Assembly (NCBI RefSeq): GCF_003755175.1
Contig: NZ_RKHX01000001.1
Location: 930,001 to 994,000 of the forward strand
From: Cellulomonas sp. PhB150
GTDB taxonomy: Bacteria > Actinomycetota > Actinomycetes > Actinomycetales > Cellulomonadaceae
Length of the DNA stretch: 64,000 bases
Direction: 5' to 3'
Shown here: piece by piece, positions 1-64,000 of the stretch
Layout: each line of letters starts with the position of its first letter
Numbering within the stretch: the first letter of the stretch is position 1
Translations under genes and position numbers: made by a program
The notes under the pieces: generated by a model
Databases searched by the model: none
What the model saw: the letters and a program-made list of their open reading frames with translations, nothing else
What the model was told of the DNA's origin: nothing

Positions 1-1
1 C

Positions 2-187
2 ACGCGCGCGCGGCCCGAGAAGCACCTGGAGCGCGTGTTCACGCGCGCCGAGGACGCGGAGGAGCGCTCGTACAACACGAGCCGGTTCCTGGGGCTCGAC
101 GCGAGCGCGCTCGGGGCCCTCGGGTGGCAGCCGCTCGTCGACCTCGACGCGGGCATCGACCGCATGCTGCGGAGCTTCGAGGCCTGA
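2..187 (+). CDS. NAD-dependent sugar epimerase/dehydratase, C-terminal fragment
   Basis: Only the last 61 codons lie in the window; the gene begins upstream. The frame ends with TGA at 185-187. The visible peptide has SRFLGLDASALGALGWQPLVD followed by an amphipathic stretch ending RMLRSFEA. This resembles the tail of extended short-chain dehydrogenases that act on nucleotide sugars, where the modified sugar pathway step is followed by an LGW-x-P-x-x-x-L helix. Its neighbours (glycosyltransferase, galE) fit a role in cell-surface polysaccharide precursor synthesis. The substrate cannot be judged from the fragment. Confidence 0.6.
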   Translation, partial: TRARPEKHLERVFTRAEDAEERSYNTSRFLGLDASALGALGWQPLVDLDAGIDRMLRSFEA

Positions 188-211
188 CCCGACCGTCAGG
201 CTCCGGGCGGG

Positions 212-1228
212 TCAGCGCCCGCGCGGACCGCCGCGCAGGTAGCCGAGCCCCCATGCGAGGTGCATGGTCGCGAGCACGGCAGGCAGGGCGGCCCACGAGC
301 GCAGCGGCAGCCCGCGCCCGCTGACGAGCGCCGCGGCGACCTCGCCGAGGACCCACAGCGCGGGCGCGACGAGCGCGAGCGTCAGGAGCGTGCTGCCGAG
401 CACGAGGCCGACGAGCCCGACGAGCGTCCCGAGCACGACGACCGCCGCGACGACCGGCGGGGCCAGGTACCGCGCCGAGGCGGTCCGCGGGTAGCGGGAC
501 ACGACCTCGCGCCGCCAGCGCCCCGTCTTGTAGAACTGCTGCGCGACGGCCCGCAGCGACCCGCGCGGGCGGTACTCGACCCGCATGCGCGGCGTGAACC
601 AGACCAGGGCGCCGCTCTCCCGCAGCCGCAGGTTCAGCTCCCAGTCCTGCGCGCGCGTCCAGTGCTCGTCGTACCCGCCGAGGCGCTCGAACGTCGCCCG
701 CCGGAACGAGCCCAGGTACACCGTGTCCGCGGCGCCCTCGGCGCCGCCGGTGTGGAAGCGCCCGCCGCCCAGGCCGACCGGGTGGGACATCGCCAGCGCG
801 ACGGCCTCCTGCACGACCCCGTCGCCGACGGGCACCATCATGCCGCCGACGTTGTCCGCGCCGGCGCGCTCCAGGGTGTCGACCGCGACGCGCACGTAGT
901 CGACGGGGAGGGTCGCGTGCCCGTCGGTGCGCACGAGGTACACGCTCGAGGGCTGCGCCGCGATCCCCGCCTGCACGGCGATGTTGAGGCCCTGCGGGGT
1001 CAGGCCCGTCGGGTTCTCGACCATCACGACCCGTGGGTCGGCGTCCGCGAGCTCGGCGGCGATCGCAGCGGTGGCGTCGCTCGACGGCCCGACCGCGAGC
1101 GCGAACACCATCGGCCCCGGGTAGTCCTGCGCGAGGACCGCGGCGACGGCTGCGCGCAGGTCACGCTCCTCGTTGCGGACCGTGGCGAAGACGACGACGG
1201 GGGGCCGGGTGGAGCGGGCTGCGGGCAC
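212..1228 (-). CDS. Family 2 glycosyltransferase, membrane-anchored
   Basis: A 338-residue protein. The N-terminal part is a GT-A domain: VVVFATVRNEERDL near residues 11-24, an acidic donor-binding region, and a later R-x-x-D-G-H-A segment with a GGYDEHWTRAQDWELNLRL acceptor/catalytic region. The last about 70 residues hold two hydrophobic segments that anchor it in the membrane. It resembles ExoA-like succinoglycan glycosyltransferases and probably adds sugars to a lipid-linked surface glycan. The start is placed at the GTG at 1228, not the GTG at 1246, because TATCCT at 1235-1240 forms a -10 box ending 7 nt before it. The donor and acceptor are unknown. Confidence 0.82.
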   Translation of the reverse strand: MPAARSTRPPVVVFATVRNEERDLRAAVAAVLAQDYPGPMVFALAVGPSSDATAAIAAELADADPRVVMVENPTGLTPQGLNIAVQAGIAAQPSSVYLVRTDGHATLPVDYVRVAVDTLERAGADNVGGMMVPVGDGVVQEAVALAMSHPVGLGGGRFHTGGAEGAADTVYLGSFRRATFERLGGYDEHWTRAQDWELNLRLRESGALVWFTPRMRVEYRPRGSLRAVAQQFYKTGRWRREVVSRYPRTASARYLAPPVVAAVVVLGTLVGLVGLVLGSTLLTLALVAPALWVLGEVAAALVSGRGLPLRSWAALPAVLATMHLAWGLGYLRGGPRGR

Positions 1229-1234
1229 GCGCGA

Positions 1235-1240
1235 AGGATA
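1235..1240 (-). promoter_or_regulatory. -10 box of leaderless glycosyltransferase promoter
   Basis: On the minus strand TATCCT lies with its final T 7 nt before GTG 1228, so transcription should start on the start codon itself. The hexamer would be inside the coding region if the GTG at 1246 were used, which argues for the shorter protein. Confidence 0.5.
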
Positions 1241-1270
1241 GGTCACGGCACGCGGACGGCCCGAATCGCC

Positions 1271-2269
1271 TCAGGCCGTCGGGCGGATGGGGTCGAGGCC
1301 TGCGGCCCGCTGGGCTCGCCACGCCTCCCAGGCCGACGCGACGATCTCGTCGAGCCCCCGGCGCGGCGCCCAGCCGAGCTCGGTGCGGATCCGCTCGGCG
1401 GTCGCGACCAGCACGGCGGGGTCCCCCGGACGTCGGTCGACCACGCGCGGTGCGATCGTCGACCCGCTCGCCGCAGCGATCGCCGTCAGCATCTCCGCGA
1501 CGGACACGCCCCGGCCCGAGCCGACGTCGAACGTGTCGGACCGGTCCGGCCGCTCGAGGTGGTCGAGGGCGGCGACGTGGGCCTCGGCGAGGTCCGCGAC
1601 GTGGACGTAGTCGCGCACGCAGGTGCCGTCGGGCGTCGGGTAGTCGTCGCCGAAGATCACGGGCGCCTCGCCGCGCTCGAGGCGGTCGAGCACGAGCGTC
1701 ATGAGGTTGAGCACCGCCGGGTCGCCCAGGTCCGGCCGCCCGGCACCGGCCACGTTGAAGTAGCGCAGCGCGACCTGCCGCAGCCCCCACGCGCGCTCCG
1801 CGGCACGGACCATCCACTCCCCGACGACCTTCGTCTGCCCGTAGGGGTTGATGGGTGCGGCCGGCGTCTCCTCGGTCACCACGCCGCCCGCCGGCTCGCC
1901 GTAGACGGCCGCGGACGACGAGAACACGAGGCGGTCGCAGCCGACGGCGCGCGCCGCCTCGAGCACGGTGCCGAGCCCGCCGACGTTCTGGCGGAAGTAC
2001 CACTCGGGCCGCGCGACGGACTCCCCGACCTGCTTCTTGGCGGCAAGGTGCACGATGCCCGTCGCGCCGTGCGACGTCAGCACCTGCGCGAGCTCGTCGG
2101 GAGCCGACGGCGCCGCCAGGTCCAGCCGATGCAGCGGGAAGCCGTCCACGCGCGCGGCGCTGGAGGTCGACAGGTCGTCGACGACGACGACGTCACGGCC
2201 GGACTCGGCCAGGGCCTGGACGACATGGGCTCCGATGTAGCCGGCGCCGCCGGTCACGATGATCGTCAT
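1271..2269 (-). CDS. galE: UDP-glucose 4-epimerase
   Basis: A 332-residue extended SDR enzyme of normal length that interconverts UDP-glucose and UDP-galactose for galactose use and surface glycans. The NAD-binding TGGAGYIG motif is at residues 6-13, the catalytic SSSAAVYG at about 117-124 and the YxxxK pair at Tyr143/Lys147 (NPYGQTK). RYFNVAGA and CVRDYVHVADLA are further GalE signatures. The frame stays open far upstream, but ATG 2269 begins the protein exactly at the Rossmann strand MTIIVTGG. A TAGGCT box 9 nt upstream suggests a nearly leaderless transcript. The gene is divergent from the LCP gene. Confidence 0.95.
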   Translation of the reverse strand: MTIIVTGGAGYIGAHVVQALAESGRDVVVVDDLSTSSAARVDGFPLHRLDLAAPSAPDELAQVLTSHGATGIVHLAAKKQVGESVARPEWYFRQNVGGLGTVLEAARAVGCDRLVFSSSAAVYGEPAGGVVTEETPAAPINPYGQTKVVGEWMVRAAERAWGLRQVALRYFNVAGAGRPDLGDPAVLNLMTLVLDRLERGEAPVIFGDDYPTPDGTCVRDYVHVADLAEAHVAALDHLERPDRSDTFDVGSGRGVSVAEMLTAIAAASGSTIAPRVVDRRPGDPAVLVATAERIRTELGWAPRRGLDEIVASAWEAWRAQRAAGLDPIRPTA

Positions 2270-2277
2270 GGTTCTGG

Positions 2278-2283
2278 AGCCTA
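2278..2283 (-). promoter_or_regulatory. -10 box of galE
   Basis: Minus-strand TAGGCT ends 9 nt before the galE ATG, which would leave a leader of about 2 nt. The 126-bp spacer 2270-2395 carries this and the divergent LCP promoter. Confidence 0.35.
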
Positions 2284-2383
2284 GGTCCGATTCGAGCCGG
2301 TCCGGGCAAAGATGTGCGCCCATCTGCACAGATCCTCCACCGCGCTCCCGCGCCGGGTCCGCCGCTCGCGCAAGGCCCGAACC

Positions 2384-2389
2384 TAGGAT
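2384..2389 (+). promoter_or_regulatory. -10 box of leaderless LCP gene
   Basis: TAGGAT ends 7 nt before GTG 2396. No Shine-Dalgarno sequence precedes the GTG, so a leaderless mRNA is the simplest reading. Confidence 0.5.
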
Positions 2390-2395
2390 TCCGGT

Positions 2396-3646
2396 GTGAC
2401 AGTCCGCCACGCCACGCCCGAGCGCCCCCGAACGGCGCGCCACTCGCGCCACGCCACCCACGCCACCCGCAGGGTCCTGCGCGGCACCGCCATCGCGGCG
2501 ACCGCGCTCCTCGCGTTCGGTGTCGGCAGCGCCGCGGCGACGTACGCCCGCATCAACGGCAACGTCAACCAGGCGGACATCGGCTCGCTCGTCGAGGACG
2601 ACCCGCGCCCGACGAAGGCCGCGAACCCCGACGACCCGAACGCCGGCAAGGACGTCAACATCCTGCTGCTCGGCTCGGACCAGCGCGACGGCGAGAACGC
2701 CGACATCGGCGGCAGCTTCGGCGGCATGCGCTCGGACACCACGATCGTGCTGCACATCTCCGCCGACCGGTCCCGCGTCGAGGCGATCTCGATCCCGCGC
2801 GACTCGATGGTCGACGTACCCTCGTGCACGCTGTCCGACGGCAAGAAGACGAACGCGTACTTCGGCATGTTCAACTCGGCGTTCGCGACCGGGTGGGACC
2901 AGGGCGGCGACATCGCCTCGGCCGTGGGCTGCACCTGGAAGACCGTCGAGAAGAACACCGGCGTGCACATCGACCACTCCGTCGTCGTCGACTTCGCGGG
3001 GTTCGAGAAGATGGTCGACGCGCTCGGCGGCGTCCCGATCTGCATCCCCAACGAGATGATCTCGAAGAAGGCCAAGCTGCACCTGCAGCCCGGCAACCAG
3101 ACGCTCAACGGCACCGAGGCCCTCGGCTTCGCCCGGGCGCGCACCGGCACCGGCGTCGGCGACGGCTCGGACACCAACCGCATCGGCCGTCAGCAGCAGC
3201 TCATCGCCGCCATGGTCCAGGCGATCCTGCACAAGAACGTGCTGACCGACGTGGGTGACCTGCTGGGCCTGCTGGGGGCCGCGACGAGCTCCGTCACCAC
3301 GGACAAGGGCCTGTCCCTGACCGACATGGCCGGGCTCGCCTACACGATGCGGGACATCCGCGGTGGCAACATCACCTTCATGACGATTCCTTGGGGCGCC
3401 TACCCGGCTGACCACAACCGTGTGCAGTGGACCGCCGAGGCCGCCACGGTCTGGGACAGGCTCGCGAAGGACAAGCCGCTCGACGGCGAGACCACGCCGA
3501 CGTCCAAGCCGTCGGCGACGTCGAACGCGACACCCGGTGCGACGTCGACCTCCACGCCCAAGGCGACCCCGAAGCCGACCGAGTCCAAGCAGGCGGGTCG
3601 CGAGGCGTTCAGCCTCGACGACAGCACCGCCAGCTGCTCCGCCTGA
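2396..3646 (+). CDS. LCP (LytR-CpsA-Psr) family glycopolymer ligase
   Basis: A 416-residue protein with a short basic cytoplasmic N-terminus, one membrane segment at about residues 31-50 and an extracytoplasmic LCP domain. Diagnostic motifs are NILLLGSDQR, MRSDTTIVLHI and SIPRDSMVDVP, whose Arg and Asp residues bind the polyprenyl pyrophosphate head group. The family transfers lipid-linked glycopolymers such as arabinogalactan or teichoic acids to peptidoglycan. After the domain comes a Thr/Pro/Lys-rich tail (about 365-400) of unknown role. A second LCP gene follows 12 nt downstream, so the two form an operon. Which glycopolymer is transferred cannot be seen. Confidence 0.92.
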   Translation: MTVRHATPERPRTARHSRHATHATRRVLRGTAIAATALLAFGVGSAAATYARINGNVNQADIGSLVEDDPRPTKAANPDDPNAGKDVNILLLGSDQRDGENADIGGSFGGMRSDTTIVLHISADRSRVEAISIPRDSMVDVPSCTLSDGKKTNAYFGMFNSAFATGWDQGGDIASAVGCTWKTVEKNTGVHIDHSVVVDFAGFEKMVDALGGVPICIPNEMISKKAKLHLQPGNQTLNGTEALGFARARTGTGVGDGSDTNRIGRQQQLIAAMVQAILHKNVLTDVGDLLGLLGAATSSVTTDKGLSLTDMAGLAYTMRDIRGGNITFMTIPWGAYPADHNRVQWTAEAATVWDRLAKDKPLDGETTPTSKPSATSNATPGATSTSTPKATPKPTESKQAGREAFSLDDSTASCSA

Positions 3647-3658
3647 CAGGAGACCTCT

Positions 3659-5029
3659 CTGAGCCCGGACCAACCGCGCCGTCCCGCGCCGCCGAGCTTC
3701 GCTCCCGGCGCACGGGTCACCCGGCCTGCCGCCGAGGCCGAGCCCGTGGTCGTCGGGCAGCAGCAGCCCGACGCGACGCGCGTGCTGCCCACGACGCCGC
3801 CGCGCGCGCCGTCGAGCCGTCCCGCGGCCCCGCGCGCGACCCCGCCCCGGGGTGCCGCGAGCGTGCCGCCGGCGGCCGCCCGGCCCGCGAGCAGGTCGAC
3901 GAGCGCGCCGCGCCCGACGAGCACCGCGCGACCGGCGAGCGCCGCCGCCGCACGCACCACGAGCGGTCACCCCACCGGCCACGCCCCGTCGCGCCCCGCC
4001 GGTCCGGCGCAGCGCTCCGGGCCCCCGTCGCGCCCCAGCGACCCGGCCGGCACCGGTGGCGGCGAGCCGCCGAGGAAGCGCCGCCGTGGCCGCAAGGCGA
4101 TCGTCGTCTCGATCGTCGCGATCGTGCTCATCGCGCTGCTCGCGTGGCCGATCGGCCTGGTCATGTGGGCGAACGGCAAGATCCAGCACACCGAGGCGCT
4201 GTCCGGGTCCCCGGGCACCGACGGCACGACGTACCTCCTGACCGGGTCCGACTCCCGCGCCGACGGCGGCGTGAAGGACGACGGCACGGTCGGCGCGCGC
4301 ACGGACACGATTCTGCTGCTGCACGTCCCCGACAGCGGCCCGACGGCGCTGATCTCGCTCCCGCGTGACACCTACGTCGACATCCCCGGTCACGGCCCCG
4401 CCAAGCTCAACGCGGCCTTCGCGTGGGGTGGCGCGCCCCTGCTCGTGGAGACCGTCGAGGGCCTGTCCGGCCTGACCGTGGACCACTACGCCGAGATCGG
4501 CATGGCGGGCGTGAAGAACGTCGTGGACGCCGTCGACGGCGTCCGGCTCTGCTACGACAAGACGGTCGACGACAAGGACTCGCACCTCAAGTGGAAGGCC
4601 GGCTGCCACGTCGTCCACGGCAAGAAGGCGCTCGCCTTCTCCCGCATGCGCAAGTCGGACCCCGAGGGTGACATCGGCCGCGCGCAGCGCCAGCGCCAGC
4701 TGGTCTCCGCGATCATGGCCAAGGTCGACCCCAAGTCCCTGGTGCTGCACCCGTCGCAGCAGGTCGGGCTCATCGACGCCGCGACCGGCGCGCTGACGGT
4801 CGACGAGGACATGGGCATGATCGACATGGGCAAGATGGCCCTGGCGTTCAAGGCGGCCAACGGCGACGGCGGCATCACGGGCACGCCCCCGATCAAGAGC
4901 CTCGACTACCGTCCGGGCGGCGTCGGCTCGACCGTCCAGCTCGACCCGAAGAAGACGCCCGCGTTCTTCGAGAAGATCCGCGACGGCAAGCTCGACCCGG
5001 GCAAGGTCGGCGGGATGCCCGGGTCCTGA
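3659..5029 (+). CDS. LCP family glycopolymer ligase, probable CTG start
   Basis: A 456-residue protein with a Pro/Ala/Arg-rich cytoplasmic N-terminus of about 145 residues, one membrane helix at about 147-170 and an LCP domain (YLLTGSDSR, ARTDTILLLHV, SLPRDTYVDIP). The first ATG/GTG in frame is GTG 3746. However, CTG 3659 sits 6 nt after AGGAG at 3648-3652, just behind the previous stop, and the peptide it starts (SPDQPRRPAPPSFAPG) looks like the usual N-terminus of actinobacterial LCP proteins. I therefore infer a rare CTG start. The role is ligation of glycopolymers to peptidoglycan, partly redundant with the preceding paralogue. It converges on purE with 4 nt between stops. Confidence 0.88.
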   Translation: MSPDQPRRPAPPSFAPGARVTRPAAEAEPVVVGQQQPDATRVLPTTPPRAPSSRPAAPRATPPRGAASVPPAAARPASRSTSAPRPTSTARPASAAAARTTSGHPTGHAPSRPAGPAQRSGPPSRPSDPAGTGGGEPPRKRRRGRKAIVVSIVAIVLIALLAWPIGLVMWANGKIQHTEALSGSPGTDGTTYLLTGSDSRADGGVKDDGTVGARTDTILLLHVPDSGPTALISLPRDTYVDIPGHGPAKLNAAFAWGGAPLLVETVEGLSGLTVDHYAEIGMAGVKNVVDAVDGVRLCYDKTVDDKDSHLKWKAGCHVVHGKKALAFSRMRKSDPEGDIGRAQRQRQLVSAIMAKVDPKSLVLHPSQQVGLIDAATGALTVDEDMGMIDMGKMALAFKAANGDGGITGTPPIKSLDYRPGGVGSTVQLDPKKTPAFFEKIRDGKLDPGKVGGMPGS

Positions 5030-5033
5030 GGAC

Positions 5034-5576
5034 TCAGGCCTGGAACCCGATCCCCGCGCGCGTTGCGCCCGTCTGACCGCGCAGGCGCTGACCCTTGGCG
5101 TCGGCCTGCTCGCGCAGACCGACCTGGAACGCGGCCATCGCGGTGCGCAGGCGCGCCGCCTCGTCGCCCGCGCCGGACGCGAGGATCCGCACCGCGAGCA
5201 GGCCCGCGTTGCGCGCCCCGCCCACGGAGACGGTCGCCACGGGCACCCCCGCGGGCATCTGCACGATGGAGAGCAGCGAGTCCATCCCGTCGAGGTAGGC
5301 GAGGGGCACGGGCACGCCGACGACCGGGAGCGTCGTGACCGAGGCGAGCATGCCGGGCAGGTGCGCCGCTCCCCCGGCGCCGGCGATGATCGCGCGCAGC
5401 CCGCGGTCGGCGGCGCTGCGGCCGTAGTCGATCATCTTCTCGGGCTGGCGGTGCGCGGAGACGACGTCGACCTCGACGGGGACGTCGAACTCCGCGAGCA
5501 CGTCCGCGGCGGCCTGCATGACCGGCCAGTCCGAGTCCGAGCCCATGACGATCCCGACCAGGGCACCTGCAGCCAT
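5034..5576 (-). CDS. purE: N5-carboxyaminoimidazole ribonucleotide mutase (class I PurE)
   Basis: A 180-residue enzyme of de novo purine synthesis. It converts N5-CAIR, made by PurK, to CAIR. The signature [13 protein letters not shown] lies at the N-terminus, with [11 protein letters not shown] and [12 protein letters not shown] active-site segments and a [13 protein letters not shown] segment near the C-terminus. Start ATG 5576 has GGAGAG 4 nt upstream; an in-frame ATG at 5588 is possible. Its usual partner purK lies about 750 bp upstream on the same strand, and the space between is filled by a toxin-antitoxin pair on the other strand, so purE probably needs its own promoter. Confidence 0.95.
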
Positions 5577-5630
5577 CACGCTCTCCATCCGTCCGTCATG
5601 CTCGCAGCTCGTGCCGCGGGGCCATCATCG

Positions 5631-5654
5631 CCCGTGGTACGCCCGTGGTACGGT
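5631..5654 (+). promoter_or_regulatory. Toxin-antitoxin promoter with 11-bp phased direct repeats
   Basis: CCCGTGGTAC occurs at 5631-5640 and again at 5642-5651, one helical turn apart. The second copy overlaps the -10 box TACGGT (5649-5654), whose last base is 7 nt before the antitoxin ATG. The arrangement suits autorepression by the antitoxin or the complex, as is usual for such pairs. Confidence 0.55.
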
Positions 5655-5660
5655 CGCCCG

Positions 5661-5927
5661 ATGGAGACGACGACGGTTCGGCGACTCAGTCACGACACGG
5701 CTGGGGTGCTCGCCCTGGTGGCGACGGGTCACACCGTCGAGGTGACCCGCAACGGTCAGCCGGTAGCACGGATCGTCCCGGTGCAGCCTGATGTCCTGGC
5801 CGGCCTGGTCGCGTCAGGCGCCCTGATCGCAGCCGACCCGACCGCCGTTCGCCCCTCCCGCCTGCCGGCCGGGCCAGGTCCCTCGACGACGGAGATCCTC
5901 GACGACCTTCGCTCCGACCGCCTGTGA
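5661..5927 (+). CDS. Phd/YefM-type antitoxin
   Basis: An 88-residue protein. The N-terminal half reads like a Phd/YefM fold: VRRLSHDTAGVLALVATGHTV, then VTRNGQPVARIVPV. These are the DNA-binding helix and the hairpin found in antitoxins of PIN-domain toxins. The C-terminal half (PSTTEILDDLRSDRL) is the likely toxin-binding tail. Its stop overlaps the toxin start in GTGA, indicating translational coupling. The ATG is predicted leaderless. The pair is expected to repress its own promoter through the repeats at 5631-5654. Confidence 0.85.
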   Translation: METTTVRRLSHDTAGVLALVATGHTVEVTRNGQPVARIVPVQPDVLAGLVASGALIAADPTAVRPSRLPAGPGPSTTEILDDLRSDRL

Positions 5928-6313
5928 TCTACCTCGACACGAGTGCGCTGGCGAAGCTGCTGATCGACGAGCCCGAGTCTGCCGCGCTCGAGACATGGCT
6001 CGAAGCGCGGCCAGGACCGCTGCTGACCTCCGTCCTGGCCCAGATCGAGCTGGCGCTGACACTGGCGCGACGAGGCAGTCCGGTCGGCCTCGGGGACGAG
6101 CTGCTCCGGGGCGTTGCGCGTCTGGAGATCAACGAGCCGGTGCGCCGCCGGGCGACGACCTTGCGGTCGATGCGGGCGCTCGACGCGATCCATGTGGCGA
6201 CCGCGATCGAGCTCGACGCACTCGCGCCTGGGTCCGTGATCGTCGTGACCTACGACGCCCGGATGCGGGCCGCTTCGGCGTCCGCGGGCCTGGCGACCGC
6301 CGGGCCCGCGTAG
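5924..6313 (+). CDS. VapC-like PIN-domain ribonuclease toxin
   Basis: A 129-residue PIN protein of normal VapC length. The acidic metal-binding residues are all present: Asp5 in YLDTSALAK, Glu42 in AQIEL, Asp87 in ALDAIHVATA and Asp111 in TYDARM. The family cleaves RNA, often tRNA, when not held by its antitoxin. The GTG start overlaps the antitoxin stop by 4 nt. The gene ends 11 nt before the purK stop on the other strand, so the cassette sits tightly between purK and purE. The target RNA is unknown. Confidence 0.88.
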   Translation: MIYLDTSALAKLLIDEPESAALETWLEARPGPLLTSVLAQIELALTLARRGSPVGLGDELLRGVARLEINEPVRRRATTLRSMRALDAIHVATAIELDALAPGSVIVVTYDARMRAASASAGLATAGPA

Positions 6314-6324
6314 CTGCAGGCGGG

Positions 6325-7458
6325 CTACTCGCCGCGCAGCAGCGCCGCCGCCGCGTCCGCCCGACGGCGCACGTCGGTCAGGTCGTCCCCCGAGACGTTG
6401 ACGTGCCCGAGCTTGCGGCCGGGGCGCACCTCCTTGCCGTACAGCTGCACCTTGGCCGCGGGGTCGGCGGCGGCCACGGCCGCGAGCGCGTCGGTCAGGT
6501 CGGCGAGCTCGCTGCCCAGCACGTTCGCCATCACGGTCCACCGCGACCGGGCGCTCGTGTCACCGAGCGGAAGATCGAGGACCGCGCGGAGGTGCTGCTC
6601 GAACTGGCTGGTCACGGCGCCGTCGATGGTCCAGTGCCCCGAGTTGTGCGGGCGCATCGCGAGCTCGTTGACCACGACGTCGCCGTCGACCTCGAACAGC
6701 TCGACAGCCAGGACGCCGGTGACCCCGAGGCCGTCGGCGATCCGGACGGCGACGTCCACCGCACGAGCGGCGAGTGCCGGGTCGAGGTCGGGGGCGGGCG
6801 CGACGACCTCGGCGCAGACACCGTCGCGCTGCACCGACTCGACGACGGGCCAGGTGCGCACCTCCCCGGAGGGGCGGCGCGCGACGAGCACCGCGAGCTC
6901 ACGCGCGAACGGCACCTTCTCCTCGGCCAGCAGCGGCACTCCGCCGTCGGCCGCGGCGGCGAACCAGTCGGCGACCTCGTCGGCCGAGCGGACCACGCGC
7001 ACGCCCTTGCCGTCGTACCCGCCGCGGGCGGTCTTCACGACCGCCTCGCCGACGTCGGCGAGGAACGCCGTCAGGTCCTCGGGCCCGGACAGCTCGGTCC
7101 AGCGCGGGCAGGGCACGTCGAGCTCCGTGAGCCGGCGCCGCATGACGATCTTGTCCTGCGCGTGCACGAGCGCGTGCGTGCCGGGGTGCACGGGCACGCC
7201 GGCAGCCGCGAGGCGGTCGAGCAGCGCGAACGGGACGTGCTCGTGCTCGAACGTGAGCACGTCCGCGCCGACGGTCAGCGCGGAGACCGCCGCGGCGTCG
7301 GTGGCCGCACCCACGGGCGCGTCGACGACGACCTGGGCGGCCGACGAGGTCGGGCTCTCGACCAGCACGCGCAGGTGCACGCCCAGCGCCGTCGCGGCGG
7401 GCGCCATCATGCGGGCCAGCTGCCCACCACCGACCACGGCCACCACGGGTGCACTCAC
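6325..7458 (-). CDS. purK: 5-(carboxyamino)imidazole ribonucleotide synthase
   Basis: A 377-residue ATP-grasp enzyme that carboxylates AIR with ATP and bicarbonate, feeding PurE. The N-terminal VAVVGGGQLARMM loop, the FEHEHVP segment, the ATP-grasp lysines in VVKTARGGYDGKGV and the Mg-binding NELAMRPHNSGHWTID region are all visible. Start GTG 7458 gives the expected N-terminus. A TACGCT hexamer ends 9 nt upstream. In many actinobacteria purE follows directly; here the toxin-antitoxin pair intervenes. Confidence 0.95.
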   Translation of the reverse strand: MSAPVVAVVGGGQLARMMAPAATALGVHLRVLVESPTSSAAQVVVDAPVGAATDAAAVSALTVGADVLTFEHEHVPFALLDRLAAAGVPVHPGTHALVHAQDKIVMRRRLTELDVPCPRWTELSGPEDLTAFLADVGEAVVKTARGGYDGKGVRVVRSADEVADWFAAAADGGVPLLAEEKVPFARELAVLVARRPSGEVRTWPVVESVQRDGVCAEVVAPAPDLDPALAARAVDVAVRIADGLGVTGVLAVELFEVDGDVVVNELAMRPHNSGHWTIDGAVTSQFEQHLRAVLDLPLGDTSARSRWTVMANVLGSELADLTDALAAVAAADPAAKVQLYGKEVRPGRKLGHVNVSGDDLTDVRRRADAAAALLRGE

Positions 7459-7563
7459 GGGCGCCGAGCGTAGTCCAGGCGGGCAGGACGCTCGGTGCGT
7501 GACCAGGATCCGGGGCTATCCTCGCGGAGACCGACGACCGAGCATCACCCGAGGAGTGCAGGC

Positions 7564-8061
7564 GTGAGCGAGACCGACGAGGCCACCGTGGGTGCACCGC
7601 TCCCCGGTCCGCCCCCGCCCGCGGCCCTGCGCTGGGTGGTGATGCGTGCCCGCGCGCTCGAGGTCGCGCGGTTCCTGTCCGTCGGCGCGATCGCCTTCGT
7701 CGTCGACCTGGGCCTGTTCAACCTGCTGCGGTTCGGCCCCGGCCACGTCCTGGAGCACAAGCCGATCACCGCGAAGATCATCTCGGTCGCCGCGGCGACG
7801 CTCGTGTCGTGGCTCGGCAACCGGCACTGGACCTTCGCCGAGCACGCCACGCCGCAGCGCGGGCGCGAGCTGTTCGTGTTCGCCCTGATCAACGTGCTCT
7901 GCGCGGCGATCCCGATCGGCACGCTCGCGTTCTCGCACTACACGCTCGACCTCGTGTCGCAGACCGCGGACAACGTGGCCACCGTGATCGGCATCGCGAT
8001 CGGCACGGTGCTGCGCTACGTCGGCTACAAGCGCTGGGTCTTCACGGGGCACCGCCCCTAG
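7564..8061 (+). CDS. GtrA-family membrane protein
   Basis: A 165-residue protein with four predicted membrane segments beginning with RFLSVGAIAFVVDLGLFNLL and ending with VLRYVGYKRWVF, both characteristic of GtrA. An NRHWTFAEH loop between helices two and three is a further hallmark. GtrA proteins are proposed flippases for polyprenyl-linked sugars used in surface glycan decoration, which fits the neighbouring glycosyltransferase, LCP and manA genes. The start GTG follows GAGGAG at a usual distance, and a TATCCT box lies about 40 nt upstream. It converges with manA, the stops 3 nt apart. Confidence 0.85.
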   Translation: MSETDEATVGAPLPGPPPPAALRWVVMRARALEVARFLSVGAIAFVVDLGLFNLLRFGPGHVLEHKPITAKIISVAAATLVSWLGNRHWTFAEHATPQRGRELFVFALINVLCAAIPIGTLAFSHYTLDLVSQTADNVATVIGIAIGTVLRYVGYKRWVFTGHRP

Positions 8062-8064
8062 GCG

Positions 8065-9252
8065 TCAGGGGACGTCGGCCTGGACCAGGACGCCGTCGCC
8101 CCGGGCCGTGAGCGGGCCGTCCGCCGCCGGCACGAACGCGGACTGGCCGCGCTCGAGCACGAGCGTGCCGTCGAGCTCCCCGTGGACCTCGACCTCTCCC
8201 TCGATGCACAGGATCACGCGCGGGCCGCGGCCCGGGATCCGGGTCGTGCCCTCGTCGGTGAGCCGCGTGACGGACAGCTCGAAGTCGTCGACCGGCGCGT
8301 AGAAGATCTCCGTCGAGGTGAACACGCGCTCGGGCGCGATGCGGATCGGCGGCGCGGCCACGGTGTCGAGCGTGGCGAGCAGCTCGTCGGTGTCGATGTG
8401 CTTGCCGGTGAACCCGGCGCGCAGCACGTTGTCGGAGTTCGCCATGATCTCCACCGCGAGCCCGCCCAGGTACGCGTGCACCGCACCGGCGGGCACGAAC
8501 AGCGCCTCGCCCGGTCGCAGCGTCACGGGGTTGAGCAGCACCGACGTCGCCGCGCCCGGGTCGCCCGGGTAGGCGGCGGCGAGGCGCATGACCGTGCGGT
8601 CGGTACGCGGCGAGGGCGAGCCGTCCTCGAGACGGCGCGCGCAGGCGGCGGCGAGGGCGTCGACGTCGGCCGCGCTGGGCCGCGTCTCGGACGCGAGGAG
8701 CCAGGAGAACGCCGCCCGGACGCCCGCCGACGTGGGGTCGGCGACGAGGATCTCCTGCAGCCGGGCCGCGAGCGGGACGTCGAGGCCCGTGAGGAGCTCG
8801 GCGGCGCGGCGCGGCGCACGGAAGCCCACCATCGCGTCGAAGCGGGTCAGCGCGTAGACGAGCTCGGGCTTGTGGTTGCAGTCCTTGTAGTTGCGCTCGG
8901 GCGCGTTGCGCGGGATGCCCGCGGCCTCCTCGGCGGCGAAGCCGGCGCGGGCGCGCTCGACGTCCGGGTGCACCTGCAGCGAGAGGGGCGCGTCCGCGGC
9001 GATGAGCTTGAGCAGGTACGGCAGGTGCGCGCCGAAGCGGGCCGCGACGCCCTCGCCGAGCGCGGAGGCCGGGTCGGCGGCGATGAACGCGTCGAGCGCG
9101 GGTCCGTCGACGATCGTCGCGGGGGCGCTCGGGTGGGCCCCGAACCATGCCTCGGCGAGCGGCAGCCCGTCCGGGACGGTGCGCAGCACGTCCTGGATCG
9201 CGGTCGTCGAGCCCCAGTCGTAGCGCTGGGTGGCGGGCGTCAGCCGGTACAA
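8065..9252 (-). CDS. manA: Mannose-6-phosphate isomerase, class I
   Basis: A 395-residue zinc enzyme that interconverts fructose-6-phosphate and mannose-6-phosphate for GDP-mannose and glycan synthesis or mannose use. Visible signatures are YLLKLIAADAPLSLQVHP with its zinc-binding Gln/His, then KPELVYALTRFDAMVGFR and AGAVHAYLGGLAVEIMANSDN. I place the start at TTG 9252, because GAGGAG lies 5 nt before it and MYRLTPATQRYDWG is the usual ManA N-terminus. GTG 9258 would leave no spacing. The 127-bp stretch 9259-9385 to the next gene shows nothing else clear. Confidence 0.94.
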   Translation of the reverse strand: MYRLTPATQRYDWGSTTAIQDVLRTVPDGLPLAEAWFGAHPSAPATIVDGPALDAFIAADPASALGEGVAARFGAHLPYLLKLIAADAPLSLQVHPDVERARAGFAAEEAAGIPRNAPERNYKDCNHKPELVYALTRFDAMVGFRAPRRAAELLTGLDVPLAARLQEILVADPTSAGVRAAFSWLLASETRPSAADVDALAAACARRLEDGSPSPRTDRTVMRLAAAYPGDPGAATSVLLNPVTLRPGEALFVPAGAVHAYLGGLAVEIMANSDNVLRAGFTGKHIDTDELLATLDTVAAPPIRIAPERVFTSTEIFYAPVDDFELSVTRLTDEGTTRIPGRGPRVILCIEGEVEVHGELDGTLVLERGQSAFVPAADGPLTARGDGVLVQADVP

Positions 9253-9385
9253 CGTCACTCCTCGGGTCTCCGGGTCCTGCGGGTGCCGGTCACGCTACGG
9301 GACGCCCGTGCCCGAACTGCCTGAGTTCGGCCGTCGTTCAGCCGATGTTCGGCGCATCGTCGCCCCTCGGCCGGCCCTCGCACGG

Positions 9386-10711
9386 CTACCTCCGCCGCCG
9401 GTCGTGCCGCGACGCGACGACCGAGCCCAGCGGCAGCACGACGTCCGCCCGCAGGGACGCGGGCACGCCCGAGAGGAACAGCGCGAACACCGCGGGGCGA
9501 CGCTGCGCGAGCTCGAGCCGCCCGCCGTCGGCGGCGGCCAGGTCCCGCGCCAGCGCGAGCCCGAGGCCGGTCCCCGCGCCGGAGGTCACCTCGCGCTCGA
9601 AGATCCGGCCGGCGAGGTCGTCGGGCACGCCCGCACCCTCGTCGGCCACCTCGACGACGATCATCCCGGACGGGCCGCCCGGGCGGGACCGGACCGTCGT
9701 CGTCCCGGCGCCGTGCTTGAGCGAGTTCTCGATGAGCGTCGCGAGCACCTGCGCGAGCGCGCCCGGTGTCGCGAGGACCTGCGTGGAGCTGTCGACCTCG
9801 ACGGCGAGCCGGCGGCCGGCCACCTCGAACGTGGGCGCCCACTCCTCCTCCTGCTGGTGGACGACCTCGATGAGGTCGACCGCCTCGGTGGTCCCGCCCT
9901 GGCTGCGGCGCGAGGCCATCAGCAGGTCGTCCACCACGCGCACGAGCCGCTCGACCTGCTCGAGCGAGATGCGGCCCTCCTCGCGGATCTCCTCGGAGTC
10001 CGTGGCCAGCATGATCTCCTCGAGCCGCATCGAGAGCGCGGTCAGGGGCGTGCGCAGCTGGTGGGAGGCGTCCGCAGCGAACTGCCGCTCGGCCGCCAGC
10101 CGCCCGGCCATGCGGTCGGCGCTGCGCGCGAGCTCGGCGGCCACCAGGTCGATCTCCTCGACGCCCGACGGCTCCACGCGTGGTCTGACCTGCCCGGAGC
10201 CCAGCTGCTCGGCCGACGCGGCCAGGTACACGAGCGGGGCGGTCAGCCGGTTGGCCTGCCAGATCGCCATCGCGATGCCGGCCGCGAACGCGACGATCGC
10301 GGCGGCCACGACGAGCGCGATGACGCGCGCGCTGAGCCAGAACACGTCCCACCAGGAGACGTACAGGAGGACCGTCGCGCCGGCCGTCGAGTCCGCCTGG
10401 ACCGACAGGCTGCGCCCGCGGATCCGGTCGCCGGCGTGGTAGACCTCGCCGGTCGGTGCGCGCACGACGACGGACGCGTCGATCTCCTCGTCGTCCGTGC
10501 CGGTGTAGGGCTCGAACATGCGGTCCGTGAGCTCGATGTTGCTCTCGACGCGGAAGTCGACCGCCCGGGCCGCCGACTGCGCGCGCGACTGCAGCGTCTG
10601 CATCTCGTTCTCGCGCACCAGCTGGGCACCGAGGAACGCGAGCGGGAAGCCGAGCAGGACGACCGCGACCGTGACGGCCGCGATGGTCGCCTGCAGGACG
10701 CGACGGCGCAA
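9386..10711 (-). CDS. Two-component sensor histidine kinase (HisKA type)
   Basis: A 441-residue membrane sensor. A first membrane helix (about residues 8-30) and a second (about 125-150) enclose an extracytoplasmic sensor of about 95 residues. A HAMP-like linker follows, then the phosphoacceptor helix FAADASHQLRTPL (His near 217) and the ATPase domain with N-box IENSLKH, G1 VADEGAGVP and G2 GTGLGLALA. TTG 10711 lies 3 nt after the regulator stop, so the two genes are one operon. The signal is unknown, and no target gene is adjacent. Confidence 0.92.
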   Translation of the reverse strand: MRRRVLQATIAAVTVAVVLLGFPLAFLGAQLVRENEMQTLQSRAQSAARAVDFRVESNIELTDRMFEPYTGTDDEEIDASVVVRAPTGEVYHAGDRIRGRSLSVQADSTAGATVLLYVSWWDVFWLSARVIALVVAAAIVAFAAGIAMAIWQANRLTAPLVYLAASAEQLGSGQVRPRVEPSGVEEIDLVAAELARSADRMAGRLAAERQFAADASHQLRTPLTALSMRLEEIMLATDSEEIREEGRISLEQVERLVRVVDDLLMASRRSQGGTTEAVDLIEVVHQQEEEWAPTFEVAGRRLAVEVDSSTQVLATPGALAQVLATLIENSLKHGAGTTTVRSRPGGPSGMIVVEVADEGAGVPDDLAGRIFEREVTSGAGTGLGLALARDLAAADGGRLELAQRRPAVFALFLSGVPASLRADVVLPLGSVVASRHDRRRR

Positions 10712-10714
10712 AGG

Positions 10715-11416
10715 TCAGCCCCGCTCGGGGCTGCTCGGGCTGCCGGTCTCGAACCGGAAGCCCATCCCTCGCACGGTCGTGACGTAGCGCGGCGCGTTCG
10801 CGTCGTCGCCGAGCTTGCGACGCAGCCAGGACACGTGCATGTCGAGCGTCTTGGTGGAGCCCGTCGGGTCCGAGTCCCAGACCTCGCGCATGAGCGTCTC
10901 GCGTGCGACGACGGCACCGGCGGCCCCGACGAGCACGCGCAGCAGCTCGAACTCCTTGGCGGTCAGGTGCAGCTCGCGCTCGCCCTGGAAGGCGCGGTGC
11001 GCGGCGACGTCGACGCGCACGTTCTGCGCGTGCAGCTCGTCCTCGTCGGCCGGCTCCCCGACCGTGCGGCGCAGCAGCGCACGCACCCGCGCGAGCAGCT
11101 CGGCCAGCCGGAAGGGCTTGGTCACGTAGTCGTCGGCGCCGGCGTCGAGCCCGACGACGAGGTCCACCTCGTCGGCGCGCGCGGTCAGCACCAGCACGGG
11201 CGTCGTGAGGCCCAGGTTCCGGATGGCGCGCGCGACGTCGAGGCCGTCCATGTCCGGCAGGCCCAGGTCGAGGACGACCAGATCCGCCGCGGCGGCACCG
11301 TCGATCGCTCCTTGACCAGTTCCTTGCACGCGCACGTCATAACCTTCACGTCCCAGCGCGCGAGCCAAAGGCTCGGCAATGGCGGGATCGTCCTCGGCCA
11401 GCAGCACCAGGGTCAT
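10715..11416 (-). CDS. OmpR-family response regulator
   Basis: A 233-residue regulator. The receiver domain has the acidic pair at Asp9/Asp10, the phosphoacceptor Asp50 in VVLDLGLPDMDG and Lys100 in TKPF. The C-terminal winged helix (ELHLTAKEFELLRVL, then SWLRRKLGDD and VTTVRGMGFRFE) is typical of OmpR/PhoB. It is paired with the downstream kinase. The ATG has no Shine-Dalgarno sequence and is preceded by TAACAT at the leaderless distance. Confidence 0.94.
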   Translation of the reverse strand: MTLVLLAEDDPAIAEPLARALGREGYDVRVQGTGQGAIDGAAAADLVVLDLGLPDMDGLDVARAIRNLGLTTPVLVLTARADEVDLVVGLDAGADDYVTKPFRLAELLARVRALLRRTVGEPADEDELHAQNVRVDVAAHRAFQGERELHLTAKEFELLRVLVGAAGAVVARETLMREVWDSDPTGSTKTLDMHVSWLRRKLGDDANAPRYVTTVRGMGFRFETGSPSSPERG

Positions 11417-11422
11417 TCGCCC

Positions 11423-11428
11423 ATGTTA
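11423..11428 (-). promoter_or_regulatory. -10 box of leaderless regulator gene
   Basis: Minus-strand TAACAT has its last T 7 nt before ATG 11416. It is likely the promoter of the regulator-kinase operon. Confidence 0.5.
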
Positions 11429-11535
11429 GGTCACGAGTGCATCCCCGACGCCAGACCGGCACGCCCACCTGTGGTCGGATGCGTCACGGCGGGTTCTCCT
11501 CCCCCGGGCCGACGCCTCCGCGTGCGGCCCGCCCC

Positions 11536-11541
11536 TACCCT
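11536..11541 (+). promoter_or_regulatory. -10 box of leaderless NarL-type kinase gene
   Basis: TACCCT ends 7 nt before GTG 11548. This fixes the start inside a longer open frame that extends upstream to 11437. Confidence 0.5.
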
Positions 11542-11547
11542 CGGGGG

Positions 11548-12786
11548 GTGAACACCTGGGACCGCCTGCTGGCGTGGGAGGAGCGGCACCGGTTCCTCGT
11601 CGACCTCGTCGGCACGCTGCTCCTGATGCTCGTCGTCGCCCCCGCGACCGCCGCGTTCGGGCAGAACGCGTTCTACGACTCTCGCAGCACCGGCGGCTGG
11701 CTCGGCATCCTGCTCATCGCGCCGCTCGCCTGGCGGCGGGTCCGCCCCACCGCCTCCTGTGCGGCGGTCTACACGATCGCGCTCGTGCAGATGCTGTTCT
11801 TCACGCCGATCGCGCTGCCAGCAGACCTCGTCGTCCTCCTCGCGCTGTACTCCGTGACGGTGCACGGGCCCCGATGGGCGCACCGGGTCGCGATCGGCGG
11901 CGCACTCGTCGGCGCGATCGTCCTCATGGGCGCGACGCGGACGTACGACGACCCGCTCACGACGCTCGCGATCGGCGCGTTCACCGCGACGCTCTCGCTG
12001 ACCGTGTGGGCGTTCGGCCTCGTCCGCCGCTCGCGGCGCGAGACCATCGAGGCGCTCGTCGACCGTGCCGAACGCCTCGAGACCGAGCGCGACCAGCAGT
12101 CCCGTCTGGCAACTGCCGCGGAACGCGCGCGGATCGCTCGCGAGATGCACGACATCGTCGCCCACTCGCTGACCGTGATGATCGCGCAGGCCGACGGCGG
12201 TCGGTACGCCGCCGACGCCGACCCGCCCGCGGCGACGCGCGCGCTCGGCACCATCGCGGAGACCGGCCGCGCGGCGCTGACCGACATGCGTCGCCTGCTC
12301 GGCGTGCTGCGCGACGAGCCCCGCCCGGAGCGCGGGGGGGCGCCCGCGCTCGGCACGACGACGCCGCAGCCGGCCGCCGACGACCTCGAGGCGCTCGTCG
12401 AGCAGGTGCGCGCGAGCGGCGTCCGGGTCTCGATGGTCCGGATGGGGTCGCCCCGGCCGCTGCCGCCCGGCGTCGGTCTCACCGTGTACCGGATCGCCCA
12501 GGAGGCGCTCACCAACGTGCTCAAGCACGCCGGGCCGGAGCCCGTCACCACCGTGATGGTGCAGTGGCGGCCGGACGGCATCACGCTCGAGATCACCGAC
12601 GACGGCCGCGGCGCCGCCGCGGACAGCGACGGGCTCGGCCAGGGCCTGCGCGGCATGGCCGAGCGCGCGACGATGTTCGGCGGCAGCGTGAGCGCCGGCC
12701 CACGCCCCGGCGGCGGGTTCCGTGTCCGAGCCGTCATCCCGACCCCGGACGGCTCGAGCCGTCCCCCACAGGTGGAGACCCCGTGA
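11548..12786 (+). CDS. Two-component sensor kinase (HisKA_3, DesK/NarL partner type)
   Basis: A 412-residue kinase. The N-terminal about 155 residues carry four to five membrane helices with hardly any external loop, so the signal is probably read in or at the membrane. Dimerisation motif AAERARIAREMHDIVAHSLTV holds the phosphoacceptor His near 201, followed by the ATPase domain (IAQEALTNVLKHA, then LEITDDGRGA and GLRGMAERA). The gene overlaps its response regulator by GTGA, and an ABC exporter follows. Such membrane-only sensors often respond to cell-envelope-active peptides; this is inference. Confidence 0.93.
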   Translation: MNTWDRLLAWEERHRFLVDLVGTLLLMLVVAPATAAFGQNAFYDSRSTGGWLGILLIAPLAWRRVRPTASCAAVYTIALVQMLFFTPIALPADLVVLLALYSVTVHGPRWAHRVAIGGALVGAIVLMGATRTYDDPLTTLAIGAFTATLSLTVWAFGLVRRSRRETIEALVDRAERLETERDQQSRLATAAERARIAREMHDIVAHSLTVMIAQADGGRYAADADPPAATRALGTIAETGRAALTDMRRLLGVLRDEPRPERGGAPALGTTTPQPAADDLEALVEQVRASGVRVSMVRMGSPRPLPPGVGLTVYRIAQEALTNVLKHAGPEPVTTVMVQWRPDGITLEITDDGRGAAADSDGLGQGLRGMAERATMFGGSVSAGPRPGGGFRVRAVIPTPDGSSRPPQVETP

Positions 12787-13496
12787 ACGACGAGCAGGTC
12801 CGCGTGGCCGTGGTGGACGACCAGCAGCTGGTGCGCGCGGGCTTCCGCATGGTCATCGACTCCCAGCCCGACCTCACCGTCGTGGTCGAGGCCGGCGACG
12901 GTGCCCAGGCCGTGCGCGCCCTGACCCCGCCGGCCGCGACCCCCGTGGACGTCGTGCTCATGGACGTGCGGATGCCCACGATGGACGGGCTGACCGCGAC
13001 CGCGCAGATCATCGCCGCCGGCACGCCGGACCACCCCGCGCCGCGCGTCATCGTGCTGACCACCTTCGACCTCGACGAGTACGTCCTGTCGGCCATCCGC
13101 GCCGGCGCGAGCGGGTTCCTGCTCAAGGACGCGCCGCCCGAGGAGATGCTCGCCGCGATCCGCACCGTCCACCAGGGCGACGCGGTCATCGCCCCGTCGA
13201 GCACGCGCCGCCTCCTCGAGCACCTGATCACGGCGCTGCCGTCCGACGAGCCCGGCGCCGCGACGGACCCGGCACGCCTGGCGGTCGCCGACCTGACCGA
13301 GCGCGAGCGCGAGGTCCTGGTGCTGATGGCTCGGGGCCGCTCGAACACGGAGATCGGCCAGGACCTGTTCGTCGCCGAGGCCACGGTCAAGACGCACGTC
13401 GGTCGCATCCTGGCCAAGCTCGGCGCGCGCGACCGGGTGCAGGCCGTGGTCACGGCCTACGAGACCGGCTTGGTCCGCCCCGGGGACGCCCCCTGA
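12783..13496 (+). CDS. NarL/LuxR-family response regulator
   Basis: A 237-residue regulator with receiver Asp61 (VVLMDVRMPTMDG) and a C-terminal LuxR helix-turn-helix (LTEREREVLVLMARGRSN, then VAEATVKTHVGRILAKL). The GTG start overlaps the kinase stop by 4 nt. The three phased repeats and palindrome directly after its stop (13497-13536) are good candidates for its own binding site, which would place the following ABC exporter under its control. Confidence 0.94.
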   Translation: MNDEQVRVAVVDDQQLVRAGFRMVIDSQPDLTVVVEAGDGAQAVRALTPPAATPVDVVLMDVRMPTMDGLTATAQIIAAGTPDHPAPRVIVLTTFDLDEYVLSAIRAGASGFLLKDAPPEEMLAAIRTVHQGDAVIAPSSTRRLLEHLITALPSDEPGAATDPARLAVADLTEREREVLVLMARGRSNTEIGQDLFVAEATVKTHVGRILAKLGARDRVQAVVTAYETGLVRPGDAP

Positions 13497-13536
13497 GTCG
13501 TCCACTGGTCGTCCACAGGTCGTCCCATGGGATGAC
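13497..13536. promoter_or_regulatory. Triple 11-bp phased repeat merging into an 18-bp palindrome
   Basis: GTCGTCC occurs at 13497, 13508 and 13519, exactly 11 bp apart, with related flanks (CACTG, CACAG, CATG). The third copy is the left half of the near-perfect palindrome GTCGTCCCATGGGATGAC at 13519-13536 (one mismatched pair). The element lies between the regulator gene and the ABC exporter, and a TAGCGT hexamer follows near 13593. It looks like a dimeric regulator array on one face of the helix. Confidence 0.55.
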
Positions 13537-13633
13537 GGGTCCTCCCCCAGGACCAGACCGCAGCCCGATGCCCCGCCGCCGGGGTGCCGCCTAGCGTCGA
13601 GGTATCACCGACGACGAAGGAACGAGCACCCAC

Positions 13634-14412
<779 letters not shown>

Positions 14413-14413
<1 letters not shown>

Positions 14414-16920
14414 TGCTCCGCCTCACCCTCGCGCAGATGCGCCGGAGCCTGGGGCGGCTCGCCGCCGCCGGGATCGCCATCGCGATCGGCACGGCATTCG
14501 TCACGGCGACGCTGATCGCCGGCAACGTCTTCTCGCAGACCACGAGCAACGCGCTGACCGCCCGCTACGGCGACGCGGACCTGGTGGTCAACGGAGCAGT
14601 CACCGCCGACCGGGTCGCTGCCGTGCGTGCGACGCCCGGCGTGCTGGGCGCAGCGCCGCTGCTCCTGGGCTACGCCGAGGTCGGGGCCCACCAGCGCGGG
14701 GAGTACCTGGCACTCGTCGCGCAGGCGCCGGACCCCGCGTTCGACACGCTCACGGCGACGTCAGGCACCCTCGCCAAGGACGGCCAGGTCGCGCTGCCGC
14801 AGACGACCGCGAAGCGCCTCGGCGTGGGAGTCGGCGACACCGTCGAGGTGACCTTCACGCCCGCGGACGCCACCACGTCGACCACCGAGCAGGTCCAGGT
14901 CTCCGGCATCGTCGACGACCCGGCGGGGGCGTGGACGGAGTACGGCGGCGCCGGATCGGCGACCGCGTCCGACGTCGACCGCTGGAACGGCGCACCCGTC
15001 GACTCGCGCTCGATCCTCGTGCGCACGGACGACCCGGCCGCCACCCAGGCCCAGCTGGCCGAGCGGCTCGGGGCGACCCCCGCGGGCGGCGACGCCCTCA
15101 CCAAGCAGCAGGCGGCCGAGCGCGCGATGGGGCAGCTGTCGGACGACGGGACCAACTTCGTCGTCCTGCTCGTCCTGGGCTTCGCCGCTGTTGCGCTGCT
15201 GGTGGCCGGGCTCGTCATCGCCAACACCTTCCAGGTGCTGGTCGCCCAGCGCACCCGCACGCTCGCCCTGCTGCGCTGCGTCGGGGCCCGACGCTCGCAG
15301 CTGCGCGCCTCGGTCCTGTTCGAGGCGTCCCTGCTGGGCCTGGGAGCCTCCGCAATCGGGGTGCTCGCGGGCGTCACGCTCGCTCAGGGAACCCTCTGGG
15401 CGCTCGACGGCGCGCGCACGGGCGCCGGGCGGCTGCCCACGACGATCAGCGTGTCCGCCTGGACCATCCTGGTCCCGCTCGTCGTCGGCGCGCTGGTCAC
15501 CGTGGTCTCGTCGATGGTCCCGGCACGCGCCGCGACCCGCGTCGCCCCGATCGCCGCGCTGCGGCCGGCCGACGCCCCCACGGTCCGCTCCACCGCGGGC
15601 ACCGTGCGGCTCGTGCTGTCTCTCGTCATGGCCGTCGGCGGCCTTGCCGGCCTCCTGCTGTCGGTCGCGGCGGCGCAGGTCAGCCCGATGCTCGGGCTCG
15701 CGCTAGGCGTCCTGGCCGGTGCCGTGTCGTTCGTCGGCGTGCTCGTCGGCGCCGTCTACTGGGTGCCGAAGGTCGTCGGTCGAGTCGGTGGGCTGCTGGC
15801 GCGCAGCGGGTCCAGCGCGCGGCTCGCGGCGGCGAACGCCGTGCGCAACCCGCGCCGCACGGCCGCGACCAGCACGGCACTGCTCATCGGCGTGACCCTG
15901 GTCGCGCTCATGAGCACGGGAGCCGCGAGCGCACGCTCGTCGCTCGCGGGCGGGCTCGACGAGCAGTTCCCGGTTGACATGATGCTGACGTCGACGAGCT
16001 GGACAGAGGGACAGGGCAGCGACCCGCTGCCCGCGGCGACGAAGCAGCAGGTGCTCAGGGTCGACGGCGTGGCCGACGCGATCGAGCTCCCCGCGGCCAC
16101 GCTGCAGGACGCCTCCGGCAACCAGTTCGACGTCGTGGCCGTCGACCCCGCCCAGGCGAAGACGGTCCTGCGGGACGAGTCGCTGGTCGACGGCCTGCAG
16201 GACGGGACGATGCTGACGAACGCCATCGACGACCCCAGGGACGCCGAGATGCAGGCCGTCGAGGGCGTGTCGGCCGCCGGCACGAGCACCGACATCCTGA
16301 CGCTGGTCCCGCGCCGGCAGCTGAACGGGACGTCGATCGTCACGCCCGCGACCCTGGAGGCGCTCGCGCCGGGCGCGCCCACCACGACCCTGTGGGTGCG
16401 CCTGGACAAGGACGCCGACCCGGCGGCCGTGCTGAACGACGTCCGCGAGGTCGTCGACCCGAACATCGCCGTGCAGAGCGCCGGTGCTGAGCGGCGCAGC
16501 TACGAGCAGACGATCGACGCGCTGCTCGCCATCGTGGTCGGCCTGCTCGGCGTGGCGGTGCTCATCGCGCTCATCGGCGTCGCCAACACGCTGTCCCTGT
16601 CGGTGCTCGAGCGGCGCCGCGAGTCGGCCACCCTGCGGGCGATCGGGCTCTCCAAGCGCCAGCTGCGGATCTCGTTGGGCGTCGAGGGGATGCTCATCGC
16701 GGGCGTCGGCGCGCTGCTCGGGGTGCTGCTCGGCCTCGTCTACGGGTGGGCCGGGTCGGCGATCATCTTCGGCGCCTTCGGGGACCTGAGGCTGGCCGTG
16801 CCGTGGCGGGACCTCGCGATCGTGCTGGTCGTGGCGGTCGCGGCCGGGCTCGTCGCGTCGGTCCTGCCGGCGCGGAAGGCGGCGCGCACGTCGCCCGTCG
16901 CGGCCCTCGGGGTCGAGTAG
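14413..16920 (+). CDS. FtsX/MacB-type ABC transporter permease
   Basis: An 835-residue permease with one N-terminal helix, a large extracytoplasmic MacB periplasmic-core-like region (about residues 45-240), then three-helix FtsX domain one (about 250-400), a central helix pair, a second extracytoplasmic region (about 505-690) and FtsX domain two at the C-terminus. Each FtsX domain has the typical ANT-FQVLVAQRTRTLALLRCVGA and ANTLSLSVLERRRESATLRAIG strings. This duplicated form is common in Gram-positive bacteriocin and lipid exporters. It overlaps the ATPase gene by one base (TGATG). Confidence 0.93.
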
Positions 16921-16924
16921 AGCT

Positions 16925-16957
16925 CTCGGCGTCGAGAAGGGGGTGCTCGACGCCGAG
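16925..16957 (+). terminator. Hairpin after the ABC exporter operon
   Basis: A perfect 12-bp stem (CTCGGCGTCGAG / CTCGACGCCGAG) with a 9-nt loop begins 5 nt after the permease stop. There is no U-run, as is frequent in high-G+C actinobacteria. Confidence 0.6.
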
Positions 16958-16998
16958 CAGGGGGTGATCGCCGTCGTCTGAGGGGCCGACGGCGGTCA

Positions 16999-17066
16999 CG
17001 AGCCGACCGGGCGGGCTGTGGAGCGGGGGGACGTCCCCCGGTCCGCGGCCCCGCCCGGTCGGCTCG
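16999..17066. repeat. Nested 68-bp inverted repeat
   Basis: Outer arms of 17 nt (CGAGCCGACCGGGCGGG at 16999-17015 and its exact complement at 17050-17066) enclose a second perfect palindrome, GGGGGACGTCCCCC, at 17025-17038. It lies after a first terminator and just before the promoter of the FtsK-like gene. It could be a second terminator, a cruciform-forming site or an operator. Confidence 0.6.
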
Positions 17067-17079
17067 TTCGTGCCGCGGG

Positions 17080-17085
17080 CACAGT
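17080..17085 (+). promoter_or_regulatory. -10-like box of leaderless FtsK-like gene
   Basis: CACAGT ends 7 nt before GTG 17092. The first base departs from TANNNT, so the box is weaker than the other leaderless ones in this window. Confidence 0.35.
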
Positions 17086-17091
17086 CGTCCG

Positions 17092-20000
17092 GTGCGTCTG
17101 ACCCTGTCCTCCCCCGCGGCCGAGCTCGACGTGGAGGTCGACGTCGGCGCGTGCGTCGGCGACCTCCGCCCGCACCTCGCGCGCCTCACCGGCGAGCCAG
17201 GATGGGCGGCCGCACCCCTGACGGTGGGAGGACGGGTGCTCGACGACTCGCACGCGGCCGGCCACGCTCCCCTGGTCGGCGGTGCCGTCGTGCGCCTCGG
17301 TCCGGGGCTCGTCGACGCGGCCGTGGACGCGGTGCGGGCGCCCTGGCACGTCGCCGTGCTCGCCGGCCCGGCCGCAGGGGCGCTCGTGGCACTGCGGGTG
17401 GGCGACGAGGTGCGGCTGGAGGCCCTCCGGGTGCGAGCCCGCGGCCGGGGCGGGGTCCGAGGCGGGGTCCGGGTCCGCGGTGCCGGACGCGGCCCGCTGT
17501 GGCGGCGGTGGCGCGTCGGGTCCGAGCTCACGGCCGGCGCCTCACGGTTCGAGCTGCGGACGACCGCGCCGGCCCGCGCCGCGACCGCCGTGCCGACCAC
17601 GACCCGACCCGGCCGCGACCCGGGCACGGGTGCCGGCACCTGGCTCGCTCCGCTCGTGGGAGCGGGGGCACTGGCCGCCGTCACCGGCCAGCCCCTGTTC
17701 CTGGCGGCGGCGCTCGCCGTCCCGCTGGCGGCTCTCGCGCCCCGCGTGGTGCGCGCCCTGCGCCGCCGTCGAGGGTCCGGGCCGGCTCCGACCGGCCCGG
17801 ACCCGACCGCGGCCGCCGACCTGGCGGCGGTGGTGGCGCGCTCCGCGGCTGCGGCCGACGGCACCCTCGGCACGGTCCGGCTTGCCGTCACCTGGGGGGC
17901 CGACGGGTCGCTCGCGGTGGTCGGGCCACGGGCGGCCGCCCTCGCGCGTGCGCGGGAGATCGCCGTGGGTGCCGTCGGGTCCCACGCCGAGGTCGATCTC
18001 CACGTGCGCTCGCGCGCACCGCAGGACTGGCGCTGGGCGCGCTGGGCGGCGGGCGGCTCCCCCGCGCTGCCCGACGCCGGCGCGAGGGACACGGTGGTGG
18101 TCGACGACGGGTCGGCCGACCTCTCCGCGGTCGCGGGGTGGCGCCGCGCCGCCGAGCCCCGGCACCGGCTGCTGCTGGTGCTGCCCGGGCCCGGCGACGT
18201 GCCGGCGTGGTGCGGCACGGTCGAGCAGGCCGAGCCGGGACGCACCGGCCCGACGGCGGCCACGGCCGAGGACCAGGTGCGCCGCGCGATCGCGGCGCGC
18301 GGACCGTCCGCGCGGCCGGTGCCGGACGAGGTCGCGCTCGGCGCCCTCGACGGCGTCCCACCACCGAGCGCCGCGGAGGTCGCCGCTCGGTGGGAAGCCT
18401 CGACAGGCTCGCTCGCGCCCGTCGTCGGGCGAGGTCCGGGCGGCTCCCCCGCGCGGCTGGACCTGGCCCGCGACGGGCCGCACGTGCTCGTCGGCGGCAC
18501 GACGGGCGCCGGCAAGTCGGAGCTGCTGGTCTCGCTCGTCCTGGCGTGCGCACTCGCCCAGCCGCCCGAGCGGCTCGCGGTGCTCCTCGTCGACTTCAAG
18601 GGCGGGACCGGTCTCGGCCCGGTCGCTGGCCTGCCGCACGTGGTCGACCACGTGAGCGACCTCGACCCGGCCGCCGCGGCGCGGCTGCTCGTCGGGCTGC
18701 GCGCCGAGCTCCGGCGTCGCGAGCGAGTCCTCGCCGGGGCGGGCGCCCGCGACCTGCGCGATCTCGACCCGACGGACCCGGCCACGCCGCCGCGGCTGCT
18801 GGTGGTCGTCGACGAGCTGCGGGCCGTGCTCGAGGACGTCCCGGACGCCGCCGCGACGCTGGCGCGGCTGGCGGCGCTCGGGCGCTCGCTCGGCGTCCAT
18901 CTCGTGCTCGCCACCCAGCGGCCGGCGGGAGCGGTGGGTGCCGACCTCCGCGCCAACGTCTCGCTGCGGATCGCGCTGCGCGTCGCCGACGACGCCGACT
19001 CCACGGACCTCATCGACGTGCCTGACGCTGCCCGGATCGACCCGCGCACCCCCGGACGCGCACTGGTCCGCGCCGGCGACGGCACGGTGCGCGAGGTCCA
19101 GGTCGCTCGCGCCGTCACGGCCGCACGGCGTCCGCCGGTGCGGATCGCCGACGACGCCGTCGGCTGGAGCCCGGTCCTGCCGACCGCGACGGACGACGTG
19201 GCGGCCTGGGTGGGCGCGGCCCGCTCCGCGGCCGGCTGCGAGCCCGCGGGCGCACCGCGGCCGACTGCCCCGGGCGTCCCCGCTCCCACAGCCACCCCGA
19301 GGCGCCCGAACGTCCCGTGGCTACCCGCCCTGCCCGTGCTCGTCCACGGCGCCGACCTCGACCGGGGCGATCCCCACGACCAGGAGCTCACCCTCGCCCT
19401 GGCCGACGAGCCGGCCGAGCAGCGCCGCGGGCTCGTCCGCTGGGGTCCGGACGCGGGCCACCTGCTCGTCGTCGGCGGCCCGCGCTCGGGCCGGACGACG
19501 GCCCTGCTCACGATCGGCACGACCGCCCTGCTCGCCGGCCGGGCGGTCCACACGCTCGGCCTGCCGCCCTGGGCCGTCGAGCACCTGGCGCGCCTCGGCG
19601 GCCGGCTCGGGACCGTCGCCACGCTCGACGAGCCCCGGCTCCTCGCACGCCTGCTCCGGCTGCTCGCGGACGACGTCGTCGACGACCCGCACCTCCCGGT
19701 GCTGCTCGTCGACGGCCTCGAGGCAGCCCTCGAGTCGCTCGGGCGCGTCCATCGCGGGGCCGGTGCGGACCTGCTGACCGCCGTGTGGCGCGGCGGACCG
19801 CGGCGGGTCGGGCTCGTGGCCTCGGGGGACACTCGAGGCGCGGTCCTGGCCCACGCCCCGGCGTTCCGCGACCGGCTCGTGCTCCCCGTGCCGGACGCCG
19901 GGGCGGACGTGCTCGCGGGCGTGCCGACCGCGCTGCTGGGACCCCGCGGCGTCCCCGGGCGGGCGATCCACCTCGACGGCGACCGCGCCACGCTCTGCCA

Positions 20001-20739
20001 GGTCGCCCTCCCGCTCGACGAGCACGCCCGGGACGAGCACGCCCGCGTCGAGCATGACCGCGTCGGCGGCCGACGCGACCCGATCCGGCTCCGGCCCCTG
20101 CCCGTCGTCGTCGACCGCCCCGCCGCACCGGCGGGCACCCGGACGCGGACGGTCGACCTCCGCGCCATCCCCCTCGGCATCGGCGGCGACACCGCGCACG
20201 AGGTCGGGGCCGACCTGACGCGCGGCGTGCTCGTGGCCGGCCCGGTCGGCTCGGGCCGGACGACCACGCTCAGCGTACTGGCAGCGGGCGCGCTGGCGGC
20301 CGGCGCGCGCGTGCTCACCGCGAGCGCCGGCGTGTGGCCGGTGGGCGTGGAGAGGCTGGGACCGAGCGACCTCGTGGCCGCCTCGGCAGCGACCGGTCCC
20401 GCAGCCGTCGTGCTCGTCGACGACCTCGACGAGCTCGAGCGCGACGACCCGTCCCGGGCGGATGCCCTCGCCGACCTCGTCGCGAGCGCGGGCGTGCGGG
20501 TCGTGGCGGCGGCGACGGCTGGCGCCGCCGCGGGCGCCTACCGGGGCGTGCTCGCCACGCTCCTCCGGCGGCGCACGATGGTGGTGCTCGACCCGTCGGA
20601 CGGCGCCTCGGCCGAGCTCGTCGGCCCCGGCTCCGGGTGGCTGGCCGACGTCGTCAGCCCGCCGGGCCGGGCCGTGGCGGTGCAGGGCCGACGCGCGGTA
20701 CCCGTCCAGGTCTACCGGGCGGTGCGGGGACCGTCCTGA
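17092..20739 (+). CDS. Stand-alone EccC/FtsK-SpoIIIE-type triple ATPase
   Basis: A 1215-residue protein. Residues 1-70 look like a small ubiquitin-like (YukD-type) domain (LTVGGRVLDD). A basic region and one or two membrane helices follow near 185-220. Three FtsK-like ATPase modules come next. Module one has P-loop GGTTGAGKSELL near 466 and Walker B LVVVDELRAVL near 570. Modules two and three have GGPRSGRTT (near 793) and GPVGSGRTT (near 1048), with Arg in place of the Walker Lys. This is the architecture of the type VII secretion motor EccC, yet no EsxA/B, EccB or EccD gene is near. Many actinobacteria carry such orphan forms. The substrate is unknown. Confidence 0.85.
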   Translation: MRLTLSSPAAELDVEVDVGACVGDLRPHLARLTGEPGWAAAPLTVGGRVLDDSHAAGHAPLVGGAVVRLGPGLVDAAVDAVRAPWHVAVLAGPAAGALVALRVGDEVRLEALRVRARGRGGVRGGVRVRGAGRGPLWRRWRVGSELTAGASRFELRTTAPARAATAVPTTTRPGRDPGTGAGTWLAPLVGAGALAAVTGQPLFLAAALAVPLAALAPRVVRALRRRRGSGPAPTGPDPTAAADLAAVVARSAAAADGTLGTVRLAVTWGADGSLAVVGPRAAALARAREIAVGAVGSHAEVDLHVRSRAPQDWRWARWAAGGSPALPDAGARDTVVVDDGSADLSAVAGWRRAAEPRHRLLLVLPGPGDVPAWCGTVEQAEPGRTGPTAATAEDQVRRAIAARGPSARPVPDEVALGALDGVPPPSAAEVAARWEASTGSLAPVVGRGPGGSPARLDLARDGPHVLVGGTTGAGKSELLVSLVLACALAQPPERLAVLLVDFKGGTGLGPVAGLPHVVDHVSDLDPAAAARLLVGLRAELRRRERVLAGAGARDLRDLDPTDPATPPRLLVVVDELRAVLEDVPDAAATLARLAALGRSLGVHLVLATQRPAGAVGADLRANVSLRIALRVADDADSTDLIDVPDAARIDPRTPGRALVRAGDGTVREVQVARAVTAARRPPVRIADDAVGWSPVLPTATDDVAAWVGAARSAAGCEPAGAPRPTAPGVPAPTATPRRPNVPWLPALPVLVHGADLDRGDPHDQELTLALADEPAEQRRGLVRWGPDAGHLLVVGGPRSGRTTALLTIGTTALLAGRAVHTLGLPPWAVEHLARLGGRLGTVATLDEPRLLARLLRLLADDVVDDPHLPVLLVDGLEAALESLGRVHRGAGADLLTAVWRGGPRRVGLVASGDTRGAVLAHAPAFRDRLVLPVPDAGADVLAGVPTALLGPRGVPGRAIHLDGDRATLCQVALPLDEHARDEHARVEHDRVGGRRDPIRLRPLPVVVDRPAAPAGTRTRTVDLRAIPLGIGGDTAHEVGADLTRGVLVAGPVGSGRTTTLSVLAAGALAAGARVLTASAGVWPVGVERLGPSDLVAASAATGPAAVVLVDDLDELERDDPSRADALADLVASAGVRVVAAATAGAAAGAYRGVLATLLRRRTMVVLDPSDGASAELVGPGSGWLADVVSPPGRAVAVQGRRAVPVQVYRAVRGPS

Positions 20740-21131
20740 GCGTCCGAGCTCCCCGTGCGCGCGGTGGCGGCGACGACCGACGGGAGCAGCAGGCCGACGC
20801 CGATCACGAGCGCGACCACCAGGACGGCGACGCCCCAGACCGTGACCTCGGCGCCGAGCCAGCCGAGCGCGAGCACGACCAGCAGCACCTGCCAGGTGAT
20901 GACGGGCGAGCGCGCCCAGCGACGGCTGTTCCACAGGCCGCGCGCGGAGAACCCGAGAAGCGCCGCGATCCCGAGGCAGAACACGACGAGGAACACGACC
21001 GCGCCGGGCAGCTCGGCGCCGTTGCGGACGAGGTCCACGAGCCAGGCCACGGCGAGGCCGACGAACGCGAGCGCCTCGACCAGCACGAGCAGGCACACGA
21101 CGAGCAGCAACGGGGGTCGGTGTTCATCCAC
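20712..21131 (-). CDS. Small membrane protein of unknown function
   Basis: A 139-residue protein with four predicted membrane helices: near residues 8-33, 42-62, 76-94 and 97-118. A short hydrophilic tail follows. I recognise no family. GTG 21131 is preceded by minus-strand TAGGCT at the leaderless distance, and there is no Shine-Dalgarno sequence. Its 3' end overlaps the convergent FtsK-like gene by 28 bp. Confidence 0.72.
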   Translation of the reverse strand: MDEHRPPLLLVVCLLVLVEALAFVGLAVAWLVDLVRNGAELPGAVVFLVVFCLGIAALLGFSARGLWNSRRWARSPVITWQVLLVVLALGWLGAEVTVWGVAVLVVALVIGVGLLLPSVVAATARTGSSDAQDGPRTAR

Positions 21132-21137
21132 CGGACG

Positions 21138-21143
21138 AGCCTA
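21138..21143 (-). promoter_or_regulatory. -10 box of leaderless membrane protein gene
   Basis: Minus-strand TAGGCT has its last T 7 nt before GTG 21131. Confidence 0.5.
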
Positions 21144-21258
21144 GGCCGAACGCGGATGCACCCTGGACAACTGGACAAATGACCAGGTGACGTCTCAGGC
21201 GGCGCACAGATGTGACCAATGCCTCACCCGTTATCGACTCGAAACCTATTCGTAACCC

Positions 21259-21288
21259 CTTGTGCGACAAGCCGGGGGATGTGACTCT
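21259..21288 (+). promoter_or_regulatory. whiB1 promoter with palindrome over the -35
   Basis: TTGTGC (21260-21265), a 17-bp spacer and GACTCT (21283-21288) form a plausible promoter, giving a leader of about 85 nt. The perfect palindrome CTTGTGCGACAAG (21259-21271) covers the -35 and is flanked by CCC and GGGGG, so a repressor or activator site is likely. Nothing else recognisable lies in the 21144-21258 stretch. Confidence 0.4.
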
Positions 21289-21378
21289 AGGTGGAGCACG
21301 TCCCCCCACCCCTATTACCACGACTTGTCGCGCGCCCTGACCACGGGCAGCCCGGTCGTGCGGCCGAGGAGAGCAACC

Positions 21379-21627
21379 ATGGATTGGCGCCACCGCGCAG
21401 CGTGTCTCGACGAGGACCCGGAGCTGTTCTTCCCGATCGGCAACACCGGTCCTGCGCTCCTCCAGATCGACGAGGCGAAGGCCGTCTGCCGTCGTTGCCC
21501 CGTCGTGGACACCTGCCTGAAGTGGGCCATCGAGACCGGCCAGGACGCCGGTGTCTGGGGCGGCCTCTCCGAGGACGAGCGCCGCGCGCTCAAGCGCCGC
21601 ACGGCCCGTCAGCGCCGCGCCAGCTGA
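21379..21627 (+). CDS. whiB1: WhiB1-type iron-sulfur transcription factor
   Basis: An 82-residue protein matching WhiB1 in length and layout. The cluster ligands are Cys9, Cys37, Cys40 and Cys46, followed by GVWGG at about 58-62 and a basic C-terminus (RRALKRRTARQRR). WhiB1 carries a nitric-oxide-sensitive [4Fe-4S] cluster and binds the primary sigma factor. In mycobacteria it is essential. ATG 21379 has AGGAGAG upstream. The gene is transcribed alone and ends in a strong hairpin. Confidence 0.95.
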   Translation: MDWRHRAACLDEDPELFFPIGNTGPALLQIDEAKAVCRRCPVVDTCLKWAIETGQDAGVWGGLSEDERRALKRRTARQRRAS

Positions 21628-21668
21628 CGTCCTGACCTACCGAGGTCGGGCTCGCCCCCGCACCTCCC

Positions 21669-21705
21669 ACGACGGACCGGATCGCCCCCGCGACCGGTCC
21701 GTCGT
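21669..21705. terminator. Bidirectional hairpin between whiB1 and the sensor kinase
   Basis: ACGACGGACCGG and its exact complement form a 12-bp stem with a 13-nt loop between two convergent genes. It can serve both. Confidence 0.65.
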
Positions 21706-21776
21706 CGTGTCAGGCCCCGGTCGAGGCGAGCGCGGCCGCCCGGTCCCGCGAGCGCGGTCCGCGTCCAGCCGTCCGC

Positions 21777-23258
21777 TCAGAGCAGCGCGAGGTCCCGCCC
21801 CGAGCGCAGCCGCGCGGTGATGACCACCGACGTCCCACCGCCCTCCCGCGGGTTCCACTCGATCGTCCCGTGCAGCTCGTTGGTCACCAGCGTGAGCACG
21901 ATCTGCGTGCCGAGCCCCGAGCCCGCGCCGCGGTCGGCCGGGAGCCCGGCACCGTCGTCGGCGACCTCGACCCGCAGGTCGTCGCCGTCACGGGCCACCG
22001 TGATGTCCACGTTGCCGTCCTCGCGTCCGTCGAGGCCGTGCTCGACGGCATTCGTCACGAGCTCGGTGAGGACGAGCGCGAGGGCCGTGGCGTCGTCGGC
22101 CGGGACCGATCCGAACGTGCCGTGCACCGTCGTCCGCACGTGCGTGCTGGCCGTCGCGACGTCCGCCGCGAGGCGCAGGCTGCGGCCGACGAGGTCGTCG
22201 AACGGCACCGTCTCGTCGATGGTCTGCGACAGGGTGTCGTGCACGAGCGCGATCGTCGCGACGCGGCGCATCGCCTCCGCGAGCGCGTCCCGCGCCTCGG
22301 GCGACGACATCCGCCGCGACTGGAGCCGCAGCAGGGCGGCCACCGTCTGCAGGTTGTTCTTCACGCGGTGGTGGATCTCGCGGATCGTGGCGTCCTTGGT
22401 GATCAGCTCACGCTCGCGGCGGCGCAGCTCGGAGACGTCGCGGCACAGCAGGACGGCACCCATCCGCTGACCGTGCTCGGTGAGCGGGACCGCCCGCAGC
22501 GACAGCGCGACACCACGTGCCTCGACGTCGGTGCGCCAGGGCGCTCGGCCCATGAGGACCAGCGGCATCGACTCGTCGACCGTCGCCTGCTGCTCGATGA
22601 GGTCGGCGGTCACCTCGACGAGGGAGCGCCCGACGAGGTCGCCCAGCGCGCCGAGCCGGTGGAAGCAGGACAGGGCGTTCGGGCTCGCGTACAGCACCTC
22701 GCCCTCGGAGTTCAGGCGGACGAGGCCGTCGCCGACTCGGGGCGCTCCGCGGCGCGGACCGGTCGGGGCGTCGGGGGCGGGGAACTCGCCGCGCGCGATC
22801 ATCCCGAAGATGTCGTCGGCGGCTTCGACGTAGTTGAGCTCGAGCCTGCTCGGGGTCCGCGCGCCGCCGAGGTTCGTCTGCCGCGCGATCACGGCGATCG
22901 GGCGTCCCTTGCGCACCACGGGGACGGCCTCCTCGCGGACGGCGTACGCGCCGAACCACCGCGGCTCCCGTGAGCGCTGCGCCACCTTCTCGTCGAGCGC
23001 GCGCTGGAGCTGGGGCCGCTGCCCCTCGGGCGCGTGGGAACCGACCACGTCGTCGTAGTGGACCGTGGCGCCGGTCGACGGCCGCGCCTGACCGACTGCG
23101 ACGAAGTCGCCCGCGTCGGTCGGCAGCCAGAGCACGAGGTCGGCGAACGCGAGGTCCGAGACCGCCTGCCAGTCGCCGACGAGCAGGTGGAGCCACTCGA
23201 GGTCGGCGGCGTCGAGCGTCGAGGCATGACGGGCGACGAGATCGCTGAGCGTGGGCAC
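21777..23258 (-). CDS. PdtaS-like soluble sensor histidine kinase
   Basis: A 493-residue cytosolic kinase with no membrane helices. The N-terminal about 150 residues form a GAF-like sensor, then a PAS domain (about 165-285), the HisKA_2 motif IREIHHRVKNNLQTVAALLRLQ with His near 296, and a HATPase_W-type ATPase domain (LVLTELVTNAVEHGL, VADDGAGLP). This is the layout of PdtaS, which phosphorylates the antitermination regulator PdtaR. No pdtaR lies in the window. TAACCT lies at the leaderless distance before GTG 23258. Confidence 0.92.
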   Translation of the reverse strand: MPTLSDLVARHASTLDAADLEWLHLLVGDWQAVSDLAFADLVLWLPTDAGDFVAVGQARPSTGATVHYDDVVGSHAPEGQRPQLQRALDEKVAQRSREPRWFGAYAVREEAVPVVRKGRPIAVIARQTNLGGARTPSRLELNYVEAADDIFGMIARGEFPAPDAPTGPRRGAPRVGDGLVRLNSEGEVLYASPNALSCFHRLGALGDLVGRSLVEVTADLIEQQATVDESMPLVLMGRAPWRTDVEARGVALSLRAVPLTEHGQRMGAVLLCRDVSELRRRERELITKDATIREIHHRVKNNLQTVAALLRLQSRRMSSPEARDALAEAMRRVATIALVHDTLSQTIDETVPFDDLVGRSLRLAADVATASTHVRTTVHGTFGSVPADDATALALVLTELVTNAVEHGLDGREDGNVDITVARDGDDLRVEVADDGAGLPADRGAGSGLGTQIVLTLVTNELHGTIEWNPREGGGTSVVITARLRSGRDLALL

Positions 23259-23264
23259 GGCCCC

Positions 23265-23270
23265 AGGTTA
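23265..23270 (-). promoter_or_regulatory. -10 box of leaderless PdtaS-like gene
   Basis: Minus-strand TAACCT has its last T 7 nt before GTG 23258. Confidence 0.5.
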
Positions 23271-23464
23271 GGTGGGTGTCGCGGTCGCGACGAAACAGGC
23301 ACGGGGCGGCCGCGGGCACGCACGGCCAGGCGCCCTGCCCGCCGGGCCGACCGCCGCACCGCTGCCCCACCGGGGATAACCTCGACCAGGGGCGCCCGCG
23401 CCCGCCGCCGGCCGCGCCGCCGGCACCGCCTCAGTCCCACCCGTCCGACCACCAGGGGACCCCC

Positions 23465-23998
23465 GTGCGCCTCACGTTGACCGTCGAGATCCCGACCGAT
23501 GCGCACGCGGCTGCCCGCCTGCTGGCCGACCCGGAGTTCGTCCGCGAGACCGTGCGCGCCTCCGGGGCGACCGGCGAGCAGGTCGACGTCACCGGCTCCC
23601 CCGACGCGGCCTTCACCGTGACCAGCCGCCGGGCCCTTCCGGCGGACCAGATCCCGGCGCACCTGCGCGGCTTCGTCGGGAGCACGATCGACGTGCGGCA
23701 GGTGGACGCCTGGGAGGCACCGGGCGCGGACGGCAGCAGGCTGGGCACCGTCGTCGTCGAGATCGCCGGTGCGCCCGTCCGCCTGACCGGGCGGACGACC
23801 CTGGCGCCCGCCGGGCCTGCTGGCTCGACCGCCACGTACGACGGCGACCTCAAGGCCGCGATCCCCCTGTTCGGCTCGGCCGTCGAGCAGGCCGCCGCGG
23901 GAGCGATCCGATCCGCCGTGGCCGTGACCGCGGACGTCGCACGACGGCGACTCGCCGAGCGAGGCCGAACAGGCGACGGGAAGGACACCGCGCCGTAA
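23465..23998 (+). CDS. DUF2505 family protein
   Basis: A 177-residue protein resembling the actinobacterial DUF2505 family, which has a START/polyketide-cyclase-like fold. It begins RLTLTVEIPTDAHAAARLLADPEFV and ends with an amphipathic helix rich in Arg. No catalytic residues are evident, and the function is not known. GTG 23465 follows AGGGGA. A TAACCT box at 23377-23382 suggests a leader of about 75 nt. It is divergent from the PdtaS-like gene. Confidence 0.75.
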   Translation: MRLTLTVEIPTDAHAAARLLADPEFVRETVRASGATGEQVDVTGSPDAAFTVTSRRALPADQIPAHLRGFVGSTIDVRQVDAWEAPGADGSRLGTVVVEIAGAPVRLTGRTTLAPAGPAGSTATYDGDLKAAIPLFGSAVEQAAAGAIRSAVAVTADVARRRLAERGRTGDGKDTAP

Positions 23999-24050
23999 CG
24001 ATTCGGTAACGTGGGAACGGGTGAGAAACGCTGTGACCTGCAGGAACGTT

Positions 24051-24072
24051 GGTGTGGGATCGCTACCACACC
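24051..24072. promoter_or_regulatory. Inverted repeat upstream of the sugar importer promoter
   Basis: GGTGTGG and its complement CCACACC flank an 8-nt spacer, about 20 bp before the -35. An activator or second repressor site is possible; no known consensus matches. Confidence 0.35.
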
Positions 24073-24092
24073 ACATCACGGCGTGGTCCTCC

Positions 24093-24122
24093 TTGACACT
24101 TCCCACGGCCCGGGACGACAGT
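24093..24122 (+). promoter_or_regulatory. Promoter of the cello-oligosaccharide-type importer
   Basis: A perfect TTGACA at 24093-24098 is followed by an 18-bp spacer and GACAGT at 24117-24122. Transcription should start near 24129, just before the two CebR-like boxes, giving a leader of about 145 nt. Confidence 0.5.
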
Positions 24123-24134
24123 TCACCCAGCGCG

Positions 24135-24148
24135 TGGGAACGCTCCCG
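24135..24148. promoter_or_regulatory. CebR/CelR-like operator 1
   Basis: TGGGAACGCTCCCG matches the 14-bp cellobiose-repressor palindrome TGGGAGCGCTCCCA at 12 of 14 positions. It lies just after the predicted transcription start. Confidence 0.75.
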
Positions 24149-24158
24149 CAACTGCGGA

Positions 24159-24172
24159 GGGGAGCGCTCCCA
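24159..24172. promoter_or_regulatory. CebR/CelR-like operator 2
   Basis: GGGGAGCGCTCCCA matches the consensus at 13 of 14 positions. It is centred 24 bp from operator 1, so both lie on nearly the same face of the DNA. Confidence 0.8.
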
Positions 24173-24275
24173 AGCCGGGTCCACCAGGCCCACGTAGAAG
24201 GACCGTCATCGCAGACGGACGGCCTTCTTCGTCCAGGTACGGCGACGCAGCCGTCCGACCGACAAGGGAGTCATA

Positions 24276-25592
24276 GTGCGCAAGACCACCCGCAAGTTCC
24301 TGGCCGTCACGGCCGGGGTCGCGAGCATCGCCCTGCTCGCCTCTGCGTGTTCCTCCGACAGCGGCGACGGCGACAAGCCGTCCGGCTCGTCGTCCGCCTC
24401 GGCGCCGAGCGATGAGAAGGTGACGCTGAAGGTCGCGACCTTCAACGAGTTCGGCTACGCGGACCTGTACGAGGAGTACATGAAGCTGCACCCGAACGTC
24501 ACGATCGTCAACGACAAGGCTGACACGTCGGACAACGCGCGTGCCGCCGTGCAGAACTCGATCGCCACCAACACGGTCGTCGACGACATCGTCGCCGCCG
24601 ACTCCGACTGGATGCCCGAACTCATCGCATCCTCCGACTTCTTCGCCGACCTCGGCTCGGACACGGTCAAGGACCGTTGGCCCGCCTGGAAGGCGCAGCT
24701 GAGCACGACCGCGGACGGCAAGCTCATCGGCTACGGCACGGACTCGGGCCCCGAGGCCGTCTGCTACCGCAAGGACCTGTTCGAGAAGGCCGGTCTCCCG
24801 ACCGACCGCACCGAGGTCGCCAAGCTGCTCGAGGGCAGCTGGGACAACTACTTCACCGTGGGCCAGAAGTTCATGGACGCCAAGACCGGCGCCGCCTGGT
24901 TCGACTCCATCGGTGCGCTCTCGCAGGGCATGATCAACCAGCTCGAGGCCCCGTTCGAGGACCCGTCCACGGACGAGATCACGGTTCTGGGCGCCGACTC
25001 CAAGGCGAAGCCGGTCTACGACCTGCTGACCTCGGACAAGGTCCTCGGGCAGTCCGCTCACCTCGGCCAGTGGTCGCAGGACTGGACCGACGCGTTCAAG
25101 GGCGACAAGTGGGCCACCATGCTCTGCCCGCCGTGGATGACGCAGATCATCGCCGGCAACGCGCCTGACCAGAAGAACTGGGACGTCGCCGACGCCCTGC
25201 CCGGTGGCGCCAGCAACTGGGGCGGCTCCTTCCTCCTCGTCCCCGAGGGTGGCAAGAACGTCGAGGCCGCCAAGCAGCTCGCTGACTGGCTGACCGACCC
25301 GAAGCAGGCCGCGGCCGTCTTCGTCAAGTACGGCAACTTCCCGAGCCAGACGGCCGCCACGACCGACGCCTCGGTCACCGGCAAGACGGACGACTACTTC
25401 GGTGGCGCCCCGACCGGCCAGATCTTCTCGAACCGCTTCGCCCCGATCGAGAAGCAGCCGTACCGCGGCTCGCACTACTTCGCGATCAACCAGGCGCTCT
25501 CTGACGCCTACACGCGTGTCGACGTCGACAAGACCGACGACTCCGCCTCGTCGTGGAAGAAGTTCGAGACGGCCGTCAAGGACCTGAGCTGA
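24276..25592 (+). CDS. cebE: Sugar ABC transporter substrate-binding lipoprotein (CebE-like)
   Basis: A 438-residue lipoprotein. The signal peptide ends in lipobox LASAC with Cys25, followed by a Ser/Asp/Gly-rich linker and a family 1 extracellular binding fold (LKVATFNEFGYADLYEEYMKL at the start, then CYRKDLFEKAGLP and GGSFLLVPEGGKN). GTG 24276 has AAGGGAG upstream. It is first in a binding protein-permease-permease-LacI cluster behind two cellobiose-repressor-type boxes, so uptake of cellobiose or cello-oligosaccharides is the likely role. No ATPase is encoded here; such systems usually share MsiK. The substrate is inferred from the operators, not from binding-site residues. Confidence 0.85.
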   Translation: MRKTTRKFLAVTAGVASIALLASACSSDSGDGDKPSGSSSASAPSDEKVTLKVATFNEFGYADLYEEYMKLHPNVTIVNDKADTSDNARAAVQNSIATNTVVDDIVAADSDWMPELIASSDFFADLGSDTVKDRWPAWKAQLSTTADGKLIGYGTDSGPEAVCYRKDLFEKAGLPTDRTEVAKLLEGSWDNYFTVGQKFMDAKTGAAWFDSIGALSQGMINQLEAPFEDPSTDEITVLGADSKAKPVYDLLTSDKVLGQSAHLGQWSQDWTDAFKGDKWATMLCPPWMTQIIAGNAPDQKNWDVADALPGGASNWGGSFLLVPEGGKNVEAAKQLADWLTDPKQAAAVFVKYGNFPSQTAATTDASVTGKTDDYFGGAPTGQIFSNRFAPIEKQPYRGSHYFAINQALSDAYTRVDVDKTDDSASSWKKFETAVKDLS

Positions 25593-25609
25593 CGATCTGC
25601 TAGAACGAA

Positions 25610-25646
25610 CCACCGGGGTCGGGACCTAGCGTCCCGGCCCCGGTGG
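25610..25646 (+). terminator. Intercistronic hairpin between binding protein and permease genes
   Basis: A 16-bp stem (25610-25625 with 25631-25646, one U-G pair) and 5-nt loop CTAGC sits 17 nt after the binding-protein stop. It probably attenuates read-through or protects the upstream mRNA, so that the binding protein exceeds the permeases. Confidence 0.65.
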
Positions 25647-25691
25647 CCAGCCCAGCCCGAGCACCACCGATCCGCCGCTCGAAGGACCTTC

Positions 25692-26702
25692 ATGACCAGC
25701 ACCCGAACCCCGGCCGCACCGGGACCCACGGCCAGCGACGAGAGAGACCGGCAGCAGCGACGTGTCGGCTTCTCGCAGAAGCTCGGGCGCTGGGACGTCA
25801 AGCTCTCCCCGTACCTGTACATCTCCCCGTTCTTCCTCCTGTTCGTCGTGGTGGGCCTGTTCCCGCTGCTGTACACAGGCGTCGTCTCGGTCCACCAGTG
25901 GGACCTGCTCAAGGGCAAGGGCGACTTCGTCGGATTCGAGAACTTCTCGACCGTGCTGCAGGCGCCGGTCTTCTGGAAGTCCGTCCGCAACACGCTGAGC
26001 ATCTTCCTGCTCAGCTCGATCCCGCAGGTGATCCTCGCGCTGGTCGTCGCCGCGCTGCTGGACGCCAACCTGCGCGCCAAGACGTTCTGGCGGATGGGTG
26101 TCCTCGTCCCCTACGTCGTGGCCCCCGTCGCCGTCTCGCTGATCTTCGGCCAGATGTTCGCCGACCAGTCCGGCATCATCAACCAGATCCTGCGCAACCT
26201 GGGCTTCGCCGGCATCGGCTGGCACTCCGAGGTGCTGCCGAGCCACATCGCGATCGCGTCGATGGTGAACTTCCGCTGGACGGGCTACAACACCCTGATC
26301 TTCCTGGCGGCCATGCAGGCCATCCCGCGTGACCTCTACGAGGCCGCGCTGATCGACGGCGCCAACCGCGTCCGCCAGTTCTTCTCCATCACCATCCCGA
26401 TGCTGCGACCGACGATCATCTTCGTGATCATCACGTCGACCATCGGTGGTCTGCAGATCTTCGACGAGCCCCGCATGTTCGACCAGTTCGGCCGCGGTGG
26501 CGCCGACCAGCAGTACCTCACGGTGACGAACTACATCTACCAGCTGGGGTGGACCAACAAGAACTTCGGCCGAGCGGCAGCCGTCGCGTGGTTGCTGTTC
26601 CTGCTCATCCTGGTCATCAGCATCGTCAACTACCTCATCACGAGACGCATCGCGTCCGAGGGCGGCGCCAAGCAGAAGAAGCGAAAGAAGGTCTCCGCAT
26701 GA
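25692..26702 (+). CDS. cebF: Sugar ABC transporter permease (MalF/CebF-like)
   Basis: A 336-residue permease with six predicted helices and a basic cytoplasmic N-terminus. The EAA loop reads YEAALIDGANRVRQFFSITIPMLRP, the site that contacts the ATPase. ATG 25692 follows GAAGGA. The stop overlaps the next permease start in ATGA. It belongs to the carbohydrate uptake transporter 1 family and forms a heterodimer with the next gene product. Confidence 0.92.
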   Translation: MTSTRTPAAPGPTASDERDRQQRRVGFSQKLGRWDVKLSPYLYISPFFLLFVVVGLFPLLYTGVVSVHQWDLLKGKGDFVGFENFSTVLQAPVFWKSVRNTLSIFLLSSIPQVILALVVAALLDANLRAKTFWRMGVLVPYVVAPVAVSLIFGQMFADQSGIINQILRNLGFAGIGWHSEVLPSHIAIASMVNFRWTGYNTLIFLAAMQAIPRDLYEAALIDGANRVRQFFSITIPMLRPTIIFVIITSTIGGLQIFDEPRMFDQFGRGGADQQYLTVTNYIYQLGWTNKNFGRAAAVAWLLFLLILVISIVNYLITRRIASEGGAKQKKRKKVSA

Positions 26703-27625
26703 GCACGCCCTCTGTCGCTGCCATCGAGCAGTTCGCGGGCAAGGGCGCAGCGCGCAGCGCGGCCCGCAGGCGCAACCGGAGCGCCGGGCTCAACGCGGGT
26801 TCTGAGCGTCGCCCCCGCTGGCTCACGTACGTCCTGCTGGGCCTGACGATCGCGATCTCGTTCTACCCGCTGTACTACGCCTTCCTCCTGGCGTCGTCGA
26901 CGGCCTCGGACATCGCGCGGCACCCGATCCCGTCGCTGATCCCGGGCAGCCACTTCTTCGAGAACGTGCAGCGCGTCCTCGAGTCGGACATCGGCTTCTG
27001 GAAGGCCGTCACCAACTCGGTGATCATCGCGGTCATCACCTCGCTCTCGGTGGTCCTGTTCTCCACGCTGGCGGGCTTCTCGTTCGCGAAGCTGCGGTTC
27101 AAGGGCCGCGGCCCGCTCCTGGTGTTCGTCATCGCGACGACGGCCGTCCCGACCCAGCTGGGTGTGGTGCCGCTGTTCCTGGTGATGAAGCAGCTCGGGT
27201 GGATCGGTCAGCTCCAGGCGGTCATCGTGCCGGGCCTGGTCACCGCGTTCGGCGTGTTCTGGATGACCCAGTACCTCGAGTCGGCACTGCCGTACGAGCT
27301 GATCGAGGCCGCCCGCGTGGACGGCGCGTCGATGTTCCGCACGTTCTGGAGCATCGCCCTGCCCGCCGCACGACCCGCCGCCACGATGCTCGGCCTGTTC
27401 ACGTTCGTCGCCTCGTGGACGAACTACTTCTGGCCGTTCATCATCCTCGGCTCCGCGAACCCGACGCTGCCCGTGGCGCTCCAGCTGCTGCAGGCGACGT
27501 TCTTCAAGGACATGTCCCTGATCATGGCCGGCGTCGTGCTGTCCGTGATCCCGCTCCTCCTGCTCTTCATCGCCGCCGGTCGCCAGCTGGTCGCCGGCAT
27601 CATGCAGGGCGCCGTCAAGGGCTGA
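26699..27625 (+). CDS. cebG: Sugar ABC transporter permease (MalG/CebG-like)
   Basis: A 308-residue permease with six predicted helices and the EAA loop IEAARVDGASMFRTFWSIALPAARP. It ends in the MalG-type tail VAGIMQGAVKG. ATG 26699 overlaps the preceding stop (ATGA), and the longer open frame upstream is in the wrong context. It pairs with the preceding permease. A hairpin follows before the regulator gene. Confidence 0.92.
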   Translation: MSTPSVAAIEQFAGKGAARSAARRRNRSAGLNAGSERRPRWLTYVLLGLTIAISFYPLYYAFLLASSTASDIARHPIPSLIPGSHFFENVQRVLESDIGFWKAVTNSVIIAVITSLSVVLFSTLAGFSFAKLRFKGRGPLLVFVIATTAVPTQLGVVPLFLVMKQLGWIGQLQAVIVPGLVTAFGVFWMTQYLESALPYELIEAARVDGASMFRTFWSIALPAARPAATMLGLFTFVASWTNYFWPFIILGSANPTLPVALQLLQATFFKDMSLIMAGVVLSVIPLLLLFIAAGRQLVAGIMQGAVKG

Positions 27626-27640
27626 TCGCTCCACCCCGGT

Positions 27641-27674
27641 CCCGGTGCGCGGTCCTCCACGGACCCGCACCGGG
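27641..27674 (+). terminator. Hairpin between importer and lacI-type regulator
   Basis: CCCGGTGC (27641-27648) pairs with GCACCGGG (27667-27674), and inside it GGTCC pairs with GGACC around a short loop. It may end or dampen the transcript before the regulator. Confidence 0.5.
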
Positions 27675-27804
27675 AGCGGTGGGCGCGTCGTCGCGCCACA
27701 CTCGCAGGACCAGATGTACTGCTCGCACCGCCGCGCGCACCGATGCGCGGGGAAGCCACAGCTTGGATCCGCTGCCCACCCGCAGCACGGAAGGGATGCC
27801 CCCG

Positions 27805-28842
27805 GTGAACACCACGTTCCGACAGGACGAGGCTCCCCCCGTCACGCCGACCCTCGAGCAGGTCGCCGAGCGCGCCGGGGTCTCGCGCTCCACCGCGTCG
27901 CGCGCCATCAACGGCGGGCTCCGCGTCTCCCCCGAGGCGCAGGCATCCGTGGAGGCCGCCGTCGCCGAGCTCGGCTACACGCCGAACCGCGCCGCCCGCT
28001 CGCTGGTCACCAAGCGCACCGACTCGATCGCGCTGGTCGTGCCCGAGCCCGACGAGCGCGTGCTGTCCGACCCGTTCTTCGCCGGAACCCTCAACGGCCT
28101 GAGCTCCTCGCTCGCCGACTCCGACATCCAGGTGGTGCTGGTCATCGCCCGCCCCGGGGAGGCCGAGCGCACGCTGCGCTACCTGCGCAACGGCCACGTC
28201 GACGGTGCGGTCGTCGTGTCGCACCACCGCGCCGACGACCTGGACAGCGCGCTGCTGAAGTCGCGCGTCCCCAACGTCTTCGTCGGCCGGCCCCTGTCCG
28301 CCGACGTCGCCGACGTCAACTACGTCGACACCGACAACGTCGCCGGCGGACGCCTCGCCACGCAGGCGCTCATCGAGCGTGGCTGCCGCCGCATCGCGAC
28401 GATCGCCGGCCCGGAGGACATGTCCGCGGGCATCGACCGCCTCGTGGGCTGGCGCTCCGCCCTGACCGACGCCCGGATGGCGACGGACGCGGTCGTGTTC
28501 GGCGACTTCACGATCGCCTCGGGTGCGGCCGCCGCGCGCGAGCTGCTGGCCCGCCACCCCGACGTCGACGGCATCTTCATCGCCTCCGACCTCATGGCCG
28601 CGGGCGCGATGGGCGTCCTCGGCGAGGCCGGCAAGGACATCCCGGGCGACATCGCGATCGTCGGCTACGACAACATCGGCGTCGCCGCGTCGACCACTCC
28701 CCCGCTGACCACCGTCGTGCAGCCCGTCGCGGCGATGGCCCGGGCGGCCGGCGTCCGCCTGCTGGCACAGCTGCAGGGGATGCCGATGCCGCTCGAGCCG
28801 CTCATCTTCGCGCCCGAGCTCGTCCGCCGCGCGTCCGCCTGA
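27805..28842 (+). CDS. cebR: LacI-family repressor (CebR-like)
   Basis: A 345-residue regulator. The helix-turn-helix is PTLEQVAERAGVSRSTASRAINGG near residues 14-37, with hinge LGYTPNRAARSLVTKRT, then a periplasmic-binding-like sensor ending in VGYDNIGVAASTTPPLTTVVQP. GTG 27805 lies 9 nt after GAAGGG; ATG 27796 is too close to it. Its place behind the importer and the two boxes upstream make it the likely CebR/CelR, relieved by cellobiose or cello-oligosaccharides. It may also act on the GH81 gene at 33.8-36.8 kb. Confidence 0.87.
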   Translation: MNTTFRQDEAPPVTPTLEQVAERAGVSRSTASRAINGGLRVSPEAQASVEAAVAELGYTPNRAARSLVTKRTDSIALVVPEPDERVLSDPFFAGTLNGLSSSLADSDIQVVLVIARPGEAERTLRYLRNGHVDGAVVVSHHRADDLDSALLKSRVPNVFVGRPLSADVADVNYVDTDNVAGGRLATQALIERGCRRIATIAGPEDMSAGIDRLVGWRSALTDARMATDAVVFGDFTIASGAAAARELLARHPDVDGIFIASDLMAAGAMGVLGEAGKDIPGDIAIVGYDNIGVAASTTPPLTTVVQPVAAMARAAGVRLLAQLQGMPMPLEPLIFAPELVRRASA

Positions 28843-28845
28843 GCC

Positions 28846-31800
28846 TCACTCCGCGGGCAGGTGCCCGAACCGGTGCCGTGTCCTGCTGATCGCCTGCTCG
28901 CGCACCACCGTGAGCAGCTCGCGCTCGGCTGAGGCGAGCACCGGCCCGTCCAGCACCGTCACCTCACCGGCCCGGCCGGCCGCGGCGGCCCGCAGCGCGT
29001 CGTCGGGCCCACCCAGCACGCGGATCCGGCCGCTCACGTCCCCACGGGCCACCCGGCCGGCGAAGACGTCGTCGGGCTCGGTCGACACGGTGACGGGGAC
29101 CCCCGCGACCTCGGCCGCGTGCAGCACCCGGTCGAGCTCACGTCCGCCGGCTCCCGGGCGGACGCGCACCACCAGGGCGGGCAGGGGCCGGTAGCGCAGC
29201 ACGTTCGCCTCGGCGCGCAGGCCGCTCGGGTCGTTCTCGGTGCCGAACACCTCCGCCCACGCCCGCTCGTCGTCCGCCGCCGCCCAGGCGAGCCAGCCCT
29301 CGTCGTCGGTCGGCACCTCCGGCGCGTCGGCCCACGTCCCGAGCTGGGCGACGTAGTGCGGACCTCCCGCCTTCGCGCCCGGCCCGACGACCGACGCCTT
29401 CCACCCGCCGAAAGGCTGGCGCTGCACGATCGCGCCGGTGATGTGGCGGTTCACGTAGGCGTTGCCGACCTCGACGCGCTCGAGCCAGTGCTCGATCTCG
29501 TGCTCGTCGAGCGAGTGGAGTCCGCCCGTGAGGCCGAAGGCGACGGCGTTCTGCCACGCGATCGCCTCGTCGAGCGTGCGGGCGCGCATCACGCCGAGCA
29601 CCGGCCCGAAGCACTCCGTGGTGTGGAACCACGAGCCCGGCCGCACACCGTGCTTGACGCCCGGCGTCCAGAGCAGCCCGCCGTCGTCGAGCTGCCGGGG
29701 CGCGACCAGCCACTCCTCGCCCTCGTCGAGGGTCGTCAGGGCCCGCAGCAGCTTCTCGCTCGGCGGCTCGACCAGCGGCCCCATGCCCGTGGCCAGGTCA
29801 GCGGCGGGTCCGACGCGCAGGGAGGAGACGGCGTCGGCGAGCTGGCGGCGCAGCCGGTCGTCGCTCCCGGTGGAGCCGACGACGACGAGCAGCGACGCGG
29901 CCGAGCACTTCTGCCCCGCGTGCCCGAAGGCCGAGCGCACCACGTCGGCCACCGCGAGGTCGACGTCGGCCGAGGGCGTGACGACCAGGGCGTTCTTGCC
30001 CGACGTCTCGGCCATGACGTCGAGGCCGGGACGCCAGCCCGCGAACGCACGCGCGGTCTCGATCGAGCCCGTGAGCAGCACGCGGGCGACGTCGGGGTGC
30101 GTGACCAGGCGTCGCCCGACGTCCCCCTCGGGGCTGAGCACGACCGTGAGCACGTCCGGAGGCAGCACGGCCGCGATCGCCGCCATCGCGACCTGCGCGC
30201 ACTGCGGCGTCGCCGGCGCCGGCTTGACCAGCACGGGGCTGCCGGCCGCGATCGCAGCGAGCACGGACCCGACCGGGATCGCGACCGGGAAGTTCCAGGG
30301 CGGCGTCACGACCGTCACCCCGTGCGGCCGGAACAGAGCGCCCGGCGTGCGCCCGTCCGCGAGGTCCTCGGCGCGGTCCGCGTAGTAGCGGGCGAAGTCG
30401 ACCGCCTCGCTGACCTCGGGGTCGGCCTCGGCCACGGTCTTGGCGGCCTCGCGCACCATGACGGCCACGAGGTCGCCGCGCGCGGCCTCGAGCGCGTCGG
30501 CGGCCCGCCGGAGGGCCTCGCTCCGGGTCCGCGGCGAGGCTGCGGCCCAGCCGGGTGCCGCGGCGACCGCGCGCGCGACGACGGCGTCGACCTCGTCCGT
30601 CGTCGTGACGCGCACCGCGCCGTCAGGCGGCTGCACGGCCCGGACGACCAGGCCGCGCGCCCACGCCCGGGCGTCCGGGACGGCGGGGTCGGTGTCGGCA
30701 GCGTTGGCGAAGGTCCGGCCCGGCGCCGGGCGCTGGTCGTCGCGGCGCGGCGTCGAGGCGACCGAGGTCCGACGGGCCACGGCGGCGACGAACGCGGACT
30801 CCTGGTCGCCCATCGCCGCGTGCTCGAGGTCGGACCGGTCGGCGTCGGCCTCCGCCGGCGCGAACAGCGCGTGCAGGAAGTTCTCCCCCGCCGCGTTCTC
30901 CTCCAGCCGCCGCACGAGGTAGGAGACCGCGACGTCGAAGTCGTCCCGCGCCACGACCGGCGTGTACAGGAGCACCTCGCCGACGTCGTCGCGGACCGCG
31001 CGAGCCTGGGCGGGGGCCATGCCCTGGAGCATCTCGACGTCCATCGCGTCGGACACCCCGCGCGCACCCGCGAGCACGTGGGCCGCGGCGACGTGGAACA
31101 GGTTGTGGCTCGCGACGCCGACCCGCAGCGCGCGGGTCCGGTCACGGTCCAGCGCGCGGTCGACGAGACGCAGGTAGGCCGCGTCGACCTCGGCCTTGGT
31201 CCCGTACGGCGCCTGCGCCCACCCGTGCAGCTCGGCCTCGACGCGCTCCATCGCGAGGTTCGCGCCCTTGACCAGCCGGACCTTGAGCGGCGCACCACCC
31301 GCCGTGCGACGCTCGTCGGCCAGCGCTGCGAGCTCGTCGTACGCCGCGAGCGCGTCGGGCAGGTAGGCCTGCAGCACGATGCCCATGGGGGCGGCACGCA
31401 GCGCCGGGTCGGTCGCGAGCTGCCGGAAGACGCGCAGCGTCAGGCCCAGGTCGCGGTACTCCTCCATGTCCAGGTTGAGGAACGTGCCGTGCTCCGCCGC
31501 GGTCGCGTAGAGCGGTGTGAGCCGCTCGGCCACGCGTGCCGCGCTGCCCTCGGTGTCCCACGTGGACAGCTGGCTCGCGACCGCCGAGACCTTGACGGAG
31601 ACGTAGTCGACGTCGGGCCGCTCGACGAGCGCGGTGAGCCGGGTCAGCCGCGCGGCCGCCTCCTGCTCCCCGAGGACGGCCTCGCCCAGGAGGTTGAGGT
31701 TGAGCCGGTAGCCCTGCGTCCGCATCCGCGCGAGGTGCGGACCGAGCCCCGGCCCGGCGTCGGCGATGAGGTGCCCGACGAGCTGGCGCAGGCGGATGCG

Positions 31801-32136
31801 CGCCGCCGGCACGACGAGGGCCGGCGCGAGCGGGGCGACGCGGGTGCCGATCGTCAGCAGGGCGCGGTCCGCGGGGCCCAGGAACGAGGCGTGACCGGCG
31901 GCCCGGCCCAGGGCGGCGAGCTCGCGCGCGGCGACGTGGAGGTCCCGCGGTCGCGCGACCCGGTCGACGAACCGGACGGCCAGCTCGAGCCCCGCGGGAT
32001 CCGCGACGAGCGCGCCCAGCCGGGCGGCGGTGCGCCGCTCCTTGGCGGGTCCGGCCGCGGTGCCCTCCGTGGTGGCGTCGAGCCACCAGTGGGCCAGCGC
32101 CAGCGCGCGCGGGACGAGGTCGTCGAGCTCGGTCAT
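28846..32136 (-). CDS. putA: Bifunctional proline dehydrogenase / glutamate-semialdehyde dehydrogenase
   Basis: A 1096-residue enzyme that oxidises proline to glutamate in two steps. The N-terminal half is the FAD-binding proline dehydrogenase barrel (YVSVKVSAVASQL, KVRLVKGANLAMERVEAE). The C-terminal half is the NAD-dependent aldehyde dehydrogenase, with AETSGKNALVV (Glu near 709) and catalytic Cys near 742 in GHAGQKCSAA. There is no N-terminal ribbon-helix-helix, so it is not a self-regulating PutA. The frame is open far upstream, but ATG 32136 has AGGAGG at ideal distance. The product glutamate can be deaminated by the divergent dehydrogenase. Confidence 0.95.
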   Translation of the reverse strand: MTELDDLVPRALALAHWWLDATTEGTAAGPAKERRTAARLGALVADPAGLELAVRFVDRVARPRDLHVAARELAALGRAAGHASFLGPADRALLTIGTRVAPLAPALVVPAARIRLRQLVGHLIADAGPGLGPHLARMRTQGYRLNLNLLGEAVLGEQEAAARLTRLTALVERPDVDYVSVKVSAVASQLSTWDTEGSAARVAERLTPLYATAAEHGTFLNLDMEEYRDLGLTLRVFRQLATDPALRAAPMGIVLQAYLPDALAAYDELAALADERRTAGGAPLKVRLVKGANLAMERVEAELHGWAQAPYGTKAEVDAAYLRLVDRALDRDRTRALRVGVASHNLFHVAAAHVLAGARGVSDAMDVEMLQGMAPAQARAVRDDVGEVLLYTPVVARDDFDVAVSYLVRRLEENAAGENFLHALFAPAEADADRSDLEHAAMGDQESAFVAAVARRTSVASTPRRDDQRPAPGRTFANAADTDPAVPDARAWARGLVVRAVQPPDGAVRVTTTDEVDAVVARAVAAAPGWAAASPRTRSEALRRAADALEAARGDLVAVMVREAAKTVAEADPEVSEAVDFARYYADRAEDLADGRTPGALFRPHGVTVVTPPWNFPVAIPVGSVLAAIAAGSPVLVKPAPATPQCAQVAMAAIAAVLPPDVLTVVLSPEGDVGRRLVTHPDVARVLLTGSIETARAFAGWRPGLDVMAETSGKNALVVTPSADVDLAVADVVRSAFGHAGQKCSAASLLVVVGSTGSDDRLRRQLADAVSSLRVGPAADLATGMGPLVEPPSEKLLRALTTLDEGEEWLVAPRQLDDGGLLWTPGVKHGVRPGSWFHTTECFGPVLGVMRARTLDEAIAWQNAVAFGLTGGLHSLDEHEIEHWLERVEVGNAYVNRHITGAIVQRQPFGGWKASVVGPGAKAGGPHYVAQLGTWADAPEVPTDDEGWLAWAAADDERAWAEVFGTENDPSGLRAEANVLRYRPLPALVVRVRPGAGGRELDRVLHAAEVAGVPVTVSTEPDDVFAGRVARGDVSGRIRVLGGPDDALRAAAAGRAGEVTVLDGPVLASAERELLTVVREQAISRTRHRFGHLPAE

Positions 32137-32447
32137 GGTCCTCCTCGGTCCGACGGCACCGGGGGTCGCCCGCGCCGTCGCGTGACTGGGCCGCGCAGGG
32201 TGCGCGCGACTCGTGACCAGTCTGGACCGGAGCGGGCCGTGGACGCGACAGGCACGCGACAGGCCCTCGTCCGGCAGGCGACAGGCACGCGTCCGGCAGG
32301 CGCGCGGCGCACCGCGGCGCGTGCCTGCCTCGTGCGCGCCGCGTCGCGGTGGCAAGGTGGAGGCGCGGCGCGGGAGCACCGCGGTCGGCGACGAGGCCGA
32401 CCACCTGTGCCGGTCACGAGCCGGCCGCACGTCCGGGAAGGACATCC
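32137..32447. promoter_or_regulatory. 311-bp divergent promoter region of putA and gdhA
   Basis: This gene-free stretch holds the 22-bp tandem repeats described separately and further partial copies of CGACAGGCACGCG beginning near 32245. I found no convincing -35/-10 pair. No small open frame looks real. Confidence 0.4.
32259..32302. repeat. Two 22-bp tandem repeats in the putA-gdhA spacer
   Basis: Two adjacent 22-bp units, 32259-32280 and 32281-32302, share ACAGGC, a variable triplet (CCT or ACG) and then CGTCCGGCAGGCG. 19 of 22 positions are identical. Two helical turns per unit suggests side-by-side binding of a regulator. Confidence 0.65.
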
Positions 32448-33734
32448 ATGCCTGACGAAGACCGCACGACGCCCGCCACCACCCCCGGCACGGCGACCGC
32501 ACCCCTCGAGACGGCGCAGGCGCAGCTCTCGTCCGCCGTCGAGATCCTCGGCTACGACGAGGGCCTGCACCAGATGCTGGCGACCCCGCGGCGCGAGATG
32601 AACGTCGCCGTCCCGCTGCGGCGCGACGACGGCTCGATCGAGCTGTTCCGCGGCTACCGGGTGCAGCACAACATCTCCCGCGGACCCGGCAAGGGCGGCC
32701 TGCGCTACTCGGCCGGCGTCGACGTCGACGAGGTCCGCGCGCTGGCGATGTGGATGACGTGGAAGTGCGCCGTCGTCGACGTCCCCTACGGCGGCGCGAA
32801 GGGCGGCGTCACGATCGACCCCGCCGACTACAGCACCACCGAGCTCGAGCGCGTGACCCGGCGGTACACGAGCGAGATCATGCCGATCATCGGCCCGGAG
32901 CGGGACATCATGGCGCCCGACATCGGCACCAACGAGCAGACCATGGCGTGGGTCATGGACACCTACTCGGTGAACATGGGCTACACGGTCACCGCCGTCA
33001 CCACCGGCAAGCCGTTGACCGTCGGCGGCTCGCTCGGCCGGGCGACCGCCACGTCACGCGGCGTCGTGCACGCCGCCGCGGCAGCCCTCGCGGAGGCCGG
33101 CGTGCGGCTCGACGAGGTGTCCGCCGCGGTGCAGGGCTTCGGCAAGGTCGGCTCGCACGCGGCACGGTTCCTGCACGAGGCCGGCACGAAGGTCGTGGCG
33201 GTCAGCGACGAGCACGGCGGCATCCAGTCGTCCGACGGGCTCGACGTCCCCGCCCTGCTCGCGCACGTCGCCGAGGGCGGGCACGTCTCGGACTTCGAGG
33301 GGGGCTCGCCGGTGAGCAACTCGGAGCTGCTGGCGCTGGACGTCGACGTGCTCGTGCCCGCGGCGGTGGAGGGAGTGCTCGACGCCGAGACCGCTGCGCG
33401 GGTCAAGGCCCGCTGGGTCGTCGAGGGCGCCAACGGGCCGACGACGACGGAGGGCGACCGCGTGCTCGCGGAGCGCGGCATCGTCGTCGTGCCCGACATC
33501 CTCGCCAACGCGGGCGGCGTGATCGTGTCCTACTTCGAGTGGGTCCAGGCCAACCAGGCCTACTGGTGGACCGAGCAGGAGATCGCCGAGCGGCTCGAGC
33601 AGCGCATGGCCGCGTCGTTCAACGCGGTCTCGACCGTCTCCCGCCGCGAGCAGATCACCATGCGCGACGCGGCGCTGATCATCGGCGTCCGCCGTGTCGC
33701 CGAGGCCCACCAGATCCGCGGGCTCTACCCCTGA
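32448..33734 (+). CDS. gdhA: Glutamate dehydrogenase (Glu/Leu/Phe/Val dehydrogenase family)
   Basis: A 428-residue enzyme that interconverts glutamate and 2-oxoglutarate plus ammonia. Substrate-binding and catalytic lysines lie in GPGKGGLRYS and PYGGAKGGV. The Rossmann motif is VQGFGKVGSHAA, and the acidic VSDEHGG at the end of the second strand favours NAD over NADP. The length and closing GLYP fit the catabolic hexameric type. ATG 32448 has GGAAGGA upstream. Divergence from putA suggests a shared proline/glutamate catabolic control. Confidence 0.92.
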   Translation: MPDEDRTTPATTPGTATAPLETAQAQLSSAVEILGYDEGLHQMLATPRREMNVAVPLRRDDGSIELFRGYRVQHNISRGPGKGGLRYSAGVDVDEVRALAMWMTWKCAVVDVPYGGAKGGVTIDPADYSTTELERVTRRYTSEIMPIIGPERDIMAPDIGTNEQTMAWVMDTYSVNMGYTVTAVTTGKPLTVGGSLGRATATSRGVVHAAAAALAEAGVRLDEVSAAVQGFGKVGSHAARFLHEAGTKVVAVSDEHGGIQSSDGLDVPALLAHVAEGGHVSDFEGGSPVSNSELLALDVDVLVPAAVEGVLDAETAARVKARWVVEGANGPTTTEGDRVLAERGIVVVPDILANAGGVIVSYFEWVQANQAYWWTEQEIAERLEQRMAASFNAVSTVSRREQITMRDAALIIGVRRVAEAHQIRGLYP

Positions 33735-33744
33735 CGAACCCCTC

Positions 33745-33788
33745 GGTCGTTGCGCACGCCCTGGCCCCCACCAGCGTGCGCAACGACC
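33745..33788. terminator. Hairpin between gdhA and the GH81 gene
   Basis: A perfect 15-bp stem (GGTCGTTGCGCACGC and its complement) with a 14-nt loop starts 10 nt after the gdhA stop. A second GC-rich stem follows up to about 33825. It separates two convergent genes. Confidence 0.7.
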
Positions 33789-33842
33789 CGGGCGGCCGGC
33801 CCGCCGCAGCGCGGGCCGGCCCGTCAGGTGGTCGCAGCGCCG

Positions 33843-36824
33843 TCAGCGGGTCAGCGGCAGGTGCAGCACCGACGTGCGTGCGTCGAGGCTGGTCGACTGG
33901 CTGCCGATCGCGTTCCAGACAGCCACCCGCACCGTGCCGCGGGTCAGGGCGCCCAGCGTGCCCGACGAGCGCACGAGGCCGACCGCCTCCGTGTAGTGCT
34001 CGTCGCCGGGCACCGGGTCCGTGGCGAAGTAGCGGTACACCTCGGTGCGGTCCCAGGTGCCGTCGCCCGTGAGGTCGTAGGCGATCGAGACGCGAGTGCC
34101 GCTGCCGACAGCCATGCCCGCGTCGACCGCCAGGTCGAACCGTGCCGGCTGCCCCGTCGCCGCCGCGGTCACGCCGCGCAGCGTGAACACCCGTGCGTCG
34201 GACGGCTCCTCGAGGTTGTCCCCCAGCCCCGTCGAGCGCGGGATCGCGATCCGGGCCGCCGGCGGTGCCGTCGGGGTCAGCACCCCGGACGGGTCGAGGT
34301 AGAGGGACCCGAGCGAGGTCGGGGTCGTGGGAGTCGGTGTGGGTGTGGGCGTGGGCGTCGGCGTCGGAGTCGGCGTGGGGGTCACGGTCGGCGTCGGAGT
34401 CGGCGTCGGCGTGGGAGTCGGGGTCGGAGTCGGCCCGCCGCCCCCCGGGCCGCCGGGCGCACTGCCCCCGGACCAGGTCTGCGCCCCGACGGCGACCGTC
34501 TTCCCGGCCGGTACGGGCACGACGCGCCCGTCGCTGAAGGTCACGGTGATCGCCGCCGACGTCACGTTCGCCGCCACGTACGTCCGCGCGCCGGAGCGCG
34601 TGAACACGGCCGCGAGCGGATGGTCGGCGTGCACGCTCGCGTCGAGCGTGCCGAGCGCCGCGAGGTTGGCGATCCAGTGCCGCGTGTGCGCGCGCGACTC
34701 GCCCTCCTCGACCGCGTACCCCGGGTTCGCGTCGAGCTTCACGAGCGCCGCGGCGGGGTCGCCGAGCGCCAGGTAGCTCCACAGGATGTCCTGCCAGACG
34801 CCGGGCTCCCCGCCGTTGGCCGTCACCAGCTCGGCGTAGTTGGCGCGCACGTCCGCGGGCCGCAGGCCCAGGTACAGGTGCGCACCCGTGATGGGCAGCG
34901 TGTTGATGCCCTGGATCATCTCGGGCTCGCCGCTGAACCACGTCGCGTAGGCGCCGCCGTCGCCCCAGATCATGCCGACGGTCGAGTGGCCGAAGCCGGC
35001 AGGGATCGCCTGCGCCCCGTCGAACCAGTAGTCCTGGATCGCGGCGGCCTGCGTCGCGTAGAGGTACGCACCCGCGTCCCGCGCGGCCTGGTCACCGGTC
35101 GCCTCGCCCCACAGGAGCAGGGCGCCGGCGTAGTTCATGCCCTCCGAGCTCGACTCCTGGTTGTTGCCCGCGAGGAAGCCGCCGTGGCCCGAGGCCCAGT
35201 CGTGGCCGGCGTACACGTCGAAGTCGCGCAGGTACGGGAAGAGCGTGTCCGTCCGGTCGTAGCCGTTCGCGTCGCGGATGAGCAGCTTCACCATGCCGCC
35301 GTACTTCTGCGCCCACTGCGGGTCGAACCGCGCAAGGGTGGCGGCCGCCGCCACGAAGTACCCGTAGTGGAAGTGGTGGTCGTTGAGGTCCTCGTCGGAC
35401 CCGTAGGACGCGGGGTAGCCGATCAGGGTCCCCCACCGGCGGTCGTAGGCGAAGACCTGCGCGGTCTTGCCCGGCGTCGCGGTGAACCAGTCGGTCAGGG
35501 CGGTGCGGACGCCCGCGAGGAGCCGGTCGCGCAGGTCGGTGCGGCCGAGCTGGTCGGCGATCTCCGCGAGCCGGGTCGCCTTGCCGAGCGCCTTGCCCGT
35601 CCAGTACGTGTCCGTCGACGGGATCGGCAGCGCCTCCGCCGTCGCCGCCTCCAGCAGGCCGACCAGCTGGGTCCGCGCGGACCCGGACCCCGTCGCCACC
35701 GCAGGCACCTCGGGCAGCACCCCGGTGAACGGCGTGCTCGTGGTGAACGCCTGCACGCCCGCGTACGCGGTCATCGCACCGCGCGGCGAGACGTAGGTCG
35801 CGGCCACCTTCGTGCCGCCGGTCGCCGTCACGTACTGCTGCTGGTGCGGGTACAGCGCGACCACGCTGCGACGCTCGGTGCCCTGGCGTGCCACGGTCGT
35901 CAGCGCGTACGTCGTGCGGACCACCGCGTTCGCCTCGTCGTACACGTAGGTGGCCTTCGTGCCCGTGACCTCGGCGAACGCGTACGGCTGGTACGCCTGG
36001 GCCGCAGCGGTGCGCGCGGCGTCGGAGGCCGACGAGGGGGTCGGCAGCGCCACGACGGACAGGAAGCCCGAGCCCGCGAGCGACGAGGTCGCCCGCGTCG
36101 AGGTCGTCGACCACGTGCTGCCGGTCGGCGCGAACGCGGCGTAGTCGTGGCCGTTCGCGGTGAAGCCGATCGCGCCGCCGGAGCGCCACCACAGGGTGAG
36201 CCCCTGCGACGCGGTCAGGACGGCGTCGCCGCCCGTGAGGTGGTACCAGCTGAACGGCAGCCCGTGCCCGATCGTCGCGCGCAGGCTCTTGCCGTCGCCC
36301 TCCCAGGCGGGCGTCACGGTCCAGTCGCTCCAGCCGGCGACCTTCACCACGGGCGCGTCGAGCCCGCTCACGCCGACGACGACGTCCTCGGCGTACGGGT
36401 AGTGGAACTCGCCGATGCCACCGGACGTGCCGCTGAGCACCGCGGTGCGTGGCGTCGACAGGCCCAGCCCGGCGGCCGTCGGCTGGTAGGCGACCGGGTG
36501 CGCGTACAAGGGAGCGCTCGTGCGGCACTCCCACTTCTTGAACAGGAGCGAGGACCACCAGTCGTTCGTCGGCAGCGCACCGGTGGGCGCGTCCGCCGTC
36601 AAGGACGACCGCGGGTCGGTCTCGACCGCGGGGCAGCCCTTCGGCGTCGCGCCGGGCGGCGTGCCGAGGTAGGACCCGCTCCCGACGGGGTTGACGCCCG
36701 CGCCCGGGTCGGCGGCACCGGCCGGTACCGCGAGCGCGCCGAGCAGGACCACCGAGGCCACGGCGGCGACGAGGCCACGACCCCGACGGCTCCTGCCGTC
36801 GGGAGAAATGAGGTGCGATGACAT
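33843..36824 (-). CDS. Secreted GH81 endo-beta-1,3-glucanase with C-terminal module
   Basis: A 993-residue secreted enzyme. The signal peptide spans about residues 1-38 (LVAAVASVVLLGALAVPAGA). The GH81 catalytic region spans about 45-720, with DEDLNDHHFHYGYF near 478 (catalytic Asp) and NNQESSSEGMNY near 556 (catalytic Glu). A Thr-Pro repeat linker is at about 796-832, then a beta-rich module of about 150 residues (YDLTGDGTWDRTEVYRYF) that may bind glucan; I could not assign its family. ATG 36824 is chosen over ATG 36848 because it leads straight into the signal peptide. The substrate class is laminarin, curdlan or fungal wall glucan. A CebR-like box lies in the promoter. Confidence 0.9.
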   Translation of the reverse strand: MSSHLISPDGRSRRGRGLVAAVASVVLLGALAVPAGAADPGAGVNPVGSGSYLGTPPGATPKGCPAVETDPRSSLTADAPTGALPTNDWWSSLLFKKWECRTSAPLYAHPVAYQPTAAGLGLSTPRTAVLSGTSGGIGEFHYPYAEDVVVGVSGLDAPVVKVAGWSDWTVTPAWEGDGKSLRATIGHGLPFSWYHLTGGDAVLTASQGLTLWWRSGGAIGFTANGHDYAAFAPTGSTWSTTSTRATSSLAGSGFLSVVALPTPSSASDAARTAAAQAYQPYAFAEVTGTKATYVYDEANAVVRTTYALTTVARQGTERRSVVALYPHQQQYVTATGGTKVAATYVSPRGAMTAYAGVQAFTTSTPFTGVLPEVPAVATGSGSARTQLVGLLEAATAEALPIPSTDTYWTGKALGKATRLAEIADQLGRTDLRDRLLAGVRTALTDWFTATPGKTAQVFAYDRRWGTLIGYPASYGSDEDLNDHHFHYGYFVAAAATLARFDPQWAQKYGGMVKLLIRDANGYDRTDTLFPYLRDFDVYAGHDWASGHGGFLAGNNQESSSEGMNYAGALLLWGEATGDQAARDAGAYLYATQAAAIQDYWFDGAQAIPAGFGHSTVGMIWGDGGAYATWFSGEPEMIQGINTLPITGAHLYLGLRPADVRANYAELVTANGGEPGVWQDILWSYLALGDPAAALVKLDANPGYAVEEGESRAHTRHWIANLAALGTLDASVHADHPLAAVFTRSGARTYVAANVTSAAITVTFSDGRVVPVPAGKTVAVGAQTWSGGSAPGGPGGGGPTPTPTPTPTPTPTPTVTPTPTPTPTPTPTPTPTPTTPTSLGSLYLDPSGVLTPTAPPAARIAIPRSTGLGDNLEEPSDARVFTLRGVTAAATGQPARFDLAVDAGMAVGSGTRVSIAYDLTGDGTWDRTEVYRYFATDPVPGDEHYTEAVGLVRSSGTLGALTRGTVRVAVWNAIGSQSTSLDARTSVLHLPLTR
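34327..34437. repeat. GT/GC-rich simple repeat encoding the Thr-Pro linker
   Basis: About 110 bp of near-tandem GGNGTC/GTGGGN hexamers encode alternating Thr and Pro on the minus strand, broken once by a Val. Slippage here would change linker length in steps of two residues. Confidence 0.8.
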
Positions 36825-36954
36825 GGGTGGAGCCCCCGGTCCTGTCATGCGCTCGGCCGACCCCTGCAGCAGGACCGAGCGCCCGGCGGGTGCGTCGTTG
36901 CGCCCGCCCGGGGGCGCGCCGGTCTGACCCAGTCCCTGTCGGCTGACAGACCCC

Positions 36955-36968
36955 TAGGAGCGCTCCCA
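36955..36968. promoter_or_regulatory. CebR/CelR-like operator before the GH81 gene
   Basis: TAGGAGCGCTCCCA matches TGGGAGCGCTCCCA at 13 of 14 positions. Upstream on the minus strand, TTGCCC and TGGATT are spaced 17 bp apart, so the box lies just after the predicted start of transcription. Confidence 0.75.
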
Positions 36969-36980
36969 CGGTCTAATCCA

Positions 36981-36996
36981 TCACCCTTTCGGGTGA
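36981..36996. terminator. Short hairpin between the META gene and the GH81 promoter
   Basis: TCACCC-TTTC-GGGTGA forms a 6-bp stem with a tetraloop. It lies about 30 bp beyond the META-domain gene stop and inside the likely GH81 promoter spacer. Confidence 0.35.
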
Positions 36997-37027
36997 AGGG
37001 CAAGCGCTGGAGCGCCGCGTCCTCGGA

Positions 37028-37438
37028 TCAGTTTCGCGGCGTCGTCCGGCGGAGCTCGACCGAGCCACCGTCGCTCGCGAGCAGGTCGACGATGGCCGGC
37101 CTCCCGGCCGCCGACGCCGCCGGGTCGAGCATCGGGTCGGCGCTGCTGGCCGCCGCCCCGTCCGCGGTGTGCAGCGTCAACGGGGCCGCCAGGAGCCCGT
37201 GGAGCGCGCTCTCGAGCGCCATCGCCTGGGGCGGGCCAGCCATCATCGTCGACGCCAGCGGCCCGAACGTCAGGACGTCTCCGTCGACCGACCACGTGCC
37301 GCGGACACGGTTCACGCCGGACATCCCGAACACCTGGCCGTCGCCGTCGAACGTCAGCCACGGCCCGTGCTGCTCACCCGAAGGCACCGTCACCCCCGAC
37401 ACCGCGGTCACCGTCCAGGTCCCCACGAGTCTCATCAC
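37028..37438 (-). CDS. META-domain (HslJ/DUF306-like) protein
   Basis: A 136-residue protein with one META-type domain: GTWTVTAVSGVTVPSG, then LTFDGDGQVFGMSGVNRVRGTWSVDGDVLTFGPLASTMMAGP. It has no signal peptide or lipobox, so it is probably cytosolic, unlike many HslJ relatives. The biochemical role is unknown. GTG 37438 is followed directly by ATG 37435, and either may be used. It lies between hemQ and the GH81 gene, all on the minus strand, 63 nt after the hemQ stop. Confidence 0.75.
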   Translation of the reverse strand: MMRLVGTWTVTAVSGVTVPSGEQHGPWLTFDGDGQVFGMSGVNRVRGTWSVDGDVLTFGPLASTMMAGPPQAMALESALHGLLAAPLTLHTADGAAASSADPMLDPAASAAGRPAIVDLLASDGGSVELRRTTPRN

Positions 37439-37501
37439 GAGGACGATCCTGGCACCGGCCGCCGACCCGCGCCGGGCGGACGGCCGATGTCACCCGGCGG
37501 G

Positions 37502-38197
37502 TCAGCCGCGCGGCTGCTTCTCCGCCCAGGCCGCCAGCTCCACCCGAGGACCGGTGTAGAACGGCACCTCCTCGCGGACGTGCAGGCGGGCGTCGGTGGC
37601 GCGCAGGTCACGCATGAGGTCGACGATCCGGTACAGCTCGCCGGCCTCGAACGCGAGGATCCACTCGTAGTCACCGAGCGCGAAGGCCGAGACGGTGTTG
37701 GCGCGCACGTCGGCGTAGTCCCGGGCGGCCTGGCCGTGCTCGACGAGCATGCGGCGTCGGTCGTCCTCGGGCAGCACGTACCAGTCGTACGACCGCACGA
37801 ACGGGTACACGCAGATGTAGTCCCCCGCGGGCTCGCCCGCGAGGAACGCCGGCACGTGGGCCCGGTTGAACTCCGCCGGACGGTGCAGGCCGACGACCGA
37901 CCACACGGGCAGCAGGTACCGGCCCAGCGCGCTGGCCCGCAGCCGCTGGTAGGCGCCCTGCACCTCCTCGATCGTCTCGGCGTGCCACCAGACCATGAGG
38001 TCGGCGTCAGCCCGCAGGCCCGCGACGTCGTACCAGCCGCGCACGACGAGGCCGTCGCGCTCGACGGACCGCAGCGCCTCGGCGATGAGCTGCGCGCGCT
38101 CCGAGTCGTCCTCGGGGAGGACGTCCTCGAGGGAGAAGACGGTCCACATGGTGTAGCGGACGGTCGCGTTGAGTGCTTCGGCGTTCGGGTGGCTCAC
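37502..38197 (-). CDS. hemQ: Coproheme decarboxylase (HemQ/ChdC)
   Basis: A 231-residue chlorite-dismutase-fold enzyme that decarboxylates coproheme III to heme b with peroxide, the last step of the coproporphyrin-dependent pathway of Gram-positive bacteria. The reactive Tyr is Tyr131 in [12 protein letters not shown] and the probable proximal ligand is His154 in MLVEHGQ. GTG 38197 has GAGAGGA upstream and lies 12 nt after the hemH stop, so the ferrochelatase and decarboxylase are co-expressed. Confidence 0.93.
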
Positions 38198-38209
38198 GGG
38201 GGGATCCTC

Positions 38210-39343
38210 TCAGGACAGCGCGTCGGTCGAGCAGGCCGCCGGCACGCCGGACGCGACGCCGTCCTGGCGCCGGCAGCAGCCGGGCGCGCAGATGCTGCGC
38301 CACGCGGGCAGGTCACCGGTGGTGGCCGCAGCGGGCGCCGCCTCCCCGGAGTCGATGGCGCGTGCGAGGGCGGCGCGCTCCAGGACGAGGTCCACCAGCC
38401 CGGAGACGAATGCGGCCCGCACGCCGACGGTGTCGGCGCGCACGGCAGTCAGACCCAGCCGGGCCGCCGTCTCGAGGGCCTCGGTGTCGAGGTCGAACGC
38501 GACCTCCATGTGGTCGGAGATGAAGCCGATCGGCGAGATCACCACGGCCGTCGTCCCCGCGGCGGAGAGCGCCTCGAGGTGGTCGTTCACGTCGGGCTCG
38601 AGCCACGGCTGGCTCGGCGGGCCGGAGCGCGAGCAGTAGGCGAGGTCCCACTCGACGGCGTGCCCGACGCGCTCGGCGACCTGGCCGGCCACCTCGGCCG
38701 CGACCGACAGGTGCTGCGCGCTGTAGGTCGCGCCGCTGACCGCCGAGGCGGCCTCCATCGTGTCCGGGATGGAGTGCGTGACGAAGACGATCCGGGCGCC
38801 GTCGGGCACCTGCGCGTACGCCTCGGTCACGGCGTCGACGTTCGCGGCGACGAAGCCGGGGTGGTTGAAGTACGAGCGGACCTTGTCGATGACGAGGGGG
38901 TGCTCGGTCTCGCCCAGGTCGGAGGCCAGCGCGTCGAGCGAGGACCAGAAGTCCTCGCGGTACTGCCGGCACCCCGAGTACGACGAGTACGCGCTCGTGA
39001 CCAGCGCGAGCACACGCCGAGCCCCGTCCGCGTGCGCGGCCGCGAGCGCGTCACGCGTGTACGGCGTCCAGTTGCGGTTGCCCCACACGACCGGCAGGTC
39101 GACGCCCCGGCGCTCCAGCTCCTGGACGAGCGCGCGCTGCAGGGCGAGGTTCTGGGCGTTGATCGGGCTCGCGCCACCGAAGTGGTGGTAGTGCTCGGCG
39201 ACCTCGGCGAGCCGCTCGTCGGGGATCCCCTTGCCGGCGGTGACGTTGCGCAGGAACGGGAGCACGTCGTCGGGGCCGTCGGGTCCTCCGAAGGAGGCGA
39301 GCATGAGGGCGTCGTACGGTGCGGTCAGGGTGTGTGGGGGCAC
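38210..39343 (-). CDS. hemH: Coproporphyrin III ferrochelatase (CpfC/HemH)
   Basis: A 377-residue enzyme that inserts iron into coproporphyrin III. ALMLASFGGPDGPDDV opens the fold. TSAYSSYSGCRQYRED and VFVTHSIPDTM are core segments, and ISPIGFISDHMEV holds the conserved HMEV segment. The Cys of SGCRQY together with the C-terminal CAPGCC fits the [2Fe-2S] cluster found in actinobacterial ferrochelatases. The frame extends upstream, but GTG 39343 is favoured by the GATGAT box at the leaderless distance. hemQ follows in the same operon. Confidence 0.94.
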   Translation of the reverse strand: MPPHTLTAPYDALMLASFGGPDGPDDVLPFLRNVTAGKGIPDERLAEVAEHYHHFGGASPINAQNLALQRALVQELERRGVDLPVVWGNRNWTPYTRDALAAAHADGARRVLALVTSAYSSYSGCRQYREDFWSSLDALASDLGETEHPLVIDKVRSYFNHPGFVAANVDAVTEAYAQVPDGARIVFVTHSIPDTMEAASAVSGATYSAQHLSVAAEVAGQVAERVGHAVEWDLAYCSRSGPPSQPWLEPDVNDHLEALSAAGTTAVVISPIGFISDHMEVAFDLDTEALETAARLGLTAVRADTVGVRAAFVSGLVDLVLERAALARAIDSGEAAPAAATTGDLPAWRSICAPGCCRRQDGVASGVPAACSTDALS

Positions 39344-39349
39344 GGATCG

Positions 39350-39355
39350 ATCATC
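39350..39355 (-). promoter_or_regulatory. -10 box of leaderless hemH
   Basis: Minus-strand GATGAT has its last T 7 nt before GTG 39343. Confidence 0.4.
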
Positions 39356-39427
39356 GCACCCGGCCCCGGGTGCCCTCATCCCGAGCGACGTGATCTTGAC
39401 CCGACAGCGCGTCAGCAACACGCACGA

Positions 39428-39459
39428 GCGCCCGGGACGACGAGGACCGTCCCGGGCGC
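39428..39459 (-). terminator. Terminator of the second sugar importer operon
   Basis: A perfect 12-bp stem (GCGCCCGGGACG and its complement) with an 8-nt loop lies 17 nt beyond the permease stop on the minus strand. Confidence 0.7.
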
Positions 39460-39476
39460 GCGCTGTGGATGGACGG

Positions 39477-40478
39477 TCAGCCCTTGACGGCTCCACCCAG
39501 TCCGGCCCCGCGCAGGAACATGCGCTGGAAGATCAGGAACATCGCGATCGGGATCAGCGTCGAGATCGCCAGGGCCGCCATGAGCGTGCCCTTGTCCACG
39601 TTGGCCATCGACTGCAGGTAGACCGACAGCGGCTTGACGCTGTCGTCCTTGAGCACGAGGAACGGCCAGAGGAAGTCCTTCCACGACGCGATCACCGCGA
39701 ACACGGAGACCACGCCGATGATCGGCTTGCTCATGGGCAGCACGATGTGCCAGAAGAGCCGGAACGGCCCGGCGCCGTCCACACGTGCGGCCTCGAAGAT
39801 CTCCCGCGGGAGCGAGTCGAAGAACCGCGCGACGAGCACCACGTTGAACGCGCTCGCGCCCGCCGGCAGCCACACCGCGAAGAAGCTGTTGATCAGCGAG
39901 TCGCCGATCGGCGGGTGCACGATGAGCTTGTAGAGCGGGATCAGCAGGACGACGGCCGGCACGAACAGCGTGGCGAGCACCGCCCAGTTGAGCACCTTCG
40001 CCCAGCGGGGGCGCAGCACCGACAGGACGAACCCGCCCGTGGTGGCCACGAGGATCTGGCTGAACCAGGCGCCGAGGGCGAACCACACGGTGTTCATGAA
40101 GAACTGGCCGATGTGGTACCGGTTCCAGGCCTGGTCGATGTTCTTCGTCGTCGCCCCGTTCGGGAAGATCGACATCGGGTGGGTCAGGATGTCCTGCGTC
40201 GGGGTGAACGCGAACTTGCCGAGCAGCAGCAGCGGCCCGAGGCACCACAGCAGCAGCAGCAGGAGCAGCACGAAGTGCATGCCGCGCCACGAGTACTTGA
40301 CGCCCGGTCGGCGCCAGTCGGCGGTCGAGAGCGCGCCGCGGTCGGGGTTGTCGGGCGCCGCACGGCGGCGGCGCCGGACCGTGGTCGCGAGCACCGCGCT
40401 GGGTGCCGCGGCACCGGCGGAGCCCGGCATCGCGCCGGGGAGGGCGGGGGGCGGGGTGCTTGCGTCAGTGGTGGTCAC
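39477..40478 (-). CDS. Sugar ABC transporter permease (MalG-like)
   Basis: A 333-residue permease with a long Ala/Pro/Arg-rich cytoplasmic N-terminus (about 65 residues) and six predicted helices. The EAA loop is FEAARVDGAGPFRLFWHIVLPMSKP and the tail GAGLGGAVKG is typical of MalG-type subunits. GTG 40478 overlaps the preceding permease stop (GTGA). It works with the other permease and the binding protein; the shared ATPase is elsewhere. The neighbouring alpha-glucosidase suggests an alpha-glucoside substrate. Confidence 0.92.
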   Translation of the reverse strand: MTTTDASTPPPALPGAMPGSAGAAAPSAVLATTVRRRRRAAPDNPDRGALSTADWRRPGVKYSWRGMHFVLLLLLLLWCLGPLLLLGKFAFTPTQDILTHPMSIFPNGATTKNIDQAWNRYHIGQFFMNTVWFALGAWFSQILVATTGGFVLSVLRPRWAKVLNWAVLATLFVPAVVLLIPLYKLIVHPPIGDSLINSFFAVWLPAGASAFNVVLVARFFDSLPREIFEAARVDGAGPFRLFWHIVLPMSKPIIGVVSVFAVIASWKDFLWPFLVLKDDSVKPLSVYLQSMANVDKGTLMAALAISTLIPIAMFLIFQRMFLRGAGLGGAVKG

Positions 40479-41434
40479 GACTGGCTCCAGGAACGCGTGA
40501 TGCGGAAGTACACGAGCGACATGACCGCGAGGAAGGCTGCGAGCAGGAGGCTGAGCGCCGTGGCCTGCCCGAAGTTGTTGCCGAGGTTGGCGAACGCGAG
40601 GTTGTAGACCCGCAGCATGATCGTCTCGGTGGCGTGGTTCGGCCCGCCGTTGGTGAAGAGGAAGGGTTCGAGGAACACCTGCGCCGTCCCGATGATCTGC
40701 AGGATCAGCGTGATGAACAGGACGCCGCGCAGCTGGGGCATCGTCACGTGCCAGACCTTGCGCCAGACGGAGGCGCCGTCGACCTCGGCCGCGTCGTAGA
40801 GCTCGGCGGGCACCGAGATGAGGGCCGCGAGGTAGATGATCACGGTTCCGCCCGCCGCGGCCCACGTCGCCTCGAGCACGAGGGACGGCATGGCCCACGT
40901 CGAGTCGGCGAGCCACGGGTACGGCCCGAGCCCGATCCAGCCGAGCACCGTGTTGAACACGCCCTCGGGCCGCGGGTCGTAGAAGAACTTCCACAGCAGC
41001 ACCGCGACGACCGGGGGCACGACGACGGGCAGGTAGGCCAGCACGGAGTAGAGGCCCTTGCGCTTGCGCAGCTCGCTCATGAGCACCGCGCCGACGAGCG
41101 GCACCGGGTAGCCGAAGATCAGGGCCAGCACCGCGAACCAGGCGGTGTTCTTGATGACGGTCGGCAGCAGCGGGTCGGCGAACACCGCGCGGAAGTTGTC
41201 GAGCCCGACCCACACGGGGGCGTCGGTCAGGTTGGTCTTCTGCAGGCTCATGATGAAGGCCGAGATGATCGGCCACCACGAGAACGCCCCGAAGATGAAC
41301 AGGATCGGGATCGCGAACAGCAGCGCGCTGAGTCCGCCCCGGCGCACCCAGGTGACGGGTGAGCGGCGGATCCTCGGGCGCGTGTGCAGGTTGATGGCGG
41401 GCGGTGCCGCGGGGACGACGTCGTCCGTGGTCAT
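40475..41434 (-). CDS. Sugar ABC transporter permease (MalF-like)
   Basis: A 319-residue permease with six predicted helices. The EAA loop is YDAAEVDGASVWRKVWHVTMPQLRG. A VFLEPFLFTNGGPNHATET segment before the last helices is typical of MalF-type subunits of carbohydrate uptake transporters. It lies 85 nt after the binding-protein stop, with a strong hairpin in between. Confidence 0.92.
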   Translation of the reverse strand: MTTDDVVPAAPPAINLHTRPRIRRSPVTWVRRGGLSALLFAIPILFIFGAFSWWPIISAFIMSLQKTNLTDAPVWVGLDNFRAVFADPLLPTVIKNTAWFAVLALIFGYPVPLVGAVLMSELRKRKGLYSVLAYLPVVVPPVVAVLLWKFFYDPRPEGVFNTVLGWIGLGPYPWLADSTWAMPSLVLEATWAAAGGTVIIYLAALISVPAELYDAAEVDGASVWRKVWHVTMPQLRGVLFITLILQIIGTAQVFLEPFLFTNGGPNHATETIMLRVYNLAFANLGNNFGQATALSLLLAAFLAVMSLVYFRITRSWSQS

Positions 41435-41471
41435 GTGCTGGTTCTCTTCCCTCTGGTGCGAGTCGGGCAGG

Positions 41472-41508
41472 GGTGCCGGGCAGGGGCTTCGCGCCCCTGC
41501 CCGGCACC
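41472..41508 (-). terminator. Intercistronic hairpin between binding protein and permease genes
   Basis: A perfect 16-bp stem (41472-41487 with 41493-41508) and a pentaloop lie 12 nt after the binding-protein stop. It mirrors the hairpin at the same place in the first importer operon. Confidence 0.7.
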
Positions 41509-41519
41509 GTCCGTCCGGA

Positions 41520-42935
41520 TCAGCCGGCGGCGTCGATCGCCGCCTGGCCGGTCTTGTTCGCCTCGTCGAGCAGCTTGTCGACGTCGGCGTTCTTGTCCGT
41601 GATCACGGCCTGCACCACGGGGACCAGCGCGTTGTACAGGTCCTGGACCGAGGCCGAGGCCTCAGGAACCAGCTTCTGCGTGAACATGACGTCCGTGTAG
41701 CCCTTCATGTCGTCGAGGGGGACGTTGATGTAGTCCTTGATCCACTCCTGCGACTCCTTGTAGTTCTCCTCGCTGAAGATGGGGAGAACGGGCGTGCCGA
41801 CGGCCTGGGCCGGGTCGGCCTCGGCGCGGGTCTTCGCGTCGGCGACGGCCTGCGTCTGGTCCTGCAGCTTGGACAGGTACCACCAGTCGATCCACTTGAC
41901 CGCGGCGTCCTTCTGGGCGTCCGTCGAGTCCTTCGTGACGGCGGCCAGGGTGCCACCCGTCAGCGCGCCGCCACCGTTGTCGGTGGGGATCGCCGTCAGG
42001 CCGTAGCCCCAGTCGGCGTCGACGCCGTTGCCCTCGACCAGCGCGTTGTAGACGTCGGAGCCCGACGTGTACATGGCGAGCTCGCCACCGCCGAACGCGG
42101 CGTTGATCTCACCCCAGCCGAGGTCGGCGCGGGCGAGCAGCGAGTTGTCCTCCCACCGCAGGGCCTTGAGCCACTCGAGGTGGGCCTTGACCGCGGGGTC
42201 GGTGAGCGTGGCGGTGTACTTGCCGTCGCCCGCCGAGGTCTCGATGAGGCCCCCGCGCGAGTTGGCGCCTGCAGCGAGCTGCCAGCCACCCGACGCGTCG
42301 AGCGCCATCGTCGCGTAGCCCGCGACGCCGGTCTTGTCGTGGATCGCCTTGGCGTCCTCGCGGACCTGGTCCCACGTCGTCGGCGGCTTGTCGGGGTCGA
42401 GCCCCGCCTGGGTGAACAGCTTGCGGTTGTAGTGCAGCGCGACCGCGTAGATCGACTTGGCGGGCACGGCGTAGATCTTGCCGTCCGAGCCCTGGCCGTT
42501 GGCGAGCAGCGCCGGGTTGAAGTCGCTGCCGTAGGGCAGGGCCTTCACGTACTGGTCGATGTCGGCCAGCTGGCCGTTCTCGATCAGCGTCTTGCCGTCG
42601 GTCAGCGGGATCTCGAACACGTTCGGCAGCGTGCCGCCGGCGAGCTGGGTGGTGAACGTCGAGTTCTTCCACTCGTAGTCCTCGGACTTCACCGTGATGT
42701 TCGGGTACTTCTCCTGGAACGAGGTGATGCGGTCCGCGAGCTGCTGCTTGGCGGCGTCGTCGGCGGTGGGGAGCAGGCCGGCGACCGTGATCTCCACGGG
42801 CGCGTTCGGGTCGGCGGACGTGGCCGGGCTGCCGCTGTCCGACGTCGTCGGGTCGTCGTCGTTGCTGCACGCCGCCAGCAGGCCGAGGGACATCGTCCCG
42901 GCCATGACGAGCGCGGTGGTGCGATTGAACCTCAT
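41520..42935 (-). CDS. Sugar ABC transporter substrate-binding lipoprotein
   Basis: A 471-residue lipoprotein. The lipobox is LLAAC with the lipidated Cys at 23, followed by an acidic/Ser-rich linker and a family 1 binding fold (ITVAGLLPTADDAAKQQLADR, then HYNRKLFTQAGLDPDKPPTTWDQV). ATG 42935 is chosen because GAAGGAG lies 5 nt upstream; GTG 42941 would directly abut it. It is the first importer gene after the alpha-glucosidase. The likely ligand is a maltose-, trehalose- or isomaltose-type alpha-glucoside, inferred from the neighbour. Confidence 0.9.
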   Translation of the reverse strand: MRFNRTTALVMAGTMSLGLLAACSNDDDPTTSDSGSPATSADPNAPVEITVAGLLPTADDAAKQQLADRITSFQEKYPNITVKSEDYEWKNSTFTTQLAGGTLPNVFEIPLTDGKTLIENGQLADIDQYVKALPYGSDFNPALLANGQGSDGKIYAVPAKSIYAVALHYNRKLFTQAGLDPDKPPTTWDQVREDAKAIHDKTGVAGYATMALDASGGWQLAAGANSRGGLIETSAGDGKYTATLTDPAVKAHLEWLKALRWEDNSLLARADLGWGEINAAFGGGELAMYTSGSDVYNALVEGNGVDADWGYGLTAIPTDNGGGALTGGTLAAVTKDSTDAQKDAAVKWIDWWYLSKLQDQTQAVADAKTRAEADPAQAVGTPVLPIFSEENYKESQEWIKDYINVPLDDMKGYTDVMFTQKLVPEASASVQDLYNALVPVVQAVITDKNADVDKLLDEANKTGQAAIDAAG

Positions 42936-43083
42936 CGTCACTCCTTCGTGAGGTACGTCCTGACCGGTGCCAGGGCCGTGATGGGGAACTTCTGTGCGGT
43001 GGTGCGGGCTGGTGCGGGTCCTGCGAGGTGGTGCTGCCGTCCGTGCCGGGGCTACTGCGGGACGCTCCGGACCGGCCGGCCGC

Positions 43084-44724
43084 CTAGGGGGTCGTGCGGA
43101 GCCACACGGCGGTGTCGCGCGGCAGCTTGCCTGCCACGAGCGGCGCGCTCGCGAGCAGGAGATCGGTGTGCGCCGGCAGGTCCGCCGGCTCGTGGCCCAG
43201 GTTGACGACGCACGCGACGTCCCCCCGGGAGAACGCGAGGACGTCGTCGTCGCTGTCGAGCCACGTCATGGGTCCGTCGCCCAGCGACGGCTCGGCGTGC
43301 CGGTGGGCCAGCACGTCGCGGTACAGGTGCAGCATCGACGTCGCGTCGGACGACTGCGCCTGCACGGTCAGGTCCGCCCAGTCCGCCGGCTGCGGGAGCC
43401 AGGTCGGGTCGGCGCCCTCGGGGCTGAAGCCGTACGGCGCCTGGGTGCCGGCCCACGGCAGGGGCACGCGGCACCCGTCGCGACCCGGGTCGACGCCCTC
43501 GGAGCGGAAGTGCATCGGGTCCTGCAGCAGCTCGCGCGGCAGGTCCTCCACCTCGGGCAGCCCGAGCTCGTCGCCCTGGTACAGGTAGAGCGAGCCGGGC
43601 AGCGCGGCGGTCAGCAGCGCGGCGGCGCGGGCGCGGCGACGGCCGGCGTCGAGGTCGGTCGGTGTGCCGAAGCGCTTGGCGGTGAAGGCGAAGGAGCTGT
43701 CCTCGCGGCCGTACCGCGTCACGGGCCGGGTCACGTCATGGTTGGACAGCACCCAGGTGGCCGGTGCCCCGACGGGTCCGTGCGCCGCGATCGTCATGTC
43801 GATCGACTCGCGCAGCTGCTTGGCGTCCCAGGGGCGGGCCATGAAGTCGAAGTTGAAGGCGGTGTGCATCTCGTCGGGGCGCAGGTACTGCGCGAAGCGC
43901 GAGCGGTCCTGGAGCCACACCTCGCCGACGAGCACGCGCGTGCCCTCGTAGGAGTCGGCGACCGAGCGCCAGGCCCGGTAGACGTCGTGGATCTCGTCGC
44001 GGTCCACGTGCGGGTGCCCGCCGGGGCTGACGTGCTCGGCGTACTCGGGCAGCGTCGCGTCCTTGATGAGCAGGGCCGCGGAGTCGATCCGGATCCCGGC
44101 CACGCCGCGGTCGAACCAGAAGCGCAGGACGTCCTCGAACTCGGCGCGCACCTCGGGGTGGTCCCAGTTGAGGTCGGGCTGCTGGGGGGCGAACAGGTGC
44201 AGGTACCACTCCCCCGGCGTGCCGTCGGGGTTCGTCGTGCGCGTCCAGGTGTTGCCCTGGAAGTCGGACACCCAGCCCGTCGGGATGACCTCGCCGTGCT
44301 CGCCCTTGCCGGGGTGGAACCAGAACCGCTCGCGCTCGGGAGAACCCGGTCCGGCGGCGAGTGCCGCCTGGAACCACGCGTGCTGGTCGGAGACGTGGTT
44401 GGGGACGATGTCGATGATCGTGCGGATGCCGAGTGCGAGCGCCTCGTCGACGAGCGCCTCGGCCTCCTCCAGCGTGCCGAACGCCGGGTCGATCGCGCGG
44501 TAGTCGGCCACGTCGTAGCCGCCGTCGGCCAGCGGCGACACGTACCAGGGGGTCACCCAGATCGCGTCGACACCGAGGTCACGCAGGTACGGCAGGCGTG
44601 CTCGCAGACCCGCCAGGTCGCCCGTGCCGTCGCCGTTGCCGTCGGCGAAGCTGCGGGGGTAGACCTGGTAGATCACGGCGCCGCGCCACCACGTGGGGTC
44701 GGTCTCGGGCTGGGCGTGCGCCAC
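43084..44724 (-). CDS. GH13 alpha-glucosidase
   Basis: A 546-residue cytosolic enzyme without a signal peptide. It hydrolyses alpha-1,4- or alpha-1,6-linked oligosaccharides brought in by the adjacent importer. The four GH13 regions are DIVPNHVSD, GIRIDSAALL (nucleophile Asp near 213), VGEVW (acid/base Glu near 267) and LSNHDVTRP (Asp near 329). QPDLNWDHPEV is typical of oligo-1,6- and alpha-glucosidases. GTG 44724 is chosen; GTG 44811 would add 29 Arg-rich residues. Linkage preference cannot be fixed by eye. Confidence 0.9.
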   Translation of the reverse strand: MAHAQPETDPTWWRGAVIYQVYPRSFADGNGDGTGDLAGLRARLPYLRDLGVDAIWVTPWYVSPLADGGYDVADYRAIDPAFGTLEEAEALVDEALALGIRTIIDIVPNHVSDQHAWFQAALAAGPGSPERERFWFHPGKGEHGEVIPTGWVSDFQGNTWTRTTNPDGTPGEWYLHLFAPQQPDLNWDHPEVRAEFEDVLRFWFDRGVAGIRIDSAALLIKDATLPEYAEHVSPGGHPHVDRDEIHDVYRAWRSVADSYEGTRVLVGEVWLQDRSRFAQYLRPDEMHTAFNFDFMARPWDAKQLRESIDMTIAAHGPVGAPATWVLSNHDVTRPVTRYGREDSSFAFTAKRFGTPTDLDAGRRRARAAALLTAALPGSLYLYQGDELGLPEVEDLPRELLQDPMHFRSEGVDPGRDGCRVPLPWAGTQAPYGFSPEGADPTWLPQPADWADLTVQAQSSDATSMLHLYRDVLAHRHAEPSLGDGPMTWLDSDDDVLAFSRGDVACVVNLGHEPADLPAHTDLLLASAPLVAGKLPRDTAVWLRTTP

Positions 44725-45113
44725 GGGGAGCTCGTCTCTCGTGGGCCGACGACGTCGTCGTGGCCGGTGGGTCGATGTCTGCGGCAGGTCCGCCGCCCAC
44801 TCGTCGTGCACCGTGGCCGGCGCTCGACACCCGAGGACGTCTCTGTCGTGGATGACACTAAAGGACCGAACGAGAAGTACGCAAGAACATGACAGGACAG
44901 TTATCGAAGCGTGACCGAACGTCAGGTCGAACGCGATGAGAACCTGTCGGGCGCTGGCGTGACGTGGGACACAGGCGGCACGCTCGAGCCTCCCGGACAC
45001 GCGATCACCCGGCCGGCCCGGCCCGCAGACGACGAGGCCCGACCGCAGGCTGACGGGCAGCGCGTGCGACCGGGCGGAGGTCGTCGTCGGCAGGCGTCGT
45101 GCGCCCGACGAGG
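44725..45113. promoter_or_regulatory. 389-bp spacer between alpha-glucosidase and lacI-type gene
   Basis: It contains the predicted alpha-glucosidase promoter at 44855-44884 and otherwise no gene I can support. No copy of the CTGCAAG operator of the neighbouring LacI gene was found here by eye. Confidence 0.4.
44855..44884 (-). promoter_or_regulatory. Promoter of the alpha-glucosidase/importer cluster
   Basis: On the minus strand TTGCGT (44884-44879) and TAGTGT (44860-44855) are 18 bp apart. Transcription would start near 44848. Confidence 0.4.
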
Positions 45114-46142
45114 TCAGGAGGCGGGCACGGCCACCCGGACGGGGGCGGGGCCGGTCGAGCCGCGCACCACGAGCTCGGGCTCGAACAGGAGCTCCTCCTG
45201 CGGCACGGACCCGCCGTTGATCTGGTTGACCAGCAGGTCGATCGCCGCGCGGCCCATCGGCTCGATGGGCTGACGGACGGTGGTCAGCGGCGGCTCGGTG
45301 CAGTTCATGAAGGCCGAGTCGTCGTACCCGACGATCGAGATGTCCTCCGGGACGCGCAGGCCCGCCCGCCGGGCGGCGCGGATCGCACCGAGCGCCAGGG
45401 GGTCGCTCGCGCAGACGATGCCCGTGACACCCTCCTTGATCAGGCGCGTCGCTGCGGCCTGCCCGCTCTCGAGCGAGTACGCCGACCTCACGACGTGGCG
45501 CTCGCCCAGCTCGATGCCGAGGCGCTCGGAGACGATCTTCGCCGCGTGCAGCTTGCGCTCGGACGGCACGTGGTCGTTCGGGCCGAGGACGAGGCCGACG
45601 CTCGTGTGGCCCAGCGAGGCGAGGTGCCCGAGCGCCTGCTCGATGGCCACCTCGTCGTCGCACGAGACACGCGGGAACGGCAGGTCCTCGATCGAGGCGT
45701 TGATGAGCACGACGGGCAGGTTGCGGCCGGTCAGGCGCTCGTAGTGGCCGTGCACGGCGTCGCGCTGGGCGTAGTTCCCACCGGCGAACACGATCCCCGA
45801 GACCTGCTGGCCGAGCAGCAGCTCGACGTAGTCGGCCTCGGACACTCCCCCGGCGGTCTGCGTGCACAGCACCGGGGTGAAGCCCTGCTGCGCCAGCGCC
45901 CCTCCGACGACCTCGGCGAACGCGGGGAAGATCGGGTTCTGCAGCTCGGGGAGCACCAGCCCGACGAGGCGGGCGCGCTCGCCGCGGAGCTTGGTCGGGC
46001 GCTCGTAGCCGAGCACGTCGAGCGCCGTGAGGACGGCCTCGCGAGTCTGCTCGGAGACGCCCGGCTTGCCGTTCAGCACGCGGCTGACCGTCGCCTCGGA
46101 GACTCCGACCTTGCGTGCAACCTCTGCGAGACGCCGTGACAT
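45114..46142 (-). CDS. LacI-family transcriptional regulator
   Basis: A 342-residue repressor with helix-turn-helix RLAEVARKVGVSEATVSRVLNGKPGVS at the N-terminus, hinge LGYERPTKLRGERARL and a sensor ending in IVGYDDSAFMNCTEPPLTTVRQP. It is most likely the regulator of the alpha-glucosidase and importer genes downstream on the same strand. ATG 46142 gives the standard N-terminus; ATG 46163 would add seven residues. A 17-bp palindrome (46166-46182) just upstream is probably its own operator. Confidence 0.9.
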   Translation of the reverse strand: MSRRLAEVARKVGVSEATVSRVLNGKPGVSEQTREAVLTALDVLGYERPTKLRGERARLVGLVLPELQNPIFPAFAEVVGGALAQQGFTPVLCTQTAGGVSEADYVELLLGQQVSGIVFAGGNYAQRDAVHGHYERLTGRNLPVVLINASIEDLPFPRVSCDDEVAIEQALGHLASLGHTSVGLVLGPNDHVPSERKLHAAKIVSERLGIELGERHVVRSAYSLESGQAAATRLIKEGVTGIVCASDPLALGAIRAARRAGLRVPEDISIVGYDDSAFMNCTEPPLTTVRQPIEPMGRAAIDLLVNQINGGSVPQEELLFEPELVVRGSTGPAPVRVAVPAS

Positions 46143-46165
46143 GGCGCTCACTCTACGGGTCATGA

Positions 46166-46182
46166 CTGCAAGTTGCTTGCAG
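46166..46182. promoter_or_regulatory. Palindrome upstream of the LacI-family gene
   Basis: CTGCAAG-TTG-CTTGCAG has perfect 7-bp arms. A further TTGCAA centre lies about 10 bp beyond (GTTGCAAGC). It also sits in the spacer toward the Ser/Thr kinase gene, so it may govern both directions. Confidence 0.6.
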
Positions 46183-46254
46183 ATCGTTGCAAGCGGTTCG
46201 CGGGCGCGTCCGCACGGCTCGCACGATTCCACCCGGCCGCGCGCCCGCCTCACC

Positions 46255-47214
46255 GTGCGCGTCGCGCACGGCTCCCCTACGTTCAGGAGGGAAGAGACGA
46301 CAGCGAGGGGGATCCCTCCGCGAACGACGGGACATGCCACGGACACCGAGCTCTCGGGGCGACCCGGGCCCGCCACCACGACGCTCGGGCGGCGCTACCG
46401 CATCACGTCCCGGCTCGGCGCGGGCGGCTCGGGCGAGGTGTTCCGCGCGATCGACCTCCGCCTCGGCCGACCGGTCGCACTCAAGGTGTTCGCACTGGAC
46501 GACGCGTCCCCGCAGGACGTGCGCCGGTACGCGCAGGAGGCGCGGGTGCTCGCCGGCCTGCGCCACCCGGGCCTCGTCGCCCTGTTCGACGTCGGCGCGG
46601 ACCAGGTCCCCGCACTCGGCCCGGTCGCCTACCTCGCCATGGAGCTCATCGAGGGCACCACGCTGCGCGACACGATCGCCCAGGGCGCGCTGCCGGCCGG
46701 CGTCACGGCCGAGGTCGGCCACCAGCTGGCGCTCGCGCTGGCCCACGCGCACGCTGCGGGCGTCGTGCACCGGGACGTCAAGCCGTCCAACGTGCTGGTC
46801 GCCGAGCCCGACGGCGCTCCCGTGGTGATGGACCAGCCCGTGCTCACCGTCGTGCTCGCCGACTTCGGGATCGCGACCACCCGGACCCGGTCAGGGCCGG
46901 CGAACCGCGGCCCGGCGGTCTCGTCGGGCACCGCGTCCTACCACTCGCCCGAGCAGGCGCTCGGGCAGGCCGTCGGACCGGCGTCCGACGTGTACTCGCT
47001 CGGCCTGGTGCTGCTCGAGTGCCGCACCGGCTCGCGCACCTACCCGGGCGCGCCGCTCGCGAGCTCGCTCGCGCGGCTGCTCGGTCCGGTGCCGGTCCCG
47101 CAGGACCTGGGACGCGACTGGGTGCGGCTGCTGACGGCGATGACCGCGGCGGACGCCGACGACCGACCGCCGCTCACGGCCGTGGCCGCCGAGCTGCGCG
47201 CGCTGCGCGGCTGA
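46255..47214 (+). CDS. Soluble Ser/Thr protein kinase
   Basis: A kinase of about 319 residues. It has glycine loop LGAGGSGEVF, ATP-binding Lys in VALKVF, catalytic loop VVHRDVKPSNVL, ADFGIATT as the metal-binding loop and SGTASYHSPEQ in the activation segment. The domain ends at the stop. No membrane helix or PASTA repeats follow, unlike PknB-type kinases. The start is uncertain: GTG 46255 is the nearest in-frame start before the domain. A TACGTT box at 46278-46283 would place the transcript start after it, and ATG 46334 is out of frame. Substrates are unknown. Confidence 0.85.
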   Translation: MRVAHGSPTFRREETTARGIPPRTTGHATDTELSGRPGPATTTLGRRYRITSRLGAGGSGEVFRAIDLRLGRPVALKVFALDDASPQDVRRYAQEARVLAGLRHPGLVALFDVGADQVPALGPVAYLAMELIEGTTLRDTIAQGALPAGVTAEVGHQLALALAHAHAAGVVHRDVKPSNVLVAEPDGAPVVMDQPVLTVVLADFGIATTRTRSGPANRGPAVSSGTASYHSPEQALGQAVGPASDVYSLGLVLLECRTGSRTYPGAPLASSLARLLGPVPVPQDLGRDWVRLLTAMTAADADDRPPLTAVAAELRALRG

Positions 47215-47216
47215 CC

Positions 47217-47726
47217 TCAGACCGACGCGCGCTCGTCGGCGAGCACGTCCGCGATCTCGGCCGCCCAGCGCTCGATCGCGGGGAAGTCGCGGTGGTCGCC
47301 GTCGCGTCCCCGTGCGCCGGCGATGATCGCGCGCTCGGTGAAGCTCAGGACGGACCGGTCCAGCCGGCCGCGAAAGCTGCGGTGCCCGCGCGCGCCGATC
47401 GTCGCGCCCAGCGCCGCGATCTCGTGGGGCGAGTTGGCCGCGGCCGCGGGCTGGGTCGCCAGGCCCGACGAGAAGAGCCAGACCGGCCGCGCCGCGAGGG
47501 CGTCGCGCTCGCGCGCCACCAGCTCCCGCGCGGCGGGCAGCCAGTGCGCGGTGTAGACCGCCGAGCCGACGACGACCGCGTCGTAGCCCGCGACGTCGGT
47601 GACGTCCTCGACGTCGCGCACGTCGACCGCGTTGCCGCGTGCGCGCAGCACCTGCGCGACGGCCTCGCCGATCTCCTGCGTCGCCCCGTGGCGCGACGCC
47701 ACGGCCACCAGCACCCAAGCTCCCAC
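47217..47726 (-). CDS. Flavodoxin-domain protein (HemG-like)
   Basis: A 169-residue flavodoxin-like protein. VLVAVASRHGATQEIGEAVAQVL is the FMN phosphate loop, and VVVGSAVYTAHWLPAARELV and VWLFSSGLAT are further FMN-contacting segments. This pattern is shared by menaquinone-dependent protoporphyrinogen dehydrogenase (HemG) relatives, but in an organism with the coproporphyrin route that activity is doubtful. I place the start at GTG 47726, which has AGGAGG 6 nt upstream; ATG 47753 lacks one. A MarR regulator gene lies 69 nt upstream on the same strand. Confidence 0.82.
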   Translation of the reverse strand: MGAWVLVAVASRHGATQEIGEAVAQVLRARGNAVDVRDVEDVTDVAGYDAVVVGSAVYTAHWLPAARELVARERDALAARPVWLFSSGLATQPAAAANSPHEIAALGATIGARGHRSFRGRLDRSVLSFTERAIIAGARGRDGDHRDFPAIERWAAEIADVLADERASV

Positions 47727-47795
47727 CGCACACCTCCTGGCCTCGGCCTCCATCGTCCGTCGCAGGGGCGCCGCCCGCGTGGGCCGGAGGTCCCG

Positions 47796-48269
47796 TCAGG
47801 AGTCGGGGATGCCGGCCTGGGCCGCGCGCAGCTTGTCGGTCAAGGCCTTCAGCGTCGCGAGCTCGTCGGCGTCCAGCGCTCCGCCGACGAAGTGCCGGAT
47901 CGAGCGGGCGTGCGCTCGTCCGACCTCGCGCTGCAGGGCGGCACCCGCGGGGGTGAGCGTCACCGCGACGCCGCGACCGTCGCCCTCGACCGGACCCCGC
48001 GTGACCCAGCCGTCGACCTCGAGGCGCTCGACGAGCCGCGAGAGGCTCGGCTGCGTGAGCAGGCTGTGCTCCGCGAGCTCGCGCAGCCGGGCCGAGCCGC
48101 CCGGGCAGCCGGAGAGCGTGAAGAGCACGTCGTACTCGCGGATGGTCAGCGGCCCCCACACGTCGTCGCGCTGGAACCGGCGCATGAGCGCCACCTGCGC
48201 GCGGAACAGCGACTCCCAGGCCTGCGCGGCCTCGCGCGTGCCCGGCTGCTTGCGGCCCTCGTCGGCCAT
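47796..48269 (-). CDS. MarR-family transcriptional regulator
   Basis: A 157-residue winged-helix regulator: WGPLTIREYDVLFTLSGCP, recognition region LLTQPSLSRLVERLEVDGWVTR and wing VEGDGRGVAVTLTPAG. Helical ends mediate dimerisation. ATG 48269 follows GGAGG; longer starts lack one. A perfect 18-bp palindrome lies 12 nt upstream, so autoregulation is expected, and the flavodoxin gene downstream is its likely target. The ligand is unknown. Confidence 0.9.
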   Translation of the reverse strand: MADEGRKQPGTREAAQAWESLFRAQVALMRRFQRDDVWGPLTIREYDVLFTLSGCPGGSARLRELAEHSLLTQPSLSRLVERLEVDGWVTRGPVEGDGRGVAVTLTPAGAALQREVGRAHARSIRHFVGGALDADELATLKALTDKLRAAQAGIPDS

Positions 48270-48281
48270 GCCGTCCTCCGT

Positions 48282-48299
48282 TCCATGCGTACGCATGGA
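48282..48299. promoter_or_regulatory. Perfect 18-bp palindrome, probable MarR operator
   Basis: TCCATGCGTACGCATGGA is fully symmetric. It is 12 bp before the MarR start codon and about 40 bp before the divergent -10 box at 48341, so it may affect both genes. Confidence 0.75.
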
Positions 48300-48340
48300 C
48301 CAACCGCGCGACACCCGGTGATGTTCCCCGCTCGTCCCAC

Positions 48341-48346
48341 TACATT
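48341..48346 (+). promoter_or_regulatory. -10 box of leaderless NYN-domain gene
   Basis: TACATT ends 7 nt before ATG 48353. There is no Shine-Dalgarno sequence. Confidence 0.55.
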
Positions 48347-48352
48347 GGCGGC

Positions 48353-48928
48353 ATGAGCACCGAGGACGCGGTCCGCACCACCTACGTGATCGTCGACGGC
48401 GAGAACATCGACGCCACCCTCGGGTCCAGCATCCTCGGCGGTCGGCCGGCCCCGGACCAGCGCCCGCGCTGGGACCGGATCCTCAGCTTCGCGAAGCAGG
48501 AGTGGGCGCAGCCGGTCAAGGCGCTGTTCTTCCTCAACGCGTCCAACGGCTCGCTGCCGATGCAGTTCATCCAGGCGCTGACCGCGATGGAGTACCAGGT
48601 CATCCCGCTGTCCGGCGAGTCGTACGAGAAGGTCGTCGACATCGGCATCAAGCGCACCCTCGCGGCCATCGCGCTGCGCGAGGGCGACGTGCTGCTGGCC
48701 AGCCACGACGGCGACTTCGCGCCCGAGGTCGAGGTGCTGGTCGACGACGAGGACCGGCGGGTCGGCCTGCTGGCGTTCCGCGAGTTCACCAGCGGGTCGC
48801 TCGCCTCGCTCACCGCCCGCGGCCTGCAGACGTTCGACCTCGAGTACGACGTCAAGGCGTTCAACGTCCAGCTGCCGCGCCTGCGGATCATCCCGCTCGA
48901 CGAGTTCGACCCGCTGCGCTACCTCTGA
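48353..48928 (+). CDS. NYN-domain protein, putative PIN-like ribonuclease
   Basis: A 191-residue protein made of one NYN domain. Acidic residues sit in VIVDGENID, VVDIGIKRTLAAIA and SHDGDFAPEVEVL, the expected metal-binding positions of PIN-like nucleases. The family is thought to act on RNA, and no partner domain or antitoxin is present. It is transcribed away from the MarR gene and followed by repeats and a hairpin before the next gene. A target is not known. Confidence 0.87.
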   Translation: MSTEDAVRTTYVIVDGENIDATLGSSILGGRPAPDQRPRWDRILSFAKQEWAQPVKALFFLNASNGSLPMQFIQALTAMEYQVIPLSGESYEKVVDIGIKRTLAAIALREGDVLLASHDGDFAPEVEVLVDDEDRRVGLLAFREFTSGSLASLTARGLQTFDLEYDVKAFNVQLPRLRIIPLDEFDPLRYL

Positions 48929-48970
48929 GCCGGATGGCCCGACGTGGCGCAGGTCACAGCCGCGTAACTC

Positions 48971-49003
48971 TTACCTAGTACCGGGGTCGATTTACCTAGT
49001 ACC
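48971..49003. repeat. Two 12-bp direct repeats 21 bp apart
   Basis: TTACCTAGTACC occurs at 48971-48982 and 48992-49003, two helical turns apart, in an otherwise very GC-rich spacer. It looks like a dimeric operator for the unit at 49162-52639. The regulator is not adjacent. Confidence 0.6.
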
Positions 49004-49050
49004 TCGTGGCCCAGGTGTTTCGCCTGCTGGTAGACAGACCGCGGTCTCGT

Positions 49051-49113
49051 CCCGGGCAGGGCTCGCGCGCGGTCGTCAACGGCGACGAAGCGCGCGCGAA
49101 CCCCTGCCCCGGG
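49051..49113 (+). repeat. Long imperfect hairpin in the leader of the envelope unit
   Basis: CCCGGGCAGGG and TCGCGCGCG (49051-49071) pair with 49091-49113, giving about 20 base pairs with one bulge and one mismatch around an 18- to 19-nt loop. It lies 120 nt after the NYN stop and 48 nt before the next ATG. It can be a terminator or a leader structure. Confidence 0.5.
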
Positions 49114-49161
49114 CGGACCAGTCATCCGGTCGTTCCAGAGGTTCACCACATCGAGGTGGTC

Positions 49162-49848
49162 ATGAGGCGGTACATCTTGGCGGGACTCGTTCTCGCCGTC
49201 CTGACGACGTTGCTCGTCGTCCTCTCCGACGCGCTCGGGCTCGACACCGAGGGCATCGCGCTGCTCGGTGGCGCGCTCGGCGGAGCACTCGGCCTCGTGC
49301 CGGACCGCTCCCCCGCGCAGCGCGCGGGGGCCTTCATCGTCGGCTTCGTCGCGGCCTGGGTCGGCTACGGCCTGCGGGCCGCGGTGCTGCCCGACGCCAC
49401 GGCGGGACGCGCGATCGCGGTCCTGGTCGTGCTCCTGGTCTGCCTCGCCGTCGGTGCCGCCACCCGCGGCCGCCTGCCCCTGTGGGCGACGCTTCTCGGC
49501 GCCGCCGCGATGGCGGGCGCCTACGAGACCACGTACGCCGCCGACCCGACGGCGTTCATCTCCTCGTCCGCCGCGACGGCCACCTCGATCCTCGTCGCCG
49601 CCGGCGCCGGTTTCGTCGCCACGTCGCTGCTCGGCCCGCAGGTCGAGCGCGAGCGCGAGAACGAGCGCTCCGCCGCCCGGCACGCCGAGACCGCGCCGGC
49701 GACCGAGGTCGCTCCCGAGCTCGAGAACGCCCACGCGATGGCCGTCGAGACCCCCGCGAACGGCACCCCCCAGGTGGGGTCGACCGCCGAGAACCGTCGG
49801 CCCGGCATCGCCCCGTACCTTCCCCTGCAGCCCCGCCCGGAGGCCTGA
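49162..49848 (+). CDS. Multi-helix membrane protein of unknown function
   Basis: A 228-residue protein with five to six hydrophobic segments in the first 170 residues, rich in Gly and Ala (LLGGALGGALGLVP, then FIVGFVAAWVGYGL). A hydrophilic cytoplasmic tail rich in Glu, Ala and Pro follows (about 175-228). I recognise no family. ATG 49162 has GAGGTGG upstream; frames starting earlier run through the hairpin. It is followed after one nucleotide by the repeat protein gene, so the two proteins probably act together. Confidence 0.75.
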   Translation: MRRYILAGLVLAVLTTLLVVLSDALGLDTEGIALLGGALGGALGLVPDRSPAQRAGAFIVGFVAAWVGYGLRAAVLPDATAGRAIAVLVVLLVCLAVGAATRGRLPLWATLLGAAAMAGAYETTYAADPTAFISSSAATATSILVAAGAGFVATSLLGPQVERERENERSAARHAETAPATEVAPELENAHAMAVETPANGTPQVGSTAENRRPGIAPYLPLQPRPEA

Positions 49849-49849
49849 C

Positions 49850-52639
49850 GTGCGACGCACCACCCTCACCACCGCCGCCGCCCTGGCCGCGGTCCCCCTG
49901 CTCGTCGGGACCTCCGCCGCGCCCGCCCTCGCCGCCGACAGCGGCGACGTCTCGGTGACCAACACCGAGACCGTCCAGGCGCACCTCGACGCCAGCGGCT
50001 CGTTGCAGGACGCCCGCATCTACGAGCAGCTCGCGCTCAGCGGTCACGGCACGACGACGATCACCAACCCCGTCTCCACGCACGGCCTGCGCAACCTCGA
50101 CGGCTTCGGCGGGTACCGCGTCGTCGACGGCAACGTCGTCGCGCAGGTCAGCGTCGACGGCGAGCGGCGGCTGCGCTCGGTCAGCGACTACGACAAGAAG
50201 CTGCCGCTGTCGGTGAAGATCACCTACACGCTGGACGGCAAGCCCGTGAAGCCGGGCGCGGTCGTCGGCAGGTCCGGCCTGCTCGAGGTCCACTTCACGG
50301 TGACGAACGAGACGGCCGAGCAGCAGTCGGTGACGTACGACGACGGCCACGGCGTGATGAAGACCTCGACCGAGACCACCGTCATCCCGATGATCGGCCA
50401 GCTCGTCACCGTGCTGCCCTCGTCGTTCACCGCGGTGCAGTCCGACGAGGCCGGCATGGCCGGCGACGGCCGCGGCGGCACGCAGATGACGTTCCAGATG
50501 ACGCTCTTCCCGCCCATCGGCTCCCCCACCGCGGAGTTCGGCTACTCGGCGCGGATCAGCGACGGCGTGGTGCCCTCGGCATCGCTGACGTCGATGCCCG
50601 TCTCGCCGCTCGACTACCCGTCGTTCAAGGGCGGCTCGGCCAGCTACAAGGCGGGGGCCGCCAGCGGCGTGGCCCTGACCGCCGGGTCGGCCGAGATCGA
50701 CAGCAACCTGCTCAAGCTGCACGACGGCGCCGCGCAGCTGCTCGGCGGTCTGCTGCAGCTCAGCGACGGCGCGGGCCAGCTGTCCGACGGGCTGAACGAC
50801 GACGCCAAGCCCGGGTCAGCCGAGCTCGCCGCGGGCCTCAACGACCAGGCGAAGCCCGGGTCCGCCGACCTCGCCGCGGGGCTCAACGACAAGCTCGCTC
50901 CCGGGGCCCACCAGATCGCCGACGGCCTGGCCACCGCCGCCCCCGGGACGGGCGACCTCGCGGACGCCCTGGGCGACCAGCTCGCACCCGGAGCCGGCGC
51001 CATCGCGGGGGGGCTCAACGAGCAGCTCGCGCCCGGCCTGGGCGACCTCGCAGACGGCCTGAACAGCGAGCTCGCCCCCGGGGCCAAGGAGCTCGCGACC
51101 GGGCTGAACAAGGACGCGAAGCCCGGTGCGGCCAAGCTCGCCGCCGGCGCGTCCGCACTCGACGACGGTCTCGCTGCGGCCCTGGCCGGCGCACCGACGC
51201 TCGTCGGCGGCGTGGCCCAGGTGTCCGCCGGGCTCCAGAGCGTCGACGACGGTCTCGCGCTGCTCAGCTCGACCGTCGGGGGCCTGTCGAGCAACGACGA
51301 CGTCGTGAAGCTCACCGCCGGACTGGCATCGATCCGCGCCGGCCTCGCCGCCGACGGCGACCTTCGCCAGGGGGTCGCGGCACTGCAGGCGGGCGTCTCG
51401 GGGACATCCGACACGAAGGACGGCGCCGGCACCGGCGGGGCAGGCCGCCTGCTCTCCGGTGTCGGCGCTGGCGCGAGCGCGAGCGCGGGTGACATCGCGG
51501 CGCAGATCGCGAAGCTGACGGCGGTCTCCCAGAGCCTGAGGGCGGCCCAGCAGGACGCGGACGCGGACGCTGTCGACGCCTCGATCAAGGCCCTGGGCGG
51601 CATCGCGCAGTCGGTCGGGGTCGCCGGGGGCACGGTGAGCGCCGTCGGTGGCAAGCTCACCGCGCTCGGGCCGTCGTTCGACAAGGTCAGCGGCGGTCTC
51701 GCGCAGCTGGCCGGGGGCTCCGTCGCCGTCGACGAGGGCACGAAGAAGCTGTTGGCGACGGTCGTCCAGGGCGTGCAGCAGGCCATCGGCGGCGCGACGG
51801 ACGTGCCGCAGAAGGACCCCAGCAAGACGACGCTCCGCGGCGGTGTGCACGGCCTGCAGGCCGGGGCCGGCCAGCTGGGTGCCGGCGGGGCCGACCTCGC
51901 CACCGGCCTGGGCAAGCTCGCAGCGGGCGCCTCAGCGCTCAAGGCGGGCTCCGCCGACCTCTCGACCGGCATCACCAAGGCCGCTGACGGCTCGGCGAAG
52001 CTCTCGACGGGCGCCGACGCCGCGGCTGACGGGGCAGCCCAGCTCTCGGACGGCGCGAACCAGCTGGCCGACGGCTCCGGTCAGCTCTACGCGGGCATGC
52101 TCGAGGCAGCGACCGGATCGCACACGATCGCGGTCGGCGTCGAGAAGCTGTCGACCGGCGCCGACGCACTCTCCGGCGGTCTCGACACGGCCGCGGCCGG
52201 GTCGACCAAGCTCGCCGGCGGGATCTCCGACGCGGCCAGTGGTTCGCAGCAGCTCGCCGACGGCATCGCCTCGGCCGCCGACGGGTCGAAGAAGCTCGCC
52301 GACGGCGCCGGCAAGGCCGCGGACGGGGCCCCCGCCCTGGTCGACGGCTCGCAGCAGCTGTCCGACGAGGGCACCTCGAAGCTGGTCTCGACCGGCGAGG
52401 AGACGGCCCAGTCCTACGGCGCCGAGTACGCGGTCCTGGCCGCGGGCGCCGAGCGCGCCTCGGCCGAGGGCATGGCGGAGGGCGCGCCGCAGGGCGCCGT
52501 GGGTGCCACGGCGTACTCGATCGAGATCGCCGGCGCCGATGGTGAGGGCGCCAGCTCGCTGGGCCGCCTGATCCTGGCGATCGTCCTGTTCGTGGGCGGC
52601 GCGGGCATCGCGACGGTCGTCCGGCGCCGCTGGGTCTGA
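49850..52639 (+). CDS. Secreted, C-terminally anchored repeat protein (YhgE/Pip-like repeats)
   Basis: A 929-residue exported protein. The signal peptide is at residues 1-29 (ending SAAPALAADS). A beta-rich domain occupies about 30-270. Eight tandem repeats of about 15 residues (LN-x-x-x-x-PG-x-x-x-LA-x-G) lie at about 315-433. A helical stretch follows, then many 7-residue units (ADG-x-x-QL and kin) at about 690-850. One membrane helix (LILAIVLFVGGAGIATVV) with a short Arg tail ends it. The 7-residue units resemble those in YhgE/Pip and MmpL-linked proteins, but the multi-helix export domain of YhgE is absent. GTG 49850 follows the upstream stop directly. The function is unknown; an envelope stalk or scaffold is a guess. 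Confidence 0.82.
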   Translation: MRRTTLTTAAALAAVPLLVGTSAAPALAADSGDVSVTNTETVQAHLDASGSLQDARIYEQLALSGHGTTTITNPVSTHGLRNLDGFGGYRVVDGNVVAQVSVDGERRLRSVSDYDKKLPLSVKITYTLDGKPVKPGAVVGRSGLLEVHFTVTNETAEQQSVTYDDGHGVMKTSTETTVIPMIGQLVTVLPSSFTAVQSDEAGMAGDGRGGTQMTFQMTLFPPIGSPTAEFGYSARISDGVVPSASLTSMPVSPLDYPSFKGGSASYKAGAASGVALTAGSAEIDSNLLKLHDGAAQLLGGLLQLSDGAGQLSDGLNDDAKPGSAELAAGLNDQAKPGSADLAAGLNDKLAPGAHQIADGLATAAPGTGDLADALGDQLAPGAGAIAGGLNEQLAPGLGDLADGLNSELAPGAKELATGLNKDAKPGAAKLAAGASALDDGLAAALAGAPTLVGGVAQVSAGLQSVDDGLALLSSTVGGLSSNDDVVKLTAGLASIRAGLAADGDLRQGVAALQAGVSGTSDTKDGAGTGGAGRLLSGVGAGASASAGDIAAQIAKLTAVSQSLRAAQQDADADAVDASIKALGGIAQSVGVAGGTVSAVGGKLTALGPSFDKVSGGLAQLAGGSVAVDEGTKKLLATVVQGVQQAIGGATDVPQKDPSKTTLRGGVHGLQAGAGQLGAGGADLATGLGKLAAGASALKAGSADLSTGITKAADGSAKLSTGADAAADGAAQLSDGANQLADGSGQLYAGMLEAATGSHTIAVGVEKLSTGADALSGGLDTAAAGSTKLAGGISDAASGSQQLADGIASAADGSKKLADGAGKAADGAPALVDGSQQLSDEGTSKLVSTGEETAQSYGAEYAVLAAGAERASAEGMAEGAPQGAVGATAYSIEIAGADGEGASSLGRLILAIVLFVGGAGIATVVRRRWV
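50792..51149 (+). repeat. Eight 45-bp coding repeats with Pro-Gly
   Basis: Successive units read LNDDAKPGSAELAAG, LNDQAKPGSADLAAG, LNDKLAPGAHQIADG, a shorter degenerate unit, then LGDQLAPGAGAIAGG, LNEQLAPGLGDLADG, LNSELAPGAKELATG and LNKDAKPGAAKLAAG. The regular Pro-Gly should kink the helix every 15 residues. Confidence 0.85.
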
Positions 52640-52650
52640 CCGGGCTGACC

Positions 52651-52684
52651 GAAGGGGGCGCGGCCTACGGGCCGCGCCCCCTTC
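52651..52684 (+). terminator. Strong terminator of the envelope unit
   Basis: A perfect 15-bp stem (52651-52665 with 52670-52684) and TACG tetraloop lies 11 nt after the stop of the repeat protein gene. Confidence 0.8.
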
Positions 52685-52699
52685 GTCGTCCGCTCGCTC

Positions 52700-52742
52700 G
52701 TGTTCAGCGTTGGTGCCGCTGGGCGCGAGCAACGCTGAACAC
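52700..52742. terminator. Second inverted repeat between convergent genes
   Basis: GTGTTCAGCGTTG and its exact complement (13 bp) flank a 17-nt loop, 30 bp beyond the hydrolase stop on the minus strand. It probably ends the hydrolase transcript. Confidence 0.6.
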
Positions 52743-52772
52743 AAGTGGGCGAAGCGCGTGCGCGCGGCGCGG

Positions 52773-53555
52773 TCAGCCGGCGAAGGAGCGGGTGAGCTCG
52801 TCGTCGATCGCGAAGGTCACGTGCTCGGCGTGGTCCGTGTCGGCGAGCATCGCGACGCCGTGCGCCGCGAGCGGGATCTCGAGGAACGAGGGACCGTCGT
52901 CCGGGCGGGAGACCCGGCGGGAGTCGGAGCTCGCCACGCCGCGGTCGTCCCTGGCCGCGATGACCAGGAGCGGCCCGGTGTAGCCCACGTTGATCGAGCG
53001 AGCGTCGAGGCCCTCGAACACCGACGGCGGGCTCAGCGCGACGACCCCGACCGCACCGAGCTCCTCGGCCATCGCGGCGGCGTACGTCCCGCCCTTGGAC
53101 GCGCCGACGAGCGCGACGGTCGGCGCCCCGGCCTGGTGCAGCGCGTCGACCGCCGAGCGCATCGCAGCCTCGCCCGCCTCCCGGCCGGTGTCCGGCCACG
53201 TGAACGTCGCCACCCGGTAGCCCTCGTCGACGAGGTGCTCGGCCTCGTGCGCCCACTGGCACCAGTCCCCGCCGTTCTGCGGCGCGAGCACGACACCGCG
53301 CTCCCCGCCACCGGCCACGGCGACCGCCGTGGCGACGTCCCCGGACGTCACCGCGACGGCCTGGGTCCCCGCCGGGAGGCAGTCCGGCGCCTTGACGCCG
53401 CGCATCGGGGCGGCGGACGGGCTGCCGGACGGCGCGGCGACCGACGGGTCGGCGTTTGACGGGTCGGCGTCCGACGACGGCGCCGACGTGCAGCCGGCAA
53501 GGCCCGCGACGAGCGCGAGCGCGAGCAGCGGGAGGCGGTTCACGGCGGTGTGCAC
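52773..53555 (-). CDS. Alpha/beta-hydrolase lipoprotein
   Basis: A 260-residue lipoprotein. The signal peptide ends in LAGC with Cys22, followed by an Asp/Ser/Pro-rich linker to about residue 55. The hydrolase fold has the nucleophile Ser in LVGASKGGTYAAA, a probable Asp in VIAARDDRGV and the His in LAAHGVAM, so the triad seems complete. It resembles dienelactone hydrolase or chlorophyllase-type esterases; the natural substrate is unknown. GTG 53555 has AGGAA 6 nt upstream. Confidence 0.82.
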   Translation of the reverse strand: MHTAVNRLPLLALALVAGLAGCTSAPSSDADPSNADPSVAAPSGSPSAAPMRGVKAPDCLPAGTQAVAVTSGDVATAVAVAGGGERGVVLAPQNGGDWCQWAHEAEHLVDEGYRVATFTWPDTGREAGEAAMRSAVDALHQAGAPTVALVGASKGGTYAAAMAEELGAVGVVALSPPSVFEGLDARSINVGYTGPLLVIAARDDRGVASSDSRRVSRPDDGPSFLEIPLAAHGVAMLADTDHAEHVTFAIDDELTRSFAG

Positions 53556-53614
53556 CCGTCATTCCTACGCGTGGGAGAGCGCTCTACGCCAGGGCGTGTC
53601 CGGGATGTGGCCGG

Positions 53615-54292
53615 TCAGAGGGCGGCGTCGAACCGGTCGAGGACGATCGCGGCGAGTCTCATGTCGGGCGCGAGGGGGTCGGTGACGACGTCGGCGCCCG
53701 CCTCCATCACCCGGTCGTGGAAGTAGCCCGGCGCGAGCAGGTAGGAGGCGATGACGACCCGCCCCCCGGCGTCCAGCGACGCGCGTGCGTCGGCCACCGC
53801 GGCGGGCACGGTGGGCGAGGCACCGGCGCCGTAGCCGATCGTCACCGGGTTCTCGATCGCGTCGGCGAGTCCCGCGGCGACCGCCTCGACCGCGATCGCC
53901 GCGGCGGGGTCGGTGGAGCCGGCGGCGGCGAGCACGACGACGTCGTCGGGCTGGAGCCCGACGGCCTCGAGCCGGTCGACGAGCATCGCCACGAGCCGCG
54001 GGTCCGGCCCGAGCGGCGGCGCGGCGGACGCCCCCTCGCGGTCGACCGCCTCGGCGATGTCGACGCGCACGTGGAACCCCACGGACAGCAGCAGCGGGAC
54101 GACGACGGCGGACCCGCCCCCGGCGACCGCGTCGGCGACGACCGCGGCGACCTCGGGGATCTGCACGTCGACGAACGCCTCGCGCGCGTCCAGCTCGGGC
54201 CGCATGCGGCGCACGTCGGCGAGGATCGTGCGGATGGCCGCGCGGCCGTCGGTGTTGTCGGTGCCGTGCGAGCAGCCGACGAGGACGGTCAC
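53615..54292 (-). CDS. Sirohydrochlorin ferrochelatase-like protein (CbiX/SirB family)
   Basis: A 225-residue protein of CbiX type. VGCSHGTDNTDGRAAI holds the metal-binding His at the N-terminus, and VVVPLLLSVGFHVRVDI carries the second conserved His. A repeated half (VVIASYLLAPGYFHDRV) shows the internal duplication of the family. It should insert iron into sirohydrochlorin to make siroheme for the nitrite reductase of the same operon. GTG 54292 overlaps the nnaR stop (GTGA). It is the last gene of the operon. Confidence 0.88.
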   Translation of the reverse strand: MTVLVGCSHGTDNTDGRAAIRTILADVRRMRPELDAREAFVDVQIPEVAAVVADAVAGGGSAVVVPLLLSVGFHVRVDIAEAVDREGASAAPPLGPDPRLVAMLVDRLEAVGLQPDDVVVLAAAGSTDPAAAIAVEAVAAGLADAIENPVTIGYGAGASPTVPAAVADARASLDAGGRVVIASYLLAPGYFHDRVMEAGADVVTDPLAPDMRLAAIVLDRFDAAL

Positions 54293-55407
54293 GACTGCCC
54301 CGCCAGCTCGAGCCGGTAGCCGCGCTTGACCACGGTGCGGATCAGCGCGCGGCTGCCGGTCGCCTCGCGCAGCCGCGCGATCGCCACCTCGGCGGCGTGC
54401 GGGTCGCGCGAGTCGCCGGGCAGGACGTCGAGCACCCGGTCGCGCAGCACGACCGACCCGCGCGCGGCCGCGAGCACGCGCAGGACCTCGAGTCCGCTCG
54501 GGCTCAGCGCGAGCACGTGCCCGTCGAGGACGGCGGCACCGCGGTGGACCTGCAGCGGACCGGCGATGGTGTCGAGCGCCTGCAGCTCGCCGTAGTGCCC
54601 GATGATCAGCCGCACGAGCGCGCCGAGACGACCACGGTCCGGCACGAGGGGCTCGATGCCCCGGTCGACGAGCGGCTTCGCCGTCACCGGGCCGACCGCC
54701 GCCATGATGACGCCGCCGGCCTTGCACCGGCGCACGATCGCCTCGGTGACGCCCTCGTCGTCGGCGGCCGCGAGCCACGCCGCGGCCCCGGGGGCCGAGG
54801 TGAAGGCGACCGCGTCGATCTCGCCGGCGGCCACGGCACGCACGGATGCGGCGACGACGGCCGGGTCGGGTGGCGGTCCCCAGCGGTACACGACGAGGCT
54901 GCGCACGCGCGCGCCGGCCGCCTGGAACGCCTCGTCGAGCCCGTCGGCCCCCGCGCCGTGGTGCTGCACGGCGATGTCCTGCCCGGCCACGCCCTCGTCG
55001 AGCAGCACCTCGGCGATCTCGGCGCTGGTCTCGGACTCGGCGACCCAGTCGGCCGTGAGCCCCGCCGCCTGGATCGCGCCGCGCGCCTTGGGCCCGCGCG
55101 CGACGATCCGGGTGCCGCGCAGCATGTCGACGAGCGGCTCGGCGAGGCCCGCCGCGTCGGCGGCCTCGATCCAGCCGCGGAAGCCGATGCCGGTGGTGAC
55201 CACGACAGTGTCCGGCGGGTCGGCGAGCAGTGACCGCGTTCCGGCGAGCAGGGTCGCGTCGTCGATGTGCGGGACCATCCCGAGCGCGGGTGCGTGCCGG
55301 ACCGTCGCCCCGCGCCGGGTGAGCGCGGCGGACAGCTCCGCGGACCGCCGGTCAGCGGTCACGAGCACGACGCAGCCGGCCAGGGTCTGGTCGATGGGCT
55401 CGTTCAC
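54289..55407 (-). CDS. nnaR: NnaR-like regulator: uroporphyrinogen-III synthase domain fused to winged helix
   Basis: A 372-residue two-domain protein. The N-terminal about 265 residues form a HemD-like fold (VLVTADRRSAELSAALTRRGA, then VVTTGIGFRGW and AFTSAPGAAAWL). The C-terminal about 90 residues are an OmpR-type winged helix (ALSPSGLEVLRVLAAARG, then AEVAIARLREATG and VVKRGYRLEL). This is the layout of NnaR, a co-activator of nitrate and nitrite assimilation genes in Streptomyces and mycobacteria. Its place inside the nirBD-siroheme operon supports that role. Residual synthase activity is possible. GTG 55407 overlaps the cysG stop. Confidence 0.88.
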   Translation of the reverse strand: MNEPIDQTLAGCVVLVTADRRSAELSAALTRRGATVRHAPALGMVPHIDDATLLAGTRSLLADPPDTVVVTTGIGFRGWIEAADAAGLAEPLVDMLRGTRIVARGPKARGAIQAAGLTADWVAESETSAEIAEVLLDEGVAGQDIAVQHHGAGADGLDEAFQAAGARVRSLVVYRWGPPPDPAVVAASVRAVAAGEIDAVAFTSAPGAAAWLAAADDEGVTEAIVRRCKAGGVIMAAVGPVTAKPLVDRGIEPLVPDRGRLGALVRLIIGHYGELQALDTIAGPLQVHRGAAVLDGHVLALSPSGLEVLRVLAAARGSVVLRDRVLDVLPGDSRDPHAAEVAIARLREATGSRALIRTVVKRGYRLELAGQS

Positions 55408-56657
55408 GTGGCCATTGTGTCGTGCTTGTGAGCACCAGGGGCGACCTGGGGCTCCCCCAGCAGCCCGGGCGCGGCGACGTCCCCGAGGACGATGACCGCA
55501 GGGGCGCGAACTCCCGCCGCGGAGGCGGCGTCCACCACCGCGTCGAGCCGGGCACGGGTGACCCGCTGCGTGTCCAGCGTGCCGCTCTCGACGACCGCCA
55601 CGGGCGTGGCCGGGTCGACCCCGAACTCGAGCGCACCCTCGACGAGCGCGCCGAGCACGGCGACGCCCATCAGCACGACGACCGTGCAGCTCGCATCGCG
55701 CAGGCCGACGAGGCCGGCCGACGACCAGCCGTCGTGCCCGTTCATCACGTGCACGGCGCCGACGACGCCGCGGTGGGTCAGCGGGATCCCCGCGGCGGCG
55801 GGCGCGGCGAACGCGCTGCTCACGCCGGGGATCACCTCGACCCGCACGCCCGCCTCGCGGCACGCGAGGACCTCCTCGCCGCCGCGTCCGTAGACGAACG
55901 GGTCGCCGCCCTTGAGCCGCACCACGGAGCGGCCGCGCTGCGCCTGCTCGACGAGGATGCGGCCGATCTCGTGCTGCGGGACCGGGTGGTTGCCGGGCGT
56001 CTTGCCCACGTCGATGATCTCCACGTCGGGCGCGAGCTCGTCGAGCACCTCGACCGGGCCGAGCCGGTCGACGACGACGACGTCGGCAGCGGCCAGCGCG
56101 CGACGCCCCGCGAGCGTGAGCAGGCCGAGGTCGCCCGGTCCGCCGCCGACGAGCACCACGTGGCCGTCGGCCGCCGTGCGGGACCGGTGGGAGCGCAGGT
56201 CGACGTGCCCCTCGCGCAGGTGCGCCGCGATGGCGTCCCGGACGACGGTCGTGCGGCGCGGGTCGGGAGCGCCCGCGGACACGACGCCGACGAGCACGTC
56301 TCCGCTGCGCGTCGTCGCGGGCGTGCGAGCGGAGCCGGCCGCGGCGTAGCCCGCGTCGATGCAGAAGATCCGGCGCTCGTGCGCCCAGCCGACGACCGCG
56401 GCGTCGGTCGCGCGGTCGCCCGTGGCCGTCTGGACGAGCCAGGCACCCTCGAGGTCGGCGGACGTCACCTCGCGGGAGACCCACTCGACGAGCCCCCACC
56501 GGTGCATGTCACGCAGCGGCTCGCACACCGCGGGCGCGACGACGACGACCGCGGCCGCGTCGGCCAGCAGCCCCTGCGCGCGGCGCGCGGCCACCGGTCC
56601 CCCGCCGACGACGACGACGCGCCGTCCGGCCAGGTCCACCCCGAGCATCGTGGTCAT
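55404..56657 (-). CDS. cysG: Siroheme synthase: precorrin-2 dehydrogenase / uroporphyrinogen-III methyltransferase
   Basis: A 417-residue bifunctional enzyme. The N-terminal Rossmann part (VVVVGGGPVAARRAQGLL) matches precorrin-2 dehydrogenase, and the C-terminal part matches SUMT (VVLVGGGPGDLGLLTL, VVVDRLGPVEVL, VVRLKGGDPFVYGRGGEE, VIPGVSSAFA, THRG). It makes sirohydrochlorin from uroporphyrinogen III; the chelatase function is taken over by the CbiX-type gene downstream. ATG 56657 overlaps the nirD stop in ATGA. Confidence 0.93.
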   Translation of the reverse strand: MTTMLGVDLAGRRVVVVGGGPVAARRAQGLLADAAAVVVVAPAVCEPLRDMHRWGLVEWVSREVTSADLEGAWLVQTATGDRATDAAVVGWAHERRIFCIDAGYAAAGSARTPATTRSGDVLVGVVSAGAPDPRRTTVVRDAIAAHLREGHVDLRSHRSRTAADGHVVLVGGGPGDLGLLTLAGRRALAAADVVVVDRLGPVEVLDELAPDVEIIDVGKTPGNHPVPQHEIGRILVEQAQRGRSVVRLKGGDPFVYGRGGEEVLACREAGVRVEVIPGVSSAFAAPAAAGIPLTHRGVVGAVHVMNGHDGWSSAGLVGLRDASCTVVVLMGVAVLGALVEGALEFGVDPATPVAVVESGTLDTQRVTRARLDAVVDAASAAGVRAPAVIVLGDVAAPGLLGEPQVAPGAHKHDTMAT

Positions 56658-57043
56658 GCCGGCACCTCGATCTCGACGACGCCGCCGGTCACCCGGGCGG
56701 GCCAGGTGCGCAGGTCCGCGGGCAGGCCGCGGGCGGGGGTCTTGCCGACCGGCTCGAGGCATCGGCCGGTGCGCAGGTCGAAGACCTGCTTGTGCATGGG
56801 CGAGGCGACGGTCGGCACCTCCACGCCGTCCACCGAGCGGGAGCCGACGATGCCGCGGGCCAGCACGTACGCGTCGCTGAACGGGTCGTGCTGCTGGACC
56901 GCCAGCACGGTGTCGTCGGCCAGCCGGAACACCGCGACCTGCTCACCGCCCAGCAGTGCTGCGGCTCCGCGCTCGCGCGCCAGGTCGTCGAGGCGGCAGA
57001 CGGCCGTCCACACGGCCGTCGTCGGGTCGTCGAGGATCGTCAT
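56654..57043 (-). CDS. nirD: Nitrite reductase small subunit
   Basis: A 129-residue Rieske-fold protein of assimilatory NADH-nitrite reductase. As in NirD proteins, the Rieske cluster ligands are missing: the cluster-loop position reads ASPMHKQVFDLRTGRC rather than CxH motifs. It therefore supports NirB structurally rather than carrying electrons. ATG 57043 overlaps the nirB stop (ATGA). Confidence 0.92.
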   Translation of the reverse strand: MTILDDPTTAVWTAVCRLDDLARERGAAALLGGEQVAVFRLADDTVLAVQQHDPFSDAYVLARGIVGSRSVDGVEVPTVASPMHKQVFDLRTGRCLEPVGKTPARGLPADLRTWPARVTGGVVEIEVPA

Positions 57044-59622
57044 GACCGCACCTCCAGGGTGGTTCCGGCGACGAGCACGGGCTCGCCGCGCAGGGCTGCG
57101 TCCCGCTCGTCGGCCGTCGCGGGCCGGGCCTGGCCGCGCTCGGGGACGTAAGCGAGGGACGGGTCGGCGACGTCGGGGGCGTTGACGAAGGACGCGAACC
57201 GCTTGAGCTTCTCGGGGTCGTCGAGCGTGGCCTTCCACTCGTCCTCGTAGTCCGCGACGTGCTCGAGCATCTGCCGGTCGAGGTCCGCGGCGATGCCGAG
57301 CGAGTCCTCGAGCACCACGGCCCGGACGCCGTCGAGGCCGCCCTCGACGTCCTCGATCCACGGCGCGGTGCGCTGCAGGCGGTCGGCGGTGCGGACGTAG
57401 TACAGGAGGAACCTGTCGATGGTGCGGATGAGCGTCTCGGTGTCGAGGTCCTCCGCGAGCAGCTGCGCGTGCCGCGGCGTGAAGCCGCCGTTGCCGCCGA
57501 CGTAGACGTTCCAGCCCTTGTCGGTCGCGATGACGCCCACGTCCTTGCCGCGGGCCTCCGCGCACTCTCGCGCGCAGCCGGAGACGCCGAGCTTGATCTT
57601 GTGCGGCGAGCGCAGGCCGCGGTAGCGCAGCTCGAGCAGCACCGCGAGCGCCACCGAGTCCTGCACCCCGAACCGGCACCACGTCGACCCGACGCAGGAC
57701 TTCACGGTGCGCAGCGACTTGCCGTACGCGTGGCCGGACTCGAAGCCCGCGTCGACCAGGCGCTGCCAGATCAGCGGGAGCTGGTCGATGCGGGCGCCGA
57801 ACATGTCGATCCGCTGGCCGCCGGTGATCTTCGTGTAGAGCCCGAAGTCCTTGGCCACCGCGCCGATCGCGATGAGCCCCTCCGGCGTCACCTCGCCGCC
57901 TGCGATGCGCGGCACCACGGAGTACGAGCCGTCCTTCTGCAGGTTGGCCATCACGTGGTCGTTGGTGTCCTGCAGCGCGGCCCGCTCGCCGTCGAGGACG
58001 TGCGCGGGGGCCGTCGTCGCGAGGATCGAGGCCACCGCGGGCTTGCAGATGTCGCAGCCGCGGGCGTCGGGGCGGGTGCCGAACCGCGCGACGACCTCGG
58101 TGAACGAGCGCACGCCCGCCACCCGGATCGCGTCGTACAGCCCGGCGCGCGAGAGCGCGAAGTGCTCGCACAGGGCGGTCGAGACCGCGATGCCCTGCTT
58201 GGTGAGCTCGGTGGTGACGAGCTTCTTGACGAGCGGGAGGCAGGACCCGCAGCTCGTGCCGGCCTTGGTGCAGGCCTTGACCGCGGGCAGGTCGGTGCAG
58301 CCGTGCTCGGTGACCGCGCCGCGCACGGCCCCGGCGGACACGTTGTTGCACGAGCACACCGCGGCGTCGTCGGGCAGCTCGAGGTCCGGGGCTCCCCCGG
58401 TGCCCTCGGGCAGGAGGTAGGCCGCGGGATCGCCGGGCAGCTCGCGGCCGAGCATCGGCCGCAGGCTCGCGTACGCGGACGCGTCGCCGACGAGGACGCC
58501 GCCGAGCAGCGTGCGTGCGTCGTCGGACATGACGAGCTTCTTGTAGACGCCGGCCACGGGGTCGGCCCAGACGATCTCGAGCGCGCCGGGCGTCTGGCCG
58601 AACGCGTCGCCGAAGCTCGCGACATCGACGCCGGAGAGCTTGAGCTTCGTGGCCGTGTCAGCCCCGGGGAACGACGCGTGGCCGCCCAGCAGCCGGTCGA
58701 CGGCGACCTCGGCCATCGCGTACCCGGGGGCGACGAGGCCGATGCAGGCACCCTGGATGCAGGCGACCTCGCCGACCCCGGAGATGTGGGGATCGGACGT
58801 GAGGCAGGTGTCGTCGACGACGACCCCGCCGCGCGCGCCGATCTCGAGCCCGGCGTCGCGGGCCAGCTCGTCGCGGGGCCGGACGCCGGCGGCGATGACG
58901 ACGACGTCCGCGTCGACCCGACCTCCGTCCGCGAGGTCGAGCCTGCCCACGCCGCCGCGGCGGTGCGGACGGATCCGCGTCGTGGCCGCGTTCAGCCGCA
59001 CACCGACGCCCAGCGCGTTGATGAGGCGGCGCAGCGCCTCGCCGCCGCCCAGGTCGACCTGCGCGGACATGAGGTGCGTGCCCACCTGCAGGACCGTGGT
59101 CTGCGCGCCGAGCGCCTGGAGGGCGCCCGCGGCCTCGAGCCCCAGCAGGCCGCCTCCGAGCACCGCACCGCGCACCGTCCTGCCCTCGCCCATCGCCTCG
59201 ACGTACCCGCGCAGGGCTGCGACGTCGTCGATGGTGCGGTAGACGAACACGCCCGGCAGGTCGGCGCCCTCGATGGGCGGCACCCAGGCCGACGAGCCGG
59301 TCGCGAGGACCAGGTGGTCGTAGTGCTCGACGCGTCCGCGGGCCGTCGTGACGGTCCGGGCCTCGCGGTCGACGGCCACGACCCGCTCGTCGCGGGCGAG
59401 CGTGACGAGCGGGTCGTGCCACAGGTCGGCGTCACCCAGCGCGAGGTCGTCGGCGTCGCGGCCCGAGAAGTAGCTGGTCAGCGCGACGCGGTCGTAGGGC
59501 CGACGAGGCTCCTCGGCGAGGACGGTGACGCGCCACGCGCCGGCCCGGTCCCGGTCGCGCAGGGCCTCGACGAGGCGCTGCGCGACCATGCCACCGCCGA
59601 CGACGACGAGGTGCTGGCTCAT
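57040..59622 (-). CDS. nirB: Assimilatory nitrite reductase large subunit, NAD(P)H-dependent
   Basis: An 860-residue enzyme reducing nitrite to ammonium. In order it has a FAD/NADH oxidoreductase domain (LVVVGGGMVAQRLVEAL; AVLGGGLLGLEAAGAL), a BFD-type [2Fe-2S] domain (CSCNNVSAGAVRGAV, then CTKAGTSCGSC), and a siroheme/[4Fe-4S] domain with TVKSCVGSTWCRFG and LGVSGCARECAEARGKD supplying the four Cys. The frame is open upstream, but ATG 59622 starts the Rossmann strand and has GGAG before it. It leads the operon nirB-nirD-cysG-nnaR-chelatase. A GlnR-like site lies about 105 bp upstream. Confidence 0.95.
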   Translation of the reverse strand: MSQHLVVVGGGMVAQRLVEALRDRDRAGAWRVTVLAEEPRRPYDRVALTSYFSGRDADDLALGDADLWHDPLVTLARDERVVAVDREARTVTTARGRVEHYDHLVLATGSSAWVPPIEGADLPGVFVYRTIDDVAALRGYVEAMGEGRTVRGAVLGGGLLGLEAAGALQALGAQTTVLQVGTHLMSAQVDLGGGEALRRLINALGVGVRLNAATTRIRPHRRGGVGRLDLADGGRVDADVVVIAAGVRPRDELARDAGLEIGARGGVVVDDTCLTSDPHISGVGEVACIQGACIGLVAPGYAMAEVAVDRLLGGHASFPGADTATKLKLSGVDVASFGDAFGQTPGALEIVWADPVAGVYKKLVMSDDARTLLGGVLVGDASAYASLRPMLGRELPGDPAAYLLPEGTGGAPDLELPDDAAVCSCNNVSAGAVRGAVTEHGCTDLPAVKACTKAGTSCGSCLPLVKKLVTTELTKQGIAVSTALCEHFALSRAGLYDAIRVAGVRSFTEVVARFGTRPDARGCDICKPAVASILATTAPAHVLDGERAALQDTNDHVMANLQKDGSYSVVPRIAGGEVTPEGLIAIGAVAKDFGLYTKITGGQRIDMFGARIDQLPLIWQRLVDAGFESGHAYGKSLRTVKSCVGSTWCRFGVQDSVALAVLLELRYRGLRSPHKIKLGVSGCARECAEARGKDVGVIATDKGWNVYVGGNGGFTPRHAQLLAEDLDTETLIRTIDRFLLYYVRTADRLQRTAPWIEDVEGGLDGVRAVVLEDSLGIAADLDRQMLEHVADYEDEWKATLDDPEKLKRFASFVNAPDVADPSLAYVPERGQARPATADERDAALRGEPVLVAGTTLEVRS

Positions 59623-59703
59623 GGGGCTCCGTCCGTGCTGCTGCTCGAGGCGTCGGGTCTGCTCTGGGGGTGCAGGTCCGTGCTCCGACGGTAGGAACCG
59701 CGT

Positions 59704-59742
59704 GTTTCGCCTCCAGGCGCGCATCGGTTTCCTGGTCGGAAC
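59704..59742 (-). promoter_or_regulatory. GlnR-like box before nirB
   Basis: On the minus strand GTTCC-N6-GAAAC (59742-59727) resembles the GlnR pattern gTnAc-n6-GaAAc, with one core mismatch. A second GAAAC lies 23 bp further on (59708-59704), close to the 22-bp spacing of GlnR site pairs. nirB is a classic GlnR target. Confidence 0.5.
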
Positions 59743-59799
59743 GCTTCCCGCACACCGGGCCCCCGGCCGTTGTGAGAGGTCCGTGGCACGCTGGCGCGC

Positions 59800-60336
59800 A
59801 TGGGAGTCGTGATCGCGCTGCTGCGGGCCGTCAACGTCGGGGGCCGCAAGGTCACCGCCGCGGGGATGCGGTCGGTCGCCGAGGGGCTCGGGTACGAGCA
59901 GGTGGCCAGCTACGTGAACAGCGGGAACCTCGTGCTCGTGACGTCCGAGCGGCCGGCCGCCGTCGAGCGCGACCTGTCCGCAGCGCTGTCCGCCGACGTC
60001 GGGTTCGACGTGCCCGTCGCCGCGCGGACGCTCGCGCAGTGGGACGCCGTGATCGACGCGCTGCCGTTCCCCGACGAGGCGCGCGACGACCCGTCCCACC
60101 TGGTCGTCTACGCGTGGGACGGAGACGTGGGCGGCACCACCTTCGACCCGTCGCCGTACGGGAACGAGCGGGTGGTGTGGAAGGGGCACGAGGCGTACGC
60201 GTCCTACCCCGACGGCATCGGCCGCTCGAAGCTGACCCTGCCGGTGCTGAGCAAGGCGTGCGGGCGGGCCGGCACCGCACGCAACTGGAACACCGTGCTG
60301 GCGCTGGCCAGGCTCGGACACGAGCGGGAGCCGTGA
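59800..60336 (+). CDS. DUF1697 family protein
   Basis: A 178-residue protein with the family opening VIALLRAVNVGGRKV and the SYVNSGNLVL segment, ending in RNWNTVLALARL. The family has two ferredoxin-like halves, and its function is unknown. It is divergent from nirB. CACGCT ends 8 nt before ATG 59800, a weak and slightly mis-spaced -10. Its stop is 26 nt before the next gene. Confidence 0.85.
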   Translation: MGVVIALLRAVNVGGRKVTAAGMRSVAEGLGYEQVASYVNSGNLVLVTSERPAAVERDLSAALSADVGFDVPVAARTLAQWDAVIDALPFPDEARDDPSHLVVYAWDGDVGGTTFDPSPYGNERVVWKGHEAYASYPDGIGRSKLTLPVLSKACGRAGTARNWNTVLALARLGHEREP

Positions 60337-60362
60337 TCCCTGCCGATGTCGGGAGGATTTGA

Positions 60363-61316
60363 TTGAATCGGGCGATGGCCTCGCTCGAGATCGACGCTCT
60401 CAACAAGACCTACGGATCCGTCCGCGCGCTGCGCGACATGACGTTCGACGTGCGCGCCGGGGAGATCTTCGGCTTCGTCGGCTCCAACGGTGCCGGGAAG
60501 TCCACCACCATGCGCATCGTGCTGGGCGTGCTCGCCCAGGACAGCGGCGAGGTGCGCTGGGACTCCGCGCCGCTGGGCCCGGACACGCGCCGCCGGATCG
60601 GGTACATGCCCGAGGAACGGGGCCTGTACCCCCGCATGAAGGTCGGCGAGCAGCTCGTCTACCTCGCGCGGCTGCACGGCATGGACACCGCGGCAGCGCG
60701 CGCGTCGATGGAGCGGTGGACCGAGACGCTCGGCATCGAGGAGCGCCGCGGCGACGAGGTGCTCAAGCTCTCGCTCGGCAACCAGCAACGCGTCCAGCTC
60801 GCGGCCGCCCTGGTGCACGAGCCCGACATCCTCGTGCTCGACGAGCCCTTCTCCGGGCTCGACCCGGTGGCGGTCGACGTGATGAGCGGGGTGCTGCGCG
60901 AGCAGGCGGCCGCCGGCCGGCCGGTCGTGTTCTCCTCCCACCAGCTCGAGCTCGTGGAGCGGCTGAGCGACCGGGTCGGGATCGTGCGGGCCGGGTCGAT
61001 GGTGGCGCTCGGCGGGATCGACGAGCTGCGCACGACCGAGCACCGACGCTGGGCGGTCGACGGTCCGCCCGACTCCTCGTGGGCGACCGGCGTGCCCCAG
61101 GTCCGCGTCGTCGAGTCGTCCGGCACGACGACCGTGGTCGAGGCCGCGGGGACCGGCCCGGACGACGTGGACCAGGCCGTCCTGCGCGCGGCGCTCGCCG
61201 CCGGACCGGTGCGGGAGTTCTCGCTCGTGCGGCCGTCGCTGACCGAGCTGTACCGCGACGTGGTGGCAGCCGAGGCTCCCGCCGACCAGGACGAGACCGA
61301 GGAGGGGGCCGCATGA
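60363..61316 (+). CDS. ABC exporter ATP-binding protein (NatA-like)
   Basis: A 317-residue ATPase. Walker A GSNGAGKSTT is near residue 40, signature LSLGNQQRVQLAAAL near 137, Walker B ILVLDEPFSGLDP near 156 and switch His in SSHQLEL. The signature has Leu for Gly (LSLGNQ), as in NatA-type exporters. A C-terminal domain of about 85 residues follows. TTG 60363 has GGGAGGA 5 nt upstream; ATG 60375 is the alternative. It overlaps the permease start (ATGA). Confidence 0.9.
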   Translation: MNRAMASLEIDALNKTYGSVRALRDMTFDVRAGEIFGFVGSNGAGKSTTMRIVLGVLAQDSGEVRWDSAPLGPDTRRRIGYMPEERGLYPRMKVGEQLVYLARLHGMDTAAARASMERWTETLGIEERRGDEVLKLSLGNQQRVQLAAALVHEPDILVLDEPFSGLDPVAVDVMSGVLREQAAAGRPVVFSSHQLELVERLSDRVGIVRAGSMVALGGIDELRTTEHRRWAVDGPPDSSWATGVPQVRVVESSGTTTVVEAAGTGPDDVDQAVLRAALAAGPVREFSLVRPSLTELYRDVVAAEAPADQDETEEGAA

Positions 61317-62518
61317 GCGCCGACCGCTCGCTGGGTTCCGGCGCCGCGATCCGGCTCGTCGCGGGCCGGGAGATCCGCACGCGCCTGGCGTCGAAGGCGT
61401 TCATCTGGCTCACGCTCGCGTTCGTCGTGATCGTCGTGCTCGGTGGGCTGCTGTTCAAGCTCACGGGCTCGTCGAGCGACCCGCAGCAGGTCGCCGTCAC
61501 GGCCGACGCCGCAGCGGTGGCGGACCAGGTCGAGGCGACCGCGACCGGCGTCGGGGTCGAGGTCGTCACGCGCGAGGTCCCCGACCGTGCCGCCGGCGAG
61601 AAGCTCCTGTCGTCGGGGGACGCCGACGCCCTCGTCGTCGCGACCTCGCCGACGCTCGAGATCGTGGTGAAGCAGGACCTGAGCGACCAGCTCGGGTCCG
61701 TGTTCGGGTCGCTCGCGCAGCAGCTCGCACTGAGCAGCGCGGTGACCGACCTGGGCGGCGACCCGGCCGAGGTCGGGAAGGCGGTCGCGACCGCCGCGCC
61801 GACGGTCACCGCGCTCGAGCCCGAGCCCGAGCGCGACGGCGGCCAGATCGCCGCCGGGGTGATCGTCGGGATCCTGCTGTTCATCGCCCTGATGAACGCC
61901 GGCCAGCTCGTCGCGCAGGGCGTGGTCGAGGAGAAGACGAGCCGCGTGGTCGAGCTGCTGCTCGCGACGCTGCGCCCGTGGCAGCTCATGGCGGGCAAGG
62001 TGCTCGGGATCGGCGTCGTCGGGCTGGTGCAGCTCGTGCTGATCGTCGGCGCGGCCGTCGCCTCGTCCCTCGGGTTCGGCGTGCTCGACTCGTCGTCCCT
62101 GGACGTGGGCGCGATCGCGGTGTGGGCGCTCGTGTGGTTCGTCGTCGGCTTCGCGATGTTCGCGCTCGTGCTCGCCGCCCTCGCCGCGTTGGTCTCGCGC
62201 CAGGAGGACATCGGCTCGGTGACGGGACCCGTCATCGCGCTGATGATCGTCCCGTACATCGTCGGCATCAGCATCGCTCCCTACGACCCGGAGAGCACGA
62301 TCGTCGTCGTGATGTCCTTCATCCCGTTCGCGGCGCCGTTCATCATGCCGATCCGGCAGGCCCTCGGCGCGGTCGAGGGCTGGGAGGTCGCGGTGTCGCT
62401 CGGGCTCTCGATCGCGCTGATACCCGTGCTGGTGTGGCTCGCGGGGCGGGTGTACTCCAACGCGGTGCTGCGCGCCGGCGGTCGGGTCAAGCTCAAGGAC
62501 GCGCTCGGGGGACGCTGA
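61313..62518 (+). CDS. ABC-2 type exporter permease (NatB-like)
   Basis: A 401-residue permease. One helix near residues 36-56 is followed by an extracytoplasmic domain to about 180, then five to six helices. GVVEEKTSRVVELLLATLRPWQLMAGKVLGIG is the ABC-2 signature seen in NatB. ATG 61313 overlaps the ATPase stop. NatAB systems export sodium ions, and related pairs export antimicrobials; the substrate here is unknown. Confidence 0.9.
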   Translation: MSADRSLGSGAAIRLVAGREIRTRLASKAFIWLTLAFVVIVVLGGLLFKLTGSSSDPQQVAVTADAAAVADQVEATATGVGVEVVTREVPDRAAGEKLLSSGDADALVVATSPTLEIVVKQDLSDQLGSVFGSLAQQLALSSAVTDLGGDPAEVGKAVATAAPTVTALEPEPERDGGQIAAGVIVGILLFIALMNAGQLVAQGVVEEKTSRVVELLLATLRPWQLMAGKVLGIGVVGLVQLVLIVGAAVASSLGFGVLDSSSLDVGAIAVWALVWFVVGFAMFALVLAALAALVSRQEDIGSVTGPVIALMIVPYIVGISIAPYDPESTIVVVMSFIPFAAPFIMPIRQALGAVEGWEVAVSLGLSIALIPVLVWLAGRVYSNAVLRAGGRVKLKDALGGR

Positions 62519-62532
62519 CCGGCGCACCTGGT

Positions 62533-62538
62533 TAGGTT
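62533..62538 (+). promoter_or_regulatory. -10 box of leaderless HIT-family gene
   Basis: TAGGTT ends 7 nt before ATG 62545, with no Shine-Dalgarno sequence between. Confidence 0.55.
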
Positions 62539-62544
62539 GGGCGC

Positions 62545-62994
62545 ATGGCGACCCTGTTCACGCGCATCATCGACGGCGAGATCCCCGGGCGCTTCGTCTG
62601 GGCCGACGAGGTGGCGGTCGCGTTCGCGACGATCGCGCCCATCACGGACGGGCACGTGCTCGTGGTCCCGCGTGCGGAGATCGTGCAGCTCACCGATGCG
62701 CCCGACGAGGTCCTCGCACACCTGGTCGGTGTCGCGAAGACGATCGGGCTCGCGCAGCAGGCCGCGTGGGGCGCACCGCGCGCCGCGCTGCTCGTCGCCG
62801 GGTTCGAGGTGCCGCACCTGCACCTGCACGTGCTCCCCGCCTGGGACGAGGCGAGCCTGTCGTTCGCCAACGCCAGGACCGACCTGCCCGGTGCGGAGCT
62901 GGACGCCGCCGCGCAGAGCGTCCGCGCCGAGCTCGTCGCGGCGGGCCACGGAGCGCACGTCCCTCGGACGCTGGTCTCGCCCGAGCTCGCGTGA
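62545..62994 (+). CDS. HIT-family nucleotide hydrolase
   Basis: A 149-residue histidine-triad protein. The opening TLFTRIIDGEIPGRFVWAD and the catalytic triad VPHLHLHVLP are diagnostic. Such proteins hydrolyse AMP-linked or dinucleotide substrates. It has its own leaderless promoter and does not appear to belong to the exporter operon. Confidence 0.93.
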   Translation: MATLFTRIIDGEIPGRFVWADEVAVAFATIAPITDGHVLVVPRAEIVQLTDAPDEVLAHLVGVAKTIGLAQQAAWGAPRAALLVAGFEVPHLHLHVLPAWDEASLSFANARTDLPGAELDAAAQSVRAELVAAGHGAHVPRTLVSPELA

Positions 62995-63073
62995 CGATCA
63001 CCCCCTCCGCAACGCGCGTCGGCGCGCGACCCACAGCCTGCGGGCGCACCATGGACGCCGAGCGGAGGTGCCG

Positions 63074-64000
63074 ATGAGCACGCGGGAGAGCAGGACGCGG
63101 GACGGGCTGGCCGCGCTGGCCGGGCTCGCGGCAGGCGCCGTCACCGTCGGTGTCGGGAGCCTCGTCGCGCTGTTCACCGGCGCGGCCTCCGACCCGATCA
63201 ACGCGGTCGGCGCGACGTTCGTCGACGCGACTCCGCTCTGGCTCAAAGAGTTCGCGACCTCCACGTTCGGCACCGACGACAAGCTCGTGCTCGGGCTCGG
63301 CGAGGTGCTGGTCCTCGCCCTGCTGGCCGCGGTGGCCGGGGTGCTGGCCGCCCGGAGGTGGGCGTGGGGCGCGACGCTCGTCGTGCTGCTCGCGGCCGTG
63401 AGCGGGATCGCCGCGATGTCCCGGCCGGACACGGGGACGCTCGCAGCGGTACCCAGCGTGGCCGCGGGGGTCGCGGGACTCGTCTCGCTGCGGCTGCTCG
63501 TCGACCGGCTCCCCCGGGTGGCCGCGAAGGCCGCGCGTCCGACGCCTGCCGCACCCGACCCACGGCCCGTCGACTCCGCCCGGCCCATCGGCGCAGCCGC
63601 AGCGACGACACCTGCGCCGCGCCCGGCTCCCGGGCCGGACCGGCGGGCGTTCCTGCAGGCGACGGCCGCCGCGGCGAGCCTGGGTGTCATCGCTGCCTTC
63701 GTCGGCCGCGCCGTGGGGGCGACCGGGCGCGCCGCCCGCAGCGCCCGCGCGGCCCTGCGCCTTCCGGCGCCCGCGACCACGGCGGCACCCGTTCCCACGG
63801 GCGTGCAGGTTGACACCCCCGGGATGGAGCCGTGGGAGACACCCCCGGACGACTTCTACCGGATCGACACGGCGCTCGTCGTCCCGCAGGTCGACCCGAG
63901 CACGTGGGAGCTGCGCGTTCACGGGCTGGTGGAGCAGGAGGTCACGCTCACGTGGGACGAGCTGCTCGCCTCCGAGCTGGTGGAGGCGTGGGTGACGCTG
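63074..64000 (+). CDS. Membrane-anchored molybdopterin-dependent oxidoreductase, N-terminal part
   Basis: The frame is open to the window end, so only the first 309 residues are seen. Two to four helices occupy about residues 12-150. A Pro/Ala-rich linker follows, then a Tat-like motif DRRAFLQATAAAASLGVIAAFVGRAVG near 195. After that the sulfite-oxidase-type (YedY-like) fold begins: PPDDFYRIDTALVVPQVDPSTWELRVHGLV. The molybdenum-ligating Cys lies beyond the window. ATG 63074 has GGAGGTG upstream. The substrate is unknown; sulfite or methionine sulfoxide are family options. Confidence 0.85.
   Translation, partial: MSTRESRTRDGLAALAGLAAGAVTVGVGSLVALFTGAASDPINAVGATFVDATPLWLKEFATSTFGTDDKLVLGLGEVLVLALLAAVAGVLAARRWAWGATLVVLLAAVSGIAAMSRPDTGTLAAVPSVAAGVAGLVSLRLLVDRLPRVAAKAARPTPAAPDPRPVDSARPIGAAAATTPAPRPAPGPDRRAFLQATAAAASLGVIAAFVGRAVGATGRAARSARAALRLPAPATTAAPVPTGVQVDTPGMEPWETPPDDFYRIDTALVVPQVDPSTWELRVHGLVEQEVTLTWDELLASELVEAWVTL

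Follow-up and report, generated by a model that had tools for sequence, protein, structure and literature searches.

A secreted, C-terminally anchored actinobacterial protein predicted to form a length-matched helical hairpin stalk on a mu-homology-domain-like base

A probable hairpin stalk with matched arms

The DNA window analysed here (64,000 nucleotides of Cellulomonas sp. PhB150, contig NZ_RKHX01000001.1, positions 930,001 to 994,000) contains two adjacent genes, P0001 and P0002 (Table 1). The second encodes a protein whose long repeat arrays are probably the outgoing and returning arms of one hairpin with matched lengths, and according to its AlphaFold2 (AF2) model it is likely to have the architecture of a hairpin stalk, with both hairpin ends held in one membrane-proximal beta base. 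Since both arms start and end in this base, they would have to match in length, so that any gain or loss of repeats affects the two of them jointly.

Table 1. Features of the gene pair and its flanks, in window coordinates; domains of P0002 are predicted.
Feature	Position	Strand	Description	Basis
TTACCTAGTAC	48971..49002	+	two direct copies 21 nt apart, 5' of the gene pair; operator-like element	
P0001	49162..49848	+	small multi-spanning membrane protein (228 aa, about six helices) with a remote likeness to DUF1097	
P0002	49850..52639	+	929 aa, GTG start; secreted stalk protein with C-terminal anchor	
Signal peptide	49850..49936	+	residues 1-29, ending ALAA	read from sequence
Beta base domain	49949..50599	+	residues 34-250, mu-homology-domain-like fold	AF2, Foldseek
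Outgoing arm	50618..51289	+	residues 257-480	AF2 helices 257-376 and 382-480; length law
Pro-Gly units of outgoing arm	50792..51148	+	residues 315-433; eight units, seven of 15 residues and one of 14	
Variable distal head	51230..51844	+	residues 461-665, far end of hairpin	AF2 short helices, confidence partly low
Returning arm	51833..52468	+	residues 662-873, plain heptads	AF2 helices 662-744 and 750-873
C-terminal strand	52499..52534	+	residues 884-895, appears to complete the base fold	AF2 strand 884-893
Membrane anchor	52544..52636	+	helix 899-918, then Arg-Arg-Arg	sequence and AF2, pLDDT <50 there
Inverted repeat	52652..52683	.	perfect, 14 bp, TACG loop, 3' of the P0002 stop; resembles a terminator hairpin but lacks a T run	

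The repeat region contains eight PG motifs (residues 321, 336, 351, 365, 380, 395, 410 and 425; spacings 15, 15, 14, 15, 15, 15 and 15), and P0002 has about 40 LxxG motifs, spaced mostly 7, 14 or 15 residues. The 15-residue Pro-Gly units each consist of a double heptad and an added proline. A preliminary description of this DNA had listed eight Pro-Gly repeats of 15 residues, and the number stands but one unit is a residue shorter; it had also seen two separate repeat classes, where we find Pro-Gly units on one hairpin arm and plain heptads on the other.

Among 51 full-length orthologs, the lengths of arm 1 and arm 2 are tightly correlated (r 0.977), also in 50 independent contrasts (r 0.986; same sign in 35 of 37 non-zero contrasts). 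In 38 of the 51, arm 1 minus its one-residue proline skips equals arm 2 plus 29 (a1-n15-a2 = 29), compared with a mean of 4.2 and a maximum of 13 in 20,000 permutations; counted by distinct states, 16 of 29 fit this length law (permutation mean 1.1, maximum 7). When inner anchors are used, the modal arm difference is 0 (35/51). Arm 2 has a length divisible by 7 in 45/51 orthologs and ranges from 56 to 238 residues, or from 70 to 238 within Cellulomonas. Across the 51, longer arms do not go with longer heads. The exact law is broken in 13/51 orthologs. One protein (L101) has an arm 2 shorter by 21 residues than that of nine same-genus relatives and an unchanged arm 1, and in the DUF1097-linked group (see below) clear anchors between arms and tip were not seen in one alignment. 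The count covers 51 of 56 rows, of which four (L102, L103, L093 and L104) were dropped as duplicates and L089 as an open frame; L008, where the contig ends, had been excluded earlier. The earlier suggestion that stalk length follows repeat number thus gains support, and the length law is unusually clean sequence-only evidence for an extracellular hairpin. It also explains the odd 15-residue Pro-Gly units, in which the proline would be a skip residue that adds nothing to the matched length. A search of PDB sequences with the P0002 family profile returned mostly coiled-coil matches, the best being sc-apCC-6-SLLA (E 3.8e-8), which, judging by its name, we take to be a designed antiparallel coiled coil.

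The predicted signal peptide would direct export of P0002. The chain would then form most of the beta base, run outward as a long helix to the variable head, return as a second long helix, contribute the final strand of the base and end in the membrane helix. The AF2 model is of low confidence at residues about 70-100, in parts of the head and in the anchor helix. The base and the C-terminus are conserved across orthologs and the head is poorly conserved; a hydrophobic tail, mostly ending in basic residues, is present in the complete orthologs. The predicted signal peptide and this tail agree with the initial view of a secreted, C-terminally anchored protein.

Likeness of the base to mu-homology domains

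With the AF2 model as query, the best Foldseek match of the base in the PDB had an E value of 6.5e-6, and the matches reaching E 0.001, 36 in number, are all mu-homology chains of adaptor or COPI complexes, to judge from their titles and aligned ranges. The first match outside this group, the Umb1 umbrella toxin particle (E 1.2e-3, rmsd 67), was taken to reflect long helices only and was rejected. In structural alignments of the model, the best mu-homology match (VIA) reached Z 12.5 with an rmsd of 4.6 over 213 aligned residues, and all 50 alignment rows shown are mu-homology chains. The last aligned P0002 residue lies at 894-897; both chain ends align to one mu-homology fold, and as modelled the base corresponds to the whole domain. 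This likeness to the mu-homology domain of clathrin/COPI adaptors is one of predicted fold, at 11% identity and a TM-score of about 0.3-0.5 on the target, and no Pfam or PDB profile match relates the sequences. Furthermore, the P0002 base is extracellular and bacterial, whereas mu-homology domains belong to eukaryotic vesicle adaptors, and in P0002 a stalk of ~630 residues is inserted ahead of the last strand. No sequence similarity supports homology, and one may ask of the mu-homology-like base whether its fold goes back to bacteria or evolved on two occasions.

Comparison with other hairpin proteins

By carrying a helical hairpin on beta domains, P0002 resembles the adaptors of tripartite pumps (AcrA/HlyD/MacA type), where heptad gains or losses in both helices change the length of the hairpin (PMC4446572). 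As modelled, P0002 shares with this type a single base for both hairpin ends and arms that change together in heptads. However, no lipoyl or beta-barrel adaptor domains were found in it by sequence (Pfam at E 1), its anchor is C-terminal, its base has a different fold, and there is no outer membrane to reach. The mycobacterial MmpL5/MmpS5 system, compared through the literature only, offers a similar likeness: MmpL5 contains an antiparallel coiled-coil hairpin for which assembly into an alpha-helical tube has been proposed (PMC12501195). That hairpin is an insertion within MmpL5, whereas the P0002 hairpin belongs to a separate anchored protein with its own base. SMC proteins also have hairpin arms, whose functional and natural lengths are under periodic constraints (PMC5344682), but these are intracellular ATPases and no relation is claimed.

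Conservation of the gene pair and exchange of its membrane partner

A single base separates the P0001 stop from the P0002 start. Nineteen named loci contain the second gene in full, and in 17 of them a candidate start of that gene likewise lies 1 nt past the stop of the first; the other two loci, both from Nocardioides, have short overlaps. Both proteins would probably be made from one message. In a family sample of 150 genomes, P0001 and P0002 genes were each found in 20, with 19 genomes common to both, and in a class sample the partner gene lies upstream of the stalk gene in all 22 strong loci, of which the window is one. The coupling by a 1-nt gap noted in the preliminary description therefore extends to relatives, and the pair, whose non-conservation it had named as a refutation, is conserved. 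The full region was retrieved, before the arm test, for 36 of the 47 genomes matched in the class and family samples; regions left out include G075, G134, G385 and G263, plus weak matches. The stalk family had no match on plasmids, the 38 pattern matches in viral contigs included no relative, and a viral fold library gave nothing at E 0.001. A literature search, limited in terms and coverage, found no paper on the P0001/P0002 family.

Among relatives, the upstream partner of the stalk has been exchanged. In a phylum sample, the gene directly upstream of the stalk gene is DUF1097-like at 19 of 52 assessable places, an MMPL gene at 16, P0001-like at six (counting the window) and none of these at 11; at six of the 58 places the upstream DNA was too short to assess. 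The profiles used include tallied loci, which match by construction (five of the 19 DUF1097-like, eight of the 16 MMPL, and the window for P0001-like), and Pfam was also run on these five and eight. It confirmed MMPL in all 13 large ORFs tested, ten of which belong to the tallied 16, and placed five of six tested DUF1097-like ORFs above the DUF1097 cut-off (L131 scored 20.0 vs 24.6); L168, a P0001-like upstream ORF, had no Pfam DUF1097 match. Lengths of neighbouring ORFs are upper limits, as frames were taken from stop to stop. The 11 places without a partner include G591, where a P0001-like domain and the base share one reading frame (25.5 bits), and L180, which has a weak P0001-like ORF (10.3 bits). 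An extra membrane tail similar to P0001-like proteins (88.7%) was seen in three of the 13 tested MMPLs encoded next to stalk genes; compared directly with DUF1097-like partners, the tail scored 1.3%. In the window genome (G000, 3.8 Mb) no MMPL gene adjoins the pair, and all 15 MMPL matches lie outside the window. The first reading of the locus lacked this context, in which part of the distant relatives has an MMPL transporter upstream.

P0001 is not a complete orphan, because profile comparison ties it to DUF1097-like proteins. An alignment of P0001-like proteins (A7) matched the profile of DUF1097-like partners (A5, distinct from Pfam's own model) over 160 columns along their length at 95.5% (hhalign, E 1.5e-8), and the narrower P0001 profile (A2) did so at 76%; controls gave 0.3% or less, but were built on few or single sequences, so that these probabilities are only a rough guide. 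P0001 does not reach the Pfam gathering score of DUF1097 (PF06496), and at E 1 Pfam listed this family neither for P0001 nor for 18 members of A2. The original statement that P0001 belongs to no known family has to be modified for the profile link. We know of no established function for DUF1097. The AF2 model of P0001 has six helices at pLDDT 56, and its fold matches (best Z 8.6; ALMT channels 8.0-8.5) are too low to mean anything for helical bundles. An MreC/MreD-like pair was considered and rejected: the P0001 family profile matched MreD only at E 0.28, and a search of the genome for MreD found none at E 0.001.

Distinction from YhgE/Pip

P0002 matches TIGR03057, the LxxG heptad repeat model of NCBIfam (E 3.4e-27; 93.4 bits, cut-off 18.6), as does the YhgE of the same genome, but a repeat model is insufficient for YhgE/Pip membership. 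P0002 has no match to the N-terminal domain (TIGR03061), and neither P0001 nor P0002 matches the C-terminal membrane domain (TIGR03062). This absence, which bears out the proposed lack of the YhgE/Pip export domain, is informative because the intact YhgE/Pip encoded elsewhere in the genome matches both models (155.7 and 188.3 bits). A P0001-like profile scored 0.3% against the membrane domain of that YhgE, and on these results together membership is rejected. P0002 shares with YhgE/Pip proteins, EsaA and YueB among them, a Gram-positive membrane setting and a long extracellular region; EsaA ectodomains are elongated and able to span peptidoglycan (PMC9600267). Unlike them, it has a predicted beta base and a single C-terminal anchor, and its six-helix partner is encoded by a separate gene.

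Proposed function and alternatives

We consider it reasonably probable that P0002 is the membrane-anchored stalk of an envelope complex that is accessory to export, through a transporter of the MMPL/RND type or a DUF1097-like module. At 0.15 nm per residue, the 168 residues of arm 2 would give a reach of ~25 nm here, and orthologs obeying the length law would reach ~10-36 nm. The thickness of Gram-positive walls is of the same order, and the arm length thus suggests that the stalk spans the wall. Six-helix P0001 would be its partner and may contact it physically. The gene context in distant relatives points to a role in export and perhaps to a link with an exporter; by analogy, its mode of action might be that of tripartite-pump hairpin adaptors or of the proposed coiled-coil tube of MmpL5. 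How Gram-positive transporters pass substrates through the thick wall is poorly understood, and the stalk is a concrete, testable candidate: a separate protein with length-matched arms, whose gene in many species of the phylum adjoins those of transporters or of a membrane module that they share. A bolder extension, which we regard as rather unlikely, is that several hairpins stand side by side on the mu-homology-like base as an alpha-helical tube across the wall, fed by an MMPL transporter or a DUF1097-like channel and adjusted in length by paired repeat gain. If so, the tube would be a Gram-positive counterpart of the tripartite pump, and its base a bacterial counterpart of the eukaryotic vesicle-adaptor fold.

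Alternatively, the hairpin could have no part in export and only hold the variable head outside the wall, as an adhesin, phage receptor or sensor, with the membrane partner as assembly factor. The poor conservation of the head, its length being independent of the arms, and the lack of an MMPL gene beside the pair in the window genome are compatible with such display, and in YueB, a phage receptor, the large ectodomain is of sufficient length to cross the wall (PMC9863714). We nevertheless think it a minority possibility in view of the MMPL genes directly upstream at 16/52 places and the P0001-like tail on 3/13 Pfam-confirmed MMPLs. The variation of arm 2 on a conserved base and C-terminus, together with predicted lengths near the order of wall thickness, might also indicate a ruler of wall thickness or a structural link that ties the membrane to the wall, with a length adapted to the wall in each species. 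This is improbable, as Pfam finds no wall-binding domain in P0002 and arm 2 varies over threefold (70 to 238) among Cellulomonas species, whose walls are presumably similar. The shared heptad model could further suggest a YhgE/Pip protein of the EsaA/YueB kind that has been split into a secreted heptad part and a multi-helix part; the long ectodomain of YueB is flanked by one plus five membrane helices (PMC9863714), approximately the sum of P0001 and P0002. The domain and profile results above and the intact YhgE in the genome make such a split highly improbable.

Flanking elements

A terminator scan requiring a T run found none downstream of P0002, where the terminator-like inverted repeat is located (Table 1). 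Upstream, the two copies of TTACCTAGTAC are the only exact ones in the genome, and the expected count in window shuffles is 0. Exact copies are present upstream in 13 of 20 named loci, and variants occur in others.

Gene Pair and Its Conservation

P0001, a small membrane protein of about six helices, and P0002, a long secreted and C-terminally anchored repeat protein, are encoded by adjacent genes separated by one base, as the preliminary description had stated. By inspection of its sequence, P0002 begins with a signal peptide; it contains eight PG motifs spaced 14-15 residues apart and about 40 LxxG motifs, and its C-terminus consists of a hydrophobic helix and then Arg-Arg-Arg. Of the NCBIfam models, only that of the heptad repeat, TIGR03057, scored above cut-off for P0002 (93.4 bits), and a Pfam search of P0001 and P0002 gave no match above cut-off. 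A true YhgE/Pip protein is encoded elsewhere in the genome and, because both YhgE/Pip domain models match it, their absence from P0002 is meaningful; with this positive control, the earlier view that P0002 lacks the YhgE/Pip export domain holds. Upstream of the pair, TTACCTAGTAC occurs in two copies, the only exact ones in the genome. It recurs in related Cellulomonas; 13 of the 20 named loci carry exact copies in the upstream DNA, and the two copies are a possible operator.

Coordinates of the gene pair, neighboring elements, and selected loci in relatives
Feature	Position	Remarks
Two copies of TTACCTAGTAC, 21 nt apart	48971-49002	upstream of the P0001-P0002 pair
P0001	49162-49848	228 aa
P0002	49850-52639	929 aa, GTG start
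Perfect 14-bp inverted repeat, TACG loop	52652-52683	just past the P0002 stop; no T run
Tailed MMPL transporters	L166:3306-6302, L170:3507-6431, L171:1245-4241	each immediately precedes a stalk gene
P0001-like domain and base in one open frame, few stalk repeats	L125:823-2724	25.5 bits; G591, 1.7 Mb genome

The preliminary description had made its reading depend on conservation of the pair, and the pair is conserved. Homologs of P0001 were found at 20 loci (17 Cellulomonas, two Nocardioides, one Actinotalea), and in all 19 with sufficient downstream DNA a heptad-repeat frame adjoins the homolog; in 17, a candidate start leaves the 1-nt gap seen in the window, and in the other two the genes overlap slightly. 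The beta domain of P0002 (the base) and the C-terminus are well conserved, whereas the length of the repeat region ranges from 357 to 680 residues. Of 246 genomes in the class sample, 28 had a match to the base-domain profile, and a P0001 homolog lies upstream in 22 of 22 strong loci, window included; none was found in the short upstream stretch of eight weak loci, three of which have an MMPL gene upstream once longer DNA is examined. In the family sample, the P0001 and base profiles each matched 20 of 150 genomes, 19 of them common to both, and thus the two proteins are usually present or absent together. The exceptions are a weak base match without a P0001 match (G263) and a partial P0001 match without a base match (G308); in G385, the base match is divided over two contigs. 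Among the same-genus genomes listed, 8 of 17 have the pair. One P0001 homolog match (G372:C1:310685-311293) reads through one TGA, possibly a frameshift or pseudogene. Long LxxG-rich proteins from one genome family (L052-L056) match the base profile chiefly in its second half, and no P0001 homolog was found in the short stretch searched.

Predicted Hairpin with Matched Arms

Structure prediction of each protein had been proposed as a check. The AlphaFold2 model of P0001 is poor (pLDDT 56), and that of P0002, based on an alignment of 20 sequences, has a mean pLDDT of 71.5 and a pTM of 0.48. In the latter, a beta domain (34-250) is followed by long helices up to residue 480 and shorter ones up to 646; a second set of long helices (662-873) leads to a strand (884-893) and finally to a helix (899-918). 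The pLDDT falls below 50 in parts of the head (the region between the arms), in short stretches at 77-87, and at both chain ends including the anchor helix. At E 0.001 or better, Foldseek retrieved 36 PDB matches, every one a mu-homology chain of an adaptor or of COPI; TM-scores on the target are about 0.3-0.5, and rmsd values are about 6-10. VIA-align gave a Z of 12.5 over 213 residues (rmsd 4.6, identity 11%), where models lacking a clear match typically reach a best Z of 7-8. These alignments span approximately residues 24 to 895, and therefore the strand beyond the stalk appears to be part of the base fold. Because sequence profiles do not support kinship, the mu-homology-like fold of the modeled base may be convergent. 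Bacterial mu-homology domains were the subject of no paper listed in a limited literature search. Among PDB sequences, the P0002 profile scored best with a chain named sc-apCC-6-SLLA (E 3.8e-8), a result that composition alone could produce.

The outgoing and returning helices of the predicted hairpin (arms 1 and 2) were compared in 51 aligned proteins (the window, 19 named loci, and 31 further genomes), which remained of 56 extracted after removal of four duplicates and one open frame; in P0002, the limits are P257-G461 for arm 1, G461-G665 for the head, and G665-G833 for arm 2. Repeat number, whose variation was another check proposed earlier, does vary, and both arms vary together (r 0.977). 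The correlation holds on 50 phylogenetic contrasts (r 0.986, against -0.36 for arm and head), where 35 of 37 non-zero pairs agree in sign. In seven of the eight Pro-Gly units of P0002, a double heptad is extended by a single Pro ahead of the central Gly. When the count of 15-residue units (n15) and the length of arm 2 are subtracted from the length of arm 1, the difference is exactly 29 in 38 of 51 sequences and 1 in three (two Nocardioides and one other); the remaining ten give 30 twice and 23, 31, 33, 36, 40, 49, 50, and 61 once each. In 45 of 51 sequences, the length of arm 2 is divisible by 7. Shuffling arm 2 among sequences yielded 4.2 exact fits on average (maximum 13 in 20,000); among 29 distinct length states 16 are exact (shuffled mean 1.1, maximum 7), and 29 of 41 fit when one near-uniform genus is excluded. 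Three alternative anchor sets kept a modal difference in 37, 38, and 35 sequences, the innermost set bringing it to 0. Without the skip correction the best constant fits at most 15 of 51, and with an anchor placed inside the head the fit drops to 19. Such matched change of regions about 200 residues apart is demanded by a closed hairpin and is hard to explain otherwise. L101, a member of the near-uniform genus, is a clear exception, with 21 residues fewer in arm 2 alone.

Upstream Partners and Possible Function

Hairpins of the same logic are known from tripartite-pump adaptors, whose coiled coils vary by heptads in both helices according to a passage of PMC4446572, and from MmpL5, whose coiled coil is proposed in a passage of PMC12501195 to form a tube. 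We therefore propose that P0002 is an exporter-linked stalk; the main rival is a stalk for surface display. In the genome of the window, no MMPL gene adjoins the pair and no DUF1097 match was found at E 0.001. For relatives, 296 genomes of the phylum were searched with a broader base profile, which found 58 places in 48 of them. At the 52 places with enough upstream DNA, the immediate upstream neighbor is DUF1097-like in 19, an MMPL gene in 16, P0001-like in 6, and of none of these kinds in 11. Pfam confirmed as MMPL all 13 ORFs examined for it, 10 of which belong to the 16, and five of the six DUF1097-like ORFs tested scored above the DUF1097 cut-off.

P0001 had been described as belonging to no known family, which agrees with the Pfam result but is qualified by its likeness to the DUF1097-like partners: a P0001-like profile including distant members matched them at 95.5% over 160 columns (76% with a narrower profile), and controls against the MMPL membrane bundle and the YhgE membrane domain gave 0.3% each. 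An additional membrane tail is present at the C-terminus of three of the 13 MMPL proteins, which lie in frames of 975-999 residues and come from two genome families; this tail matches P0001-like proteins at 88.7% and fails to match the DUF1097-like partners (1.3%), which makes this link weaker. Judged from these sequences, the stalk is associated with a six-helix module, and several lineages add a link to an MMPL transporter; in one small genome (G591), a P0001-like domain shares an open frame with the base. The 2.7 Mb genome G047 (L086, L166-L169) has six base-domain matches whose upstream partners differ.
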